From Caulifigura coniformis (GTDB taxonomy: Bacteria; Planctomycetota; Planctomycetia; Planctomycetales; Planctomycetaceae): DNA of 64,000 bases. The notes beneath the pieces are model-generated. The model ran no database searches and had not been told where the DNA came from. It saw only the letters and a list, made by a program, of their open reading frames with translations. Below, in pieces: positions 1 to 64,000 of the stretch. The stretch spans positions 6,026,314 through 6,090,313 of the forward strand of contig NZ_CP036271.1 in assembly GCF_007745175.1 (NCBI RefSeq). The letters run 5' to 3'. Numbering within the stretch: position 1 is the stretch's first letter; every line of letters begins with the position of its first letter. A program made the translations under genes and the position numbers.

Positions 1-358
1 TATTCACGTCACGGCCGATTTGAGCGGTCGAGGAGACATGGGCTCCTGGCGAAATGCCCGTCGTCGCTCTCGGCTTGAGGGGCCGAAACAAAAGCATGGC
101 CCGAATGAAAACCGCCTGGGCATCGTCAGCGACAAGCCAGGTTCGCGAGGCGTCCAGCGAATCGCCCAGCTTTCGGGGAACGACAATGGCCCCAGCGCTC
201 GATTGGGATGCCTTGCCGAGCTGCTTGCGGTCGCCGACGAAGGTGACATGCTCGTCCCCGGCCTCGCTGAGTGGGCGCACGTCAACGAGTCGACGCGTCG
301 GATCGCCGAGAACGGCGCATCCGAGTTGCTGGGCGAGTTGTTCAACCGTGAACGCCAT
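1..358 (-). CDS. lpxD: UDP-3-O-acylglucosamine N-acyltransferase LpxD, N-terminal part
   Basis: The left window edge cuts this leftward gene; about 119 N-terminal residues are present. The translation begins MAFTVEQLAQQLGCAVLGD and contains VRPLSEAGDEHVTFVGD, which matches the N-terminal uridine-binding domain of LpxD. It then enters the first left-handed beta-helix hexapeptides (ISPGAHVSSTAQIGRDV). LpxD transfers a 3-hydroxyacyl chain to UDP-3-O-acylglucosamine, the third step of lipid A synthesis, in the cytoplasm. The ATG at 358 has a GGAG Shine-Dalgarno 7 nt upstream (366-369 on the minus strand). The catalytic His region lies beyond the edge. The family call rests on motif recognition. 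Confidence 0.88.
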   Translation of the reverse strand, partial: MAFTVEQLAQQLGCAVLGDPTRRLVDVRPLSEAGDEHVTFVGDRKQLGKASQSSAGAIVVPRKLGDSLDASRTWLVADDAQAVFIRAMLLFRPLKPRATTGISPGAHVSSTAQIGRDVN

Positions 359-790
359 CGACGGACTCCATTCCGCCTCAAAATGATCCAGACGCAGACC
401 GCAGTCCGCCGCAGGTTTCTAGCAGAATGTGCCAATGTGCCTCAATGTGGATCGCGAATCGGAATCCGCGGCTATGGAACGTCCGAGATTCTGCGGAGTT
501 GATCGCTTAGAGGCGTGGCTGACGACTGGCTTTCAATGGGCGGGGGAGGCCGCGAAACGAGCCGGTCTTGTCCGCCGTTGCGATTGAGGTCGCTCGGCGG
601 AACAGGCCGCGGCTCGCTGGAGACTCTCGAATTCTGATGGAAAGGGGCTGCGATTCAGTTGCACTGGCCGGCACGCCCGCTATGTTGTGAGACTGAGTCT
701 CAGTTGCAGTGTTGGGCGGCGAGGGGGTCGCCCGGTGCCAGCGCTGGGAGTTGTTGCAGTCGCCCTGCGCCTGAAAGAAAGGCCCTTGTC
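359..790. other. Divergent intergenic region between lpxD and a DUF1559 gene
   Basis: No convincing gene; open frames here are shadows. An imperfect hairpin lies at 559-615, with arms GAGCCG/CGGCTC and TCCGCCG/CGGCGGA. Because both flanking genes point away, it is not a simple terminator and may be a leader or regulatory structure. No promoter hexamers could be assigned. Confidence 0.5.
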
Positions 791-1834
791 TTGCTGGCTA
801 CCCCCTCACGTCGCGCCCATCCCAGGCGCGGCTTCACGCTCATTGAGCTCCTCGTCGTCATCGCCATCATCGCGATTCTCGTCTCGCTGCTGCTCCCCGC
901 AGTCCAGCAGGCCCGCGAGGCCGCTCGCAAAACCCAGTGCCGCAACAATCTCAAGCAGATCGGCCTCGCGCTTCACAACTTCCATGATGCGCGCACTGAG
1001 TTTCCGCACATGTACCGGCACAGTCCGCGTCCCACGACGTCGACGGCCTGCCCTTCGGGCCGGAATCCGATGGCGCTCCTGCTGCCCTACCTGGAACAGC
1101 AGAGTTTCGACACGAGCACCGAGGTTCGGACCGCGCTTCAGAACACCCTGTTGCCGGTCTACCGTTGTCCGTCAGACCCTGTTCCCGGCGGCGCTCCGAT
1201 CACCTATGCCTCCTACGGTGTCAATTCCGGTGACACCTATTCCTGGGCGTGGATGTGCAACGGGCAGCCCGCCAGCATGGCCGTCCCCTATTGCGCCTAC
1301 TTCAAGGCGAGTCGCCCCTACTTCGGCGGCCTCATCGACCCGGCGGGCATGACCTGCATGCAGCGGAGCGGTGGCCGCACAGTCCGATTTCGTGACATTA
1401 CGGACGGGACCTCCAACACGATCGCATTTGCGGAGCGCTGGGGAGCTGTGATCCATCCGGTCACCAAAGCGCGGAACACGCAGTACTCGGCGTTCATGTC
1501 GTCCTGGGTCGACACCTACGCCACCTTCCCGGTCAGTGCCTCCACCAGGCTCAACAACCATCTCGATCCCGACTTCAGCGAGATTCAGATCTGGTCGGGA
1601 TACTGGAGTTCCATGCGATCCGAGCACGCCGGCGGCGTGATGGTGCTCCTGGCCGATGGTTCGGTCCGGTTCCTCAACGAGTCGATCAATCGCGAAACGA
1701 CTGCGGACGACATGTTCCAGTACCCCGTGGGAACGGGATCTCCTTCACGAGGCGGGTCGCACCCGACGGCTTCGGGCCGAGTGTTCCGCGCCATCGCAGT
1801 GCGCGACGATGCGGAGGTGATCGGTGAGTTCTAG
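791..1834 (+). CDS. DUF1559 domain protein with prepilin-type N-terminus
   Basis: The N-terminus carries the type IV prepilin methylation motif [19 protein letters not shown] followed by [16 protein letters not shown], the hallmark of the planctomycete DUF1559 family. The C-terminus has the usual [15 protein letters not shown] signature. These are envelope proteins with an N-terminal helix, presumably processed by a prepilin peptidase; their function is unknown. I chose the TTG at 791 because AAAGG sits 8 nt upstream and it leaves a short leader. An ATG at 659 would add 44 poorly conserved residues. The gene overlaps the next one by 11 nt, so the two are probably co-translated. Predicted length is 347 residues, normal for the family. 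Confidence 0.85.
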
Positions 1835-2195
1835 TCCGCAACCCGTGTGGAAACGCATTGTCACGGGAGCTGTTGTTGTCATCGGGATGGTCCTCCTGGT
1901 GCGACTGGGCGCGATGGCGATGGGGTCGTTCCGTTCGGAAGAAGCAATGCCGATGGAGCAGGTCCGCGCCATTCTGAAGAAGGGGGCGGAAGTGGAGCGG
2001 GAAATCTGGGAGAAATCCTGGAGAGAATCCGGCGCTCCCCCGCCGCCAGGCGGCTTCGACGCAGCGTGGAAACGAGCTCGCGGAACGATGCCCGACGGAG
2101 CGGAAGTCAAAGCGATTGATGCGGCCCACGGGCAGGGCTCCGCCTCATCGTCAGGACAGTCGCCGTCGCCAGCGTCGACCGGCAAGGCCCCTTGA
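1824..2195 (+). CDS. Small single-pass membrane protein following DUF1559 gene
   Basis: The 123-residue product starts at a GTG inside the 3' end of the DUF1559 gene (11-nt overlap), which suggests translational coupling. One hydrophobic helix at about residues 12-32 ([20 protein letters not shown]) is followed by a charged stretch and a proline-rich segment (GAPPPPGGF), ending in a Ser/Pro-rich tail. I do not recognise a family. The position suggests an accessory role for the pilin-like protein, such as assembly or anchoring; that is inference. Several planctomycete DUF1559 genes have a similar small partner. Confidence 0.6.
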
Positions 2196-2389
2196 GCCAA
2201 TCGATCGACAGCAGAAGCCGCAGCTGGAAGCAGGGGTTGGGGAGGCAAGGATGTCTCCCTCGCTCTGCTCCCCGAATCAAAGGGTGTGTCCCCCGACCGT
2301 CTGGCCGCGCCTGCATCCTTCACCGCTGCCCTGCCGGGCGCCGCGTCGTCGCTGAACGCATCGAACGACGTGGCGTCTGGGAGGCGCTG

Positions 2390-2423
2390 CCGGGTCCGTC
2401 GCCCCCCTCGGCGACGGACCCGG
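2390..2423. terminator. Bidirectional hairpin between convergent genes
   Basis: A perfect 14-bp GC-rich stem (2390-2403 with 2410-2423) encloses a 6-nt loop. It lies between the rightward small membrane protein gene and the leftward SMP-30 gene, so it can serve both strands. There is no U-tract. Confidence 0.65.
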
Positions 2424-2478
2424 TGGGCGGTGACGGGAGCCCGGGCGCGGTCCGGCGGCTTTCAGGGGCGCAAGTCGA

Positions 2479-3486
2479 CTATGGGACTGTTTGGCCTGTC
2501 AGAAACCAGCCTCGCGATTCGGTCGGAATCCTGTACAGACTTTTGCCGGCCGTGATGTACAGCGTCGAGCCATCGTCGCCCCGGCCGAAGCCGCAGTTGG
2601 TGGGCACTTCCGGCGTCTTGAGGAAGGCAAGTTCCCGGCCCGTCGAGTCATAGACTCCGATGCCGAAACGAGATTCCGCTCGCACGGCGGCAAAGATCCG
2701 ACCTTCCGAATCGACGGTCAGCCCATCAACGCCCGTTTCTTTGCCGAAGTCCTTGAGGATCCGCCGCTCGCCCAGATTCCCGTGGCGATCGACCGGAAAG
2801 GCGTTCAGCGTCATGTGGACCTTTCCGCCACCGGAACCTGCTCCCGGCACTTCGGGGAAACCGTTGTCGGTCTCGGCGACGTACAGCGTCGATGCATCGG
2901 GCGACAGCGCCACTCCATTCGGCTTGGTGATGTCGCGTGTGACCCGGACGACGTCACCCGTTCGTGGATCAAATCGGTAGACGCTCAGGTGGTCGATCTC
3001 AATCGGCTCGGGGCCTCCGTACCGCGGATCGCTGAAATAAATCCAGCCGCGGGGATGGATGTCGAGATCGTTGGGAGCATTCAGCCGCTTCCCTTCGAAC
3101 TCCGAGACAAGCGGCTTCAGCTCTCCGGAATCGAGCACTTCGCAGACGGACTGGATTCCCCCGGCGGCTCCGCAACAGGCGATCAGGCGTCCCTGCAGAT
3201 CAAATGTCAGCCCGTTGCTCTTCTTGCTGTCCGCACAGTGGACCGTTGTCGTTTTTGTTTTGGGATCGAACTTGAGGATTCGTCCCGGCGTCTTTCCCGC
3301 GATGTCGCTGAAGTAGATGTCCCCCTGCGGTGAGGAGGCGACTCCCTCCGTGAATTCCCCGTCAGACCACAGCAACTCCAGTTTCGCGCCGTCCGGAAAA
3401 ACCGCCGCGGCGTCGGCCGCATTCAACGGCACGTCCGCGTTCAGGACGCACAACGCCAGCATGGCCACGGTTCGCACTGCTTTCAC
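2479..3486 (-). CDS. Exported SMP-30/gluconolactonase-like beta-propeller protein
   Basis: The product (about 335 residues) is an SMP-30/gluconolaconase/LRE-like six-bladed propeller. Blade motifs visible are GVASSPQGDIYFSDI, LNAPNDLDIHPRGWIYFSDP, PNGVALSPDASTLYVAETD and VDGLTVDSEGRIFAAV. Family members hydrolyse sugar lactones using a divalent metal bound by Glu, Asn and Asp residues; EGVASS, NAPNDL and PNGVAL plus GVDGL are the expected ligand-bearing segments. The N-terminus VKAVRTVAMLALCVLNADV is a signal peptide, so it acts outside the cytoplasm. GTG at 3486 is preferred because GGAG lies 7 nt upstream; an in-frame ATG at 3573 gives a long non-signal extension. The substrate cannot be told from sequence. 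Confidence 0.82.
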   Translation of the reverse strand: MKAVRTVAMLALCVLNADVPLNAADAAAVFPDGAKLELLWSDGEFTEGVASSPQGDIYFSDIAGKTPGRILKFDPKTKTTTVHCADSKKSNGLTFDLQGRLIACCGAAGGIQSVCEVLDSGELKPLVSEFEGKRLNAPNDLDIHPRGWIYFSDPRYGGPEPIEIDHLSVYRFDPRTGDVVRVTRDITKPNGVALSPDASTLYVAETDNGFPEVPGAGSGGGKVHMTLNAFPVDRHGNLGERRILKDFGKETGVDGLTVDSEGRIFAAVRAESRFGIGVYDSTGRELAFLKTPEVPTNCGFGRGDDGSTLYITAGKSLYRIPTESRGWFLTGQTVP

Positions 3487-3647
3487 GACCCATCTCCTGA
3501 AGAATCGGACCCGGGAATTGCCGGCGGGGCGGACATGGGTTCCAATCCTCATCGAGCAGCCAGGACCATGCAAGGAACCTCATCGGCGGGCATGGCCAGG
3601 GTGATTCGATTCGAAGTGGAATGCAAAAAGACAGGGTGTGAGGACTG

Positions 3648-4439
3648 ATGGACACGCTACAACTGGCGGTTGCGACCAGTGGACTGGGAGGCTCACTTCG
3701 TGATTCGATCGCTGTCGCCGCACAGAGCGGCGCCGGCGGCGTCCAGTTCGATCTCCGATCGGAAGTCACGGCCGATCAGTTCGGGGAGACCGCCAGTCTC
3801 CAGCTGCGCCACCTTCTCGGCGAATACTCCCTGCAGATCGCCTCGACCACGTTTCCGCTGAGAAGGCCGCTGTACGACCCGCTGGAGATCGATGGCCGCG
3901 TACACGTCGTGAAGGAAGCGATTCGACTCTGCGCTCGCCTGAAATGCAGGATTCTCACGTTGAGGGTCGGGCGAATTCCTGACCGGGAGGACCTCGAGAA
4001 TCGTGCCCGTCTTCAGGGGGCCCTGGGCGACATCGCCCGTCTTGGCATGAAGGAAGGCGTCACACCGGCGATCACGACGTCCGGCGATGCCGTGAGCGAA
4101 CTGCTGTCCCTTCTCGAAGAAGTGAAAGATGGCCCTGTCGGGATCGATCTCGATCCGGCGGGCTGTATCAGCGGACAGTTGTCGCCGATCGCCGTGTTGA
4201 AATCGCTCCACAACTCGGTTCAACACATCCAGGCGCGTGACGCGGTTCGGGACCTGGAGGCCGGCAGCACCGAAGTCGCGCTGGGGCGGGGGGAAACGCC
4301 CTGGGATGAACTCCTCGCGACGCTGGCCGACATGCGGTACGGAGGTTGGGTGACGGTCCGTCGCACCACGGGCGAGCAGCGTCGACAGGATGTTCTTAAC
4401 GCGGTTCGTTACCTCCGCACCGTGGCCGCTGGCGGGTGA
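3648..4439 (+). CDS. Sugar phosphate isomerase/epimerase-like TIM-barrel protein
   Basis: The 263-residue product resembles the AP endonuclease 2/xylose isomerase-like TIM barrel: an N-terminal strand (LQLAVATSGLGGSLRDSI), GAGGVQFDL, a central LKCRILTLRVG, and a late VGIDLDPAG followed by HIQARD. These correspond to barrel strands that bear metal-binding Glu, Asp and His residues in the family. Several canonical acidic ligands are hard to place, so activity is uncertain. There is no signal peptide, so it is cytoplasmic. It is divergent from the SMP-30 gene, with 161 bp between the starts, which hints at linked carbohydrate metabolism without proof. Confidence 0.65.
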   Translation: MDTLQLAVATSGLGGSLRDSIAVAAQSGAGGVQFDLRSEVTADQFGETASLQLRHLLGEYSLQIASTTFPLRRPLYDPLEIDGRVHVVKEAIRLCARLKCRILTLRVGRIPDREDLENRARLQGALGDIARLGMKEGVTPAITTSGDAVSELLSLLEEVKDGPVGIDLDPAGCISGQLSPIAVLKSLHNSVQHIQARDAVRDLEAGSTEVALGRGETPWDELLATLADMRYGGWVTVRRTTGEQRRQDVLNAVRYLRTVAAGG

Positions 4440-4925
4440 GCAGGGGTTCCGCACCTCTTGCAAGTCTTCCGCATACGCAAAATCGAAATTGTGCGGAATT
4501 TTTGAACTGGCATATAGATTTTGGTAGAGAGCCTCAATATTCTTCGTGCAGTTCTCTCTCAAACGTCGCGTCTGTAGTTGACGGAATGGATTGCTTTCGC
4601 GCGATGGACCGCGGGTCCTCTCAACGCCTTCGAGGCCGTTGAGTGTTGCTGTTGCGAGTAGCGGAGTCTCGGGCCAGAGATTTTGCGTCTTCAGCTGTCA
4701 GATATTCCAAGGCGGCAGTCCGTGTGTTCGTCCATTGGGCGAGCGTCCCGGCGTAATCGTGCTGCGCGCCCAAAGTGTCTTCAGCTCCACGGCGAGGGTC
4801 CTCCTGTGCTGCGTCGCTCTGCAGAAGTTTGTTTCCTGGGGAGGCGGCGATCACTCGCCACGTTGTGATTCTGGGTGTTCCATAATCTCGGTCTCCCTCT
4901 TTCTTCTGGATTGAGGACTATTGCT
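4440..4925. other. 486-bp intergenic region
   Basis: No gene is supported. The left part is more AT-rich than its surroundings and carries the possible terminator described separately. The right part presumably holds the promoter of the small secreted protein gene at 4926, but I could not assign hexamers confidently. Confidence 0.5.
4447..4503 (+). terminator. Possible intrinsic terminator after the isomerase-like gene
   Basis: An 8-bp inverted repeat (TTCCGCAC at 4447-4454, GTGCGGAA at 4491-4498) is followed by five T residues, 7 nt after the stop codon. The 36-nt loop is long, which lowers confidence. Confidence 0.35.
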
Positions 4926-5303
4926 ATGTCACTGAAAAAGTTGGCCCTGGGTCTGTGCTGCCTTGCTGTCATCAGCGCCGGTGTTGCCGAAGCCAAGAAG
5001 CTGGTCATCAAGAACTTCCCCTACGACGGCTTCATCGGAATCGATGAAGAAGGCGAACTGGCCGACGATGGCTACAGCGGCCTCGTGAAGATCTCCCTGA
5101 ACCTGAAGAACGGCAAGCTCGCCATCTCCGGGAAGGCCGTGGTCGACAACGAGTTCGGCAAGAAAGTGAAGTTCGTCGACCTGAACCTGCTTGGCATCGA
5201 TGAACTCGTCAAGGAAACCTACACGGTCGCGAAGAACGGCAAGGCGACCTACAAGGGCAGGTTCGTCGTCGATACCGAAGAGTTCGACGCAGCCGCCCTT
5301 TAA
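4926..5303 (+). CDS. Small secreted protein of unknown function
   Basis: The 125-residue product starts MSLKKLALGLCCLAVISAG with a predicted signal peptidase I site after VAEA. The mature part is about 100 residues, rich in Lys, Asp and Gly and in alternating beta-strand patterns (LVKISLNLKNGKLAISGKAV, KFVDLNLLGI, ATYKGRFVV). This looks like a small all-beta periplasmic or surface protein. I do not recognise a family. The ATG at 4926 has GAGGA about 10 nt upstream, which sets the start. It stands alone with long intergenic DNA before it. Confidence 0.7.
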   Translation: MSLKKLALGLCCLAVISAGVAEAKKLVIKNFPYDGFIGIDEEGELADDGYSGLVKISLNLKNGKLAISGKAVVDNEFGKKVKFVDLNLLGIDELVKETYTVAKNGKATYKGRFVVDTEEFDAAAL

Positions 5304-5445
5304 GCCGACTGCGACGACCATCACGCAAACGATTGGTTCGGTTGCCCTTGGACGTCGCTGAGGTTTCTTAAGAGCGTTTCTGGAAGAGGGGCGCTAACAC
5401 GCTGGGACAACGGCGTCTCTCTTCCAGGATTTGAAGGCGGAACTC

Positions 5446-6276
5446 ATGCGCACGTCGAAACGTGGTTTCACTCTCATCGAACTGGCCGTCTCCATCGCGG
5501 TCATGTCGACATTGATCGCCCTGCTGCTGCCGGGTGTTCAGTCAGCCCGGGAATCCGCGCGCCGCTCCGACTGCCAGAACCGCCTCAAGCAATGGGGGCT
5601 TGCACTTCACAACTATCACGATGTTCACAACATACTGCCGCCTGGCAGCATCTCACGCAGCCCTGCGCTATCTCCGTACTCCGGCTGGGGCTGGCAGGCG
5701 ATGGTGCTGCCGCAGATGGAACAATCTTCGCTGTACAGCCAGTGCGATTTCTCCCTGCACACGGCCCACGGTCCCAATCGCAACCTGATTGGCCAGCCCC
5801 TACCCACAACGCATTGCCCGTCCGATGTCGCTGATGAAGCGGTGATGGTCGACCTGCCCACTCACGGGCTCATTCGCGTGGCGACCGGGAACTACGTCGG
5901 ATCTGTCGGCGTCCTGTCCGGACTGTCAAATACGAGGCTTGCCCATATCACCGACGGACTCTCACAGACGATTCTCCTCGGCGAACGGAACGTCCACCCC
6001 GGAACGGACGGAACGATTCCGTTCATGTCGAACTGGTGCGGCATCCTTTCGGAAAACAATGTCTTTATCAGCAGTTCGGCGCCCTACGCGTATGCAACCG
6101 CCGCCCGGCTGGTCAATTCGTCGAGCACATCGTCGCTGGTCTTCAGCAGCCGCCATCCCATGGGGGCGAATTTCACCCTGGCGGATGGATCCGTCCGATT
6201 CATCCCGTCCTCGATCGACGGGCAGGTCTACGAAGCCCTCGGGACTCCGGCCGGCAACGAGACCATCAGCTTCTGA
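5446..6276 (+). CDS. DUF1559 domain protein, second copy
   Basis: A prepilin-like leader [19 protein letters not shown] is followed by the DUF1559 signature [19 protein letters not shown] and [15 protein letters not shown], with C-terminal [16 protein letters not shown]. At 276 residues it is somewhat shorter and more divergent than the other copies (PGVQSARE instead of PAVQQARE). The ATG at 5446 gives the typical short leader; an in-frame TTG at 5431 is possible. A 9-bp inverted repeat (5380-5388 with 5419-5427) lies in the leader. The lipoprotein gene 34 nt downstream is probably co-transcribed. Confidence 0.85.
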
Positions 6277-6310
6277 TCGCTCCATTCACTCACCGATTTA
6301 GTGCCCGGTC

Positions 6311-6820
6311 ATGTCGACTCCGTCCGCCGCTCTTCGCCGTCTCGTTCTGCTTGGCCTGCTGCTGCTGGCAGCGTCCGGCTGCGAAAACGCCGCCGCCCTC
6401 GAACTCCAGGCTCGGGCCGACTTTGACAAGCAGGTCGATACCACCTGGCGCAACAACTGGCTGTGGGTGGAGGGGATCCAGTTCTTCGACAAGGGGGGCA
6501 TCTACATCGATTCCGACGAGCCCGGCCACCCGGCCTATGACAAGCCGGTGGTCCTGCCGTTGATGAAGCGGCTCTCCGCGAAGCATGGTCTGAAATGGCA
6601 CGCTGTCTGTGACAAAAGAAAACGCAACATTGCCGTGGCCATCGTCGCGAAAATTCCCGACCAGGAGGGCGTTCGGGCCGCGATCATGGAGATGCTCAGT
6701 GCGGAGCAGAAGGCGTTTCCGCTCGACATTCTCGTGCAGGAAGGGAATCGCTGGCTGTCGCTCGATTTCCTCGACGCGGAGGACGCCGCCTTCCTGGCGG
6801 ACGACGAACCGGCCAAGTAA
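6311..6820 (+). CDS. Lipoprotein of unknown function downstream of DUF1559 gene
   Basis: The 169-residue product has a lipoprotein signal peptide: RRLVLLGLLLLAASGC, with Cys24 as the predicted lipidated residue. The mature part contains WRNNWLWVEGIQFFDKGGIY and a mixed alpha/beta stretch with no recognised domain. It follows the DUF1559 gene by 34 nt on the same strand, so they form a likely two-gene unit, paralleling the pairing seen at the left end. Its role is unknown; it may be an envelope partner of the pilin-like protein. Confidence 0.7.
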   Translation: MSTPSAALRRLVLLGLLLLAASGCENAAALELQARADFDKQVDTTWRNNWLWVEGIQFFDKGGIYIDSDEPGHPAYDKPVVLPLMKRLSAKHGLKWHAVCDKRKRNIAVAIVAKIPDQEGVRAAIMEMLSAEQKAFPLDILVQEGNRWLSLDFLDAEDAAFLADDEPAK

Positions 6821-6954
6821 TCGTCCTCAACAGGACAGTCGACTGAGTGCCCGGCTTCCCGGACGTTCTTCCAGCCAGGTGAACGCAGCGGCCGAATTGG
6901 CCCCACGGCCTGTCGCCCGCCCGGACCTTCCCCACCGTCATCCGGCCCTCACCG

Positions 6955-8268
6955 TCATCCGGCGACCGGCAGGCAGACCCGCGGCAGGCGGACGCAGGTG
7001 AGTTTGTCGAGTTCCGCGGCGGCTTTCCTGTATCGGCCCTCGGTTGTGCGGTGAGTCATGATGACCAGCGGGACGGTCTGCGTCGTTCCAGGCGACGTCT
7101 CTTCCACCTCGGGCGACTCGTGCTGGATCACCGAAGACAGGCTGATCCCGTTGCGTCCGAGAATGTCCGTCAGGTCGGCCATCACATGCGGCTTGTCTTC
7201 GACATTGAACCGCAGGTAATAGCGCCGCACGATTTCTTCCGCCGGCTGCAGCTCGAACTTTGGCCGGTTTCCCCAGAGGTCGAGATGTCCGAACGTGAGC
7301 TGCGCGCGACCGACGGCGAGGTCGATCACGTCCGCCACGACCGCCGATGCAGTCGCTTCGCGCCCCGCGCCCATGCCGGAGAACCACGTCTCGCCAAGGA
7401 TGTCGCCCGTCAATGAAATGACGTTATTGGCCCCTTCCACTTTCGCGAGAGGATCGTCCTTCCGCACAAGTGTCGGCTGGGTGTGCATTTCAAGACGGCC
7501 TGCGACGAGCTTCGCCGTCGCAACGAGCTTGACCGCGTAGCCCAGCATGTCGGCGTAGCGCAGGTCGGCCAGTTCGAGGGTGTCGATTCCCTGCACGAGA
7601 AACCGATCTGGAGTGACTCGCGTTCCATAGGCCAGCTGGGTCAGCAGTCCCAGCTTCTGTGCGGCGTCCGTCCCCTGCACATCCATGGAAGGATCAGATT
7701 CGGCGTAGCCGATCTCCTGCGCCCGGCGGACGGCATCGCCATAGCTCGCGCCGTTGCGGAACATTTCCGTCAGGATGTAGTTGCTCGTCCCGTTGATGAT
7801 CGCCTGGATCTCGGTGATCTGGTTCGCGGCCATCGACTGGCCGAGGACGTGGATAATCGGCACGCCGCCGGCGACCGCCGCCTCGAAGGCGATTGTCCGG
7901 CCGGCTTTCTTCGCCGCGGCGAACAGTTCTTCGCCATGCTCGCAGAGAAGCGCTTTGTTGGCCGTGACGACATGCTTGCCGTTCTCGAGCGCCGTGCGAA
8001 CGATCTGGCGAGCCGGTTCAAGTCCGCCGATCAGTTCCAGCACCACGTCCACATTCGGATCGCGGGCCACGTCGAGGCCGTCCGCGGAGAGGGCGACGCC
8101 CTGCAGCAGGGGGCTTTCGCGCTTGGATGGATTCCGCACGGCGGCGCGAACCAGCTGGATCGACTTTCCCGAGCGCGCGGCGAGCCGCTGCTTGTGATTG
8201 ACCAGAATCTCGGCCACCCCGGCGCCGACGGTGCCAAATCCGACGAGTCCAACCCGTAAACTGTCCAT
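6955..8268 (-). CDS. hom: Homoserine dehydrogenase
   Basis: The 437-residue product makes homoserine from aspartate semialdehyde with NAD(P)H, the branch point toward threonine and methionine. It has the N-terminal Rossmann motif GLVGFGTVGAG (residues 7-17), the catalytic-domain segments TANKALL, FEAAVAGGVPII, INGTSNYILTEM and YAESDPSMDVQGTDAAQK, and a C-terminal ACT domain (YYLRFNVEDKPHVMADLTDI), as in the feedback-regulated long form. ATG at 8268 is chosen because GLVGFGTVG then begins at residue 7; an upstream in-frame ATG would add 27 non-homologous residues. It lies downstream of the thioredoxin-like gene on the same strand, 158 bp away. Confidence 0.95.
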   Translation of the reverse strand: MDSLRVGLVGFGTVGAGVAEILVNHKQRLAARSGKSIQLVRAAVRNPSKRESPLLQGVALSADGLDVARDPNVDVVLELIGGLEPARQIVRTALENGKHVVTANKALLCEHGEELFAAAKKAGRTIAFEAAVAGGVPIIHVLGQSMAANQITEIQAIINGTSNYILTEMFRNGASYGDAVRRAQEIGYAESDPSMDVQGTDAAQKLGLLTQLAYGTRVTPDRFLVQGIDTLELADLRYADMLGYAVKLVATAKLVAGRLEMHTQPTLVRKDDPLAKVEGANNVISLTGDILGETWFSGMGAGREATASAVVADVIDLAVGRAQLTFGHLDLWGNRPKFELQPAEEIVRRYYLRFNVEDKPHVMADLTDILGRNGISLSSVIQHESPEVEETSPGTTQTVPLVIMTHRTTEGRYRKAAAELDKLTCVRLPRVCLPVAG

Positions 8269-8426
8269 GACCCTGCCTGTACGATCCACGCGAAACGAGG
8301 GCCGCATCCTAGCGGCGCGCGGGAGTGGCGGGCAGCGATCCCCCGCCACGGAATTCGAGAGATTCAGCCCAACGGAGAAACTGATTGCCGCAGCGGCCAG
8401 TCGCGATGGAGCGACGGATCCGCCCG

Positions 8427-9818
8427 TCAGCGAACGACCGGGCTGTCCCCCTGTGTCGCGACTTGCGTGAATCGCGATTCCAGGGACTTCAGGTCGACGG
8501 GCGCGGCCACCACTTTTCCCTGGGCGTCGACCAGCCAGTACTGCGGAACTGAGGCGACACCATATGCGCGGGCCAGGGGATTGCGGATTCCCCGCTGATC
8601 CAGATTCGAGGAAAAGATGGTCCGCCAGTTGATCTCGGCCTGTTCAAGGAACGAATCGACGACCGCTTCATCCACGTCGAGGTTAACCCCGATGACCGCC
8701 ATCGAGCGTTCGGACTGGCTGGCGATGACCTGCTTCAGTCGCGGAAGGTCTTCGCGGAACGACGGCGACTCCGCCGACCAGAACACGATCAGGACGGGGC
8801 GGCCGAGGAACTGGTCGATCGACACGAATCCGCCATCGATCGTCGCGCCGGCGAATTCTCCCAGCGGCTGGCCTGTGAGCTTGTACCGGCGGATCGCCCC
8901 GGCGGCGTGTTCGGCAAACGGCGTCGCGGCAAAATCGCGCTCCAGCAGCACAAAGCACTGCCGCGCATCGTCGAAGCGTCCGCCGACTTCGCAGGCCCGG
9001 GCCGCCGACACCAGTGCCAGTGCGCTGCGGTTGGTTTCCGTCGGGAAACGGCTTGCGAAAAGCCGGGCCTGAACGGCGGCCATTTTTCCCCATTTGTCGT
9101 TCTTGCGCCCGTCCTGCTCGGCGAGTTCCGCCAGGCATTCGACCAGTTTCAGCTGTAGTTCGATCGCGCCGAACGATTTCGGATCTCGCTTGTAGAGGGT
9201 TTCGGCCTCTTCGCTCAACAGGCCGATCTGTTCATAGTCGCCGTAGGCCGCAAGCGTCACCCGGGAGTTGGCCAGGTAGTGCACGGCGTTGTTGAACAGC
9301 ATCACACGATCGGGACGGTCCTTCGTCTTCGCGCAGACCTCGAGCGCCAGTTGGACGACCTTTTCGGCCCGCTGCATCTCTTCCGCTTCTGCCTGTTGAT
9401 CCGTCAACTGGACGACCTGGAATTCACCGGGCTTGCCGACGATCGGAGTTCGGACGCTGTCCAGGGGAGCTGACTGGATCCTCGTAATCTCGCGAATCAA
9501 CCATTCCGGAGTGCCCGGATCCGGTTCAACGAGCGGTTCCTCGGGTTCCGTGGAGTCGTCTTCGGTCTCGGCCAGGGCGCTGGTGGCAGCCGTGACGGGC
9601 GGAGCTTCCGCCGTCTGTTTCGGATTCAGGTCCAGGACGGGAAGGGCTTCGCCGATCGAAACGGCCGGGGGAACGACCGGAGGGGCCGGCGACCGTTCAG
9701 CCGCCGGCGACGAACCTGCGACGGGAGCAGCAGGAGCCTGCTCCGAGCACGATGACATCAACGCACTGCCGCCGGAAAGAACGACAATCCATAAGAGCCG
9801 ATGCGGAAGGGCGCGCAT
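8427..9818 (-). CDS. Thioredoxin-fold lipoprotein lacking the CXXC motif
   Basis: The N-terminus MRALPHRLLWIVVLSGGSAL followed by MSSC is a lipoprotein signal. A Pro/Ala-rich linker and a roughly 200-residue helical, repeat-like region (residues about 100-320) follow. The C-terminal 140 residues have the TlpA/AhpC thioredoxin fold: PVLIVFWSAESPSFREDLPRL, then VIGVNLD and the cis-proline segment VASVPQYWLVD. Where TlpA proteins have CPPC, this protein reads SPSF, so it cannot do dithiol chemistry there. It is probably a periplasmic binding or scaffold protein. The ATG at 9818 has AAAGGA a few bases upstream. Length is 463 residues. Confidence 0.75.
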   Translation of the reverse strand: MRALPHRLLWIVVLSGGSALMSSCSEQAPAAPVAGSSPAAERSPAPPVVPPAVSIGEALPVLDLNPKQTAEAPPVTAATSALAETEDDSTEPEEPLVEPDPGTPEWLIREITRIQSAPLDSVRTPIVGKPGEFQVVQLTDQQAEAEEMQRAEKVVQLALEVCAKTKDRPDRVMLFNNAVHYLANSRVTLAAYGDYEQIGLLSEEAETLYKRDPKSFGAIELQLKLVECLAELAEQDGRKNDKWGKMAAVQARLFASRFPTETNRSALALVSAARACEVGGRFDDARQCFVLLERDFAATPFAEHAAGAIRRYKLTGQPLGEFAGATIDGGFVSIDQFLGRPVLIVFWSAESPSFREDLPRLKQVIASQSERSMAVIGVNLDVDEAVVDSFLEQAEINWRTIFSSNLDQRGIRNPLARAYGVASVPQYWLVDAQGKVVAAPVDLKSLESRFTQVATQGDSPVVR

Positions 9819-10002
9819 GGGAGTCCTTTCCCCGTAACGATGTTCCATCAACGGCGGGGTTCTATCCCGGCCGCTGCGAATGGGGCAAGAGGAACAGGTC
9901 CCGGCAAGCCGGGATGTCTGGCTTGTAAGACGCGATCAATCTCCGGGGACCTCTTGGGGCGATGATGAACGTCTCGTGACTTTGGCGAGTTCCTGCAGGG
10001 CT

Positions 10003-10501
10003 GGTCACGTTCTCAAGATGGGCCAATTCGTCGTTGCCGCGAAACGACCTGCGGTGACGAGAAACGACCGACGGTGAAAAAGTGACTCGCCCCGCCCCAA
10101 TCCCCACCCGCCAACGCACTTCCGAGGTACCGCGTACCGGGCCCACCCGCGCAACCGCCCCCGTCATGATGGAGGACCTATGAACACAACCACCGTCAAC
10201 CTGTCGTCACACACCCCGGCCCGGCCGGCTCCATGTCTGCATCACGCACGCTCTCCCGATGCCTCCGCTCAACTTCGGCGGGAAATAGGGCGAGGAGTAC
10301 AGTACCACCCACACAACGCGCCCTCCTCGCCCCCTCGGCGTCGAATACCTCCGCAGTTTCCCCAATCCCCGCCCGAGCCTGCGAACTCCGCGCACGGCTG
10401 GTCACGTTTTCAAGATGAGCCAGTTCGTCGTTGGCTTGCGTCGTTGCCGCAACATGATCTGCAGTGACGACCGACGACCTGTTGTGAAAAAGTGACTCGC
10501 C
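10003..10501 (+). repeat. Composite repeat, copy A
   Basis: About 500 bp that recurs at 35397-35898 and starts again at 63826. It consists of a left unit (10003-10090) and a right unit (10400-10501), related to each other and in direct orientation, each beginning GGTCACGTT and ending TGAAAAAGTGACTCGCC so that the ends are inverted repeats. Between them is a core with a conserved stretch ending CGCGCAACCGCCCCCGTCAT, a Shine-Dalgarno-like GGAGGACC before an ATG at 10180, and a 10-bp hairpin (GGGCGAGGAG 10288-10297 with CTCCTCGCCC 10323-10332). It occupies the divergent region between the thioredoxin-like gene and pyrB. No transposase is inside. Confidence 0.85.
10180..10467 (+). other. Small open frame inside composite repeat copy A
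   Basis: A 95-codon frame beginning MNTTTVNLSSHTPARPAP with GGAGGACC 2 nt upstream. Copy B has the same frame (MNITTTNLSSHTPARPTA...) with one in-frame codon insertion, and shares RGVQYHPHNAPSSPPRRR. The opposite strand is also open in both copies (10207-10395 here), so frame conservation does not prove coding. Composition is Pro/Ser/His/Arg-rich with no recognisable domain. I rank it as a possible small peptide or simply a structured repeat core. Confidence 0.25.
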
Positions 10502-10579
10502 CCGCGAGTTCCACCTGGCCGATAGTCGCCGGCCGACTGGCCCGTTAAGATCCGCCGAACACCAACAGCCCTGGCCGCA

Positions 10580-11545
10580 ATGCACGGATCGAACACTTCC
10601 ACTGCCGTCTGGAACCGGCGTCATCTTCTCGGCCTGCGCGATCTTTCCGCGGCCGAGCTGGAGACGATTTTCTCGAGGGCGCGCACCTACAAGGAGCGCG
10701 CCCTTCGCGGTGAACCGAAATCGAATGAGTTGGCCGGCGTCGTCGTCGCGAATCTGTTCTTCGAGAACTCCACCCGCACACGGACCAGCTTCGGGCTCGC
10801 GGCCCGCCGGCTGTCGGCCGACGTCGTCGACTTTTCGGCGTCCAGCAGCAGTCTTTCCAAGGGGGAGACGTTCATCGACACCGCGCTGACCATCCAGGCG
10901 ATGGGCGCCAGTCAGATGGTGGTCCGGCATTCGTCATCCGGAGCGCCGAAGTTCCTGTCTCGGCATCTCGACTGCAGTGTGCTCAACGCCGGGGATGGAA
11001 CGCACGAGCATCCGACGCAGGGACTTCTCGATATTTTCACCATTCTTGAGCGTCGGGGGCAGGTTCGCGGCCTGACGGTCGCTCTGGTGGGGGACATCCT
11101 TCACAGCCGGGTCGCCCGTTCCAACATCTGGGGACTCAAGACCCTCGGAGCCCGAGTCATCGTCTGCGGACCGGCAACCCTCATCCCTCCGGCGATCTCC
11201 GAACTCGGCGTCGACATCCTGCACGACTTCGACGAAGTGCTGGAAGAGGCCGACTGCGTCAACCTGCTTCGCGTACAGTTCGAAAGGCAGCGGGGCGCCT
11301 TCTTCCCGTCGATCGCGGAATACGCGCACCTGTACGGCATGAATCGCCAGCGTCTGCAGCGGGCCCGGAAGGATCTCCTTGTTCTTGCGCCGGGCCCCAT
11401 CAATCGCGGAGTGGAAATCACCGCCGACGTCGCGGATGGCGAGCATTCACTGATTCTCGACCAGGTGACCAACGGTCTGTACATCCGCATGGCCTGCCTG
11501 GCGTTGTTGCATGAAGCTCAGCGCAGTGGTCAGGCCGTTTCCTGA
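10580..11545 (+). CDS. pyrB: Aspartate carbamoyltransferase catalytic subunit
   Basis: The 321-residue product condenses carbamoyl phosphate and aspartate in pyrimidine synthesis. The carbamoyl-phosphate loop [12 protein letters not shown] is at residues 60-71, the second-domain signature HPTQGLLD starts at 144, [16 protein letters not shown] supplies the aspartate-domain start, and [10 protein letters not shown] and [12 protein letters not shown] match PyrB rather than OTC. Length is normal. The start ATG at 10580 gives the usual N-terminus. It lies just right of composite repeat copy A, so its promoter must sit within or next to the repeat. No pyrI regulatory gene is adjacent. Confidence 0.95.
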
Positions 11546-11574
11546 ACTCACAATTCCGCGAAGCGTGATCTTCC

Positions 11575-11856
11575 ATGTCTCGCTGGACGCCAGACCGCGA
11601 TTCCGCCGACGACCCGGATGATGACTGGGACGAAGGGGAAGACGCCTGGGCAGACGACGACTCCGAAACGGCGCTGGCGGAGTGCCCGAGCTGCGGAGCC
11701 GATGTCTATGAAGACGCCGTGCGCTGCCCGATCTGCGGTGAGTACATCACCCGTTCCCGTTCGGTCTGGCAGGGCCGGCCGGTCTGGTGGCGGATTCTTG
11801 GTCTCGCGGGGATCCTGGCTGTGATCATCGGAATCGCGTTCGCGGCGGGTCTTTAA
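11575..11856 (+). CDS. Zinc-ribbon single-pass membrane protein
   Basis: The 93-residue product has a very acidic N-terminus (residues 9-31 mostly Asp/Glu), a zinc ribbon with Cys37-Cys40 and Cys51-Cys54 (CPSCGADVYEDAVRCPICG), and one transmembrane helix near the C-terminus (about residues 71-92). Such double-zinc-ribbon proteins are common small genes in planctomycetes and have no assigned function. It follows pyrB by 29 nt and may be co-transcribed with it. Confidence 0.75.
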   Translation: MSRWTPDRDSADDPDDDWDEGEDAWADDDSETALAECPSCGADVYEDAVRCPICGEYITRSRSVWQGRPVWWRILGLAGILAVIIGIAFAAGL

Positions 11857-12197
11857 GCCGGACCGCCCGCAGTCATGGCTCGCGTTCGCCCCGGGCCCTT
11901 CTGCTGGGATTTCCACTGGTCGCGGAATGAAATCGGGGGACATCTCGTCCCGCCGGTCTAAGCTCATCGCGTTCCTGCGCCCGGAACGTGGCCCCGAGGA
12001 CGGAATGTGGTCGGGTATGCGAGCATCGCCTGTGGTTGTCACGCCACATGAGGCGAACCCGGATGCATACCCCTATGTCAAATGAAAGATTGAATCTTCA
12101 CTCGGCGATTGTTCCAGTGGTGACGTTCCCCTCCGGCTCAGCGCCGCACTCCCGCCTCATCTGAACGACAGATTCCCCGCATGCGCCTCGCCTCCGG
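11857..12197. other. 341-bp intergenic region
   Basis: No gene is supported. A hairpin with arms CGCCT/AGGCG and GTGG/CCAC lies at 12027-12055 and could end the pyrB/zinc-ribbon transcript, but it lacks a T-run. The remainder presumably contains the promoter of the RND efflux genes. Confidence 0.4.
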
Positions 12198-13736
12198 ATG
12201 ATCCGGAGTGATCCCCGGGGGCGCCAAGGTCTTCAAGTGCAAATCATTGACACGCGATTCCCGACGACTTGTCTTCAGTCCCGGTCTTTGAACCTCGCCC
12301 ACTGCGGTCAGTCAATCCGCTACCGACGCCTGCTCGTTCTGGTCGCCCTCCTGGGCGCCAGCGCGTCCACCGGCGGGTGCGCCAAACAGGTGCCGGCCGC
12401 GGCGAAGAAGTCGGAGCCTCCCAAGGTGACCGTCGCGACTCCGGTGAAAATGCCGATCGTGGAATGGGATGAGTATGTCGGCCGGCTGGAGGCGCTCGAG
12501 ACGGTCGAAGTCCGTTCCCGGATCAGCGGCTACCTGGCATCAACGCATTTCGACGAAGGCCAGCTTGTGAAAGAAGGGGACCTGCTGGCGGTCATCGACC
12601 AGCGCCCCATCCTGGCCGAGATTGCCCGAAATGACGCGGACCTGTCTTCCGCCGAGGCCCAGCTTGGCCAGGCGAATGCGTCCCTGTCACAGGCCCAGGC
12701 CGAGTTTAAGCGTTCGGAGATCCGGCTCGATCTGGCGCAGAAGCGGCTGACGCGAACCAACCAGCTGCGGCAGCGCAATGCGACGACCAGTGACGAATTC
12801 GATCTGCGCGAGGCCGAGTTTGCCGAGGCGCAGTCCGAGCAGGCCGTCGCGCAGGCCCGGATCGATTCCTCGAAGTCGGTGGTGGTGGCCGCGGAGGCGG
12901 CCGTGGGGATCGCGAAGGCAAACCTGTCGATCGCCAAGCTGAACCTGCAGTACACCGAGATCAAGGCGCCGATCAGCGGCCGGATCAGTCGACGCTACGT
13001 CACGGAAGGAAACCTGGTCTCCGGCGGTTCCGCCGATTCCACGCTGCTGACGACGATTGTCTCGGTCGATCCCATCCACTGCTACTTCGACGCCGACGAA
13101 CAGGCCTTCCTGAAATACATGCGGCTTGCCAGCGAAGGCATCCGACCCAGCAGCCGGGATGTGCGGAATCCGGTCTACCTGGCGCTGGCCAACGAACGCG
13201 ATGGCTTCCCGCACTGGGGGCACATGGACTTCGTCGACAATCGGCTGGATGAAGAGACCAGCACCATCCGCGGCCGGGCCATCCTGTCGAATAAGGACAT
13301 GAAGCTCACGCCGGGCCTGTTTGCCCGCGTGCGGCTGCCTGGCAGCTCGAGGTACGACGCCGTGCTTATCCCGGATCGTGCGATCGGCACCGATCAGGCC
13401 GAGAAGTTCGTACTGACCGTTGGGGATGACAACAAGATTGTCCGCAAAGTGGTTCGTCTGGGGCCGATCTCGCACGGCCTGCGGATCATTCGTGAAGGTC
13501 TGATCGGCGACGAGCGGGTCGTCCTGGGCGGAATGCAGCGCGCGAAGCCGGGAATCGAAGTCGCCGCGACAGTGGAAGTCCTCGAAGCCACCAAGGAAAG
13601 CCTGCCGGACACCTATGAGCCGGTCCCGGAAGGGCAATGGCTGACTCCCAAACGCAAGGTTGCTGCCAATGCCTCGGCGCCGATCGGGTCTCCGCCGACG
13701 GCCAAGCCGGCCATCGTGACGGGAGCGGCGAAGTGA
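12198..13736 (+). CDS. RND efflux periplasmic adaptor (membrane fusion protein)
   Basis: The 512-residue product is an HlyD/AcrA-type lipoprotein. The lipobox ASTGGC puts the lipidated Cys at residue 61 counting from 12198. The biotinyl-lipoyl halves (VEVRSRISGYLASTHFDEGQ and NLQYTEIKAPISGRISRRYV) flank a long alpha-helical hairpin rich in Ala, Gln and Glu (residues about 150-245). The beta-barrel and membrane-proximal domains follow (GRAILSNKDMKLTPGLFARV, LIPDRAIGTDQ). The true start may be the GTG at 12237, which has AAGG upstream and gives a shorter leader. The stop overlaps the start of the permease gene by 4 nt, so the two are coupled. No outer-membrane channel gene is adjacent. Confidence 0.9.
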   Translation: MIRSDPRGRQGLQVQIIDTRFPTTCLQSRSLNLAHCGQSIRYRRLLVLVALLGASASTGGCAKQVPAAAKKSEPPKVTVATPVKMPIVEWDEYVGRLEALETVEVRSRISGYLASTHFDEGQLVKEGDLLAVIDQRPILAEIARNDADLSSAEAQLGQANASLSQAQAEFKRSEIRLDLAQKRLTRTNQLRQRNATTSDEFDLREAEFAEAQSEQAVAQARIDSSKSVVVAAEAAVGIAKANLSIAKLNLQYTEIKAPISGRISRRYVTEGNLVSGGSADSTLLTTIVSVDPIHCYFDADEQAFLKYMRLASEGIRPSSRDVRNPVYLALANERDGFPHWGHMDFVDNRLDEETSTIRGRAILSNKDMKLTPGLFARVRLPGSSRYDAVLIPDRAIGTDQAEKFVLTVGDDNKIVRKVVRLGPISHGLRIIREGLIGDERVVLGGMQRAKPGIEVAATVEVLEATKESLPDTYEPVPEGQWLTPKRKVAANASAPIGSPPTAKPAIVTGAAK

Positions 13737-16700
13737 GAATTGCACACTTCTTCATCGACCGGCCGATCTTCGCGACGGTCGTCTCGTTCGTCATCATCAT
13801 CCTGGGGGGGATTTCCTACGTCTCCCTGCCGGCGGCGCTCTATCCCGATGTCGTCCCGCCGACCATCGTGGTCCGAGCCAGCTATCCCGGTGCGTCGCCC
13901 GAGGTGATTGCCGACTCGGTGGCCACCCCCATCGAGCAGGAAGTGAACGGCGTCGAGGACATGCTCTACATGTCCTCGCAGTGCACGACCGACGGCGCCA
14001 TGGCGCTCACGATCACGTTCCGCCTGGGAACCGATCTCGACAAGGCCCAGGTGCTGGTCCAGAACCGGGTCGCGATCGCCGAAGCGCGGTTGCCCGAAGA
14101 AGTGCGGCGCCTGGGGGTGACGACCATCAAGTCCTCCCCCGACCTGCTGCTGGTCATCCACCTCATTTCGCCCGGGGCAAAGTACAACCAGGAGTACGTT
14201 GGCAACTACGGGTTTATCCAGCTCAAAGACACGCTGGCCCGTATCGACGGCGTCGGCGACGTGTTGCTGAACGGCCTGCGCGAATACAGCATGCGCATCT
14301 GGCTTGATCCGGACCGCCTGGCGCATCTCTCGCTCACGCCGGGTGACGTCATCGCCAGCCTCCGGGAGCAGAACGTCCAGGTCGCCTCGGGCGTGATCGG
14401 GCAGCCTCCCGTTCCGAATGGAAACGCGTTCCAGCTTTCGATCAATACGCTCGGACGGCTGATCGAGCCGGGCCAGTTTGAAAACATCATCGTCCGCACC
14501 GGCGCCAACGGACGCGTGGTCCGCGTGAAGGATGTGGCCCGCATCGAACTGGGCGCCCGCGACTACACGGTCGAGAGCAGTCTGGATGGCGAACCGGCCG
14601 TGGCGATGATCATCTCGCAGCGTCCTGGTTCCAACGCGCTGGCCACCGCCACGGCCGTCGAAGAAACCATCGCCGAACTGGCGAAGGGATTCCCGGAAGG
14701 GGTCGACTATCGCATCATCTACAACCCGACGGTCTTCGTTCGCGAGTCGATCGACGCCGTGCTGCGCACGCTGAACGAAGCGGTGATCCTCGTGGTCATC
14801 GTCGTGCTCGTGTTCCTCCAGAACTGGCGGGCGAGCCTGATTCCGCTGCTGGCGATCCCCGTGTCGCTGATCGGCACGTTCGCGGCCATGTCGGCCTTCG
14901 GCTTCTCGCTGAACATGTTGTCGCTGTTCGGACTCGTGCTCGCGATCGGCATCGTCGTCGACGACGCGATCGTCGTGGTGGAAAACGTTGAACGACATAT
15001 CGCGAACGGTCTGTCGCCACGCGCCGCCGCCTATAAGGCGATGGACGAAGTGACGGTCGCGGTTATCGCGATCGCGATCGGCCTGTCGGCCGTGTTTATT
15101 CCCACCGCGTTCGTCGGCGGCCTGACCGGGCAATTTTACCGGCAATTCGCGCTCACGATTGCCGTTTCGACTCTGATCTCGGCGTTCAACTCACTCACGC
15201 TGGCTCCCGCCATGTGCGCCATCCTGCTGCAGCCCCACGGGGCCAAGCGCGACTGGTTCAGCCGGATCTGGGATTTCGCCTTCGGCTGGTTCTTCCGCCT
15301 GTTCAACCGCGGATTCGACTGGTCGAGCAGCGTCTACGGCCGGACGGTGCGATGGCTCTTTCCGAGGGCGTTCCTGCCCTTGGGGGTGTATGTGGGCCTG
15401 CTCGTCATCACGGGCTACGGATTCCAGAAGGCACCGACAGGGTTCATCCCCCCTTCGGACATGGGATACATGATCGCAATGGTCCAGCTCCCCGACGGCG
15501 CTTCAGTCGAGCGGACATCGGCCGTCGTCAATCGCGCGGTGAAAACGATCCTGGAACATCCGGGCGTCGATCACGCGATTTCGTACGCCGGTTATTCGGG
15601 GACAACCCGCAGTGCGAGTTCGAACTACGGCTCGGTCTTCATTATGCCGAAGCCGTTCCACGAGCGCCTCAATGGTCCGAAGGCGAGCGACATCCAGAAG
15701 GAGCTGCAGCCCGAGCTTTCCAAGATCTCCGACGCCACGATCTTCATCATCCCGCCTCCGCCCGTCCGCGGGCTGGGCACCGCAGGCGGCTTCAAGTTCC
15801 TCGTGCAGGATCGCGGTGGGGCCGGTTACAAGGAACTGCAGAAGGCGACGGACGATCTCATCGCCGCCGCCGCCAGGGACTCGTCTCTTTCCAACGTCTT
15901 CACCACCTATCGCGCGACGACGCCTCAGCTCTACGCCAACGTCGATCGCGTGAAGGCGAGCATGCTCAATGTGCCGATCGCCAATGTTTTCGAAGCCTTG
16001 CAGGTGAACCTCGGCTCGGCCTACGTGAACGATCTAAACCTGTTCGGCCGCGTGTTTCAGGTCCGCGTGCAATCGGAGGGAGACTTTCGAACGGAAGCGG
16101 AAGACGTCACGCGTCTGAAAACCAGGAATGCCAATGGCAAGATGGTTCCGCTCGGTTCGGTGCTCGACATGGAATGGAAGAGCGGCCCCGACCGGGTCGT
16201 TCGTTACAACATGTATCCGTCCGCTGAAGTGCAGGGGGATACCGCGCCCGGACGAAGTTCCGGGGAAGCCATGGCCACCATCGAACGACTGGCCGAGGAA
16301 GTGCTCCCTCCGGGCATGACCATTGCCTGGACCGATATTGCTTACCAGCAGCAACTGGCCGGCAACACAGCGGCGTACATCTTCCCGCTGTGCGTGCTGT
16401 TCGTCTTTCTCGTTCACTCCGCCGAGTACGAGAGCTGGATGCTGCCGCTGGCGATCATTCTCATTGCGCCCGTCTGTCTTCCGTTCGCGCTGGGCGGCGT
16501 CCTCGCCCGCGGAATGGACAACAACCTGATCACACAGATCGGGTTTATTGTGCTGATCGGCCTGGCCGCCAAGAACGCTGTGCTGATCGTCGAGTTCTCC
16601 AAGCACCTGGAAGACGGCGGCATGAACCGTTTTGACGCCACCGTGGAAGCATGCCGCCTGCGGCTGCGCCCCATCATGATGACGTCGTTCGCGTTCATCC

Positions 16701-16987
16701 TGGGCGTGCTGCCGCTGGCCATCGCCAAGGGACCCGGAGCCGAGATCCGACAGGTGCTGGGAACCGCGGTCTTCGCCGGGATGCTGGGCGTGACGGTCTT
16801 CGGTCTCTTCCTGACGCCGACGTTCTACGTCGTGCTGCGTGGCGTATCGCTGCGGTTCTGGAACCGAGGCCGGAATGCCCGGTCCCATCACGAAGAGGGA
16901 CACTCCGGCCACGCCCTGCACGTCGAAGGCCACTCCGTGAACGGGTCGTCGGACAAGGGAGAGGTCTCCACAGCCGCCCATCATTGA
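13733..16987 (+). CDS. RND multidrug efflux permease, HAE1/AcrB type
   Basis: The 1084-residue inner-membrane proton antiporter begins MRIAHFFIDRPIFATVVSF (GTG start, GTGA overlap with the adaptor stop). It shows the AcrB layout of two six-helix halves, each with a large periplasmic loop: PGASPEVIADSVATPIEQEVNG, the helix 4 proton-relay segment GIVVDDAIVVVENVERH with two Asp residues, and the second half GLAAKNAVLIVEFSKHLEDG. The N-terminal TIVVRASYPGAS is the standard porter-domain start. The substrate cannot be inferred; drugs, lipids or solvents are possible. The C-terminus is His/Glu-rich (SHHEEGHSGHALHVEGHS), which is unusual and could bind metal. Confidence 0.93.
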   Translation: MRIAHFFIDRPIFATVVSFVIIILGGISYVSLPAALYPDVVPPTIVVRASYPGASPEVIADSVATPIEQEVNGVEDMLYMSSQCTTDGAMALTITFRLGTDLDKAQVLVQNRVAIAEARLPEEVRRLGVTTIKSSPDLLLVIHLISPGAKYNQEYVGNYGFIQLKDTLARIDGVGDVLLNGLREYSMRIWLDPDRLAHLSLTPGDVIASLREQNVQVASGVIGQPPVPNGNAFQLSINTLGRLIEPGQFENIIVRTGANGRVVRVKDVARIELGARDYTVESSLDGEPAVAMIISQRPGSNALATATAVEETIAELAKGFPEGVDYRIIYNPTVFVRESIDAVLRTLNEAVILVVIVVLVFLQNWRASLIPLLAIPVSLIGTFAAMSAFGFSLNMLSLFGLVLAIGIVVDDAIVVVENVERHIANGLSPRAAAYKAMDEVTVAVIAIAIGLSAVFIPTAFVGGLTGQFYRQFALTIAVSTLISAFNSLTLAPAMCAILLQPHGAKRDWFSRIWDFAFGWFFRLFNRGFDWSSSVYGRTVRWLFPRAFLPLGVYVGLLVITGYGFQKAPTGFIPPSDMGYMIAMVQLPDGASVERTSAVVNRAVKTILEHPGVDHAISYAGYSGTTRSASSNYGSVFIMPKPFHERLNGPKASDIQKELQPELSKISDATIFIIPPPPVRGLGTAGGFKFLVQDRGGAGYKELQKATDDLIAAAARDSSLSNVFTTYRATTPQLYANVDRVKASMLNVPIANVFEALQVNLGSAYVNDLNLFGRVFQVRVQSEGDFRTEAEDVTRLKTRNANGKMVPLGSVLDMEWKSGPDRVVRYNMYPSAEVQGDTAPGRSSGEAMATIERLAEEVLPPGMTIAWTDIAYQQQLAGNTAAYIFPLCVLFVFLVHSAEYESWMLPLAIILIAPVCLPFALGGVLARGMDNNLITQIGFIVLIGLAAKNAVLIVEFSKHLEDGGMNRFDATVEACRLRLRPIMMTSFAFILGVLPLAIAKGPGAEIRQVLGTAVFAGMLGVTVFGLFLTPTFYVVLRGVSLRFWNRGRNARSHHEEGHSGHALHVEGHSVNGSSDKGEVSTAAHH

Positions 16988-17216
16988 ACGAGGCGGGCGA
17001 TGCAGCTCGTTGGCGCGGTCAGATCCCGCCCTGGTCGTTCCACGGTCACACCGGTCGCGAAATTTCGTCTGAGCCGGCATCCGTCGCTTCGCGTTCCTGT
17101 GCAGGATGCCCCTGAAAGCATTCGCCGGCGGCTCGACAGGCCGAGCCGGCTCGCCTACGTTCGCAGGGGAGCCGGGCCTTGTGCGCCCACGTCGACCTGG
17201 CAGCGGACAGCGGTGT

Positions 17217-18398
17217 ATGTGGAATCCGTTCAAAAAACTCTCTCCCAGCCACGACGGCGATGAGGAGTTTCTGACTCAGCGGGCGAAGCTTCTCGCTGCA
17301 GCGCCCATTCCACGCCTGTGGCTGTTCGGGAAAACCGGCAGCGGAAAGTCCTCCATTGTCCGGTATCTGACCGGGGCTCCGGAGGCGGTCATCGGCGCCG
17401 GGTTTCGGCCGCAGACTCAGTCCGCACGTCTCTTCAGCTTCCCGGATGACGAACTCCCCATCGTCCGATTTCTCGATACTCGCGGCCTGGGCGAAGCGAA
17501 TTACGATCCATCCGCCGACCTGGCGCAGTTCGACGACGTAGCCCATCTTCTGATCGTGACCGTGCGCGTCACCGATCAGGCGGTCGAAGACGTCATCCGT
17601 CCGTTGCGAGACCTGCGCAAGGCCGAACCGGGTCGACCGGTCCTCCTGGTGGTCACCTGTCTGCACGACGCCTATCCCGGCCAGCAGCATCCCGATCCCG
17701 ATCCATTTGGAAGCGATCTGACGCCGTTGCCCGATTCGCTGCCGACGAATCTTCATCGCGCGATCGAAGCCCAGTACCAGAGGTTCGACGGGCTCTTCGA
17801 TCGTGCGGTTCCCGTCGACCTCACACCAGCCGACGAAGGTTATGCGCAACCCGATTTTGGCGGACAGCGGCTGAAGCAGGCGATTCTCGATCTGCTTCCG
17901 GCCGCCTATCGACAGACGCTGCTGCAGATGGATCAGCTGCGCGACGTCATCGGCGAGATGTATGAGCGTCGCACTGCGCCGATCATCCTGTCGCATAGCG
18001 CCCTCGCCGCGTCGGCGGCCGCGGTGCCGCTTCCCTGGGTCGACCTTCCCGTCGTGATGGCTATCCAGTCGCACATGGTTCATCGACTGGCGCGCCTGAA
18101 CAAGCAAAGGCTCGATGCGGCGACCCTCGCCCACGGCAGCATGGCGGTCGGCGGGCGGATTGCGTTCCGGATGGGGCTCCGCGAACTCCTGAAATTCATT
18201 CCCTGGGTGGGAATGGCAGTCAACGCGGCCGCTGCATTTGCGATCACCTATGCCACCGGGGCAGCCTGGAACTGGTATTTCGTGCAGGTGCGGCAAGGGC
18301 ACATCCCCACGGATGAGGAACTGCGGACGGTCTATCAGCAGCAGCTCCAGTCCGGCGCGAAGTTGTGGCGTTCCACCCAGGCGGAGAAGACCTCGTGA
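17217..18398 (+). CDS. P-loop GTPase with C-terminal DUF697-like membrane region
   Basis: The 393-residue product has a Walker A/G1 motif GKTGSGKS at residues 38-45, a G3-type FLDTRGLG and VTCLHD where a G4 NKxD would be. The C-terminal third contains hydrophobic helices (SALAASAAAVPLPWVDLPVV, LLKFIPWVGMAVNAAAAFAI) resembling DUF697/YcjF-type membrane regions. It probably associates peripherally or integrally with the inner membrane. ATG at 17217 is chosen because the upstream frame to 17106 lacks sense. Its TGA overlaps the GTG of the next GTPase gene (GTGA), so the two are translated together. Exact family and role are unknown. Confidence 0.75.
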   Translation: MWNPFKKLSPSHDGDEEFLTQRAKLLAAAPIPRLWLFGKTGSGKSSIVRYLTGAPEAVIGAGFRPQTQSARLFSFPDDELPIVRFLDTRGLGEANYDPSADLAQFDDVAHLLIVTVRVTDQAVEDVIRPLRDLRKAEPGRPVLLVVTCLHDAYPGQQHPDPDPFGSDLTPLPDSLPTNLHRAIEAQYQRFDGLFDRAVPVDLTPADEGYAQPDFGGQRLKQAILDLLPAAYRQTLLQMDQLRDVIGEMYERRTAPIILSHSALAASAAAVPLPWVDLPVVMAIQSHMVHRLARLNKQRLDAATLAHGSMAVGGRIAFRMGLRELLKFIPWVGMAVNAAAAFAITYATGAAWNWYFVQVRQGHIPTDEELRTVYQQQLQSGAKLWRSTQAEKTS

Positions 18399-19969
18399 TC
18401 TCTTGCCGCTCGCTTGTCCTGGGAGGACTGTTCGCGCTTCCCGTGTTGGCGTATGTCGTCATGGGAGGCTACGCCCTCTGGACGACGAACCTCCTGAGCC
18501 GCCTCTGGTGGCTGCTGCCGGTGTGCTGGTTCCTCACGTGGGCTCTCTCGAAAATCTGGCGGCCGGTCCCGGCTTTCCAGATGAAGCAGGCCGACCCGGG
18601 GCGCGGTCCCGCCCACTGGACCGCGCGTGACCAGTCGGCCGCGGGCATCATCCGTGACTTCCAGGAGCAGGTCGAAGAATTCACACCGGCGCAGCTCACG
18701 GATCCCGCCTTCTACGAGAAGCAGGGACAGGAGCTGGCCGTCGCGTTGGCCCGGCATTATCACCCCCGCGCGAGCGACCCCTATTCCTCCCTCACAGTTC
18801 CGGAAGTTCTCGCGGCGATCAGGCTTGTTGTCGACGACATGGAGCAGTGGATGCTCGAGTCGGTCCCCGGCAGCCGGCTCCTGACGATCCGCCACTGGCA
18901 GATGCTTGGTTCCGCCCCGAAGTGGTACCGCCGCCTGCAGGACACCGCATGGGTGGCGGCCGTTCTGGTCAATCCGCTGAACGTCGCTCGCTACTTTTCC
19001 TCCCGCCTCACCCTCGAACCCGTCACGACGGAACTCCAGACTGAACTCCTGGCGGCCGTTTACCTCCGCTACATCCGACAGCTCGGCTACTACTTCATTG
19101 AAATGAACAGTGGCCGGTTGCGAGGGGGCGCGAACCGTTATCGCGAGGCGTTCCAGGCGTCGCCCGATCGCACGGCGGGCCGAGTTAATGACAACAGCGT
19201 CCTGCGGTCCGTGACGGCCCAACCCGTTACGATTGCGCTGGTCGGGCAGGTGAGCTCTGGAAAATCGAGTCTGGTGAACGCCCTGGCCGGCAGTCATCAA
19301 GCCGAGGTCGACCTCCTGCCGGAAACCCAGACGGTCAGCCGCTATCAGTTCCAGCTGGGGGAGCCTCCTGTCGCCGTGACGTTGCTCGACACGCCCGGGT
19401 ACAGCGAGGCGGGGGCCTCAGCGGCGCAGCTCAAGCAGATCCAGGCCGCCCTGCGTGAAGCGAACTGCGTCCTCGTGGTGATGGACGCGCATTCGCCCGC
19501 GCGGGATGCCGATGTGCGGGCCGTGCGCGAGCTTGAGCAATGGTATGTCTCACAGCCGCGGCTCAAGACGCCTCCCATGATCGGCGTGCTCACCCACGTC
19601 GACCTTCTCCGACCCACGCTGGAATGGAAGCCTCCCTACGAATGGCGGACGCCGACTTCTCCGAAAGAGCATTCCATCCACGATGCCGTCCATTACGTAC
19701 AGGGGCTGTTTGGAAAGTCGCTGACGGCGGTCGCACCGATCTGCCTGGCCGAGCAAAAGGAACGCGTCTGGGGCGTGCTCGATGAACTGATGCCGGCCAT
19801 GCTGGCCGCGCTCAGTGAAGCCCATTCTGTGGCGCTGCTGCGGGCATTTGAGAAAGACCTCGACAGGGATCGGCTTCGCCTGGTCTTCCGTCAGCTCCGC
19901 CGCTCAGGGAGCGACCTCCTGAAGTGGTGGATCGACGAACGCCTGCGCCCCGATTCCTCCGCTCCCTGA
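18395..19969 (+). CDS. Membrane-anchored Era/dynamin-like GTPase
   Basis: The 524-residue product starts at a GTG inside the preceding stop. Two transmembrane helices occupy about residues 5-28 and 32-52. A helical region follows, then a GTPase domain at about residues 275-430: G1 GQVSSGKS (about 284-291), a Thr-containing switch region (PETQTVSRYQF), G3 LLDTPGYSE and G4-like LTHVDLL. Such G domains are typical of small GTPases that remodel membranes or report envelope state. The coupled pair with the preceding GTPase, both membrane-linked, suggests a heteromeric complex. This is inference; no known system was matched. Confidence 0.78.
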   Translation: MISCRSLVLGGLFALPVLAYVVMGGYALWTTNLLSRLWWLLPVCWFLTWALSKIWRPVPAFQMKQADPGRGPAHWTARDQSAAGIIRDFQEQVEEFTPAQLTDPAFYEKQGQELAVALARHYHPRASDPYSSLTVPEVLAAIRLVVDDMEQWMLESVPGSRLLTIRHWQMLGSAPKWYRRLQDTAWVAAVLVNPLNVARYFSSRLTLEPVTTELQTELLAAVYLRYIRQLGYYFIEMNSGRLRGGANRYREAFQASPDRTAGRVNDNSVLRSVTAQPVTIALVGQVSSGKSSLVNALAGSHQAEVDLLPETQTVSRYQFQLGEPPVAVTLLDTPGYSEAGASAAQLKQIQAALREANCVLVVMDAHSPARDADVRAVRELEQWYVSQPRLKTPPMIGVLTHVDLLRPTLEWKPPYEWRTPTSPKEHSIHDAVHYVQGLFGKSLTAVAPICLAEQKERVWGVLDELMPAMLAALSEAHSVALLRAFEKDLDRDRLRLVFRQLRRSGSDLLKWWIDERLRPDSSAP

Positions 19970-19985
19970 TCGTGCAACCTCGCTG

Positions 19986-20786
19986 TCACCAGGCCGTCCA
20001 GCCTCCGTCGATCAGGAGGTTCTGCCCGGTCATGTAGCTCGACGCGGCTGATGCCAGGAACAGAATCGGGCCTTTCAGTTCGTCAGGGTTGCCCAGGCGG
20101 CCCATCGGCGCGCGGGCAGCCAGTCGGTCGCGCAGTTCTGGAGAGACGCGTTCGGGAGGGAAGGCGCCGGGGCTCAGGCAGTTCACGCGCACGCGGTCTT
20201 TGGCCCACAACACCGCAAGATGGCGCGTGAGGTGAACGATTCCCCCCTTGAGCGCGTGGTAGGCCGCGGGGCTGACGATCGTCAGCCCGTCGTAGACCGA
20301 GGGGTACGACCCGACGACGCCGTACATCGAGCCGACGAGGATCACCGTTCCATCAGCGCCGCGCGCGACGACATGATTTCGCAGATGCCTCGCCAGCAGG
20401 AAATACCCCGCAGCGTTCTGCAGCTGACGCGTAAACTCCTCGCCCGTCACCTCCGTCCAGTTCCGCGACAGACCTTCGTGTCCGTTCGCGACCAGGACGT
20501 CAATCTGCCCCGCCCGGGAGATTGCGTTGGCAAATCCGTCGGCGATGGACGCCTCGCTCATGTGATCGAGTTCCACGCCGAGATGCCTGGCGGCCCGATC
20601 CTGCGGAAGTTCGCTCGCAATACGTTCCGCCTCGGCCAGGCGCCGGCTGGTCACGACGACGGAGGCGCCGGCCTCCGCCAGCGCACGGCTCATGGATGAT
20701 CCGAGATGGCCCGAGGCGCCAGTGACAAGCACGGTTTTGCCATCGAGTTGGAACAGGTCTCGGACGTTCGAACGACTCACTGACAA
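19986..20786 (-). CDS. Short-chain dehydrogenase/reductase
   Basis: The 266-residue Rossmann-fold oxidoreductase has the nucleotide motif TGASGHLGSS near residues 22-31, an adenine-pocket DHMSE, the catalytic Ser in GSMYGVVG and Tyr/Lys in YHALK (spacing YxxxK), and the C-terminal MTGQNLLIDGGW typical of FabG-like and dehydrogenase SDRs. The usual NNAG is replaced by VANGHEG. The substrate is unknown. It is convergent with the GTPase gene, with only 16 bp between stops, and divergent from the oligopeptidase gene. Confidence 0.88.
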   Translation of the reverse strand: MSVSRSNVRDLFQLDGKTVLVTGASGHLGSSMSRALAEAGASVVVTSRRLAEAERIASELPQDRAARHLGVELDHMSEASIADGFANAISRAGQIDVLVANGHEGLSRNWTEVTGEEFTRQLQNAAGYFLLARHLRNHVVARGADGTVILVGSMYGVVGSYPSVYDGLTIVSPAAYHALKGGIVHLTRHLAVLWAKDRVRVNCLSPGAFPPERVSPELRDRLAARAPMGRLGNPDELKGPILFLASAASSYMTGQNLLIDGGWTAW

Positions 20787-21047
20787 CGCTCCCGGATGTC
20801 CGATCGCCGTCTTCCGCAGAAAAGGCCTGCGCGAAACAACGATGGGACTTCAGTTTCGGCACACCACCCCGGTCATCACAAGCCACGTCGTGTCCCGCCG
20901 TCTGGGGCAACCTGGCAAAACGTCGCCCCGGGAGACCCGTCGGTCGTCGCCACAACTGCAAGCTCCGCGTAATGTTCCTATCCTGTGGCCACGCGGCCCG
21001 CGGGAAAAACGCGCCGCGACTGTCTGCTCTTTTCCAAGGATCGCCCG

Positions 21048-23183
21048 ATGTTTCGCGTGGCTCTCTCCATCGCACTCGGATTGCCAGGACTGGCTGCTTT
21101 CATGACTGCTGCAACTGCTGCTCCCCCCGGCCCTCCGAAAACTGCCACCGTCGACCATGTCGACGAATATCACGGCGTGAAGGTGCGGGACCCTTACCGC
21201 TGGCTGGAAGACGATGTCCGTACGTCCACGGAGGTCGCCGCCTGGGTGGAGGCGGAAAACAAGGCGACGTTCGGCTTTCTCGAAACGATCCCCGAGCGGA
21301 AGTCGATCCAGGAGCGACTCACGAAGCTCTGGAACTACGAAAAATACAGCGCGCCCTTCAAGGGGGGCGGACGCTACTACTTCCTGAAGAATGACGGCCT
21401 GCAGAACCAGTTCGTGCTCTATGTTCAGGACACGCTCGAGTCTCCTCCGCGAGTGCTGATCGACCCGAATACCTGGTCAAAAGACGGCACGGTCGCCCTC
21501 GAAGACACGGTCTTCAGCGACGACGGCAAATACGTGGCCTACTCCGTCCAGGAGGCCGGTTCGGACTGGGTCGTCTGGAAAGTGATGGAGATCGATTCGG
21601 GAAAGATCCTGCCTGATGAAATTCGCTGGGTGAAATTCAATTCACCGGCCTGGACCGCAGATTCCAAGGGCTTTTTCTACGGCCGGTTCAGTGAGCCGAA
21701 GACGGGGGAAGAATTTCAGGGGCTCAACCTGAATCAGAAGGTCTATTACCACCGGATGGGACAGCCGCAGGACAGCGACGTCCTCGTCTTCGCCCGGCCC
21801 GATCATCCCGACTGGGGCTTCAGCTCCGAGGTCAGTGAAGACGGCCGCTATCTCGTCATCACGGTCCACGTCGGCACTGATGACAAGTACCGCGTCTTCT
21901 ACAAGGATCTGCTCGAACCGTACGGGATGCCGATCGAACTGATCGACAATTTCAACAACGAGTACAGCTTCATCGGCAACGACGGCCAGGTCTTCTATTT
22001 CAAGACCGACCTCAACGCCCCACTGAAGCGGGTGATTGCGATCGATACCCGCAAGCCCGGACGCGAGCACTGGAAGGAGATCATCCCCCAGCAGTCTGTG
22101 CCGATGACACGCGTCGGGCTGATCGGGAACCTGTTCTGCGTCAGCTCACTGAAAGATGCGGTGAGCCAGGTCTCCCTGTTCACCATGGACGGGAAGTTTC
22201 TGCGGAACGTGGAGTTACCCGGAATCGGGGCGGCCAGCGGGTTCGGCGGCAAGCGGACCTATACTGAAACGTTCTACACCTTCTCCAGCTTCGCGACTCC
22301 GCCGAGCACCTTCCGTTACGACCTCATCACCGGCGAAAGCCGACTCCTGCGCCGTGCGAACGTCGATGTGGACCCGGCAAACTTCGAAGTCAAGCAGGTC
22401 TTCTATGCCAGCAAGGATGGCACGAAGATCCCGATGTTCATCACGCACAGGAAAGGGCTGGTTCTGGACGGCAACCAGCCGACGCTGCTCTACGGCTACG
22501 GGGGCTTCAATATCCCGCTCCCCCCGAGCTTTTCGATCAGCCGAATCGCGTGGATGGAAATGGGCGGCGTGTTCGCGGTCGCCAACCTCCGGGGAGGGGG
22601 TGAATACGGCGAAGAATGGCACCAGGCGGGGACGAAGCTTAAGAAGCAGAACGTGTTCGACGACTTCATCGCCGCGGCCGAATGGCTGATTGCCAACAAG
22701 TACACGTCGTCGAAGCGGCTTGCGATCCAGGGGGGGAGCAACGGCGGGCTCCTCGTCGGCGCCTGTCTGACTCAGCGTCCGGACCTGTTCGGGGCCTGCC
22801 TGCCTGCCGTCGGCGTGATGGACATGCTTCGCTTCCAGAAGTTTACCGCCGGTCGCTACTGGGTCGATGACTATGGTTCCTCGGACGATCCGGAAGAGTT
22901 TGCCGCGCTCTTCAAGTATTCCCCCTATCACAACATCAAGCCGGGGACGAAGTATCCGGCGACGCTCGTCACGACGGCCGACACGGATGACCGCGTGGTT
23001 CCCGGGCACAGCTTCAAGTTCGCGGCTGCCCTCCAGGCCGCCCAGGCTGGAGACGCCCCGATTCTGATCCGGATCGAGACGCGCGCTGGCCACGGAGCGG
23101 GGAAGCCGACGACCAAGATCATCGAGGAAGTGGCCGACCAGATGGCGTTCCTGGTGAAGGTTTTTGGAATGTCGGTGAAATAG
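21048..23183 (+). CDS. Exported prolyl oligopeptidase (S9A family)
   Basis: The 711-residue serine peptidase has an N-terminal beta-propeller (from VDEYHGVKVRDPYRWLED) and a C-terminal alpha/beta hydrolase. The catalytic Ser is in QGGSNGGLL (about residue 564), the Asp in TADTDDRVVP and the His in AGHGAGKPT. These match the prolyl endopeptidase triad. A signal peptide MFRVALSIALGLPGLAAF with a cut near TAATAA indicates export, so it probably trims Pro-containing peptides in the periplasm. ATG at 21048 has AAGGA 7 nt upstream. The region upstream (20787-21047) contains the divergent promoters. Confidence 0.92.
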   Translation: MFRVALSIALGLPGLAAFMTAATAAPPGPPKTATVDHVDEYHGVKVRDPYRWLEDDVRTSTEVAAWVEAENKATFGFLETIPERKSIQERLTKLWNYEKYSAPFKGGGRYYFLKNDGLQNQFVLYVQDTLESPPRVLIDPNTWSKDGTVALEDTVFSDDGKYVAYSVQEAGSDWVVWKVMEIDSGKILPDEIRWVKFNSPAWTADSKGFFYGRFSEPKTGEEFQGLNLNQKVYYHRMGQPQDSDVLVFARPDHPDWGFSSEVSEDGRYLVITVHVGTDDKYRVFYKDLLEPYGMPIELIDNFNNEYSFIGNDGQVFYFKTDLNAPLKRVIAIDTRKPGREHWKEIIPQQSVPMTRVGLIGNLFCVSSLKDAVSQVSLFTMDGKFLRNVELPGIGAASGFGGKRTYTETFYTFSSFATPPSTFRYDLITGESRLLRRANVDVDPANFEVKQVFYASKDGTKIPMFITHRKGLVLDGNQPTLLYGYGGFNIPLPPSFSISRIAWMEMGGVFAVANLRGGGEYGEEWHQAGTKLKKQNVFDDFIAAAEWLIANKYTSSKRLAIQGGSNGGLLVGACLTQRPDLFGACLPAVGVMDMLRFQKFTAGRYWVDDYGSSDDPEEFAALFKYSPYHNIKPGTKYPATLVTTADTDDRVVPGHSFKFAAALQAAQAGDAPILIRIETRAGHGAGKPTTKIIEEVADQMAFLVKVFGMSVK

Positions 23184-23379
23184 CGGGTCACGGGAAGCGA
23201 GGGCCAGACTGGCGCGCGAACTTGGAGGGAAGGTCCGTCCGGGGCGCCTTCCAGGTGCCGCCTCAGTCCGGACTTTTTGCAGAAACGGAGCGACACCGAC
23301 TGCGTCGGCCGGGGTTCTACTCGGTGAGACGCATCTGTTCGCGACTCACCCCTCAGCATTTCCAACGGAGGACTCTCCT

Positions 23380-24237
23380 ATGCAGCGATGGACAAAAACA
23401 ATTCTGGCCGCCGGTGTGGCGGTGGCAATGGGGGCCATGTTCGCCCCTGCGATGGCCCAGCGTCCCGAGGGACAGGGCCGCGGCGGCTTTCGTGGTGGCT
23501 TCGGCGGTGGAATGTTCGGCGGGGGCGGTGCACAGATCACCGTGTTCTCGGCCGTCCAGTCGGAACCGGTTCAGAAGGAACTGGCCATCACTGAAGACCA
23601 GAAGTCGAAACTGACAGCACTCGGGGATGAAGTCCGCACGGCGATGCGCGAACTTCGCCCGATGGGCGGCCGCGGCGAGGGGGAGCGCCCGAGCCGTGAA
23701 GAAATGGAAAAGATGATGGCCGAGTACCGCACGAAGGCGGACGCGATCGTTACGGAGAAGAAGTCTTCGCTGGCCGCGATCATTTCGGCCGACCAGATGA
23801 CTCGACTCGAGCAGATCGTTCTGCAGGCCCGGGGGGCCGACGCCCTCACCGACGGAGCGGTTCAGGCGAAGCTGATGGTCACCGACGAGCAGAAAGCCAA
23901 AATGGCCTCGGTTGCGAGCGACTTCGCTTCAAAGGAACGCGAGGCGATGTCCGGCCTGTTCCAGCGTCGTGAAGGGGGCGAGGGCCGTGGAAACTTCGAT
24001 CCCGAAGCGATGCGGGCGGCCGGGGAAAAGCGGGCGGCCCTGCAGAAGGAAAAGGAAGCGGCTCTGGTCGCCGTCCTGTCGGATGCCCAGGCTGAGCAGT
24101 ATGACTTGCTGAAGGGGAAGGCCTTTGCCGAGATCGATGCGGTCCGCCGTGCCGGCTTTGGCGGCGGTCGTGGACCCGGTGGACCTGGCGGCGGCCGCGG
24201 CGGAGATCGCCCGCAGCGTCCCGCCACGGAGAACTGA
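23380..24237 (+). CDS. Secreted Gly-rich Spy/LTXXQ-like protein
   Basis: The 285-residue product has a signal peptide (MQRWTKTILAAGVAVAMGAM, cut near AMA/Q). A Gly/Phe/Arg-rich segment (GRGGFRGGFGGGMFGGGG) follows. Two helical repeats come next, each with a pattern like TEDQKSKL or TDEQKAKM near LTXXQ-type Spy motifs, and a Gly/Pro/Arg-rich tail ends the protein. It resembles small periplasmic chaperone-like proteins common in planctomycetes, but the family link is weak. GGAGG lies 8 nt before the ATG. A strong terminator follows at 24290-24322. Confidence 0.7.
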   Translation: MQRWTKTILAAGVAVAMGAMFAPAMAQRPEGQGRGGFRGGFGGGMFGGGGAQITVFSAVQSEPVQKELAITEDQKSKLTALGDEVRTAMRELRPMGGRGEGERPSREEMEKMMAEYRTKADAIVTEKKSSLAAIISADQMTRLEQIVLQARGADALTDGAVQAKLMVTDEQKAKMASVASDFASKEREAMSGLFQRREGGEGRGNFDPEAMRAAGEKRAALQKEKEAALVAVLSDAQAEQYDLLKGKAFAEIDAVRRAGFGGGRGPGGPGGGRGGDRPQRPATEN

Positions 24238-24289
24238 TCTCCGCTGACGACGTTCCGAGTCCTCCCCGGAGTGCGTCTGAGTTTTCCGA

Positions 24290-24322
24290 ACAGCCCGCCC
24301 GGCCTCGTGCCGGGCGGGCTGT
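24290..24322 (+). terminator. Strong stem-loop after the Spy-like gene
   Basis: A 14-bp perfect stem (24290-24303 with 24309-24322) and a 5-nt CTCGT loop lie 53 nt after the stop codon. No T-run follows, so it may act as a Rho-assisted or barrier structure. Confidence 0.6.
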
Positions 24323-24413
24323 GTTCGTGATGGCTGGCCGCTCAGCGACGGCCGGTGAACGAACGGGTATAGTGAGCGAACGTCGTCAGCCCGGTCCTGC
24401 CTCGAGATTGACC

Positions 24414-27400
24414 ATGCGGCACTCGCTCCTGCTCGGCCTGCTTCTCGTTTCTGTGTTGTCCGGGCCACGACAATCTCTCGCGGCTGATCCGCCCCTGCGG
24501 CTGCTGTTCCTGGGAGACAACGGCCCGCATCGTCCCGCGGCCCGCTTTCGCCAGTTGCAGCCAGTCCTGTCCAAACGGGGCATCGAACTGATCTATACGG
24601 ACCAGCTGGCCGACCTGAATCGCCAGCGCCTCGACGATTTCGCGGGACTCGTCGTCTTCGCGAATCAGACCCGCATCTCCAAAGAGCAGGAGCAGGCCCT
24701 CCTCGAGTACGTCGCCGCCGGCCGCGGCTTCATTCCTCTGCACTGCGCGTCATTCTGCTTCCAGAACTCGGATGCCTATATCGCGCTTGTCGGCGCTCAG
24801 TTCCAGCGGCATGGAACGGGAGTCTTCCGTGTCGAGCAGGCGCCGCTGACGCATCCGATCCTCGAGGGTTTCCAAAGCTTCGAGAGCTGGGATGAAACCT
24901 ACCAGCATCATCGGCATCACGAAGCCGACCGCATCGTCCTCGAATACCGCGTGGGAGAAGGGACGTCGACCGGGTTTCGCGGAGACCAGGCCCCTGGCCG
25001 GGCGGCGGGGCAAGCGTCTTCCACTCAGAAAGAGCCCTGGACCTGGGTGCGGACGCATGGCGACGGGCGTGTGTTCTACACCGCGTGGGGACACGACGAC
25101 CGGACCTGGAGCCATCCCGGATTCCACAACCTCGTCGAACGTGGAATCCGCTGGGCATGTCAGGACGCCCCCTCGAAGGCGGGAGTCTATCGCGATGCCC
25201 CGGCGATGACGGCCTTCGATGATTCGGCGAAGCCCTTCGAGTTCACCGCGGGACGCCTGCCGAACTACCCCGCCGGCGAGAAATGGGGAACGAATGGCGA
25301 ACTGATCGACACGATGCAGAAACCGCTCGATCCGGACGAATCGATGAAGCATATGGTGGCGCCGGTCGGCTTTCGTCCGGCGCTCTTCGCCGCCGAGCCG
25401 CAGATTGGCAAGCCCCTGGCGATGAACTGGGACGAGCGGGGGCGGCTGTGGATCATCGAGACACTCGACTATCCCAACGAACTGCAGCCCGAAGGGGAGG
25501 GACGCGACCGGATCCGCATCTGCGAGGACACCGATGGCGATGGGCAGGCTGACAAGTTCACAATCTTCGCCGACAAGCTCAGTATCCCCACGAGCCTCGC
25601 CTTTGCTTACGGCGGAGTCATTGTCCACCAGGCGCCGCAGACGCTGTTCCTGAGGGATACAACCGGGGACGACGTGGCCGACGAACGGCACGTCCTGTTG
25701 ACCGGATGGGGGACGCGAGACACTCACGCCGGCCCCAGCAATCTCAACTATGGTCTCGACGGCTGGTACTACGGGATCGTCGGCTATTCCGGGTTCGAAG
25801 GAGAGATCGCCGGAGAACCCCAGAAGTTCCAGACCGGCTTCTACAGGTTCCGTCTCGACCCGCCGGAAGGCCCCGGGAGGCCTCCGCGCGTGGTGCACTT
25901 TGAGTTCCTCAGGAACACGAACAACAATTCGTGGGGTGTCGGACTGAACGAAGAGGGAATCCTCTTCGGCTCAACGGCGAATGGAAATCCCAGTGAGTAC
26001 ATGCCCATCGCCAACCGCTACTACGAACGGGTTCGGGGGTGGTCGTCGTCAGTTCTCGGAGGCATTGCCTTCGACAACTGGTTCGATCCCGTCACCAGGA
26101 ATGTTCGACAGGTTGACTGGCACGGTGGTTTTACGGCAGGGGCAGGGCATGCGCTCTATACGGCCCGGGTCTATCCCCCTGAATACTGGAATCGGACCGC
26201 TTTTGTCGCCGAATCCACTGGCCACCTCGTGGCCACCTTCACGATTCAACCGTCCGGCGCGGGGTTCCGCTCACGAAACTCGTGGAACCTGGTTGCCAGT
26301 CGGGATGAATGGACTGCTCCCATCGCTGCCGAGATCGGGCCCGACGGACAGGTGTGGTTCATCGACTGGTACAACATCATTGTCCAGCACAACCCAACGC
26401 CGGTTGGCTTCACCACGGGCAAGGGGGCCGCCTATGAGACCGACCTTCGCGACAAGCGCCACGGCCGCATCTACCGACTGGTTTATTCACCGACTTCCGG
26501 CAAGCATGACGTTGCCTCGCAGTTCCCACCGGACCGCGTCGCCCCGCCGAATCTGAAGGGCGCCGATTCTAGGACTCTCGTTCAGGCCCTCCGTCACACG
26601 AACCTGTTCTGGAGACGCCACGCCCAGCGTTTGCTGATGGAACGCCGCGAGCCGCAAGACGTCGTTGACCTGGTCAGGCTCATCACGGAGACGCCGCCCG
26701 ATGCCGGTGAACAGGATGCTCCTGGAGCAATGCATGCCCTCTGGGTCTATGCAGGGCTATCCAACATTGAAACCCGCGCGCTCCTCCCTGAACCGGATCG
26801 TCGGGCCCTGCTGGCCAGTCCCTCGCCGGGGCTGCGGCGGAATGCGATTCTTGCTCTTGCTCCCGGAGCTGACGACCTGGAGAAATCGGGAGTCCTCAAC
26901 GACTCCGACCTGCAGACTCGACTGGCCGCCCTCCTGCATCTGGCCGACCTCCCTTCCGATACAACAGCAGCGCGACTCGTCCTCACGGCGCTGGCGGACC
27001 CGGTCGTCGCCGAGGATCGCTGGCTGCTCGACGCCGCGACCAGCGCTGCCGCTGTGCAGTCCCGTTCGATGCTCAGTCAGCTGACGACCGCGGCAACTGC
27101 CACGCGGTTCCCGCCCGAGTCTCTCGAACGCCTGGCCATTGTGGGCGAGCATCTCGCCCGCAGCGGCGACGAAGTCGCGGTCCGCCAGTTGATCGCAGCG
27201 TGGAACTCCCCGAATCGCGAGGCCGCTGAGGCACTCGTTTCGGGTGTGACCCGAGCCTGGCCCCGGGACAAGCCGATTGCCCTGTCGCCGGCCGAAGAGC
27301 AAACCCTCGCGGATCTCTTCCAGAAGTCGGCCGCGGCCGGCCGCACGGCACTCCTTCGGTTCTCCTCCCGAATCGGCAGCTCCCGACTCGATGCTCACGC

Positions 27401-28874
27401 TCGCGAACTGACGGAAGGGATCCTGACCCGCATTCGGAACCGGGACCTTGCGGAGGGTGCACGGATCGCCGCAGCTCGTGATCTCATCGAACTGCGGAAG
27501 CAGGATGTGGAAGCCGTGTCCCAACTGCTTGCGGAAGTGACTCCGGCCGCGGGGCCGGAAGTCTCGCGAGGCTTGATCGAGGCCATGGGGGCGAGTGAAG
27601 CGCCCGGAGCGCCGGACACACTGACCCGTGGTCTTCCGTCGTTCACGCCGCAACAGCGGTCCGCGGCGATCCGAGTTCTTCTTGCGCGGACTGAAGGCAT
27701 CCGTGCGTTCCTGGATGCGGTCGAGCGCGGTGAGGCCTCCCTTTCCGAACTCGCGCTCGACCAGAAGCAGTCACTCCTGGAGAGTCCTCAGCGTCCTATT
27801 GCCCGTCGCACTGAACGGCTGCTCTCAAAGTCCGGCGGCCTCCCCAATCCCGACCGTCAGATAGTCATTGAAGAGCTCAAGGAAGTCGCACGTTCCACCG
27901 GAAACGCCGCCGCCGGGAAAGAAGTCTTCCGGCAGCAGTGCTCGAAATGCCATCTTCACTCGGGCGAAGGAAACCGCATCGGACCCGACCTCACGGGGAT
28001 GGCTGTGCATCCGAAGGAAGAACTTCTGGTCCACATCCTCGACCCCAGCCGGAGCGTGGAAGGCAACTATCGGTCTTACACGGTTGCTACGGCCGATGGA
28101 CACGTGATCAACGGGCTTCTCGCCTCGGAATCAAAAACCGCACTGGAGTTCTTCGATTCCGAAGGAAAACGCCGCGCCGTTCAGCGCGAAGACATCGAGC
28201 AGTTTGTCGCCTCCACGAAGTCGCTGATGCCGGAAGGCTTCGAGAAGCAGGTCCCGCGCGAGGCGCTCGCCGACCTGCTCGAGTTTCTCACACAGCGCGG
28301 GCAATACCTCCCGCTCCCGCTCGAGAAGGTCGCGACGGCCGTCAGCACCCGGGGGATGTTTCACAGCTTCGAGGCGGAGCCGGAACGCCTGATCTTCAGC
28401 GACTGGTCACCCAAGTCGTTCAACGGCGTTCCTTTCGTGCTGGTCGATCCGGGGAATAATCAGCGCCCGAACGTGATCCTCCTGAACGGTCCGTCCGGCC
28501 GTGTGTCGGCGGAAATGCCTCGCGCTGTCACGCTCCTGTGCAACAGTTCGGCCCGCAGCATTCACCTGCTGAGCGGAGTGAGTGGCTGGGGCAGCCCTCT
28601 CGGCGAACGAGGTTCGATTTCGATGATCGTGCGTTTGCGTTACGCCGATGGTTCGACCGAGGAGCACGAGTTGAAGAATGGGGAGCACTTCGCGGATTAC
28701 ATTCGCCGCGTGGACGTTCCAGGGAGCCAGTTCGCGTTCGCACTTCGCGATCAGCAGGTGCGTTACCTGTCGATCCAGCCTCGGAAGGCAGACGTCATCC
28801 AGTCGATCGAGTTCATCAAGGGGCCTGACCGCACGGCGCCGGTTGTGATGGCCGTGACAATCGAGGCCCGCTAA
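24414..28874 (+). CDS. ThuA-PVC-type CxxCH haem-binding protein (giant exported protein)
   Basis: The 1486-residue exported protein (signal peptide RHSLLLGLLLVSVLSG) has several modules in order. A ThuA-like domain (about residues 20-260; LLFLGDNGPHR, GFIPLHCASF) comes first. A PVC-type membrane-bound dehydrogenase propeller (about 290-690; NWDERGRLWIIETLDYPNE, NLNYGLDGWYYGIVGY) follows, then a helical HEAT-like region (about 720-1140). A cytochrome c haem-binding motif CSKCH sits within QQCSKCHLHSGEGNRIGPDL (about 1190). A C-terminal beta-rich module of roughly 200 residues closes it. The family is a hallmark of Planctomycetes/Verrucomicrobia and is thought to act in periplasmic carbohydrate oxidation. 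ATG at 24414 is the start giving a signal peptide. Confidence 0.88.
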   Translation: MRHSLLLGLLLVSVLSGPRQSLAADPPLRLLFLGDNGPHRPAARFRQLQPVLSKRGIELIYTDQLADLNRQRLDDFAGLVVFANQTRISKEQEQALLEYVAAGRGFIPLHCASFCFQNSDAYIALVGAQFQRHGTGVFRVEQAPLTHPILEGFQSFESWDETYQHHRHHEADRIVLEYRVGEGTSTGFRGDQAPGRAAGQASSTQKEPWTWVRTHGDGRVFYTAWGHDDRTWSHPGFHNLVERGIRWACQDAPSKAGVYRDAPAMTAFDDSAKPFEFTAGRLPNYPAGEKWGTNGELIDTMQKPLDPDESMKHMVAPVGFRPALFAAEPQIGKPLAMNWDERGRLWIIETLDYPNELQPEGEGRDRIRICEDTDGDGQADKFTIFADKLSIPTSLAFAYGGVIVHQAPQTLFLRDTTGDDVADERHVLLTGWGTRDTHAGPSNLNYGLDGWYYGIVGYSGFEGEIAGEPQKFQTGFYRFRLDPPEGPGRPPRVVHFEFLRNTNNNSWGVGLNEEGILFGSTANGNPSEYMPIANRYYERVRGWSSSVLGGIAFDNWFDPVTRNVRQVDWHGGFTAGAGHALYTARVYPPEYWNRTAFVAESTGHLVATFTIQPSGAGFRSRNSWNLVASRDEWTAPIAAEIGPDGQVWFIDWYNIIVQHNPTPVGFTTGKGAAYETDLRDKRHGRIYRLVYSPTSGKHDVASQFPPDRVAPPNLKGADSRTLVQALRHTNLFWRRHAQRLLMERREPQDVVDLVRLITETPPDAGEQDAPGAMHALWVYAGLSNIETRALLPEPDRRALLASPSPGLRRNAILALAPGADDLEKSGVLNDSDLQTRLAALLHLADLPSDTTAARLVLTALADPVVAEDRWLLDAATSAAAVQSRSMLSQLTTAATATRFPPESLERLAIVGEHLARSGDEVAVRQLIAAWNSPNREAAEALVSGVTRAWPRDKPIALSPAEEQTLADLFQKSAAAGRTALLRFSSRIGSSRLDAHARELTEGILTRIRNRDLAEGARIAAARDLIELRKQDVEAVSQLLAEVTPAAGPEVSRGLIEAMGASEAPGAPDTLTRGLPSFTPQQRSAAIRVLLARTEGIRAFLDAVERGEASLSELALDQKQSLLESPQRPIARRTERLLSKSGGLPNPDRQIVIEELKEVARSTGNAAAGKEVFRQQCSKCHLHSGEGNRIGPDLTGMAVHPKEELLVHILDPSRSVEGNYRSYTVATADGHVINGLLASESKTALEFFDSEGKRRAVQREDIEQFVASTKSLMPEGFEKQVPREALADLLEFLTQRGQYLPLPLEKVATAVSTRGMFHSFEAEPERLIFSDWSPKSFNGVPFVLVDPGNNQRPNVILLNGPSGRVSAEMPRAVTLLCNSSARSIHLLSGVSGWGSPLGERGSISMIVRLRYADGSTEEHELKNGEHFADYIRRVDVPGSQFAFALRDQQVRYLSIQPRKADVIQSIEFIKGPDRTAPVVMAVTIEAR

Positions 28875-28893
28875 GACCCGATGAGAGCAAACG

Positions 28894-28920
28894 GACAGCC
28901 CCGCACGAGGCGGGGCTGTC
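28894..28920. terminator. Convergent bidirectional hairpin terminator
   Basis: An 11-bp perfect stem (28894-28904 with 28910-28920) with loop ACGAG lies between the stops of the rightward haem protein and the leftward PDZ gene, so it serves both. Confidence 0.65.
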
Positions 28921-28949
28921 GATCTCTTCAATGTCCGATGGGCGCCGTG

Positions 28950-29717
28950 TTACCAGACGTATCCACGGCGTGCAGCCCGGCGCGCTTCCCGACGGCTCCA
29001 GCCGTCATCGAAGCCTCCGTATCCGCCGCCGTAGTATCCCCCGAACCCTGCACAGGGATCACAGCAGGCGTCGGAGAGGAACTGGCCGTCCACCGGGGCG
29101 CCCTGAAGCACCGAACCGTCATCGGCGAAACGCATGGCGGAGTGCTGCTGGATTCCCTGGTGCTGCAGGCCCATTCCGGCCATGCGTGTTCCGGAATAGT
29201 GAACCCGGTCCCAGGCAGCCAGCGTCCCGGCCTGCGTCATGTTCTGTCCATTCCGGTCGATCTCAACCCGGATTTCCTGACCCTGGGGGGTGGAACCGAC
29301 GCCGGCGATAAAGGCGTCGACGGAATCAAAAGTCTGACCGTTCAGCGACAGAATCTCGTCTCCGGCCCGCAAACCCATGCGTTCGGCCGGGCTTCCGGGC
29401 GCAACCTGAATCACGCGCACGTCATCCGTGAGGGTGACCCCCAGCGCACTGCGTCCCTGTTCATCGCGCCGTTGCTGGTCCAGGTCCTGGAGCCCTTCAC
29501 GGGGAACAGGCTCCTGAAAGGTCTGTTGTTCGTTGGGAATCCGTCGCTCAGGTTCCGCCTGTCGAACGTTCTCCTGACCGGGGGCAGCCGTGACCGACGG
29601 GGCTGGCGGCGCGACATCCTGATCGTTCGCATTCCGGGGGAGATTGTCGGTCTGTTGACCAACGAGGACGCCGCCGACAACGAGAACAGCGGCCGATTTT
29701 GCAAACACGATCAACAT
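28950..29717 (-). CDS. PDZ-domain secreted protein with Gly/Tyr-rich tail
   Basis: The 255-residue product has an N-terminal hydrophobic segment (MLIVFAKSAAVLVVGGVLVG), which is a signal peptide or membrane anchor. A PDZ domain lies at about residues 90-160 (LGVTLTDDVRVIQVAPGSPA, then MGLRAGDEILSLNGQ). The carboxyl region has a Cys cluster (DACCDPCAGF) and a Gly/Tyr/Asp-rich stretch (GGYYGGGYGGFDDG). There is no protease domain, so it is not DegP-like; it may bind C-terminal peptides in the envelope or act as an adaptor. It ends at a hairpin terminator shared with the convergent gene. Confidence 0.78.
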   Translation of the reverse strand: MLIVFAKSAAVLVVGGVLVGQQTDNLPRNANDQDVAPPAPSVTAAPGQENVRQAEPERRIPNEQQTFQEPVPREGLQDLDQQRRDEQGRSALGVTLTDDVRVIQVAPGSPAERMGLRAGDEILSLNGQTFDSVDAFIAGVGSTPQGQEIRVEIDRNGQNMTQAGTLAAWDRVHYSGTRMAGMGLQHQGIQQHSAMRFADDGSVLQGAPVDGQFLSDACCDPCAGFGGYYGGGYGGFDDGWSRREARRAARRGYVW

Positions 29718-30095
29718 GGCAGACTCCTCCGGTGATCACATGAGGGGACGAGACCCGATTCCAGGTACGTCGCAACGCGCCGAGAACCTTTCCTTACCCC
29801 GTCAGCCGGCAATCAGGATGCCGAGGCGGCCTCAATTTCGGGCCGCGTGGGCTGCCGACTCAGCATTCCGCGGAAAAAGGGGCAGCGTCTGCGCGGACGG
29901 TTCTCGAGAGAGGCGAGGGGATCGCAGGAGGGGTGCCGTTGAACCCTCCTCCTGTTGAACGCTCAACAATCAGCGTGTTCCGGGTTCGTTCAGGCGGGCT
30001 CGTCGAAGGGGGGATGCTGAAGAGTGCTTCACGCACCGAAGGAGAATCTTCGCGACGCGAGGTGTGATGACGGAATGGCGAAGAGACGGTCGACA
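29718..30095. other. 378-bp intergenic region
   Basis: No gene is supported. It lies downstream of the leftward DUF1501 operon and upstream of the leftward PDZ gene. A bulged GC-rich hairpin at 29925-29953 (AGGAGGGG against ACCCTCCT) could terminate the operon. A promoter for the PDZ gene is expected nearer 29718, but none was assigned. Confidence 0.4.
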
Positions 30096-31397
30096 CTACA
30101 GAAGCGCTTCCCCGACGGCCTTCCCTTCGGGGTCGACGAGTCGAATCGGGCGTGCGACATTGGAGATGTTCTGCGTGCGCGGATCGAGTTCCATTGCCGT
30201 GCAGATGGTCGCCAGGAGATCGGGCGTTGTGACGGGCCGTTCTTCGACGGACATTCCGTCGGCGCTTGTGCGGCCGATGACCTGTCCGCCGCGAATGCCT
30301 CCCCCGCCCAAAACGACCGACCAGGCCTTGGGATAATGATCGCGCCCGGCCTGGGGATTGATGGCCGGCGTTCTTCCGAACTCGCCCATCCACACCACGC
30401 AGGTTGAATCGAGCAGGCCGCGTTCGGCCAGGTCGGCGATCAGGGTGCTCCACGCCTGGTCGAGCGGGGCGCACAGATTCTTGACGCCGTCGAAGTTGTC
30501 CTGATGGGTGTCCCACCCGCCGAGTGTCACTTCGATGAACGGCACCCGTCGCTCGACAAGTCGCCGCGCCAGAAGACATCCCTGGCCAAACTGCGACCTC
30601 CCATACCGCTCACGGATCGCATCGGGTTCGGATTGAATTGCGAAGGCCTCCCTGGCCGATTCGCTCATCAGCTTGAGCCCGCGAGCGTAAGCACTGCGGT
30701 GTGCTTCGGCACCGATTCCCGGATGGCGGCTCAGGAAGTCCGCTTCCAATCCGCGGAGGAGTTCGAGGCGACCAGTGTTCTGGACCATAGATACGCCTTC
30801 GGGCAGGGAGGCGTTTTCGACGGTCAGTTCCCCGTCGACGCCGCCGACAACCAAAGGAGCATGATCCGCTCCCAGAAAACCTGAGGGCGAAATCCCGGCC
30901 CGGAACAGACCGCGCGGAAAGATGCTCACGTAGTTTGGCAGTTCGCCGCGCGAGAGCCGATGCTCGTTGGAGACAAGCGAACCGAGGACCGGGAACTGGA
31001 TCGACGCCTGTGGCAGGTATCCCGTGCGCAGGTGATCTGTCGCTCGCCCGTGGTCTCCCTCCTTCGTCGACATGGAGCGGATCACCACCAGCCGGTCCAT
31101 GCACCGGGCGACTCTCGGAAGATGCTCGCTGATCTGGATATCCGGAACGCTGGTCGAGATTGCTTTCAGATCTCCGGCGTTCGCATGGCCCGGTTTGACG
31201 TCGAATGTATCAAGCTGGCTTGGCCCGCCAGCCATCCACAACAGGATGCACGATCGCCTGGGGGCGGCCTGGTCGTTGGCCAGCGCGAGTGAACGGAACC
31301 AGTGAGAAGTCGTGAACGTAGCTGTGCCTGCGGCGGCCCCGCCCAGCCACTGCCGGCGCGAGATCTGTCCCTTTCGAGGCGAATCCAGGTATCTCAT
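30096..31397 (-). CDS. DUF1501 Tat-exported protein
   Basis: The 433-residue product carries a twin-arginine signal (SRRQWLGGAAAG) and the DUF1501 hallmarks LLWMAGGPSQLDTFDVKP, VIRSMSTKEGDH and VVWMGEFGRTPAINP. DUF1501 is a sulfatase/phosphatase-like alkaline phosphatase fold, typically encoded beside a DUF1549/DUF1553 gene; its function is unknown. Here the partner ends 16 nt upstream. AGGAG precedes the ATG at 31397. It is the last gene of the leftward DUF1559 - PQQ - DUF1549/1553 - DUF1501 cluster. Confidence 0.88.
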   Translation of the reverse strand: MRYLDSPRKGQISRRQWLGGAAAGTATFTTSHWFRSLALANDQAAPRRSCILLWMAGGPSQLDTFDVKPGHANAGDLKAISTSVPDIQISEHLPRVARCMDRLVVIRSMSTKEGDHGRATDHLRTGYLPQASIQFPVLGSLVSNEHRLSRGELPNYVSIFPRGLFRAGISPSGFLGADHAPLVVGGVDGELTVENASLPEGVSMVQNTGRLELLRGLEADFLSRHPGIGAEAHRSAYARGLKLMSESAREAFAIQSEPDAIRERYGRSQFGQGCLLARRLVERRVPFIEVTLGGWDTHQDNFDGVKNLCAPLDQAWSTLIADLAERGLLDSTCVVWMGEFGRTPAINPQAGRDHYPKAWSVVLGGGGIRGGQVIGRTSADGMSVEERPVTTPDLLATICTAMELDPRTQNISNVARPIRLVDPEGKAVGEALL

Positions 31398-31413
31398 GGC
31401 AAACTCCTGCCTC

Positions 31414-32949
31414 TCAATGATTCCAGCGAAATTCTGGCAGGTTGAGGAGCGCCCAGCAGAAGTCTTCGATTCGTTGCGGACGTTCGCTGGCCCCCCCTTC
31501 TTCAATGTGCCGAACTGCCAGTGTGAGTTCCTGATGGCTCGCAGGGCGGCCGAGGATCGCCAGTGTGAGTTCCTGCACAGTCTCCTCCACGGAGGCCGCT
31601 TCGGCCGCGAGTTTCGCCCGTTTGCCAATGGCTCGTTCGATCGAACCGCTGTTCATCAGATACAGCGACTGGGGCATGGACGTCACTGGTTCGCCGCTCG
31701 CCTCCGGCGTGGCAAAAAGATCCAGAAACTTCCGCTTGTCGCCCCGGCCTTGCCGGGCGGACCTGTCATCCGCTGACTGATCGGCCACGAGGAGCAAGCT
31801 GTCGTAAAGCTGTTCGGCCGTCATCGGTTTGACGGCCATCCGAGTGAACAATCGGGCGTCGTCCTGCAGGGGATCTGTCGACCGGCTCGTCCGCTGATAG
31901 GCCGCGCTCGAACAGATCCCCGTGTAGAGGGTGTCAAACTGGTACCCGGAGGATTCAAAGGCCATCGCCAGTTCGTCCAGCAGTTCGGGATGGCTCGGTG
32001 GATTCATCGCCTGAAAATCATCGACGGGATCGACCAGCCCCGTGCCCATCAACTGTGCCCAGACCCGATTCACCACCGCCCGCGCAAAAAAAGGATTTCC
32101 GGGCGACGTCATCCACGTCGCATAGGCCTTCCGTGGACTTGTCCCCTCGGGAATCTCTGGCGTTTCGCCGGTCAGGAACACGGCTTCAGCCGTATCCCCA
32201 GTCTCCATCACGCCAATGGTCCGCATTTCCCGGGCCTCGATGACTGGTGCGAACGTCCCACGTCCGCGACGGGAGATTCCCGAAAAGAAGGCGGCCTGGT
32301 TCCAGAACTGCTTTCGCGTCCATTTGTCGAAGGGATGATCGTGACACTGAGCACACTCCAGCCGCACTCCGAGAAACAGCCGGGTGACTCCGGCGGCGAT
32401 CTTGCCTGGATCAGCCTCCTTGGTCGCGATGTACGCGATGGGATTGGGCGCCGACAGATCGGTCAGCACCATCTGTGGCTGGTCCGGCGTTCCATGAATT
32501 GGTGCAGCCACGAGCTCACGAACGACCTCGTCGAACCCCCGATCCTTCTCGCGGGCTTCAATCAGCCACGCCTCGAATCCCGGAAGGAAATACTGGACCT
32601 GCGCCTGGCTTTCAGCTTCCGGGAGCAACAACCTCCGCCAGGTCGTCGCGAAGTGCCGGCCGTGGTCGGGATGGGCCAGCGATTCCTTGATGGCGCGTGT
32701 CCGTTTGTCGGGCGATGGATCTGCAAGGAATTCCCGAACCTCATCAGCAGACGGAATATGTCCGCGAAGGTCGATCGTGAGCCGTCGAAAGAACTCCGCA
32801 TCATCTGCCCTTGGAGACAGCGGGATCTCCCGCGTCCGAGCCTGATCTTCGATTCGCCGATCGATGAGGGCCGAGACGGCGATCGGCCCGGAGTCGGCGG
32901 GAGCATTCGCCGCCAGGCACAGCGTCGCCAGAACCATCGGTCCGATCAT
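31414..32949 (-). CDS. DUF1549/DUF1553 protein without an N-terminal PSCyt1 domain
   Basis: The 511-residue exported protein starts with a short signal peptide (MIGPMVLATLCLAANAPA). DUF1549 follows (about residues 25-240; RRLTIDLRGHIPSADEVREF), including LECAQCHDHPFDKW with one CxxCH haem-type motif. DUF1553 follows (about 270-500; NPFFARAVVNRVWAQLMGTG, FQAMNPPSHPELLDELA). Unlike the two large copies at 41-44 kb and 48-51 kb, there is no N-terminal PSCyt1 haem domain, so this is the short form. Its ATG overlaps the preceding PQQ gene's stop (ATGA), so translation is coupled. It is partner to the following DUF1501 gene. Confidence 0.87.
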   Translation of the reverse strand: MIGPMVLATLCLAANAPADSGPIAVSALIDRRIEDQARTREIPLSPRADDAEFFRRLTIDLRGHIPSADEVREFLADPSPDKRTRAIKESLAHPDHGRHFATTWRRLLLPEAESQAQVQYFLPGFEAWLIEAREKDRGFDEVVRELVAAPIHGTPDQPQMVLTDLSAPNPIAYIATKEADPGKIAAGVTRLFLGVRLECAQCHDHPFDKWTRKQFWNQAAFFSGISRRGRGTFAPVIEAREMRTIGVMETGDTAEAVFLTGETPEIPEGTSPRKAYATWMTSPGNPFFARAVVNRVWAQLMGTGLVDPVDDFQAMNPPSHPELLDELAMAFESSGYQFDTLYTGICSSAAYQRTSRSTDPLQDDARLFTRMAVKPMTAEQLYDSLLLVADQSADDRSARQGRGDKRKFLDLFATPEASGEPVTSMPQSLYLMNSGSIERAIGKRAKLAAEAASVEETVQELTLAILGRPASHQELTLAVRHIEEGGASERPQRIEDFCWALLNLPEFRWNH

Positions 32950-34238
32950 TGCGATCCGTTTTCCGCCCTTGCCGTTGCCGGCACCCTGAGAGCGATCAGT
33001 TCCTGGTCATCGCGGACGTAGACAAGCCCTCCCGAGATCGCCGGATTGACGAACGTCCCTCGACAGACCTTCGCCTTCGCGAGTTCCACAAACCGGTCCT
33101 TGGCGGCCTCCGCCAGCACGAGGTTCCCGGAATCGTCGAGAATCAGGAGCTTGCCATCACCCGTCATGATGACGCCAGCATGGAAATAACCAAGCGCGGC
33201 CCTGCTCCACAATTCACTTCCCGACTCGAGATCGATACAGACCAGGTCAGCCCGGGGGAGTGGCTGCAGTTGGTTCGTCAACAGGAACACCCGGTTCTGT
33301 TCGACATCCAGCGTTCCTGTCGAGAAATAACTCGACAGATCCTGTTTCCACCACGCCTGCCGCGGCACGCCATCGGCCGAGGGAGTTGAGAGCGCAATTG
33401 TCCCATTGTCCTGAGTCGAACAGATCAGCAGCGAACTGGTTGTCAGGGGGGTGGGCGCGACGCCGCTCGGCTGGAACACGAGAGGATGCTCCCAATGAAC
33501 CGTTCCGTCATCGGGATTCAGGCCCATCACGCGCAGGGTCGTCTGGACGATGACTTCCGTTCTCTTCTTGTCTCCCTCGCCGCGCGTCACCACGACGGGC
33601 GAGGAGGCGGCGGCGGGCTCGTCGAATTTCTGCCAGGCGAGCTTTCCGGTCTGTGCGTCATAGGCGACGACGGCGCTGCCTTTGCCTCCGACGGGGAGGA
33701 TCACCCGCGAAGCGGTCACCGCGGGCGAACTGCAGACACCGAAGCCTGGAAGCGACGCTCCGAGTTCTTCATAGGGGTTGGCCTGCCACAGCCGCTTGCC
33801 CGACTCACAGTCGTAGCATCCGAGGATGCCAGTGATGCCAGTTGTATAAACTCGCCCCCCCATGACACTCGGCGTTGCCCGGGGACCGGGACCCTGTTGG
33901 CTCCGGTAGGCTCCGCGCTCGTACGCGTCGCGCCAGCGGAGTTCGCCGGTCGTCGCATCGAAGGCGAGGACTTCCTCTTTCTCCTCGCCTGCGACGACCG
34001 AATGAATGAACACCCGCCCGCCCGCCACGACCGGACTGCTTTGCGCGTGGCCAACTTTCTGTCGCCAGGCGACAGAAGGCGGCTCTTTCCAGGGGGCGAC
34101 GACCTCAGTGGAGACGTTGTTCCTCCCAGGGCCAAGCCACTGGGGCCAGTCGTCGCCCGAGGCGTGGGACCATCCGAACAGGCAAACGGCGGCCACAGCA
34201 CGCACCATCGCCCGCCCTGTGTCCCCGATGACCAACAT
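32946..34238 (-). CDS. PQQ-like beta-propeller protein
   Basis: The 430-residue exported protein starts MLVIGDTGRAMVRAVAAVCL and has a signal cut near SHASG. It has repeated tryptophan-docking-type blades typical of the PQQ-binding-like/WD-like family (DDWPQWLGPGRNNVSTEV, LAFDATTGELRWRDAY, VAYDAQTGKLAWQKFDE). In planctomycetes this is usually a structural propeller with no shown quinone binding. GGAG is 7 nt upstream of the ATG at 34238. It lies 98 nt after the DUF1559 gene and overlaps the DUF1549/1553 gene by 4 nt. Confidence 0.85.
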   Translation of the reverse strand: MLVIGDTGRAMVRAVAAVCLFGWSHASGDDWPQWLGPGRNNVSTEVVAPWKEPPSVAWRQKVGHAQSSPVVAGGRVFIHSVVAGEEKEEVLAFDATTGELRWRDAYERGAYRSQQGPGPRATPSVMGGRVYTTGITGILGCYDCESGKRLWQANPYEELGASLPGFGVCSSPAVTASRVILPVGGKGSAVVAYDAQTGKLAWQKFDEPAAASSPVVVTRGEGDKKRTEVIVQTTLRVMGLNPDDGTVHWEHPLVFQPSGVAPTPLTTSSLLICSTQDNGTIALSTPSADGVPRQAWWKQDLSSYFSTGTLDVEQNRVFLLTNQLQPLPRADLVCIDLESGSELWSRAALGYFHAGVIMTGDGKLLILDDSGNLVLAEAAKDRFVELAKAKVCRGTFVNPAISGGLVYVRDDQELIALRVPATARAENGSQ

Positions 34239-34336
34239 TGACTCACTCCAGAACGCGGTGGCAACTCCGGGAGGAACAATGAATCTCCTGGATCCCGGGC
34301 AGGTCGGAAGCTCGGCCTGACTCGAAGTTCCAATCC

Positions 34337-35254
<918 letters not shown>

Positions 35255-35396
35255 GGTCTTGAAGATCTCCAGGAGGCGGGCACATCCCTCGAATCCGGGA
35301 TGTGTGAAAAAGCGGGGAGCGGCCTTCGTTGAAAGATGTCTCAACTGTAATGCTGGCCCGAACGTGCGGCAAGCATTCAGGGATTCTTCCAGGGCC

Positions 35397-35898
35397 GGTC
35401 ACTTTTTCATGACGGGCCAATTCGTTGTTGGCGTGCGTCGTTGCCGCAAAATGACCTGTGGTGACGAGAGACGACCGACTGTGAAAAAGTGACTCACCCC
35501 GCCCCAATCCCCACCCACCCAAGCACTTCCGAGTACCGAGTACCGGGCCCTCCCGCGCAACCGCCCCCGTCATGATGGAGGACCGCATGAACATAACCAC
35601 CACCAACCTGTCGTCACACACCCCGGCCCGGCCGACTGCCTGTCCGCACCACCCACGCTCTCCCGAGCCCTCCGCAAGACTTCAGGGGGAAGTAAGTGGG
35701 CGAGGAGTACAGTACCACCCACACAACGCGCCCTCCTCGCCCCCTCGGCGTCGAACACCTCCGCAGTGTTCCCGAGCCCTGCCCGTGCCTGCGACTTCCG
35801 CGCAAGGCTGGTCACGTTTCCAGAATGCGCCAGTTCGTCGTTGCCGCAACATGACTTGCAGTGACGACAGACGCCCTGTTGTGAAAAAGGGACTCGCC
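35397..35898 (+). repeat. Composite repeat, copy B
   Basis: Copy of the repeat at 10003-10501. Left unit 35397-35498, right unit 35810-35898; core hairpin 35698-35707 with 35733-35742. In the left unit the 12-bp end GTCACTTTTTCA at 35398-35409 is a perfect inverted repeat of TGAAAAAGTGAC at 35482-35493. The core shares RGVQYHPHNAPSSPPRRR-coding DNA and GGAGGACC before an ATG (35587). It sits in the divergent region between a DUF1559 gene and the B12-riboswitch gene. Confidence 0.85.
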
Positions 35899-36021
35899 CT
35901 GGGATTCTTCCCTGAACTGCCTGAATTGACACCCCTCCTCGCCGAACTACACTGCAAACCACTTGTACGCTGGTGGCCAGTCACCTCGGCTCGAGGGGCT
36001 GGCGAACAGGGAATCCGGTGA
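35587..36021 (+). other. Small open frame from composite repeat copy B
   Basis: The frame begins MNITTTNLSSHTPARPTA and matches copy A through its core with one in-frame codon insertion. Past the right unit (35898) it runs through unrelated DNA and into the riboswitch, so only the first ~100 codons could be a conserved peptide. The opposite strand is open as well (35614-35805). Confidence 0.2.
35926..35953 (+). promoter_or_regulatory. Sigma70-type promoter before the cobalamin riboswitch
   Basis: TTGACA (35926-35931), a 16-bp spacer and TACACT (35948-35953). Transcription would start near 35960, just before the first riboswitch stem at 35968. The -35 box is a perfect consensus match. Confidence 0.65.
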
Positions 36022-36146
36022 AAATCCGGAGCGGTCCACGCCGCTGTATTCAAGCGCGATCGCCTTCGTCATTCCAAAGTCCATTGCCGCGGAGCCGGCG
36101 AGAAGGACGCGCGAAGGCGGCTTGAGAGTCAGAAGACCTACCAGCG
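35968..36146 (+). ncRNA. Cobalamin (vitamin B12) riboswitch
   Basis: The classic aptamer features are present in order. P1 arms are CGCTGGT (35968-35974) with ACCAGCG (36140-36146). The core GGGAATCCGGTGAAAATCCG lies at 36009-36028, followed by GAGCGGTCC and CGCCGCTGT, and the B12 box AGTCAGAAGACCTACC lies near 36127-36142. The RNA binds adenosyl- or methylcobalamin and lowers downstream expression in other bacteria. Downstream, GGATC (36251-36255) can pair with GATCC (36271-36275), which overlaps the Shine-Dalgarno GGAGGA (36267-36272), a candidate translational off-switch. Confidence 0.9.
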
Positions 36147-36285
36147 TTTCACCAGCAGATGTCCGCGTGTGACGGGACCTGCACGACGAGTTTTTTGTCG
36201 GCAGACGACCTCTTCCTGTCACCGCGTGGCGCCGCCGGCGCGGCTGTGTTGGATCTGGACGGCGCCGGAGGATCCATTCACTTCC

Positions 36286-37221
36286 ATGTCCCTGTTGTCA
36301 CTTTCGCTGCGCGCCCTTGTTGCGGCTTTTCTATTCGCCGGAGGCTCGTTCGCGTCCGCTGGGATCATCACCTTCCAGGACCTCACTCTCACCCCCGGAA
36401 CGCACTGGAACGATCCGGGAAATACCGCGCCGGTGGGTCCGGCGTCCGGCCCCTATGGAAATGATGAGTACATCGGAGACTTCAGCAGCGGCGGCGCGAC
36501 GTTCGTCAACCGGGTCGACACCACCTACGGCAGCTGGCGCGGCTTCGCGTATTCCAATGAGCTCAATGCTTCCACCTCGGGTTCGCTTCCCGGCCTGCAG
36601 CATGAGTTCTCGGCGTACGTTCCTCCGGGGGATCCGGCCAACATTTTTGGCGTCGCGTTCTCGACGCAGACTTTCCCCGTCAATCCGCTCGCGGCGATCA
36701 CCACAGACACCCTGAAGTTCCTCCCCTCGATGACTGTTCCGACGGCAATGGCGGTGACCGGCGCCTATCTGACCAATACCACCTACTCCGCCCTCTCGAT
36801 GTTGAACGGCGATACGTTCGCCAAGCAGTTCGGAGGCGCCACGGGGCTTGATCCTGATTTCCTGCTTGTGAGGGCTTACGGCGTCGATGTCGACGGCAAC
36901 GTGCTCGCCGCTAGGCCCGAGTTTTACCTGGCCGATTTCCGCTTCGCAGACTCGGCCAGCGACTACATTCTTGATTCGTGGGAATGGTTCGACCTCACGT
37001 CGCTCGCGGGAGCCTCGGAGATCTACTTCGACTTCGAATCGAGTGATATGGGGACATTCGGAGCCAATACTCCGCTGTATTTCGCGATCGATGACATCGG
37101 TTTCGAGCCGGCGGCGGTTCCCGAACCCTCATCTGCCCTGATGGCGATCACGGCTGCCGGCGTCTTCTGGCGGTTCCGCCGCCGTAAGAGTGCCGCGGCG
37201 CGGGAATCGACGTCCGCTTGA
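36286..37221 (+). CDS. PEP-CTERM surface protein under B12 riboswitch control (DUF4465-like)
   Basis: The 311-residue exported protein has a signal peptide (MSLLSLSLRALVAAFLFAGG) and a C-terminal PEP-CTERM sorting signal: the motif VPEPSS, a hydrophobic stretch (ALMAITAAGVFW) and Arg-rich end (RFRRRK). The body shows GTHWN, FSSGGATFVN, TTYGSWRGFAYSN and YFDFESSD patterns that resemble DUF4465. From memory, related Bacteroidota surface proteins bind cobalamin; this must be checked. The gene follows a sigma70-type promoter and a cobalamin riboswitch, so it probably captures B12 or a corrinoid at the cell surface. The ATG at 36286 has GGAGGA 13 nt upstream. Confidence 0.82.
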   Translation: MSLLSLSLRALVAAFLFAGGSFASAGIITFQDLTLTPGTHWNDPGNTAPVGPASGPYGNDEYIGDFSSGGATFVNRVDTTYGSWRGFAYSNELNASTSGSLPGLQHEFSAYVPPGDPANIFGVAFSTQTFPVNPLAAITTDTLKFLPSMTVPTAMAVTGAYLTNTTYSALSMLNGDTFAKQFGGATGLDPDFLLVRAYGVDVDGNVLAARPEFYLADFRFADSASDYILDSWEWFDLTSLAGASEIYFDFESSDMGTFGANTPLYFAIDDIGFEPAAVPEPSSALMAITAAGVFWRFRRRKSAAARESTSA

Positions 37222-37265
37222 AGCGGGGGGACGCCAGATTCAATGCGTCCGAACTGGAGCGTTGC

Positions 37266-37286
37266 CCCCCAGCGGATGGCTGGGGG
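37266..37286 (+). terminator. Hairpin after the PEP-CTERM gene
   Basis: An 8-bp GC-rich stem (CCCCCAGC at 37266-37273 with GCTGGGGG at 37279-37286) lies 44 nt past the stop codon. There is no T-run. A second small stem (GGTGCC/GGCACC with a GGAA loop, 37425-37440) lies before the convergent operon end. Confidence 0.45.
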
Positions 37287-37470
37287 CTGCCGCAATGCGT
37301 CGCGGCTCTTGTCTTGGGAGGCGAGGGCCGATGTCACTTCGGCAGATAAGATCAATGGGGAGCCCGTCTCGAGGGCGATGGCGCAAGGTGAGGGCCCGTG
37401 TGGGTCGGGGCGGCTGCTGAACCAGGTGCCGGAAGGCACCGGTACTTTCTGAGCCAGGCGCTCGTCCGAC

Positions 37471-38553
37471 TTAGTTTGCGGATTCTGCAGCGGGGGGCGT
37501 CGTCGCCTCCGCCTTCTCAGATTTCCCGGTCCCGAGCAAAAAGCAAGGCAACAGCAGCCGACCCGACGTTCGCTGATCCAGCGATGTGAAGTCGACTGAC
37601 ACCATCAGCCTGGTGAGTGTCTCGTCGGGGAGATCGGAGTTCTCCGCAAGCGCCAGGGTGAAAGACTTGGCGTCGCGCTCGGGATCGAATCCGATCACCA
37701 GGAGGCGTTTGGAGAGCTCATCGAAGGGCTGGACCGAGACCATTCGCATGGGCTGTGATTGAAAATCGACGAACCGGAATCTCACCGCAGCTTTCGGCGG
37801 CGCGCCTGCCCTCGCGTTCACCGTGAATGATGAGGGACGAAGCGTCGGCCCCTTTCGAGAGCAGGTGACTGTGGCAAAAGGCAACGGCCGTCCCGAAGCG
37901 GAATCCGAGAAGTAGAGCTCTGGCAGAGTCGCCCCTGCGGACGCCTCTTTCATCGTCACCCGGAAGACGCGGAGATCCGCTGTTTGCTTCCCGGAATCCT
38001 CGGCGACGTCGTAGCAATCGGCGTTGCCGACCAGCACCAGCTTTGCGAACGAAGTCGAATCGAGTTGCCGACGGGTCAGGCGGATCTCGTGGGACCGTTC
38101 GTCAGCGGAGAACTCTACGCGTCGCGGCTCGATTTCGAAATCGCTGTCGAGCCTTGCCCTGAGCTCGAGTTGGACGGGGGGGCCCGATTCGAACTCGATT
38201 GTGGCGTGCTTGACGATCGGTCCGAGAACCGTCTGACCGTGAGTATTGAGCTTGAGCGTGATCTCGCGCTGTTGGCCAGGCGGGATGGGAGCGGGATCAA
38301 ATCCCGCGGCGACGCAGCCGCAACTCGACCGGATCCGTGTGATCGTGATCGGCGCGTCGGTGGTGTTGGAGATTCGAAACGTCGATTCGTAATCCGCATC
38401 GAGCCGGATCGCGCCCAGATCGCGGCTCGTCGTGTCCAGGAGTGGGGCCGGTTCCTGAGACGAGCCGCCTCTCTTGCAACCGATCAGGATGGCGCAAAGT
38501 GAGAGCGACGCCAGAAGCCGGCGTCCAGTTCCGTCACGATCTGCAGACGACAT
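37471..38553 (-). CDS. DUF1573 lipoprotein
   Basis: The 360-residue product has a lipoprotein signal with lipidated Cys26 (ASLSLCAILIGC). A DUF1573 immunoglobulin-like domain follows (FRISNTTDAPITITRIRSSC then GCVAAGFDPAPIPPGQQRE). The remaining region is beta-rich. DUF1573 domains are extracellular beta-sandwich modules common in planctomycetes and Bacteroidetes. ATG at 38553 overlaps the stop of the preceding Cys-rich gene by one base (TGATG), so the genes are coupled. It is the third gene of a leftward operon. Confidence 0.8.
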   Translation of the reverse strand: MSSADRDGTGRRLLASLSLCAILIGCKRGGSSQEPAPLLDTTSRDLGAIRLDADYESTFRISNTTDAPITITRIRSSCGCVAAGFDPAPIPPGQQREITLKLNTHGQTVLGPIVKHATIEFESGPPVQLELRARLDSDFEIEPRRVEFSADERSHEIRLTRRQLDSTSFAKLVLVGNADCYDVAEDSGKQTADLRVFRVTMKEASAGATLPELYFSDSASGRPLPFATVTCSRKGPTLRPSSFTVNARAGAPPKAAVRFRFVDFQSQPMRMVSVQPFDELSKRLLVIGFDPERDAKSFTLALAENSDLPDETLTRLMVSVDFTSLDQRTSGRLLLPCFLLGTGKSEKAEATTPPAAESAN

Positions 38554-38897
38554 CAGTCGCAGTACTGCGGAGTACAGCCCTGCTTCAGGATCGCCACGCC
38601 CTGTGACATTTCCTGATAGATGGTGCAGTTCGATCCATCGCGCCAGCGGATGATCGGGGCCACGACCCTCTGGCATTCCATCAATTCGGTTTCACAGCCC
38701 GGAGCGGGTGAGGCGACCATACAGCCGAAAAGTTCCCCCAGGCCAAGCAGATAACCACCCTGGCAGCCGGAGCATTCCGGATGGCGGGGATCGGTGCAGC
38801 ATTCTTCCGAGGGGTCGGCATAGGCCGAGGGAAGCCCGACGAATGCGGCCAGCATGACCAGTTCACAGAGCGCGAACATCGTACAGAATCGAACCAT
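38553..38897 (-). CDS. Cys-rich secreted small protein
   Basis: The 114-residue product begins with a signal peptide (MVRFCTMFALCELVMLAAFVG, cut near AYA/DPS). The mature part has about ten cysteines in pairs (EECCTDPRHPECSGCQGGY, GCTPQYCD), implying disulfides or metal binding. No family was recognised. It lies between a membrane-anchored protein gene and a DUF1573 lipoprotein gene in a tight operon (12 nt and a 1-nt overlap), which suggests a joint role at the envelope. Confidence 0.7.
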   Translation of the reverse strand: MVRFCTMFALCELVMLAAFVGLPSAYADPSEECCTDPRHPECSGCQGGYLLGLGELFGCMVASPAPGCETELMECQRVVAPIIRWRDGSNCTIYQEMSQGVAILKQGCTPQYCD

Positions 38898-38909
38898 CCG
38901 TAATTTCCT

Positions 38910-40007
38910 TCAGTAAGTTCGCACGGGGGATGTGCGACGGCGCCGCAAGTAATAGATCGCCACCGCTGCGGCGATCACAACCACATGTGCTGCAAGAAAC
39001 CACTTCCACGGCGACCCAGTCGTGGCCGCCACCATGCTCATGGGCGGCGACTTGCGCCGCATCGTGGCTTCATCGGTGTAGTCAATCACCCGATACCCTT
39101 CCGGGACCGTGGGGCTGAGAAGCTTGTCTGCCGCATCACGATCGAGCACCGTGCAGACCGCGGTCGTCACCAGCTGCTGCTTCCATTTATCGGGAGTTGC
39201 AAGGCCGTCGACATTCTCGTCGTAGATTCGTTCCGTGATGCTCTGGATGGCCCATGCATCGCGTTCCGCGATTCGGCTGTAGGTCATTCGGAGGTCTCGC
39301 ACGAGTGCTCCGTTCAGGTGGAACAGCTGCGAGCGCGTCGGCAACATGCTGAAGTTGGAATCGAAATCCACAATCAGCTTCTGCCCCCCTGGATTCGTTG
39401 CCGTCGAAATTGTTGAAACGGACCCGTTCGTGGTGATTGTGGCGTTCTTCAATGCCGCCTGGGCCAGCATGTTCGCCAGTGAAGTGCGGAGGTCGAGGCC
39501 GGCTGATTCCCGTGGATCCAGTGTGCGCCCGCCGAGTTGATGTGCGTGCATTTTTGCGATGCGGCGGGCCGAAACGTTTGATTCCGTCCAGCGTGCTCCG
39601 TCGCCCCAATAAGTGATCGCGGGGGGCGCGCCTGCGGTTCCGCCCTGATCGATCCGCAGGCGATCTTCGAAGATGACGACGCGCTCGACGTAGGTCGCCA
39701 TCGGCTTCTTGGTGACGACGATCATGCCGCCATTCGGAAGCGGCTCTTCGACGGTCGTCTCTTTGGTGACTCCCGCATCCTGGAATGTTCGGGTGAGCGC
39801 GAGTTCGACGGCCTGCAGTCGCTCGGAATTGGTCCGGATCGATCCCAGAATCGCCGGCGCAAACTGCTGCGCCTCATTCAGTCCATCGGCCACATTGCCT
39901 ACAGCGGGCGCAGCCGATACGGCGTCAGGATTCGCCGACGAACCTGCATCAGGTCCGGCAGAAATCGGAGCCATCAAAGCAGTGTAAATTAGCCACAACA
40001 ACTTCAT
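38910..40007 (-). CDS. Envelope protein with C-terminal transmembrane anchor
   Basis: The 365-residue product has an N-terminal signal (MKLLWLIYTALMAPISAG) and a soluble domain predicted to be alpha/beta (TYVERVVIFEDRLRIDQGG, LIVDFDSNFSMLPTRSQL). A C-terminal helix (FLAAHVVVIAAAVAIYYL) followed by RRRRTSPVRTY resembles a stop-transfer membrane anchor. No domain was recognised. The ATG at 40007 lacks a strong Shine-Dalgarno; an in-frame ATG six codons upstream is an alternative. First gene of the three-gene leftward operon. Confidence 0.65.
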   Translation of the reverse strand: MKLLWLIYTALMAPISAGPDAGSSANPDAVSAAPAVGNVADGLNEAQQFAPAILGSIRTNSERLQAVELALTRTFQDAGVTKETTVEEPLPNGGMIVVTKKPMATYVERVVIFEDRLRIDQGGTAGAPPAITYWGDGARWTESNVSARRIAKMHAHQLGGRTLDPRESAGLDLRTSLANMLAQAALKNATITTNGSVSTISTATNPGGQKLIVDFDSNFSMLPTRSQLFHLNGALVRDLRMTYSRIAERDAWAIQSITERIYDENVDGLATPDKWKQQLVTTAVCTVLDRDAADKLLSPTVPEGYRVIDYTDEATMRRKSPPMSMVAATTGSPWKWFLAAHVVVIAAAVAIYYLRRRRTSPVRTY

Positions 40008-40350
40008 ATCGCACACCGCCACCACTGCGTATCAAAGCCCGAGGCGGCCTGATATCCGCAGAGTCATTCCCGAAAGCACATCCTTGGGAAAAGCCCGTCT
40101 TCACACTCCTTGCGATCCCCAGTGTGGGGCACAAATGGGCTGAAAGAGTTTGTACAGATCAAGAATTCAGCCTGTCAAACTGCTGCTGGGAAGTTCAGGG
40201 TTTTCCCTAGAGGTTTTTTGGATGTTTGGATCGATCGTGTGTTCAGTTTTTGAATCAACGCACCGGAAATGCGCCAACCTCCTGGAGAGAGGGTGTGCGT
40301 CGGCCGGGACCTTGCGCGTCGTGGCGTGGCGGTCCTTGATCACTGGCGTT
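40008..40350. other. 343-bp intergenic region between aroC and the secreted operon
   Basis: No gene is supported. It holds the candidate promoter at 40149-40178, and an AT-rich segment near 40190-40260. No terminator for aroC is evident. Confidence 0.5.
40149..40178 (-). promoter_or_regulatory. Possible sigma70 promoter for the three-gene secreted operon
   Basis: On the minus strand TTGACA (40178-40173), an 18-bp spacer and TACAAA (40154-40149). It would give a leader of about 135 nt before the ATG at 40007. The surrounding stretch is AT-rich relative to the window. Confidence 0.45.
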
Positions 40351-41478
40351 TCAGATGGCGGACCTCTGGCCCTGCCATCGCAGCAGGTGATCGGCCACGA
40401 CAATGGCCACCATGGCCTCGGCCATGGGAATGAAGCGTGGCAGCAGACAGGGATCATGCCGCCCTTTTGTCCGAATCGTTGCCGGCTCGGCGTTTCTGGT
40501 GACGGTCTCCTGCGGAATGGGCAGACTGCTTGTCGGCTTGACTGCTGCTCTGAGGACGATCGGCATCCCGGTCGTGATGCCGCCCAGCATCCCGCCATGC
40601 CGGTTTGTGTGGGTGCGGATCGTCGGCGACCCGTCACCGGCATCCGGCCCGCGCATGAACAGGTCGTTGTGCGCGCTGCCGCGCATTTCCGCGCACCCGA
40701 AGCCGATGCCGTATTCCACCCCCAGCACTGCCGGGAGTGAGAAGAGGGCCTTGGCCAGGTCGGCCTTGATCTTGTCGAAGACGGGTTCGCCGAGACCGGC
40801 AGGGACCCCAGTGGCCACGATCTCCGCGGCGCCGCCGATCGAATCTCCCTCCTTACGAACCTGTTCGATCAGGCTCACCATGCGGGCGGCGGCGGCCGGG
40901 TCGGGGCAGCGGACGATGTTCGGGCTGCCGTTGGGGAGCGTTTCGACCTGTTCCAGGGTGACGGCCGCTGGATCGTTGATCTCCGCACGGATGTCTCCGA
41001 CCTGGACGACGTAGCCGACGATTCGGGCGCCGACGGCGATCGACAGGAATTTCTTGGCTACTGCGCCGGCCGCCACGCGGGCCGTCGTCTCCCGGGCGCT
41101 GGAGCGACCGCCGCCACGGTAGTCGCGGAAGCCGTATTTGGCGTCGAACGTGTAGTCGGCGTGGCCCGGCCGGTAGACGTCCTTGATGTCGCTGTAGTCT
41201 TTTGAACGCTGGTCGGTGTTCCGGATGAGGATGGCCAGACTCGTGCCGGTGGTTCGTCCTTCGAAGACTCCGGAGAGGATCTCCGGTTCGTCGGCTTCGT
41301 CACGCTGAGTGACGATGTGGCTTTGGCCCGGGCGGCGGCGAGCCAGATCGGGGCGCAGGTCGTCGACCGAGAGTGGAATGCCGGACGGCACGCCGTCGAT
41401 GATCACGACGTTGCCCGGGCCGTGGCTTTCGCCGGCGGTCGTGATCCGAAATGACTGTCCGAAAGAATTTCCTGGCAT
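40351..41478 (-). CDS. aroC: Chorismate synthase
   Basis: The 375-residue enzyme makes chorismate from EPSP, the last shikimate step, using reduced FMN. Signatures present: [20 protein letters not shown] near the N-terminus, [36 protein letters not shown] and [20 protein letters not shown]. All are classic aroC blocks and the length is normal. It is leftward and 90 bp downstream of the PSCyt1 protein gene's promoter side. No other shikimate genes are adjacent. Confidence 0.95.
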
Positions 41479-41568
41479 TGATCCGCTCGAGAAGTGTCGC
41501 GCGTGGCAGGGGCCACGCGCGTGTGCATCTTCGAGTCAGCGGCGAATGCTTTCAAGACGGAGCGGAAT

Positions 41569-44442
41569 TCACCGCCGCGTCAGCGTTTCATCGAGATTCA
41601 GAAGGACATTGGAGAGGACCGTCCAGGCGGCGACGTCCACGATCTCCGCCTCGGCGGGGGGCTCGCCGACCGCGGGGGTGGCCATCTGCAGGGCCGCCTC
41701 AGGATTTGAGCGGTAGCGGGAGCGGATGCGCTCCAGCGTGTCGGCCAGAACGGAGACTTCCTCGGTCGAGGGGGACCGCGTGGCACAGGTGCGGAACGCA
41801 TACGCAATCCGCTCTCTCGTGAGGTCGTCCGGCGCCTGTGATGCCGTTCCCTGTGTCAGGACTTTCCGGGCCAGCGTCTGGGCCGCCTCGATGTAAACGG
41901 GATCGTTCAGCGTCACCAGCGCCTGAAGGGGGGTATTCGTGCGGGTGCGGCGAACGGTGCAGACTTCGCGGTTCGGCGCGTCAAAGGTGTCCATCGAGGG
42001 GTAGGGGATCGACCGCTGCCAGTAGGTGTAGATTCCCCGCCGGTAACGGTCCTCTCCCTGGCTCGCTTCCCAGTCGGTCGACCCTCCGAAGGCTGCGGTG
42101 AGTCCGAGCCGGGGACGTGGCGGTTTGGCCGACGGGCCTTCCATTTTGCGGCTGAGCAGTCCCGCCGCGAACAGCGCGTGGTCGCGGACCAGTTCCGCCT
42201 CGAGCCGGAATCTCGGCCCCCGCGCCAGGAGGCGATTATTCGGATCGCGCGCGACCAACTCGGCCGGCGCGGTTGACGACTGCCTGTAGGTGGAGGACGT
42301 CACGATCAGCCGGATCAACTGTTTGGTGTTCCAGCCGCGGTCCATGACTTCGACGGCCAGCCAGTCGAGCAATTCGGGATGGCTGGGAAGGTCCCCCTGC
42401 AGACCGAATTCCTCACTCGTTTCGACGAGCCCGATTCCGAACAGCTGCTCCCACAGCCGGTTGACGAGCACGCGGGCGGTCAGCGGGTTATCGCGGCTGA
42501 CGAGCCAGCGGGCGAACTCCAGGCGGTCAGGGCGACTGGAACCGCTTGATGGGAATACCGCAGGAGTTCCGGGGCCGACCTCGTCTCCGAGGTCCAGAAA
42601 ATTGCCCCGAATGTGGATGCGCGTCTTCCGTTGTTTTTCCGGCGGGAGTTCCCGCATGATCGGGGTGGTGATGGGAAGGATGCCGTCCACTTCGCGTCGC
42701 AGCGAGCGGACCGCGGCCCGGGCCTGAACGAGTTTCGGATTCGACTCGGCGAGGACGTCAACCAGTGCGTCGCGGTCGGCCTTCGACAGCTTTTCGCCCG
42801 ACTCAGGAACAGGATACGCCCCCTCTTTCAGTGGGGCCTTCGGAAGGGGCTTTACCCAACGAGGGCGCCGTTCGGCATCGAGCACGACCAGCCGCGCGCC
42901 GTTGAGCCGCCTTGCGACGTCGGTCGAATCGGTGCGATTCCAGAGGACGACACGTTCAATTGCGAGTGATTCACCGAGGTCGACCTCCCACCAGGGGGAG
43001 TCCTCGATGGCTGTGTGGCTTGTCGACCGGGCTTCTGTAAACCGGCCATCCGTATTGCCATCGACTGCGAGTCCAGGGGGGCCTTCGTAGTCGGTGCTGC
43101 TTTGAGTTGCAGTCTTCCCCTGAGCCTGGTTGCTGCCTCCCACGAAGACTTCGACTTCGGCGAGTGAGAGGATCTTTTCTTTCCCGGGGAGTTCGATGCG
43201 AACATACCGGCCCGTGATCGGACCCTCCGGAATCTCGACCCCGGGAGTCGCCTGACGGATTTCGTCCGCTTTCTTCTCGGCGGCCGCGAGTTTGTCCTGG
43301 AGCGACTTCCTGCGCGCCTCCTGCTCTGGCGTCAGCATCGAGAGGACTGGCGTTTCGTCGCGGCGGTCGGCGTCTTCCGTCTGATTCAGGATTGCGAAGA
43401 CCTGAAAGTACTCCGCCTGGGTTATCGGGTCGTATTTGTGCGTATGGCACTGGGCGCACATGATCGTGGTCGCCATCCAGGTCTGCATCGTCGTGTTGAC
43501 CCGGTCGACGACGGCGACGTTCCGGAACTCCTCGTCGTCCGTTCCGCCCTCACTGTTCGTCATCGTGTTGCGGTGGAAGCCGGTCGCAATCCGTTGGGCG
43601 TCGGTGGCTTCGGGGAGCATGTCTCCAGCGATCTGCTCGATCGTGAACTGGTCGAACGGCATGCCGGAGTTGAGTGCCGCGATGACCCAGTCACGATAGC
43701 GCCAGATGACCCGCGGCGGGTCGTCGGCATACCCGGCGGAGTCGGCGTAGCGGGCCAGGTCGAGCCAGGTCCGTCCGAACCGCTCGCCGAATGAAGGGGA
43801 AGCGAGGAGCCGGTCGACGACCTGCTCGTAGGCCTGCATCGACGGATCGGCAAGGAAAGCCTCGGTTTCCTCGATTGTTGGCGGGAGCCCGCTGAGATCG
43901 AGCGTCACCCTTCGGAGCAGCGTCGCCGGGTCGGATTCGTGTTGCGGCTGGAGTTTTTCCGCGTCGAGACGCGCCAGGATGAATCGATCGATCGGTCCGG
44001 CACACCAGTCTGGCCGGCTCACACCCGGGAGCGGGGGGCTGACCGGGGGCTCATAAGACCAGTGGCGGGCGTACCCGGCTCCTGAATCGATCCACCGTTT
44101 CAGGAGGTCGATTTCACCCGCAGTGAGTGGCGGTCCCTCGGATGGAGGGGGCATGCGGAGGTCGGCGTCGGCCGAGTTGGCCCGCTCGATCACCCCGCTT
44201 TTGGCGGACTGGCCGGGATGGATGCCCTGGCTGCCCGATTCCAGGACCAAAGCGGCGCCGGCCGGCGTATCGAGCCGCAATCCGGCTTCGCGGCTGCCTT
44301 CATCCGGGCCGTGGCACTTGTAGCAGCGGCCCGCCAGGATCGGTCGGATTTCCCGATTGAAATCGGGATCCGCACCAAGGACACCGTCTGTTCCCAAAAA
44401 CAGACAGGCACTGAACGCCAGAAGTGCGCGGAGAGTCATCAT
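41569..44442 (-). CDS. PSCyt1/DUF1549/DUF1553 haem-type protein with discoidin insert
   Basis: The 957-residue exported protein (signal MMTLRALLAFSACLFLGTDG) has these modules: PSCyt1 with CYKCH (AGRCYKCHGPDEGSREAGL) at about residues 30-130; DUF1549 at about 150-380 with a second CxxCH (MCAQCHTHKYDPI); an inserted F5/8C (discoidin)-like sugar-binding module at about 415-500 (GRYVRIELPGKEKILSLAEV, WWEVDLGESLAIERVV); and DUF1553 at about 640-900 (NPLTARVLVNRLWEQLFGIG). It is the characteristic planctomycete cytochrome-type protein, possibly binding polysaccharide. No DUF1501 partner is adjacent. It stands alone between aroC and a divergent intergenic region. Confidence 0.87.
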   Translation of the reverse strand: MMTLRALLAFSACLFLGTDGVLGADPDFNREIRPILAGRCYKCHGPDEGSREAGLRLDTPAGAALVLESGSQGIHPGQSAKSGVIERANSADADLRMPPPSEGPPLTAGEIDLLKRWIDSGAGYARHWSYEPPVSPPLPGVSRPDWCAGPIDRFILARLDAEKLQPQHESDPATLLRRVTLDLSGLPPTIEETEAFLADPSMQAYEQVVDRLLASPSFGERFGRTWLDLARYADSAGYADDPPRVIWRYRDWVIAALNSGMPFDQFTIEQIAGDMLPEATDAQRIATGFHRNTMTNSEGGTDDEEFRNVAVVDRVNTTMQTWMATTIMCAQCHTHKYDPITQAEYFQVFAILNQTEDADRRDETPVLSMLTPEQEARRKSLQDKLAAAEKKADEIRQATPGVEIPEGPITGRYVRIELPGKEKILSLAEVEVFVGGSNQAQGKTATQSSTDYEGPPGLAVDGNTDGRFTEARSTSHTAIEDSPWWEVDLGESLAIERVVLWNRTDSTDVARRLNGARLVVLDAERRPRWVKPLPKAPLKEGAYPVPESGEKLSKADRDALVDVLAESNPKLVQARAAVRSLRREVDGILPITTPIMRELPPEKQRKTRIHIRGNFLDLGDEVGPGTPAVFPSSGSSRPDRLEFARWLVSRDNPLTARVLVNRLWEQLFGIGLVETSEEFGLQGDLPSHPELLDWLAVEVMDRGWNTKQLIRLIVTSSTYRQSSTAPAELVARDPNNRLLARGPRFRLEAELVRDHALFAAGLLSRKMEGPSAKPPRPRLGLTAAFGGSTDWEASQGEDRYRRGIYTYWQRSIPYPSMDTFDAPNREVCTVRRTRTNTPLQALVTLNDPVYIEAAQTLARKVLTQGTASQAPDDLTRERIAYAFRTCATRSPSTEEVSVLADTLERIRSRYRSNPEAALQMATPAVGEPPAEAEIVDVAAWTVLSNVLLNLDETLTRR

Positions 44443-45077
44443 CTGCGAAGGGCCGTCAGTGATGTCGAGGAGAAACCGGATTCATCGTCGCAGACACGCC
44501 GGAGGATGGCAAATCCCGCGGCGGGCCGGAGTTGCGGGGGACACGCGGATCGGTGCTTGTTCGGGACGAGGAGCGGGTTTTGAGGTCAACCCAAGCAAGA
44601 CGAACGGGGCCGGGGGGCGGAGCGTGTTTGATGCCCTTCCTCCCCTGGGGCCTCCGGGCGGGGCGGCAGGGGGCTCCTCGTGGGACTGGTGGTGCGGACG
44701 GGGGCAGTCGGTGTAAGGCGTGCGCGGGCAGTCCGTGCCGCGGGCTGTGTGGGTGAGATGTGTGAGTGCGGCTGATTGTGGATGTTGTTGTGCATGGTCC
44801 CTCCACTCTCAGGTGAGCGGTTGCGCGGGAGGAGGGCTTGTCATGGCCGATCCTCCGGCCTTCGTCCCTCAATCAAGGGGTTGGGAAGGGGACTTCCGTC
44901 GCAGAGAGAACGGGGGGAAGCGGGGGCACAGGGGGCGGTTTCGTGAGCGGCTGAATCTGCCGGTGCCGGCTGCAAGTCGTCTTGTCGTAACTTGTTTTCC
45001 GGCAGTACATTTCCGCGGGCGGCCGCCACGGTTGGCGGCTGCTCGCCCAGCCTCCCGCAGGCGGCGGACTGTCACGG
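44443..45077. other. 635-bp divergent intergenic region with repeat-like element
   Basis: No confident gene. The minus strand contains CTCCCGCGCAACCGC, GGAGGGACC and an ATG at 44795 followed by a His/Pro/Thr-rich frame, the same order as in the core of the composite repeats, but no flanking ~95-bp units were found. It may be a degraded or distant relative. The right part (44880-45077) shows no clear signal. Confidence 0.45.
44586..44795 (-). other. Small His/Pro/Thr-rich frame, possible divergent repeat-core relative
   Basis: A 69-codon frame (MHNNIHNQPHSHISPTQPAA...) starts after GGAGGGACC, as the repeat-core frames start after GGAGGACC. The upstream block CTCCCGCGCAACCGC is shared. Composition is biased and no domain is seen, so coding is uncertain. 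Confidence 0.2.
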
Positions 45078-46223
45078 ATGATTCGCCACGCCGCACAGAC
45101 CTTCAAACATCTCGTGCTCACGGTCCTCCTGATTATCGGGGGAGCATGTGCACTCGAGGTCGGTCTGCGCGTTCGTCGGGCGACGAAAAGCGCGGCCGTG
45201 CGTTCCGAAACGACCGACATCGTCTCGGCCACGACGACACCGAGCCGCGCCACGTTTCTGACCGTCGCGCCCAAACTGAGGTTCACGCGGATCGAGGCGG
45301 AATCGGGCCGACCGTTCACCTTGCGTACGAACAGCTTCGGATTGCGCAATCCGGAGGTGGACGTTCCCCGGCCTGAAGGGTGCTTCCGGGTCCTGTGTCT
45401 CGGCGATGACAACACGTTTGCCGGCGATCTTCCGGAATCGTTCGCCTACAGCCGTCGTCTGGCCGACCTGCTTCAGCCCGAGACATCAACGCGCGTGGAA
45501 ATCCTGAATGCTGGTTGTCCCGGAGGGTGTCCGACGGTCAGTGCACTGCTGCTGCGGCATCGCCTGATGACGCTGCAGCCGGATGTGATCGTCGTGCATA
45601 TCGATCCGTCGGATCTGGTGGACGAAGAGGCGCTCCGGCGGCATGTGGAGCGTACGGCCGAGGGCTTTCCTCTCGCAGCGATGCACCCCGCGACTGCCGG
45701 GAGGACGAATCTCGCGACACAGCTGGACGACGAACTGCTGCTGGTCCAGACGATCCGTGACGAAGTGAAAGACCTGTGGAGTCGCGGCCAATCGGGCGGC
45801 ACGACTTCGGGGGCTAACCGGCATGCCGATCTGCGGGTGAACGGCACGGCGTTCGACTCGATCCGGGCGGCCCTGGAAGCGATTCAGAGGCTGGCGCAGG
45901 GTCAATCGGTGGAGGTGCTGGTGGCGACGGCTGCTTCGCCGCCGGCGGCGAAACGAGGTCAGCGGCTGGAATCGGTGAAATGGCCGCCGCAGGAACTGAC
46001 GGCGTTGTGCGACGAGTTGCAGCTGCCGCTCATCGACGCCACAGGCGATGTCGCCGAAGTCGAAGAGACCTCCCGAACGCGCCGCACGGGGCTGCTTTCG
46101 ATGGATGCGCACGAAGTCTATGCCGAGGTTCTTGCGGGAGCGCTGCTTGAGCGATTCCGGGCGCCTGCGGGGAGCGCTGTGCCGCCTCCGGAGCGGGTGT
46201 CGTCGCAGACGACCCATCGCTGA
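45078..46223 (+). CDS. SGNH/GDSL-hydrolase-like protein with substituted catalytic Ser
   Basis: The 381-residue product has an N-terminal transmembrane/signal helix (residues 11-28), a RTNSFGLRNPE segment seen in SGNH acyltransferase/hydrolase-like proteins, and the block I VLCLGDDNTFAGD, where the nucleophile Ser of GDS is replaced by Asp (residue 111). A candidate C-terminal His is MDAHEVYAEVL. It may therefore be inactive or use another mechanism. It is divergent from the PSCyt1 gene and convergent with lipA; 127 bp separate its stop from that of lipA. ATG at 45078 starts at the leading hydrophobic helix. Confidence 0.7.
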   Translation: MIRHAAQTFKHLVLTVLLIIGGACALEVGLRVRRATKSAAVRSETTDIVSATTTPSRATFLTVAPKLRFTRIEAESGRPFTLRTNSFGLRNPEVDVPRPEGCFRVLCLGDDNTFAGDLPESFAYSRRLADLLQPETSTRVEILNAGCPGGCPTVSALLLRHRLMTLQPDVIVVHIDPSDLVDEEALRRHVERTAEGFPLAAMHPATAGRTNLATQLDDELLLVQTIRDEVKDLWSRGQSGGTTSGANRHADLRVNGTAFDSIRAALEAIQRLAQGQSVEVLVATAASPPAAKRGQRLESVKWPPQELTALCDELQLPLIDATGDVAEVEETSRTRRTGLLSMDAHEVYAEVLAGALLERFRAPAGSAVPPPERVSSQTTHR

Positions 46224-46350
46224 TGGGGACGGGGGGAAACGGCACCGAAACGCGTGTGGCTATGACGTTCCGCCCCTGTCGAAGCTCAGGTTCCGGGGGC
46301 CTTCCACGGCCCACAGAGCATGGCATCAGCGAGGAGGCGGAACGGGTGTC

Positions 46351-47319
46351 TTACCGGGCGAGGGCGTCGGCCATTTCTCCGGCGTGGTAGCTGGAACGCA
46401 CGAAGGGACCGCTGGCGACGAACGAATAGCCGAGCTTCCGGCACTGCTCGCCGATCTCGTCGAACTCCTCCGGCGGAACATAACGCTCGACGGGGAGGTT
46501 CTGGGGAGTCGGCTGCAGATACTGCCCGATGGTCAGCATGTCGACGCCGACCGCTCGCAGATCGGCTGCCACGTCGAGGACTTCCTCCAGCGTTTCGCCA
46601 AGCCCAAGCATCAGTCCGCTCTTGGTGACCATGCCGGGGGACTCTTCCTTAACCTGCGCGAGGAGGTCGAGCGTGCGCTGATATTCGGCATTCCGCCGTA
46701 CGCGGTGGTAGAGGCGCGGGACGGTTTCGGTGTTGTGGTTGAAAACGTCGGGGCGGGCCGCGATGACGCGCGAAATCGCGGCGCGATTACCGTGGAAGTC
46801 GGACGTCAGGACCTCGACCGCGGCCCCCGTTCGCTCGCGAACCGCCAGGACGCACTTGTAGAAGTGCTCCGCGCCGCCATCCGGCAGGTCGTCGCGGGTG
46901 ACACAGGTGATGACGACGTGCTTGAGTCCCAGCCGATGAGCGGCTTCGGCGACGCGTTCCGGCTCGTCGGCCTCGACCGTTTCCGTTTTCCCGCGGGGAA
47001 CGGAGCAGAACCCGCAGGGGCGGGTGCAGACGTTTCCGAGGATCATGAACGTGGCGGTGCGGTGGGACCAGCATTCGGTCCGGTTGGGACACTTCGCGCT
47101 TTCGCAGACGGTTTCGAGGCGGAGGTCTTCGATGACGCCGCTGGTGAACGACATTTCCGTCGACGGCATGGGTCGCTTCAGCCAGCGCGGCAGGCGCCGG
47201 CGTGGCTCGAGCGTCAGCGTTTCCAGGGCCGTCATGCCGCCGCTGCCGCAGGACCCGCCTCCAGAAGGGGAGTCAGGGGAAGAGGAGGGGGCGCCTCCAA
47301 GGACGGGCAACTCATGCAT
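46351..47319 (-). CDS. lipA: Lipoyl synthase
   Basis: The 322-residue radical-SAM enzyme inserts two sulfurs into octanoyl-protein domains to make lipoyl groups. The auxiliary cluster Cys residues are C72, C77 and C83 (CESAKCPNRTECW), the radical-SAM cluster CTRPCGFC is C98, C102 and C105, and the C-terminal RSSYHAGE is conserved. ATG at 47319 has AGGA 9 nt upstream; an in-frame ATG at 47235 is possible. Its start overlaps the stop of lipB by 8 nt, so lipB-lipA are co-translated in the order lipB, lipA. Confidence 0.95.
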   Translation of the reverse strand: MHELPVLGGAPSSSPDSPSGGGSCGSGGMTALETLTLEPRRRLPRWLKRPMPSTEMSFTSGVIEDLRLETVCESAKCPNRTECWSHRTATFMILGNVCTRPCGFCSVPRGKTETVEADEPERVAEAAHRLGLKHVVITCVTRDDLPDGGAEHFYKCVLAVRERTGAAVEVLTSDFHGNRAAISRVIAARPDVFNHNTETVPRLYHRVRRNAEYQRTLDLLAQVKEESPGMVTKSGLMLGLGETLEEVLDVAADLRAVGVDMLTIGQYLQPTPQNLPVERYVPPEEFDEIGEQCRKLGYSFVASGPFVRSSYHAGEMADALAR

Positions 47320-48052
47320 TCAACGGAATCCTGCGAAGTGTCCGGCGCAGGAGCGGGTGTCCGGCCGAAGTGTGAACGTTGGAAAAACCAAAATGGGCGG
47401 CGACGTGGCGGACAACCGACTCGCGAACCTGGTTCATGCTGACGGGTGCCAGCCGCAGGGACTGCAGGGTGGTGGCGCGTTCGCCCGGCGTGGAGGCGAC
47501 TAGTTTCAGAAAGCCTGGATCGGTCGTGACGTTGAGGAACATACCGTGCGTCGTGACCCAGGAACGGACTGCGGCCCCGAACTGGGCGACCTGCCCATAG
47601 CGGGTCCAGACGCCGGGTTCCGACTCGCGGCGTTTGGCGGCGACCCGCAATTCGTGGCAGACATCGACGACGGCCGATTCGAGGCGGCGACGGAATTCCT
47701 CGAGGCCCAATCCGAGCCGATCAAGGGGGAGGATGGGGTAAATCGCCAGCTGGCCGGGTGCGTGGCAGATCGCGGGGCCGCCGCGACCGACCCAGTTGAC
47801 CGGGATTTCCCGGCGGGCCAACGTCTCGGCGTCGGCGAGGACGTGCTGCGAACTGGCGTCGCGCCCGAGCGTGATTCCGGGCGGGTGCTCCGCAATCAGG
47901 AGGACGCCGGCCGGGGAGGTTTCGTCACCCAGGTCGAACGCCAGACGTTCCTGAAGCGCGAGCGCAGAGGTGAAGTCGACCAGCCCCAGGAGATGCACCT
48001 CCAACGACCGGTTCGCGAACTCCAAAGAAGGGGCACGGCGAGACGACATCAT
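47312..48052 (-). CDS. lipB: LipB-like octanoyltransferase homologue lacking catalytic residues
   Basis: The 246-residue product is LipB/LplA-fold: HPPGITLGRDAS, WVGRGGPAICHAPGQLAIYP, SWVTTHGMFLNV. Two catalytic residues of LipB are missing. The Lys of the GKIAxxG segment is Gln154 (GQVAQFG), and the PCG Cys is replaced in VASTPGERATTL (residues 185-195, no Cys). The THG His (169) is kept. A Cys (C96) precedes the HAPGQ motif where Tyr is usual. It may be inactive, use other residues, or act as a carrier or amidotransferase-like partner. The 8-nt overlap with lipA keeps it in the lipoylation context. Confidence 0.8.
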   Translation of the reverse strand: MMSSRRAPSLEFANRSLEVHLLGLVDFTSALALQERLAFDLGDETSPAGVLLIAEHPPGITLGRDASSQHVLADAETLARREIPVNWVGRGGPAICHAPGQLAIYPILPLDRLGLGLEEFRRRLESAVVDVCHELRVAAKRRESEPGVWTRYGQVAQFGAAVRSWVTTHGMFLNVTTDPGFLKLVASTPGERATTLQSLRLAPVSMNQVRESVVRHVAAHFGFSNVHTSAGHPLLRRTLRRIPLNA

Positions 48053-48270
48053 CTGAATTCTATCCGGGAACGATCGTAGCGTGGTCGACCAGCGTCAACA
48101 ACGACCATTGCGGCGGTGAGAGGGGGGCGATGCCTGTGGAGTACGAAGTCCAAGGTTGTCAAAGACGGTGTCGGGCGGCGATGATGGGAGGAACTGACTT
48201 GGCGGGTGAACACTCGGACAAGGTCCGTGGAATCTGCCGGGCTGGAGTGCGTCCTCACGAACACGCTCGC

Positions 48271-51177
48271 ATGGTCGCTCCTGCAGACTGTCGGTGGCTC
48301 GCCCGCGCGCCTCTCGCCGCGTGGCTGTTGCTGTTGTTGACCGTGCCGACGGCGCGGATCGAGGGGGCTGACACGGCCGAATTCTTCCGGGGCCTGAACC
48401 TGAACGGGCCGCCCACGACGATTGACGGGCATCGCTGGGAAGGGCGGGATTCGTCGACGGTGGAATGCAAGGACAAGGCATTCGAGAACCAGAATGTGCC
48501 GCTGCGGCCGTCCACGGACCCCGAGCGGGCACAAATGATCCGCAGCAGCCGCTGGGGAGGAAACCGGGTTGTGCTGCGGGAGATTCCGCCCGGGGCGTAC
48601 TCGGTGTTTCTGTACGTGTGGGAGGACAACTCGCCTGAAGCGTTCTCGATCGCTGTGAACGGAAAAGTCGTAGAACCGCGATTCCAAAGCGGACCGGCCG
48701 GCGCCTGGGCGAAACTCGGGCCGTGGTCGACCGAGGCGCAGGACGGGGCGATCGTGATCTCCAGTCGGGGAGGGGCGGCTAACTTTTCGGGCGTTGAACT
48801 GTGGCGCGGCCCGCATGAGGGAAGCGAGGCTCCGCTGGGTGAGGAAGAACTCGCGTTCTTCGAAAAACGGATCCGGCCACTTCTGGTGAAGCACTGCTAT
48901 GAATGTCACAGCGCGGATGCGAAGTCGCTCGAAGGGGACCTGCTGGTCGATTCCCGGCCGATGCTGCAGCGGCGAGGCGCCAACGGGGCGGCCGTGGTTC
49001 CCGGGGACGCGGAAGCGAGCCTGCTGATCAAGGCGGTGCGATACGTCGACGAGAACCTGCAAATGCCTCCGGACGGCAAACTTGCGGACGCGGAGATTGC
49101 CGACCTGGAACAGTGGGTGCGGATGGGGGCTCCTGATCCGCGCACGACGGCGACGAAGTTTGCGGGGAAGAAGGTCGATGTTGCTGCGGCCCGCGAATTC
49201 TGGTCGCTCCGGCCGCTGCTTCGGCCGCAGGTTCCCGAGGTGAACGGTTCGGACTGGCCGGCCAATGACGTGGACCGGTTCGTTCTGGCGAAGCTGCAGA
49301 GCCAGGGGCTTGCACCGGCTGACGCGGCGGACAAACGGGCGCTGCTACGGCGCGTGACGTACGACCTGACGGGTCTGCCGCCGACACCCGAGGAACTGCA
49401 GGATTTTCTGGCGGACGAATCGCCGGAGGCGTTTCTGCGCGTCGTCGACCGACTTCTGGATTCACCGCGCTATGGTGAACGCTGGGGCCGCCACTGGCTG
49501 GATGTCGTCCGGTATGCCGACACGGCGGGGGACAACTCCGACTACCCGATTCCGCAGAACCATCGTTACCGCGACTGGGTGATCGACGCGTTCAATTCGG
49601 ACCTGCCGTATGACGAATTCGTTCGCGACCAACTCGCGGGTGACCTTCGAGGCGGGGCGACGGAGAAGGAACGGCAGGAGCGGATCGTGGCGACGGGGTA
49701 CATCGCCAACTCGCGGCGGTTCGGGTCGCGTGTCGACGACTACCCGCAGCATCTGACAATCGAAGACACGCTCGACAACCTGGGGCGAAGTTTCCTGGGG
49801 CTGACGGTGAGCTGTGCACGGTGCCACGACCATAAGTTCGATCCGATCACGACGCGCGACTACTACGGGCTGTACGGGATCTTCCAGAGCACGCGTTATC
49901 CGTGGCCGGGCATCGAACTCGACAAGGAGCAACGGGACCTCGTTCCGCTTGTTCCGGTTGATCAACTGGCCGAGGCGGTGGAACTCCTGAGAACGCGGAA
50001 GGGGGAGCAGACGCGGCTCAACCAGGAGGTGAAACGGCTGAAGAACGCGCTGAAGACTGCTGAAGGCGAGGACAAGGCGCGGCTCGTGAAAGAATCGGAG
50101 GCGGCGACGGCCGTGGCCGAGCAGCATCGCGGTCAGCCACTTCCGTTCGAGATGGTGTACGCCGTGGCTGATGCGGAGTCGCCGGCCGAGGCGGCGGTGC
50201 AGGTGAAGGGAGATCCGGCGCAGCCGGGCGACGTGGTGGAACGGCGGTTTCTGACGGTGCTCGGTGAGTCGAAACTGAGTGCGGACTGCCGCGGGAGTGG
50301 ACGGGCTGAACTGGCCGAGTGGATCCTGGCGGACGAGAACCCGCTGGCGGCGCGAGTGATGGCGAACCGGATCTGGCAGCATCATTTCGGTCGGGGGATC
50401 GTGCCGACACCCAATGATTTCGGCAAGCAGGGGAAGCCGGCTACGCATCCGGAACTGCTGGACTACCTGGCGAGCGTGTTTCGGGATGGCGGGTGGTCGG
50501 TTAAGGCGATGCACCGATTGATCCTGTCTTCGAAGACGTATCAGCAATCGGCGATGCGGAGCGACGAGGCGGTCGCCCGGGATCCTTCGAATGACTGGCT
50601 GTCGGGGTTTCCGCGGCGCCGGCTCGATGCCGAATCAATCCGCGACGCCATGCTGGCTCTGGGGGGGAATCTCGACCTGTCGAGACCCGGGGCGCATCCT
50701 TTTCCGCCGGCACACACCTGGGGGTTCACGCAGCACAAGCCGTTCAAGGCGGTGTATGAGAGCCGGCATCGCAGCGTGTACCTGATGACGCAGCGGATCC
50801 AGAGACATCCGTATCTGGCGATCTTCGACGGCGCGGATCCGTCGACGAGCACCGCGGCCCGGATGTCGAGCACGACACCGCTGCAGGCGCTGTTCCTGTT
50901 GAACGATGCGTTCGTGCATGAGCAGTCGCGGTTGATTGCCGAGCGGATTGTCGCCGAGGGTGGGAGCACGGACGAGCGGATTCAACGGGCATTCACGCTG
51001 TTGTTCTCGCGTCCGGCGGTGGAGGGGGACGTTGAGGCGGCCCGGGATTTCCTGGAGAAGGCGAAGAGTCTTGCGGCGGCCGAGGCTGGAGCCCCGGCGG
51101 ACAAGGCCGCTCCTGCGGAGTGGCAGGCGTTCGTCCGCGCGCTGCTGCGTCTGAATGAATTCGTGTACCTCGATTGA
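48271..51177 (+). CDS. PSCyt1/DUF1549/DUF1553 haem-type protein with N-terminal malectin-like domain
   Basis: The 968-residue product (from ATG 48271) has a signal peptide (LARAPLAAWLLLLLTVPTAR) and an N-terminal beta module (about residues 30-185; malectin-like pattern NLNGPPTTIDGHRWEG). PSCyt1 with CYECH (HCYECHSADAKSLEGDLLV), DUF1549 (YGERWGRHWLDVVRYADTAG, CARCHDHKFDPI) and DUF1553 (NPLAARVMANRIWQHHFGRG) follow. ATG 48130 has a better Shine-Dalgarno (GAGAGGGGGG), but a long non-signal leader would follow, so I chose 48271. The DUF1501 partner starts 11 nt after the stop. A cytochrome-like extracellular role is inferred from the family. Confidence 0.86.
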   Translation: MVAPADCRWLARAPLAAWLLLLLTVPTARIEGADTAEFFRGLNLNGPPTTIDGHRWEGRDSSTVECKDKAFENQNVPLRPSTDPERAQMIRSSRWGGNRVVLREIPPGAYSVFLYVWEDNSPEAFSIAVNGKVVEPRFQSGPAGAWAKLGPWSTEAQDGAIVISSRGGAANFSGVELWRGPHEGSEAPLGEEELAFFEKRIRPLLVKHCYECHSADAKSLEGDLLVDSRPMLQRRGANGAAVVPGDAEASLLIKAVRYVDENLQMPPDGKLADAEIADLEQWVRMGAPDPRTTATKFAGKKVDVAAAREFWSLRPLLRPQVPEVNGSDWPANDVDRFVLAKLQSQGLAPADAADKRALLRRVTYDLTGLPPTPEELQDFLADESPEAFLRVVDRLLDSPRYGERWGRHWLDVVRYADTAGDNSDYPIPQNHRYRDWVIDAFNSDLPYDEFVRDQLAGDLRGGATEKERQERIVATGYIANSRRFGSRVDDYPQHLTIEDTLDNLGRSFLGLTVSCARCHDHKFDPITTRDYYGLYGIFQSTRYPWPGIELDKEQRDLVPLVPVDQLAEAVELLRTRKGEQTRLNQEVKRLKNALKTAEGEDKARLVKESEAATAVAEQHRGQPLPFEMVYAVADAESPAEAAVQVKGDPAQPGDVVERRFLTVLGESKLSADCRGSGRAELAEWILADENPLAARVMANRIWQHHFGRGIVPTPNDFGKQGKPATHPELLDYLASVFRDGGWSVKAMHRLILSSKTYQQSAMRSDEAVARDPSNDWLSGFPRRRLDAESIRDAMLALGGNLDLSRPGAHPFPPAHTWGFTQHKPFKAVYESRHRSVYLMTQRIQRHPYLAIFDGADPSTSTAARMSSTTPLQALFLLNDAFVHEQSRLIAERIVAEGGSTDERIQRAFTLLFSRPAVEGDVEAARDFLEKAKSLAAAEAGAPADKAAPAEWQAFVRALLRLNEFVYLD

Positions 51178-51188
51178 ACTGGCAGCCC

Positions 51189-52577
51189 ATGAGCATCCGG
51201 CCGACGCCCGCCCGCCGCGAGTTCCTCCGATCGCTGGTCGGAGGTTCGCTGATCATGCCCGGCCTGCTGAGCGAGCTGATCGCGGAATCGACCGTCGATC
51301 GAGGCGATCCCCTGGCGGACCGTTCGCCGCCTTCTCCGGCGCGTGCGAAGCGCGTGATCTTCGTGTTTTCGAACGGCGGCGCGTCGCACATGGACACGTT
51401 CGACTACAAGCCGGAGCTGTTCAAAGCGGATGGCAAGCGGATGGGGGTCGGGGGTGGGCTGTCGAACCTGCAGCGGGTGCTGCTGAGGCCGTTCTGGGAG
51501 TTCCGGCCGGGAGGCCAATGCGGAACGCTCGTCAGCGACCTCTTCCCGCACCTTCGCGAGTGCATGGACGACATCTGTGTCATCCGTTCGATGAACGGCA
51601 ATGACAACGAGCATTACAACGCGACGCTCGGCATGCACACCGGGTCGTTTTTCTTTTCGCGGCCGAGCATCGGATCGTGGGTGAGCTACGGCCTTGGGAC
51701 GGCCAACCAGAATCTGCCGTCGTTCGTTGCGCTGGCTCCGCAGATGCCATATGCGGGAACCCAGATTTTCAACAACGACTTCCTTCCGGCGTATCACCAG
51801 GGGGTGCGCGTCGTCGGGGGGAAGGAACCGATTTCCAACCTCGAACGACGCACGACGGACAAGGGTCTGCAGGAACTGGAACTCGGGCTGGCGGATGTGC
51901 TCAACAACCGCCATTTGAAATCGCGTGCCGCTGACACGGACCTGGGGGCGCGGATCAGGAGCTTCGAGACGGCGTTTCACATGCAGGCCGATGCGCCGGA
52001 GGCGTTTGATGTCGGCCAGGAAGACGATGCGACGCTGGCAATGTATGGGCTCGAGCGGGGCCGGAGCGAAGGCTTCGGCTGGCAGTGCCTGGTGGCCAGG
52101 CGGCTGGCCGAACGGGGCGTGCGGTTCATCGAAGTGGTGGACGGCAGCAGCAGCCATAACTGGGACCAGCATGGCGACATGTCAGAGCATGCCGAGCATG
52201 CCAGGAACATCGACCAGCCGCTGGCGGGACTGCTGCTGGACCTCAAGCGTCGGGGGATGCTGGAGGACACGCTGCTGGTGTGGACGACGGAGTTCGGGCG
52301 GACTCCGGGGGTGGACGGAGTGAAAGGCCGGGGCCACCATAGCGCCTGTTTCTCCTCCTGGATGGCGGGCGCGGGGGTCAAAGGGGGGATGGCGTACGGC
52401 GCGACAGACGAACTGGGGGCGACGGTGGCGGAGAACGGCGTTCACGTGCATGACTTCCATGCGACGATCCTGCATCTGCTGGGGATCGACCACACGAAAC
52501 TCACGTATCGGCACGGCGGCCGCGATTACCGCCTGACGGACGTCCACGGGCGGATCGTTCGCGACATTCTCACCTGA
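51189..52577 (+). CDS. DUF1501 Tat-exported protein, second copy
   Basis: The 462-residue product carries the twin-arginine signal ARREFLRSLVGGS and DUF1501 motifs FVFSNGGASHMDTFDYKP, VIRSMNGNDNEHYN, VWTTEFGRTPGVDGVKGRGHH. It is encoded immediately after its PSCyt1/DUF1549/DUF1553 partner, in the canonical planctomycete order. ATG at 51189 is chosen; a TTG at 51174 overlaps the partner stop and would add five residues. The alkaline-phosphatase-like fold is known for the family; no substrate is known. Confidence 0.88.
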   Translation: MSIRPTPARREFLRSLVGGSLIMPGLLSELIAESTVDRGDPLADRSPPSPARAKRVIFVFSNGGASHMDTFDYKPELFKADGKRMGVGGGLSNLQRVLLRPFWEFRPGGQCGTLVSDLFPHLRECMDDICVIRSMNGNDNEHYNATLGMHTGSFFFSRPSIGSWVSYGLGTANQNLPSFVALAPQMPYAGTQIFNNDFLPAYHQGVRVVGGKEPISNLERRTTDKGLQELELGLADVLNNRHLKSRAADTDLGARIRSFETAFHMQADAPEAFDVGQEDDATLAMYGLERGRSEGFGWQCLVARRLAERGVRFIEVVDGSSSHNWDQHGDMSEHAEHARNIDQPLAGLLLDLKRRGMLEDTLLVWTTEFGRTPGVDGVKGRGHHSACFSSWMAGAGVKGGMAYGATDELGATVAENGVHVHDFHATILHLLGIDHTKLTYRHGGRDYRLTDVHGRIVRDILT

Positions 52578-52720
52578 ACGGGGCCGCGAAGGTCCCGGTA
52601 GCCCGAATGACGGGGGTCGGTTCGCGCGGGGTGGATGCTACAGTTCACCGACATGTGCATTCCCGTTTTCTCTCCGTCGGCCTGTTGCGGGCATCGGGCG
52701 TCGCCCGAAAGGCGCCGTCG

Positions 52721-53881
52721 ATGATCCAGCACGTCGACATGGATGCGTTTTACGCCTCCGTCGAAATGCGCGACCGGCCTGAGCTGCGCGGGAAGCCGGT
52801 CATCGTGGGGGGGACCGCGGAAGGCCGGGGCGTTGTTGCGGCGGCGAGTTACGAAGCCCGGCGTTTCGGCGTACACAGTGCGATGCCGGCGGGGCGGGCG
52901 CTCAAGCTGTGCCCACAGGCGATCGTCATCAAGCCTCGGATGGGACGCTACGCGGAAGTCTCCGACCAGATCCAGAACATCCTGCACCGGTACACGCCGC
53001 AGATCGAACCGCTATCGCTGGATGAGGCGTTTCTGGACGTGACGGGGAGCATTTCCCTGTTTGGCCCGCCGGAGGAGATTGCGAGGCGAATCAAGGAGGA
53101 CATCCGGGACGAACTCCAGCTGGTCGCTTCGGTCGGAGTCGCGCCGAACAAGTTTCTGGCGAAGCTGGCGAGTGACCTCGAGAAGCCGGACGCGCTCGTG
53201 GTCGTCGATCCGGTTCGCATCCAGGAGTTCCTCGATCCACTTCCGGTGAGCCGGCTGTGGGGCGTCGGGCGTGTGACCCAGAAAGAGATCGCCCGGATGG
53301 GGGTGGAGACGATCGGGGAGTTCCGACGACTGTCGCAGCGGGAGGTCGAGGAGCGGTTCGGCAAGCATGGGGAATCGCTGTGGCTGCTGGCGCAGGGAGT
53401 CGATGACCGCCGTGTGGTTCCCGACCGCGAAGCGAAGTCGATTTCCCACGAGACGACCTTTGCCGTGGATCTTCGTTCGCGGGAGATCCTGCGGGGCCGT
53501 CTCCTGGAACTGACGGACCTGGTGGGGCAGCGCCTGCGGCGGCAGCAGGTGGTGGGACGGACGGTGCAGCTGAAACTGCGGTACGCCGATTTTTCGACGA
53601 TCACGCGATCAACGACCCTGGCCGCTCCGACCAGCGTCACGAACGAGATCTGGCTGGCTGCGGCGGAACTGTTCGAGAACAAACTTCCGGCGAGGCGGCT
53701 GGAAGTGCGGCTGATCGGGGTGGGCGTGCAGCAGCTTTCAGCAGCGGGCGACCATCCCCGCACACTGTTCGAGGATCCGGCTCATGAGAAGCAGTCGGGG
53801 GCGGACCGGGTGAGCGACCATATCCGGGCGAAGTTCGGGAAGTTGGCGCTCAGGCGGGGGGCGACGCTCGGGGAGGAATAG
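52721..53881 (+). CDS. dinB: DNA polymerase IV
   Basis: The 386-residue Y-family translesion polymerase has the catalytic motifs MIQHVDMDAFYASVEMRD (Asp6 and Asp8) and PLSLDEAFLDVTGS (Asp-Glu), the palm/finger blocks SYEARRFGVHSAMPA and VGVAPNKFLAKLASDLEKPD, the thumb LWGVGRVTQKEIARMGV, and a little-finger domain. All canonical residues are present. ATG at 52721 fits the standard N-terminus (GAAAGG 8 nt upstream); an in-frame ATG at 52607 adds 38 residues. It is convergent with the DUF1552 gene. No SOS box was seen. Confidence 0.95.
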   Translation: MIQHVDMDAFYASVEMRDRPELRGKPVIVGGTAEGRGVVAAASYEARRFGVHSAMPAGRALKLCPQAIVIKPRMGRYAEVSDQIQNILHRYTPQIEPLSLDEAFLDVTGSISLFGPPEEIARRIKEDIRDELQLVASVGVAPNKFLAKLASDLEKPDALVVVDPVRIQEFLDPLPVSRLWGVGRVTQKEIARMGVETIGEFRRLSQREVEERFGKHGESLWLLAQGVDDRRVVPDREAKSISHETTFAVDLRSREILRGRLLELTDLVGQRLRRQQVVGRTVQLKLRYADFSTITRSTTLAAPTSVTNEIWLAAAELFENKLPARRLEVRLIGVGVQQLSAAGDHPRTLFEDPAHEKQSGADRVSDHIRAKFGKLALRRGATLGEE

Positions 53882-53955
53882 TGCTGTCCCAGTGGCCCGG
53901 AGGTGAGTCGAGGCGGGGAACGGAGTCCCGCTGAATGCAATCCGTCTCGACGTTT

Positions 53956-53974
53956 GCACGGCTCACAGAGCCGT
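53956..53974. terminator. Convergent hairpin between dinB and DUF1552
   Basis: A 7-bp stem (CACGGCT 53956-53962, AGCCGTG 53968-53974) with a 5-nt loop between the two stops. No T-run. Confidence 0.4.
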
Positions 53975-53999
53975 GGCAGCAGAGGTTTGGATCTGTCTG

Positions 54000-55304
54000 T
54001 CAGACCTCGGCGAGGCGTTCGCGGGAGTCGCCGAATTCGTCGAGATGGATGCCGACCTTGTCGAGCAGCGACAGGTAGAGGCTGCACATTCTGCGATTCG
54101 GCTTGTCGAGATAGCTCAGGGTGCGACCGGATTCGAGGCGGCCTCCTGCCGTCCCGAGGACCACGACTGGCAGTTTCGATGCTTCGTGGTTGCCGGTGAG
54201 CATGCTCGAGCAATAGAGGATCATCGAGTTGTCGAGCGCGGTGCGTTCGCCTTCCTGTGTCGCATCGAGCTTGCGGGCGATATAGGCGAGCTGCTCGAGG
54301 AAGAACTGATTCACCTTCAGCCAGTCGGCCGTGTCGCTGTGTGACAGGAGATGGTGAATCATGTAGTCGACGCCGAGATTGGGAAACCGCAGCGACGAGT
54401 GGTCGTTGTTGAGTTTGAGCGTGGTGACGCGGGTGGTATCGGTCTGGAATCCGAGGACGAGGATGTCGCACATGAGACGCATGTGCTCGGCGATATCCTG
54501 CGGGATGCCGTCGGCCGGGCGGGGGATATCGGGGCGTTCGAGCGTCGGCCTCCACCCCTGCATTTCCCCTTTCTTTCCGGCGTTCTCGATGCGCTGTTCG
54601 ACTTCCCGGACCGAGCCGAGGTATTCATCGAGTTTGCGTTGGTCGGACGAGCTGATCCGTCGCCGGACGGCGTGGGCGTCTTCGAGCACGGCATCGAGAA
54701 CGCTCTGGTCGCCCTTCTGGGCTTCGTCCTTGAAGAGTCGGTCGAAGGCGAGGGCGGGGTAGAGTTCGAGCGGGGTCGGGGTCGTCGGCGAGCTCCACGA
54801 AATGTGCGAGCTGTAGATCATCGAATAGTTCTTATGCACCGAGGGGTTGGACGCCTCGCATCCGAGGATGAGACTCGGAACCTTGGTGGAGCGGCCGTGC
54901 CGCTGCGCGACGACCTGATCGATGCTTGTGCCGGAGCGGATTTCGCCGCCGGAGGCGAGCGGAGCGCCGGAGAGCAGGTTCCCCGTCTGTGAGCTGTGGA
55001 TGTTTCCCTTGAGGGCCTCCGCGTTGTAGAGGCCTTCGATGAACAGCAGCCTTTCGCGGAAATCGTTGAGTGGGGCGAGCACCTTTCCGAGCTCCATCTG
55101 TGCTCCGGCTCCGCGGGCCCACCATTCCTTGCTGTGAAATCCGTTCCCGGAGAAGAGGCAGGCGAGCCTGACGGGGGCTTCGCTGCCGGGCTCGCGGCCG
55201 GCCGGGACATCTCCCCAGACGTTGATGGACTCCATCCAGGGGAGAGCCATCGACACGCCAACGCCGCGAAGGAAGGTCCGACGAGAGAAGTGATGGGAAG
55301 TCAT
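54000..55304 (-). CDS. DUF1552 Tat-exported protein
   Basis: The 434-residue product has a twin-arginine signal (SRRTFLRGVGVSMALPWME) and DUF1552 blocks RLACLFSGNGFHSKEWW, TSIDQVVAQRHG and LDNSMILYCSSMLTGNHEAS. DUF1552 proteins are usually encoded directly after a DUF1592-family protein, as here (97 nt from the 1418-residue gene), and may act together in the periplasm. ATG at 55304 has GAGG about 5 nt upstream. Function is unknown. Confidence 0.86.
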   Translation of the reverse strand: MTSHHFSRRTFLRGVGVSMALPWMESINVWGDVPAGREPGSEAPVRLACLFSGNGFHSKEWWARGAGAQMELGKVLAPLNDFRERLLFIEGLYNAEALKGNIHSSQTGNLLSGAPLASGGEIRSGTSIDQVVAQRHGRSTKVPSLILGCEASNPSVHKNYSMIYSSHISWSSPTTPTPLELYPALAFDRLFKDEAQKGDQSVLDAVLEDAHAVRRRISSSDQRKLDEYLGSVREVEQRIENAGKKGEMQGWRPTLERPDIPRPADGIPQDIAEHMRLMCDILVLGFQTDTTRVTTLKLNNDHSSLRFPNLGVDYMIHHLLSHSDTADWLKVNQFFLEQLAYIARKLDATQEGERTALDNSMILYCSSMLTGNHEASKLPVVVLGTAGGRLESGRTLSYLDKPNRRMCSLYLSLLDKVGIHLDEFGDSRERLAEV

Positions 55305-55401
55305 TCGCGCCTCGGGTACGTCTGGATTTGCACAGTCTTCGACAAACCGGGGGAGCTGTCGAGGGAAGAATACCGGGACTTGTTGTTCCGGGCGGGAGAG
55401 G

Positions 55402-58400
55402 TCACGGGGCCGATGCGGCCTCGTCCGATGCTCTCGCGGAGTCCATTCCCCGCCGTTCGCGGAACTGACGACTCTGGACGATTGCCTGGACGGCCGCGGA
55501 CACACGGAAGTCGCTCTTTCTCAGCTCGGCGCACATTTCGGAAATGAGAGGATGATCGGAGAGCTGCACCGACCGGCCGAGAGCGTATCCCAGGAGCTTG
55601 CGACAGAACTGGCGAAGGACGGCATCCTCGCGGTTGACGAGGAGATAACGCGTGAGTCCGCGGACTCCCACCAGTTCCGTGCCGTCGGCCAGTTTGCTGG
55701 TCGTCTCGCCGAGGAGAGCGGGGGAATCGGGCGTGCGGCGTCGGCCGATGCCATCGAAGCCTTCCAGGGCGAAGCCGAACGGATCGATGCGGACGTGGCA
55801 GCGGGCGCAGCGCTCGTCACTGGTGTGCTGCTCAATCAACTGTCGAACGGTGACATCGGCGGCCGGCTGTTCATCCGGGAGGGGCGGGACATCTTTGGGA
55901 GGGCGCGGGAGGCGCTCGCCGAGCAGGACTTCCGAGACCCAGTTTCCACGGAGGATCGGACTCGTTCGGGAGGCCCCGGAATTCTTCGCGAGAGTCGCGG
56001 CCTGCGTGAGGATTCCGCCGCGTCCCCAGGCGTCCGTCGATTCGACTTTCCGCCATTCTGTTTCGGGAACGGTCAAGCCGGCGAAGTTGTAGAAGGCGGC
56101 GAGGCGGCCGTTCACAAACGTGTAGTCGGAGGAGTAGATCTCCGTGACGGGCCGGTTTTCCTGGAACAGGTGGGTGAAGTAGCGGACGACCTCCTGGTAC
56201 ATGTCGCCGCGAAGTTCTTTGAACTCAGGGAAATGACGATCGCTTTTGCCGTCGTCGCGATCGAAGTCGTAGACCTGCAGCCACTGACAGCCGAACTCGG
56301 TGGCGAGTCTCTGGACACGGTCGTCTTTCAGCATCCGCTCCGTCTGGGCCGCCAGGACTTCGGGGTCATGGAGCCGCCCGGCATCGGCGAGGCGGCGCAG
56401 TTCGGCGTCGGGAACGGACGACCAGAGGAAGTAGCTGAGACGCGTGGCGAGCTCATGATCGGTGACGGGTCCTGGCTGATCGCCAGGCGGGGCTGTCTCC
56501 GGGCGATAGAGGAAGGAGGGGGAGGCGAAAACGCGGGCGATGAGGAGCCGGACGGAATCGTCGTGCGCGACGCCTTCGGCACGGAGCCGCGCATCGAGGG
56601 CACGGAAGTTCTCGGAATCGCGGGATGAAAGCGGGCGACGCCAGGCGCGGGACGCCAGCTCGAGGACGGCATCGAGATGGGCCGGCTCCGCATTGGCGAG
56701 CTGCTGACGGAACGCGGCGGCGCGTTCCATCGTTGGCTTGCGGAGCGGTTCAAAGACGGTCGGATCGCCGTCCTGCGTGGCGAACTCCATGAGCTGCTGG
56801 AGGGCATCGACCTGCGTGAGTGGCTCGCGGCTGACGAAGTGCAACTCGGCCCAGAGGGCATCGAGGCGAGACGACTCTTCGTCGCTGAGCATGAGGCGGC
56901 GGAGCGGTTCATCTTCGCGATAGAACTGCGTGAGCGTGACGACTTCATCGACGGGGACGATTTTCGAGTAACAGAGCGCCGGAGGAAAGATGCTCCGAAA
57001 GTCGTCGAACGCCGTTTCAAACCGCGCCCGGGCAATGCTTCCTTCGCTCGTGAGAATGGGGGACGAATGCACCGGGGAACCGGCGCTGGAGGTCCAGACG
57101 CCGGGGTGTTTCGCATCCGCGACTTCTCCGGGCTGCAGTCCGGCCGCGGGGGGTGTCGTCACGATGGCGGTTTGGGCGCTGCCATTCGGTCCGCTGGCTT
57201 CATGCAGCAGGCAGGAAGCGACCAGTTCCGCACCATTGGCGAGTTCGGCAGGGATGCGGACTTCAAGAACGGACGGGGCGCGAATGCAGAGGCTCGCGGC
57301 ATCGATGGGTGAGCCATCGACATGCTGGCCAAATAACGCGGGATCGAGACCGATCGCGGAGTCGCCTGCGGCGGGCGGACTGGCGTCGCCCGGGACTTTC
57401 CGGGCATTCAGCAAGTTCCTCAACAGCGAGCCATTCAGCGACGTGAGCTCGCGCGCGAGCAGGGCGTCCGGGGAGTCGTTCGGAACTCCGGCGGCACGGG
57501 CGGTGAGCAGGTTCTGCAGGTCGGTGGCCTTCGACTTCCGCAGGTCCAGGTCTGAGGTTGTGAGCCAGGACGAGAGGATTGAACCTGCCGGGATCACGCC
57601 GCCCTGTTTCGAAACGGGTTCGCCGAAGAAGTGCCAGACACCCGGGTGGCCCTGACGATCGCTGTGGGGGTTGGCCGCGAGGATGTCGGACGAGACGTCG
57701 TTGGAGAGGTTCCATTCGGCGCCGGCGGAGGTGATGGTGAGGTCGACGTTCGTCAGGTCGCAGGAGTGGTTTCCCTCCCGCGGCGCGATGACGAGCGCGA
57801 CGAAGTCGCCCGGCCTGATTGGCAGCCTCTCGAACGGGCCGATCGCCGCGGGAGTCGCTCCTCTCGAAGTTCCCTCCGCGAGCCGCTGCACGCTTTTTCC
57901 TCGCCGGACTTCCAGCTGCCAGTGGATGCCGTTGCCGCATTCAGGATGGGCGTCCTGAACGCGAGCGGAAATTCGCGCATCGCCCAGCACGGGGCTCATC
58001 CAGCCGACCGTCACCTGCACTGTCGGTGCGGGGTGGACCGCAACACTGTGGGCCGGCATGTTCCCCGGTACGCGGACATGCTGGCCGGAGGCATTCGCCA
58101 GGACGCTCAAGGCGTTGTCTCCGCCCCAGCCCTGAATGAAGCCGTGCCCCCCCACCGACTCGATTTTGTGGCCCAATGGCGTCCCGACGCCTGCGGGCGA
58201 CCCGATCCCGAGGAAGTCGAGCCAGGCTGCAAGGAGCGAAGTGTCGACCTTGTGTTTCGCGGCGAGGGAAGGAACATCCACCTGCTCCCGGGCGGATGCT
58301 TCTCCGGCGGCTTCGAGGCAGCGGGCAGTGCTTTCGATGAGTTCTTCGCGCCGGCGGGTGAGTCTGGCCGTGGTGGCCCGGAGATCCTTGAGGAGAATCT

Positions 58401-59658
58401 CGTCGCGTCCGGGGGCGACCAGCCGCGGGCGTTCCCAGACGACAAAGTCGCCGTCGCCTGAGTCCCCGGCGTCCGACGTGGAGAGATAGACCACGACCTC
58501 TCCCTTTCCATCCGGGACGACGAGCTTGTGGCGAAGTTCGTGTCGCGCGACGAGCGGGCTGAGGGGCTCCATCCAGGCCTTCGGGCCGCCGGTCTTGCCG
58601 ATGTGGCCGACGGTGGTGAAGCGAAACAGGGCACGCTGCCAGCGGGAGACCTCGTGAACGAGATCGGTCGCGTTGGCGGGCGTGGCCGCGTGCCACTTTG
58701 TCCGGAGGTCGTTCAGGAGCTGGGAAGGGGGCTGGGCGGTGTCGTCGTTCAAATGGCCCCAGAGCGTTCCGAGGTACTTCGGGCTGAGTCGACGTTCCCG
58801 GGCGACTTCGGCGATCGACTTGCGGCCGGCTCGCAGGGCATCCCGTTCCTGCAGGGTGGCAGCGAGATAGGCCTCAATGGGCAGGCGTCCGCCGGCGTTC
58901 GTCTGGAGGGCGATTCCCTGCAGGCTGATGGCGGTGGCGCCCTTGGCCTCGGTGTATCGATCGTAGATCTGATGAATGGCCGCGAGGGTTTCTTCGGTCC
59001 AGTCGCGCGGGGTGACGGAAGGGGAGAATCGGATGCCGCCCGGCAGAAGGACGGCGTGGCTGGCGATGTCCTTCCCTGCGTCGAGGTATTTCTGGAGGAG
59101 GGCGGGCGACATGGCCATCGCGGCGCCGGCGTTGGTGAAGCCCTCTCCGGCGGCTCCGTCGGCCGGGAATTCGCGCGCGGGTTCCAGCGGCGCGCCGGTG
59201 AGGTCGCGCACGGTGTAGGTGTATTCGGCGTTGGTGAGGCGGCGGAGGACGACGGGGCCGGGGTCGCCGGCGTTGGCACGGGCTTCGGCTCCCAGATAGC
59301 GCTCGATCCAGTTTCGCAGTTCGCGTCGCTCGGCCGTCGTCGGTTGGTCGGCGTCTTTGGGGGGCATCTCGCCGTTATCGAGCATCTCGGCGACTTTCTG
59401 CCAGACGGCAGGAGCTTGCCGGACATGCTCGAACTGCGTGAACTGTTCGAGGTCGAGTTCGCCCTGTTTGTCGGCCGCGGAATGGCAGTCGATGCAGTAG
59501 CGTTTGAGGAGGGAGTGCGTCGTTCGCTGATACTCCTCCTGCAGCCGGGGAAACGAGGTTTCGTCAGCGATCGTCCGTCCGCCGGTGAGTGCGGCGACGA
59601 AGCCAATAAGGACCGCCAGCATTCGACTCAAGGACGCCGCGGGAACGTTGTGTCGCAC
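55402..59658 (-). CDS. DUF1592/1588-family giant PSCyt-type protein (1418 residues)
   Basis: The 1418-residue exported protein has an N-terminal CxxCH (KRYCIDCHSAADKQGELDLE), then DUF1587 (LRRLTNAEYTYTVRDLTG, residues about 140-190), and a long mid-region (about 200-1000). The canonical DUF1595/DUF1592 follows (RAWRRPLSSRDSENFRALD, DHELATRLSYFLWSSVPDAE). The DUF1588 haem-type motif CARCHVRIDPFGFALEGFDG comes next, then DUF1585 near the C-terminus. Typical members are about 750-900 residues, so the mid-region is an unusual insertion of beta-rich modules. It probably forms a unit with DUF1552 downstream. M1 at 59658 or M13 at 59622 can start. Confidence 0.88.
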   Translation of the reverse strand: MRHNVPAASLSRMLAVLIGFVAALTGGRTIADETSFPRLQEEYQRTTHSLLKRYCIDCHSAADKQGELDLEQFTQFEHVRQAPAVWQKVAEMLDNGEMPPKDADQPTTAERRELRNWIERYLGAEARANAGDPGPVVLRRLTNAEYTYTVRDLTGAPLEPAREFPADGAAGEGFTNAGAAMAMSPALLQKYLDAGKDIASHAVLLPGGIRFSPSVTPRDWTEETLAAIHQIYDRYTEAKGATAISLQGIALQTNAGGRLPIEAYLAATLQERDALRAGRKSIAEVARERRLSPKYLGTLWGHLNDDTAQPPSQLLNDLRTKWHAATPANATDLVHEVSRWQRALFRFTTVGHIGKTGGPKAWMEPLSPLVARHELRHKLVVPDGKGEVVVYLSTSDAGDSGDGDFVVWERPRLVAPGRDEILLKDLRATTARLTRRREELIESTARCLEAAGEASAREQVDVPSLAAKHKVDTSLLAAWLDFLGIGSPAGVGTPLGHKIESVGGHGFIQGWGGDNALSVLANASGQHVRVPGNMPAHSVAVHPAPTVQVTVGWMSPVLGDARISARVQDAHPECGNGIHWQLEVRRGKSVQRLAEGTSRGATPAAIGPFERLPIRPGDFVALVIAPREGNHSCDLTNVDLTITSAGAEWNLSNDVSSDILAANPHSDRQGHPGVWHFFGEPVSKQGGVIPAGSILSSWLTTSDLDLRKSKATDLQNLLTARAAGVPNDSPDALLARELTSLNGSLLRNLLNARKVPGDASPPAAGDSAIGLDPALFGQHVDGSPIDAASLCIRAPSVLEVRIPAELANGAELVASCLLHEASGPNGSAQTAIVTTPPAAGLQPGEVADAKHPGVWTSSAGSPVHSSPILTSEGSIARARFETAFDDFRSIFPPALCYSKIVPVDEVVTLTQFYREDEPLRRLMLSDEESSRLDALWAELHFVSREPLTQVDALQQLMEFATQDGDPTVFEPLRKPTMERAAAFRQQLANAEPAHLDAVLELASRAWRRPLSSRDSENFRALDARLRAEGVAHDDSVRLLIARVFASPSFLYRPETAPPGDQPGPVTDHELATRLSYFLWSSVPDAELRRLADAGRLHDPEVLAAQTERMLKDDRVQRLATEFGCQWLQVYDFDRDDGKSDRHFPEFKELRGDMYQEVVRYFTHLFQENRPVTEIYSSDYTFVNGRLAAFYNFAGLTVPETEWRKVESTDAWGRGGILTQAATLAKNSGASRTSPILRGNWVSEVLLGERLPRPPKDVPPLPDEQPAADVTVRQLIEQHTSDERCARCHVRIDPFGFALEGFDGIGRRRTPDSPALLGETTSKLADGTELVGVRGLTRYLLVNREDAVLRQFCRKLLGYALGRSVQLSDHPLISEMCAELRKSDFRVSAAVQAIVQSRQFRERRGMDSARASDEAASAP

Positions 59659-59810
59659 TCTGGGCCTCGAAACGTGTGCAGTGCAGAAGGCTTCTCACGA
59701 CCGGATCGACGCCTCGGCAGTTCCACCGGAGCACCGGGATCGATCCTATCGCGATCCTCGGCGACTCTCCACGTGTGGTCGCGGCCAGCGTGGGGTGGCG
59801 TGGCCCAATG

Positions 59811-59846
59811 ACGACGGCACGGCGCCTGATGACGCCGTGCCGTCGT
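59811..59846. terminator. Hairpin downstream of the DegT-like gene
   Basis: A perfect 14-bp stem (59811-59824 with 59833-59846) with an 8-nt loop lies 27 nt past the leftward stop at 59874. There is no T-run. Confidence 0.6.
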
Positions 59847-59873
59847 TGATTTCGGGGCTCGCTGGAGGCGGGC

Positions 59874-61205
59874 TTATGCCTTGGCGATGGCCGAGGCGTG
59901 CTGCTTGATGCGGCGGACGGCGTCGCCGATGCGGTCCATTTCGCTGCGGTCGGCGAGGAGAACGTTCTGCGTCAGCCAGATCGCGGTTTCGATCATGCGG
60001 TCGTTGGCCGGAAGGACGTTTTCCTCGCGCCATTTTTTCAGACGCTGGTCGCCGTAGATCCGCTTGTAGTGGCGGGAGGCGAGCATTTTCTCGACCCACG
60101 GGGCCTTGTTGAGGGCTGCGTATCCGCCGGACGCGGGGACGCCTTCGGCGCCGAGGGCCTTCAGGAATGTCGCCTTCTTCATGCCGGCGAACTGGGCGGG
60201 ATCGTAGTCGAAGACATACAGGTGGTAGCCGTTCCGGGTATTGCCGGGAACGGTCTTCTTGGCTCCGACGCCGCCGATCTCCTGGAGCAGCCGGGAGAGG
60301 TATTCCGCATTGCCTTCACGAATGCGTGACTGTTCATCAAGGCGTTTGAGCTGCTCGACCAGAATGGCGCCCTGGAAGTTGGTCAGACGGAAGTTGCCGC
60401 CGCCCGCGGTGAACTTGCCGTCGGTCGGGACCTTGCCGCCTCCCTGGTTCTGGTAGGCGTTGGCCCGGGCGTAGATGTCGGCCCGGGGCGTGACCATTGC
60501 GCCGCCTTCGCCGCTGGTGATGTTCTTGGAGTTCTGGAAGCTGTAGCAGCCGGCGTCGCCGAGAGTTCCCAGTCGCTTGCCTTTCCATTCGCCGGTGTGG
60601 GTCTGGCAGGAGTCTTCGACGACGTTGAGGTTCTTCTCCTTCGCGATGGCGAGGAGCTGGTCCATATCGCAGCAGCCGCCGCCGAGGTGGACGGGGACGA
60701 CGCAGCGGGTGTCGCCGTTGACGCGTTCGGCGATCTTCGAGGGATCGATCTGGGCGGTCGTTTCGTCGGTGTCGACGAAGACGGGGAGGGCGTGATGGAG
60801 CATCACGGCGTTGATCGTCGCGATGAACGTATAGGGCGGGACGATGACTTCGTCGCCGGGGCCGATTTCGAGCGAGGCGAAGGCCGTGACGAGGGACGTG
60901 GTGCCGCTGCTGGTGGCCTGACAGTGCGCGACGCCGAGCGTTTTGGCCCAGGCGGCCTCGAAGGCGTCGACGGTCCCCTTGCTGCCGGCGTAGCGATACC
61001 AGTCGCCGGAATCGAGGACTTTGGCGACGCCGTCACGTTCGCCAGCGCCGATGACGGGCCAACCTGGCCAGGAGGCTTTGGCGATGGGCGTGCCGCCAAG
61101 GATGGCGGGCTTGTCGTTGGCGGCGAGCGCCAGTTTGGGGGCGAACAGGAAGCCGGCCGCACTGAGGGCGGCCTGTTGGTTGAAAGCGCGGCGCGAAGAT
61201 TCCAC
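59874..61205 (-). CDS. Tat-exported DegT/DnrJ/EryC1-type PLP aminotransferase
   Basis: The 443-residue product is a PLP-dependent fold-type I enzyme of the sugar-aminotransferase (DegT) family: the cofactor Lys227 in CYSFQNSKNITSGEGG, DEVIVPPYTFIATINAV, VEDSCQTHTG and the C-terminal NVLLADRSEMDRIGDAV. Canonical family members are cytoplasmic. Here GTG at 61205 (CGGAG 5 nt upstream) begins VESSRRAFNQQAALSAAGFL, a twin-arginine signal peptide, suggesting export of a folded, cofactor-loaded protein. A longer reading start at 61298 would push the signal inside. It is preceded by two lipoprotein genes on the same strand. Confidence 0.85.
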   Translation of the reverse strand: MESSRRAFNQQAALSAAGFLFAPKLALAANDKPAILGGTPIAKASWPGWPVIGAGERDGVAKVLDSGDWYRYAGSKGTVDAFEAAWAKTLGVAHCQATSSGTTSLVTAFASLEIGPGDEVIVPPYTFIATINAVMLHHALPVFVDTDETTAQIDPSKIAERVNGDTRCVVPVHLGGGCCDMDQLLAIAKEKNLNVVEDSCQTHTGEWKGKRLGTLGDAGCYSFQNSKNITSGEGGAMVTPRADIYARANAYQNQGGGKVPTDGKFTAGGGNFRLTNFQGAILVEQLKRLDEQSRIREGNAEYLSRLLQEIGGVGAKKTVPGNTRNGYHLYVFDYDPAQFAGMKKATFLKALGAEGVPASGGYAALNKAPWVEKMLASRHYKRIYGDQRLKKWREENVLPANDRMIETAIWLTQNVLLADRSEMDRIGDAVRRIKQHASAIAKA

Positions 61206-61263
61206 ATCGACTCCGAGGAATTGCAGTAGGTGAGGGTTGCAGAACGGGTTGAGCCAACGGCCT

Positions 61264-61764
61264 TTACGGTGAAGAAGATTCTGAATCCAGAGATTCAAGT
61301 TCGCCAGTCAACTCGTTGGAATTGCGGGTGTAGCCACGATCGGGCGAATCGGCTTCGGACATCACGATCGAGTATTTCGTTACGGCCTTCGGGTCTCCGA
61401 CCTGGACGGCCGTCTTGATGACGCCTTCCGGTTTGAGTTCCCAGCCTTCCATCGCCTTCTGGCCCCGTTCGTTCGTGCCGGGAAACGACATCTCGAGCAG
61501 GTAAGTTTTGACTGGCGAGCCAGATGTAAATCTGTAGTGGAATTCAATCTTGATGAGGTTGTCGTCGCCGGGAGTGACTTTCGGATCGCTGAGCTCGACG
61601 ACACCTGGTTCGGACTTTGTCTCCGTGGCGGTGATTGCCGGCGGGCCTGAAGGGGGCGATTTCGCCTGAGGATTGCAGCCGGGAAGGTAGGCTGCGACCG
61701 TAAGGCACCAGAGGAGCTTGGAGTTGCGGTGGTTCACGACCGGTCCGGTAAGAGGGCGCGGCAA
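61264..61764 (-). CDS. Lipoprotein of unknown function
   Basis: The 166-residue product has a lipobox (AAYLPGC, Cys30) following SKLLWCLTVAAYLPGC. The mature domain is beta-rich (NLIKIEFHYRFTSGSPVKTY, LLEMSFPGTNERGQ) with no recognised family. The start is uncertain: the 61764 TTG and a GTG at 61737 both lack a strong Shine-Dalgarno. Its stop lies 58 nt before the DegT-type start on the same strand, consistent with co-transcription. Confidence 0.6.
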   Translation of the reverse strand: MPRPLTGPVVNHRNSKLLWCLTVAAYLPGCNPQAKSPPSGPPAITATETKSEPGVVELSDPKVTPGDDNLIKIEFHYRFTSGSPVKTYLLEMSFPGTNERGQKAMEGWELKPEGVIKTAVQVGDPKAVTKYSIVMSEADSPDRGYTRNSNELTGELESLDSESSSP

Positions 61765-61799
61765 CGATCAAGGACTAAATCCATCCCGGCGAGTCGAGA

Positions 61800-62264
61800 T
61801 CAAGACTTTGGTTTTCGTTCGATCAATTTGACCGGAATGTCGACCTTTACTTCCCCGCCTTCTTTCGGGATCGAAACCTTCAGTGGAGATGCGGCCCCGG
61901 AGTATGGGCCTGGCACGGTCTCGCGGGCGTTGGGGTGATCTGCCTGGGTTGCTTCAGGCGACAGGACGGTTCCATCTGGATCGGCGAGCCGGCTGACGGA
62001 AACTGAATACTCTCCAGGAGGAATTCCGGCGTCGTCCTGGCGCGAGCTGACAACCTGAAATTTGCCATCCGGCCCAGAGATGCCGATTGCTCCCAGCCCC
62101 TGCGTCCCCTTGGCGGGAGTGAATACGACGCTGGCGCCTGCGAGCGGAGTCCCCTGGACGGTCAGAAGTCCGGTGATGGGGGCCCGTTCAAGTCCATCGT
62201 GTTGACTGCAGCCGGCAATCAGTGCGAAGCACGCAACAATGGTCAGCGATTTGAGGCCGTTCAT
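61800..62264 (-). CDS. Carboxypeptidase-regulatory-like lipoprotein
   Basis: The 154-residue product has the lipoprotein signal SLTIVACFALIAGC. The domain (APITGLLTVQGTPLAGASVV, FTPAKGTQGLGAIGISGPDG, GIPPGEYSVSVSRL) is a transthyretin-like/carboxypeptidase regulatory beta-sandwich, often found after DUF1559 genes in planctomycetes. ATG at 62264 is chosen as the start of a normal signal peptide. Small gaps with the DUF1559 gene upstream (103 bp) suggest a shared operon. Confidence 0.78.
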   Translation of the reverse strand: MNGLKSLTIVACFALIAGCSQHDGLERAPITGLLTVQGTPLAGASVVFTPAKGTQGLGAIGISGPDGKFQVVSSRQDDAGIPPGEYSVSVSRLADPDGTVLSPEATQADHPNARETVPGPYSGAASPLKVSIPKEGGEVKVDIPVKLIERKPKS

Positions 62265-62367
62265 ACGGTGGGAACCAGCGGAATGTGTCAGGGAAGGAGA
62301 AAATGGGGAACGCTCCACGGCGGGATTGATCCGCGGCGGAGCGTGCCGTCCAAGCTCGCACTGAGAG

Positions 62368-63381
62368 TCAGAACTCGCCGATTGTCTGGTTGTCACCGGC
62401 GCGGCAAAGCCAGGTCAATGTCGAGACGTCGATATTCTCTGACAGGAATCGGACCGTGCCATCGCCCAGGACGACGTGAGCGCCGCCGGTGTGGAGGCTG
62501 GCGCAGTTGTACCAGCTGGCGCGGCGACCTGGCGTCTTGTTGAGGGCGCTCGTGTTGTTGTTGTAGTTCCAGACGTTGATGCCAGTTGCAGGGAACGTCG
62601 TGTTGAACCGTCCGACGGGATCGATACCAGTGGAGACCCATCCGCCGAAGAGCCAAGCGGATGTCCGCCCGTTGAAGGTGAGGAGGGTCTGCTCCGCCAT
62701 GAGTATCGTGTTGCTCATTCCGTCGACTGCATCACGGAACCTGCAGTAGCTGTTCTCGCCAAACATATAGCGAGTGTCTGGCGTGCTTGTGCGGTGGTTG
62801 TTGAAGCGACTGAGAGTTGCCGCTGGTGAACAGAAGTCGTATGAGGTCTTGGCGTAATTCAGCGTTGTGTCGACGCCGAGATCGGGGCTGTAAACCGCAG
62901 CCGGGCCCTCCGTCGGCGGGCCGCTATCGGACGGGCAGAGGAAGGCCTGGAGGATCGTCGAGGAAAGCCTGGCGTGGCCGGACGCGATTGCGTCTGGCTT
63001 CGCAGTTGGCGAACCGTTCGTCACGTAGTTGCCGAAGGCCGAGCCCTGTTGGAGCTGGTTGTAAAGCGGCGACTGATCGATGAATGGCAAGAGAAGTGAG
63101 AGCCCGTGGCCGTTCCGGGTGATTGGATCGGGAAGGTTCGGCGCGGCGGCACTCTGGCAGTAGCCAAGGCTCATGCGGCCGGCGGGTACAGTGCCGTGGG
63201 TACTCTCGTAGTTGTGAATCGACAGTCCCAGCTGTTTCAGATTGTTCTTGCACTGGGTTCGCCGGGCAGCCTCGCGGGCCTGCTGGACGGCGGGGAGGAG
63301 AAGGGCGATCAGGATGGCGATGATCGCGATGACGACGAGCAGTTCGATCAACGTAAAGGCAGCACGATTCGCAGGTCGCAT
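62368..63381 (-). CDS. DUF1559 domain protein, fourth copy
   Basis: The 337-residue product has the leader [20 protein letters not shown] (Ala-Phe instead of the usual Gly-Phe at the cleavage site) and [20 protein letters not shown], with C-terminal [24 protein letters not shown] lies 6 nt before the ATG at 63381, which fixes the start. The two lipoprotein genes and DegT-type gene follow on the same strand and may form a cluster. Its upstream region leads into repeat copy C. Confidence 0.88.
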
Positions 63382-63825
63382 AGTAGACCTCGTAGAGAAG
63401 GGAAGAACAGCTACCGAATGGCAAACTCCCCCGACAGCGATGGACGAATGTCCGATGCGGATTGGCACCCTCGACAATACCCGCTGGACGGTCGACTTCT
63501 ACTGGAGGAAAAACAAATGACTTGTGGTTTCTGGAAAAGCCCCACTTTTTTCAGGTGTCGCAATCACGACGCTCGGTGACGCGTTCCCTGCATCGAGTGG
63601 CTTCCGGGTGTGCGTAGAGAGAGCGCATCTGTGCACAACAACCCGGAATCGCAGGACACATGTTTCGGCAGCTAAACCGGGGCAACAGGCGTGATTTGGC
63701 TGTGAATGGGAACCGAGGACCCCGCTCCACTACCTCGTCAGCAATCGGCGGGCCAGCGGCGACGAGGGACCTGAAGTTCCGCGAGCGGCGCGTTGCGGAG
63801 CGCATTCAGAGAGACCGCCAGCGCA
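63382..63825. other. 444-bp upstream region of a DUF1559 gene
   Basis: No gene is supported. It carries the promoter region for the leftward DUF1559 gene and leads into repeat copy C. No hexamers were assigned. Confidence 0.45.
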
Positions 63826-64000
63826 GCTCACTTTTTCAAGATGGGCCAATTCGCCGTTGGGTTGCGCCATTGCCGCAGAATGACTTGCGGAGACGAGAAG
63901 CGACCGACTGTGAAAAAGTGACTCGACCTGCCCCAATCCCCACTCGCCAACGCACTTCCGACTTCCGGGCCCTCCCGCGCAACCGCCCCCGTCATCATGG
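63826..64000 (+). repeat. Composite repeat, copy C (cut by window edge)
   Basis: A left unit at 63826-63927 begins GCTCACTTTTTCA and ends TGAAAAAGTGACTCGACC, followed by CCCCAATCCCCACTCGCC and CGCGCAACCGCCCCCGTCAT, as in copies A and B. The core ORF and right unit would lie beyond the window. It is another copy in an upstream intergenic region. Confidence 0.8.

Follow-up and report, generated by a model that had tools for sequence, protein, structure and literature searches.

A predicted riboswitch-controlled, BtuJ-type surface trap for vitamin B12 with an exosortase sorting tail in the planctomycete Caulifigura coniformis

The stretch of DNA analysed here (the window) comprises 64 kb of the Caulifigura coniformis genome, which is a single contig of 6.76 Mb and 99.91% complete. 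Covariance scoring against Rfam placed a cobalamin riboswitch aptamer (RF00174) at 35954-36159 on the forward strand with 94.7 bits (E = 2.7e-22) against a gathering score of 31.5, with model positions 1-189 of 189 aligned. Nothing else in the window reached the gathering score of an Rfam model, and the match bears out the complete B12 aptamer that the initial annotation had read from the letters. The TTGACA-TACACT promoter proposed in front of the aptamer was likewise recovered, as a sigma-70-like site at 35926-35953 (+) with a 16-nt spacer and 10 of 12 consensus bases; a scan of 35345-36290 gave this site alone, against 0.2 expected from shuffled sequences. The leader running from the aptamer to the start codon (36160-36285, +) is the putative expression platform. 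A helix at 36251-36275 had been proposed to sequester the Shine-Dalgarno sequence, and we rejected it since it is missing from the minimum-energy fold; there, GGAGG (36267-36271) pairs instead with CUUCC (36281-36285), adjoining the AUG, in a fold that itself does not clearly stand out from shuffled sequence (z = −1.74; an equally good fold arose in 11 of 200 shuffles). A terminator scan gave a single site, no more than chance would yield (1.1 expected). By fold and terminator scan, no expression platform was discernible in the window leader, nor was one seen that this leader has in common with the second DUF4465 locus of the genome. We nevertheless infer that the riboswitch exerts ligand-dependent control over the gene downstream.

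That gene extends from an ATG at 36286 to a stop codon ending at 37221 (+) and codes for a 311-aa, probably secreted protein. Pfam analysis assigned residues 80-271 (36523-37098, +) to DUF4465 (PF14717; 150 bits against a cut-off of 25, E = 1.2e-43), thereby confirming the likeness noted in the initial annotation. The N-terminus, MSLLSLSLRALVAAFLFAGGSFASA (36286-36360, +), looks by eye like the signal peptide that had been claimed for it. The predicted PEP-CTERM anchor corresponds to a sorting signal at residues 277-299 (37114-37182, +), which scored 16.5 bits with NCBIfam TIGR02595, above the cut-off of 16, and 20.5 bits with Pfam, just below the cut-off of 20.7; by the TIGR02595 score, the tail has the PEP motif, hydrophobic stretch and basic end of an exosortase substrate. 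The genome codes for one exosortase (116.5 bits, confirmed with Pfam).

A sequence search of the PDB matched the protein to six chains of solved DUF4465-type structures, including 9HMU (E = 3.2e-17), 9FCT (3.3e-13) and 9I2L (6e-10). In the alignments of these matches, Tyr167 (36784-36786) and Tyr265 (37078-37080) correspond to Y146 and Y245 of BtuJ1; the latter residue is kept in all 10 aligned planctomycete DUF4465 sequences and the former in 9. According to excerpts of PMC13398666 (2026), Y146 and Y245 are conserved B12 contacts of BtuJ1, the HI-loop and DE-helix tyrosines, B12 is the ligand in the solved DUF4465 structures, and B12 binding in vitro has been shown for eight DUF4465 proteins, one of which is 'Pan' of Mucisphaera calidilacus, a planctomycete of the class Phycisphaerae (PMC8882080, in part). 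Since DUF4465 is the BtuJ family, the relation that the initial annotation had drawn to B12-binding lipoproteins of Bacteroidota stands, but as homology with the Bacteroides proteins rather than as the analogy it had suggested. Of the two DUF4465 proteins of its genome, the window copy has diverged further (end branch of 0.81, compared to 0.50 for the other) and differs in its N-terminal half in an alignment of planctomycete sequences; B12 binding by this copy is predicted from its relatives.

Three cobalamin riboswitches were found in the genome, and each of the two DUF4465 genes lies directly 3′ of one of them. The third (G000:C1:5989822-5990035, −) precedes nrdA and nrdB (8763-11798 and 7359-8432 of locus L031), which code for a class I ribonucleotide reductase, an enzyme that needs no B12. 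The second DUF4465 gene (locus L030), whose product also has a PEP-CTERM tail, lies 1.7 kb upstream of metE, coding for the B12-independent methionine synthase. Because the riboswitches precede both DUF4465 genes and the class I reductase, with metE close to the L030 gene, the cobalamin regulon of this genome reads as a low-B12 response. The vitamin is usable, as MetH, the B12-dependent methionine synthase, is also present; a cell possessing MetE and a class I ribonucleotide reductase may, for that reason, not strictly need it. No match to cbiC, a gene of corrin-ring synthesis, was detected in any of the ten sampled DUF4465-containing planctomycete genomes (see below), that of the window included, one of the ten being only 73% complete.

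The textbook outer-membrane route for B12 in Gram-negative bacteria is BtuB with TonB, ordinary porins being too narrow for B12. The TonB plug domain had no match in the genome, while E. coli, Caulobacter and Bacteroides controls were positive, and two weak FecCD matches were rejected as BtuC candidates, both belonging to ABC-3 permeases. As far as these plug and FecCD searches reach, the textbook B12 importer is absent from the genome; neither btuB nor btuCD was found among the neighbours of the window gene scanned by Pfam. Lacking both a TonB plug match and a BtuC-type permease, the genome probably supports a TonB-independent import step. A T2SSE-type ATPase is present. Elsewhere in the phylum the situation varies: at least one plug match was found in 18 of 34 DUF4465-containing planctomycete genomes searched, and in one of them (G327) it lies directly behind a riboswitch, so that a BtuB-like route is evidently available to part of the phylum. 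ABC-3 metal permeases joined to the C-terminal domain of an iron-dependent repressor were also observed, at L126 6901-8223 (−), where the repressor domain scores below the cut-off, and at L127 5891-7270 (+).

DUF4465 was detected in 10 of 392 sampled planctomycete genomes, as 11 genes, and these ten genomes contain 18 cobalamin riboswitches. A riboswitch lies upstream on the same strand of 10 of the 11 genes, the eleventh beginning at base 128 of its contig. We added 80 loci from public genomes, the best 80 of 564 relatives, which lean toward query-like sequences, so that the shares given below for other phyla do not stand for DUF4465 proteins in general; one locus (L075) was dropped since its DUF4465 open reading frame was not picked. 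Assigned by hand from record titles, the loci fall into 44 planctomycete loci, 6 from PVC or unplaced bacteria (L055 being from Omnitrophota) and 39 from other phyla. A same-strand riboswitch precedes DUF4465 at 40 of 42 planctomycete loci, namely 10 of 10 sampled and 30 of 32 public ones, the latter scanned out of 34 because L063 and L108 are missing upstream sequence. The two loci without it are L047, which is cut by the contig start, and L116, which is uncut. All four scanned loci of the PVC or unplaced group have a riboswitch, as do 8 of the 10 scanned among the 39 from other phyla, both misses being cyanobacterial. Three cyanobacterial DUF4465 genes were observed (L043, on a plasmid, L060 and L082), with no riboswitch at L043 and L060. 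Together, the covariance score, the Pfam assignment, the solved homologues, the riboswitch linkage across planctomycete loci and the kept tyrosines indicate that the cell-surface corrinoid-capture protein proposed in the initial annotation was right in kind.

The C-terminal ends of the family vary. By eye, they are PEP-CTERM-like in many planctomycete and proteobacterial DUF4465 proteins; those of Bacteroidota we take to be T9SS-like. Such varied ends fit display outside the cell. Planctomycetes of the Rhodopirellula type code for giant DUF4465 proteins of 1000-2000 aa, and the proteins of about 2000 aa at L083, L103 and L114 each contain three DUF4465 domains and a GPY domain (see below), with a dockerin in L083; these could possibly act as multivalent B12 traps.

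Similarity clustering of the neighbours at the 50 planctomycete and PVC loci yielded two large clusters, present at 50 and 41 loci, the next being limited to 9. The first is DUF4465 itself, merged through fusions with a protein starting with AGPY or AGPF (the GPY protein), and the second consists of prepilin-like genes. When three GPY proteins were scanned alone, a dockerin was the sole Pfam domain matched, and a single-sequence search of the PDB returned nothing convincing. A GPY profile, however, matched residues 379-498 of the BtuG1 chain 8BLW_B (E = 0.0035), and the same chain was the only Foldseek match below 0.001 (3.4e-5) for a GPY model with a pLDDT of 80.7, although the structural similarity is low (TM 0.43 by query, rmsd 10.3). 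According to the part of PMC10404256 available, BtuG1 ends in a stretch of ~250 residues homologous to BtuH2, which binds B12. Since profile and model converge on 8BLW_B and the end of BtuG1 is homologous to BtuH2, the GPY protein is probably BtuH-like. By a home-made profile and in the locus stretches available, many of them ended by contig ends, 32 of the 44 planctomycete loci have GPY (33 when L033 is included), as do 4 of the 6 PVC or unplaced and 20 of the 39 other loci; in 7 of the 10 sampled DUF4465 planctomycete genomes it lies near DUF4465, is fused to it or, in G353, stands behind a riboswitch of its own. It was not found in the genome of the window. GPY proteins thus occur in planctomycetes as well as in other phyla; examples are L036 7199-8326, L049 7881-8942 and L088 7805-8887, and several have dockerin or PEP-CTERM tails.

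A prepilin lies by DUF4465 at 40 of 44 planctomycete loci, the ordinary one of the window included, 35 being recognised by motif within 2.6 kb and five (L078, L081, L084, L088 and L099) by similarity cluster; as the clustering covered planctomycete and PVC loci only, the comparison by motif alone is 35 of 44 planctomycete loci against 3 of 6 in the PVC or unplaced group and none of the 39 from other phyla. It is usually the sole prepilin of its DUF4465 locus. The loci without one are L040, which is uncut, and L044, L047 and L085, which are cut by contig ends. Conversely, a TonB-dependent transporter gene, sought in the same available stretches with a home-made profile derived from three such loci, was present at 0 of 44 planctomycete and 0 of 6 PVC or unplaced loci but at 24 of 39 others. 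The planctomycete DUF4465 proteins do not form one clade on a quick tree (10 changes, at least 3 of them forced by supported branches); hence the neighbour seems to follow the phylum of the host rather than the lineage of DUF4465. With 115 DUF1559 prepilin-like matches in the genome of the window, a single chance neighbour of this kind would not be rare; its presence at 40 of 44 loci is.

In a tree of 78 prepilins (excluding L099 and L065, the latter being too short, with bootstrap not settled and partners under a single label), the partners of DUF4465, except that of the window, lie outside a group of 35 ordinary DUF1559 paralogues from the genome of the window. The partner at L030, in this same genome, groups with those of G121, G327, L041, L042 and L046 (97/98). 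Two motifs, picked after viewing the partner alignment, occur together in 18 of the 19 partners in the L030 half of the tree, the remaining one having a single motif; neither occurs in the 21 partners outside that half or in the 35 paralogues, which are 35 of the 115 matches and were not used to pick them. A partner prepilin gave a poor model (pLDDT 51.8), so that no binding site can be argued for it. Prepilin and DUF4465 genes point in the same direction except at the window, L030 and L032, all from the bacterial family of the window, where they are divergent; at L032 (G121), a separate partial riboswitch (68.9 bits) accompanies the divergent prepilin. At L059 (1494-12064, Zavarzinella formosa), two back-to-back riboswitches were observed, one leading to a metE-like gene (by eye) and the other to a prepilin and a 1950-aa GPY/DUF4465 protein, with a third riboswitch at 1494-1702.

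The divergent prepilin-like gene of the window (34337-35254, −; DUF1559 by Pfam) is of the ordinary paralogue type. It groups with the ordinary paralogues (95/85) and has neither partner motif, and we found no second riboswitch for it in 35200-36300 at E values up to 1. Its tree position and missing motifs rule it out as a dedicated partner, and it may be a chance neighbour; a partner-type prepilin stands beside DUF4465 at the second locus of the genome, L030, and not at the window.

The window also contains five copies of an element of about 115-130 nt with inverted ends, GGTCACTTTTTCA and TGAAAAAGTGAC, at 9985-10104, 10380-10505, 35380-35511, 35790-35912 and 63818-63940, twice paired about 400 nt apart. 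A comparison with ~178 kb from elsewhere in the same genome gave no match. It resembles a MITE-like or structured intergenic repeat.

Taken as a whole, the window very probably codes for a riboswitch-controlled, BtuJ-type surface trap for B12 with an exosortase tail, made when corrinoids are short. The mRNA would start at the sigma-70-like promoter and bear the cobalamin riboswitch at its 5′ start. At high cellular cobalamin the aptamer would fold and switch expression off; at low B12 the DUF4465 protein would be made and exported by means of its signal peptide. The exosortase would then read the PEP-CTERM tail and direct the protein to the outer surface or matrix, as motif and enzyme together suggest. 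There, the augmented β-jellyroll would grip corrinoids by loops with the two conserved tyrosines, as shown for homologues, and the captured vitamin would be passed on for import, which in many other bacteria proceeds through BtuB-BtuCDF. Both the induction by low B12 and the surface display are predictions from the sequence.

How the vitamin crosses the outer membrane admits other proposals. One of them, which we consider rather unlikely, is that a dedicated prepilin-like protein forms a planctomycete pseudopilus or fibre which bears or reaches the DUF4465 trap and carries B12 over the outer membrane in place of BtuB. The near-constant, usually single prepilin of planctomycete loci and its absence from those of other phyla would be accounted for, together with the inverse distribution of TonB-dependent transporters, the lack of a plug match in the genome of the window, the position of all partners but the window's outside the ordinary paralogues, the 19 partners with at least one motif that the 35 paralogues lack, and the partial riboswitch on the divergent prepilin of G121. 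Planctomycetes are also reported, in the available part of PMC5394234, to import dextran and GFP to the periplasm by a process that requires energy and to bear pili-like fibres on crateriform structures, the link of this uptake to those structures or fibres being speculation by its authors. Against such coupling, the prepilin of the window itself belongs with the ordinary paralogues and has neither partner motifs nor a riboswitch, L040 lacks a prepilin although the locus is uncut, neither motif occurs in the 21 partners of the second half of the tree, and the poor prepilin model allows no binding site to be argued; moreover, over half of the DUF4465 planctomycete genomes searched have a plug, next to a riboswitch in G327. 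The broader scheme, in which planctomycetes acquire B12 free of TonB receptors through riboswitch-induced BtuJ-like, often BtuH-like, traps and a dedicated type IV prepilin-like protein, coded at the place often taken by BtuB in other phyla, that moves the vitamin or the loaded trap over the outer membrane, is accordingly one we put forward as doubtful. At least as likely as prepilin-coupled uptake, if still only a possibility, is a role of the prepilin in secretion, whereby a type II-like pseudopilin would aid export or display of the B12-binding proteins and uptake would proceed through an unrelated pore. The same linkage of prepilin and DUF4465 would follow from it, the genome has the T2SSE-type ATPase, and the cargoes beside partner prepilins reach ~2000 aa with three DUF4465 domains; yet the proteobacterial PEP-CTERM DUF4465 loci L054, L068 and L100 manage without a prepilin.

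Other readings concern the purpose of the trap rather than its partner. B12 might be held in the matrix or in vesicles, as a store or out of reach of rivals, with no dedicated hand-over. Excerpts of PMC12751083 report that the extracellular vesicles of B. thetaiotaomicron are enriched in BtuJ proteins, whose binding is very tight, and no known transporter was found by the plug and FecCD searches; the same excerpts report, however, that the cells get vesicle-bound B12 back, and MetH and the missing cbiC point to a scavenged vitamin that is used, which makes mere hoarding improbable. That the protein binds another ligand, its riboswitch link being incidental, has in its favour the divergent N-terminal half of the window copy. 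We regard this as highly improbable, given that all but two of the scanned planctomycete loci are riboswitch-linked, that the contact tyrosines are kept, and that all eight DUF4465 members reported in the excerpts of PMC13398666 bind B12.

The preferred reading of a riboswitch-controlled surface trap is closest to BtuJ1 and BtuJ2 of Bacteroides thetaiotaomicron (IPR027828; 9FCT, 9I2L), which have the DUF4465 domain and the B12-contact tyrosines in common with the window protein and are secreted products of riboswitch-regulated loci, much as the window protein is riboswitch-linked and probably secreted. Unlike it, they are lipoproteins coded in loci with btuB, btuG and btuCD, whereas the window has a PEP-CTERM tail on the product of a single gene behind its riboswitch, in a genome without a TonB plug match. 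The best-scoring solved relative is D5EK51 of Coraliomargarita (9HMU), a B12 binder like Pan, the member from the same phylum (both in the excerpts of PMC13398666). The main text of that source contains neither 'PEP-CTERM' nor 'Planctomyc', and the DUF4465 neighbours named in its available part are ABC, TonB-receptor, plug and propeller proteins, with no prepilin. BtuH and the H-domain of BtuG1 (8BLW) have a weakly similar counterpart in the GPY protein of most planctomycete loci, from which they differ in that planctomycete versions carry dockerin or PEP-CTERM tails and are in some cases fused to DUF4465. ZepA of Anabaena, which mediates zinc uptake and is an exoprotein from a limitation regulon, offers an analogy, with zinc and Zur in place of B12 and a riboswitch (PMC10957091, seen in part, where PEP-CTERM is named 12 times). 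Among the literature matches listed, judged by titles and the starts of abstracts, none describes a PEP-CTERM form of BtuJ, a prepilin link or TonB-free B12 uptake in planctomycetes.

A genome 99.9% complete that combines MetH and two riboswitch-linked DUF4465 genes with no match to plug, BtuC or cbiC makes an alternative route for B12 directly testable. The exchange of the neighbouring gene by phylum, from TonB-dependent transporter to prepilin, provides a lead to the function of part of the planctomycete DUF1559 prepilin family, and it may tie to the uncharacterised uptake of macromolecules in planctomycetes.
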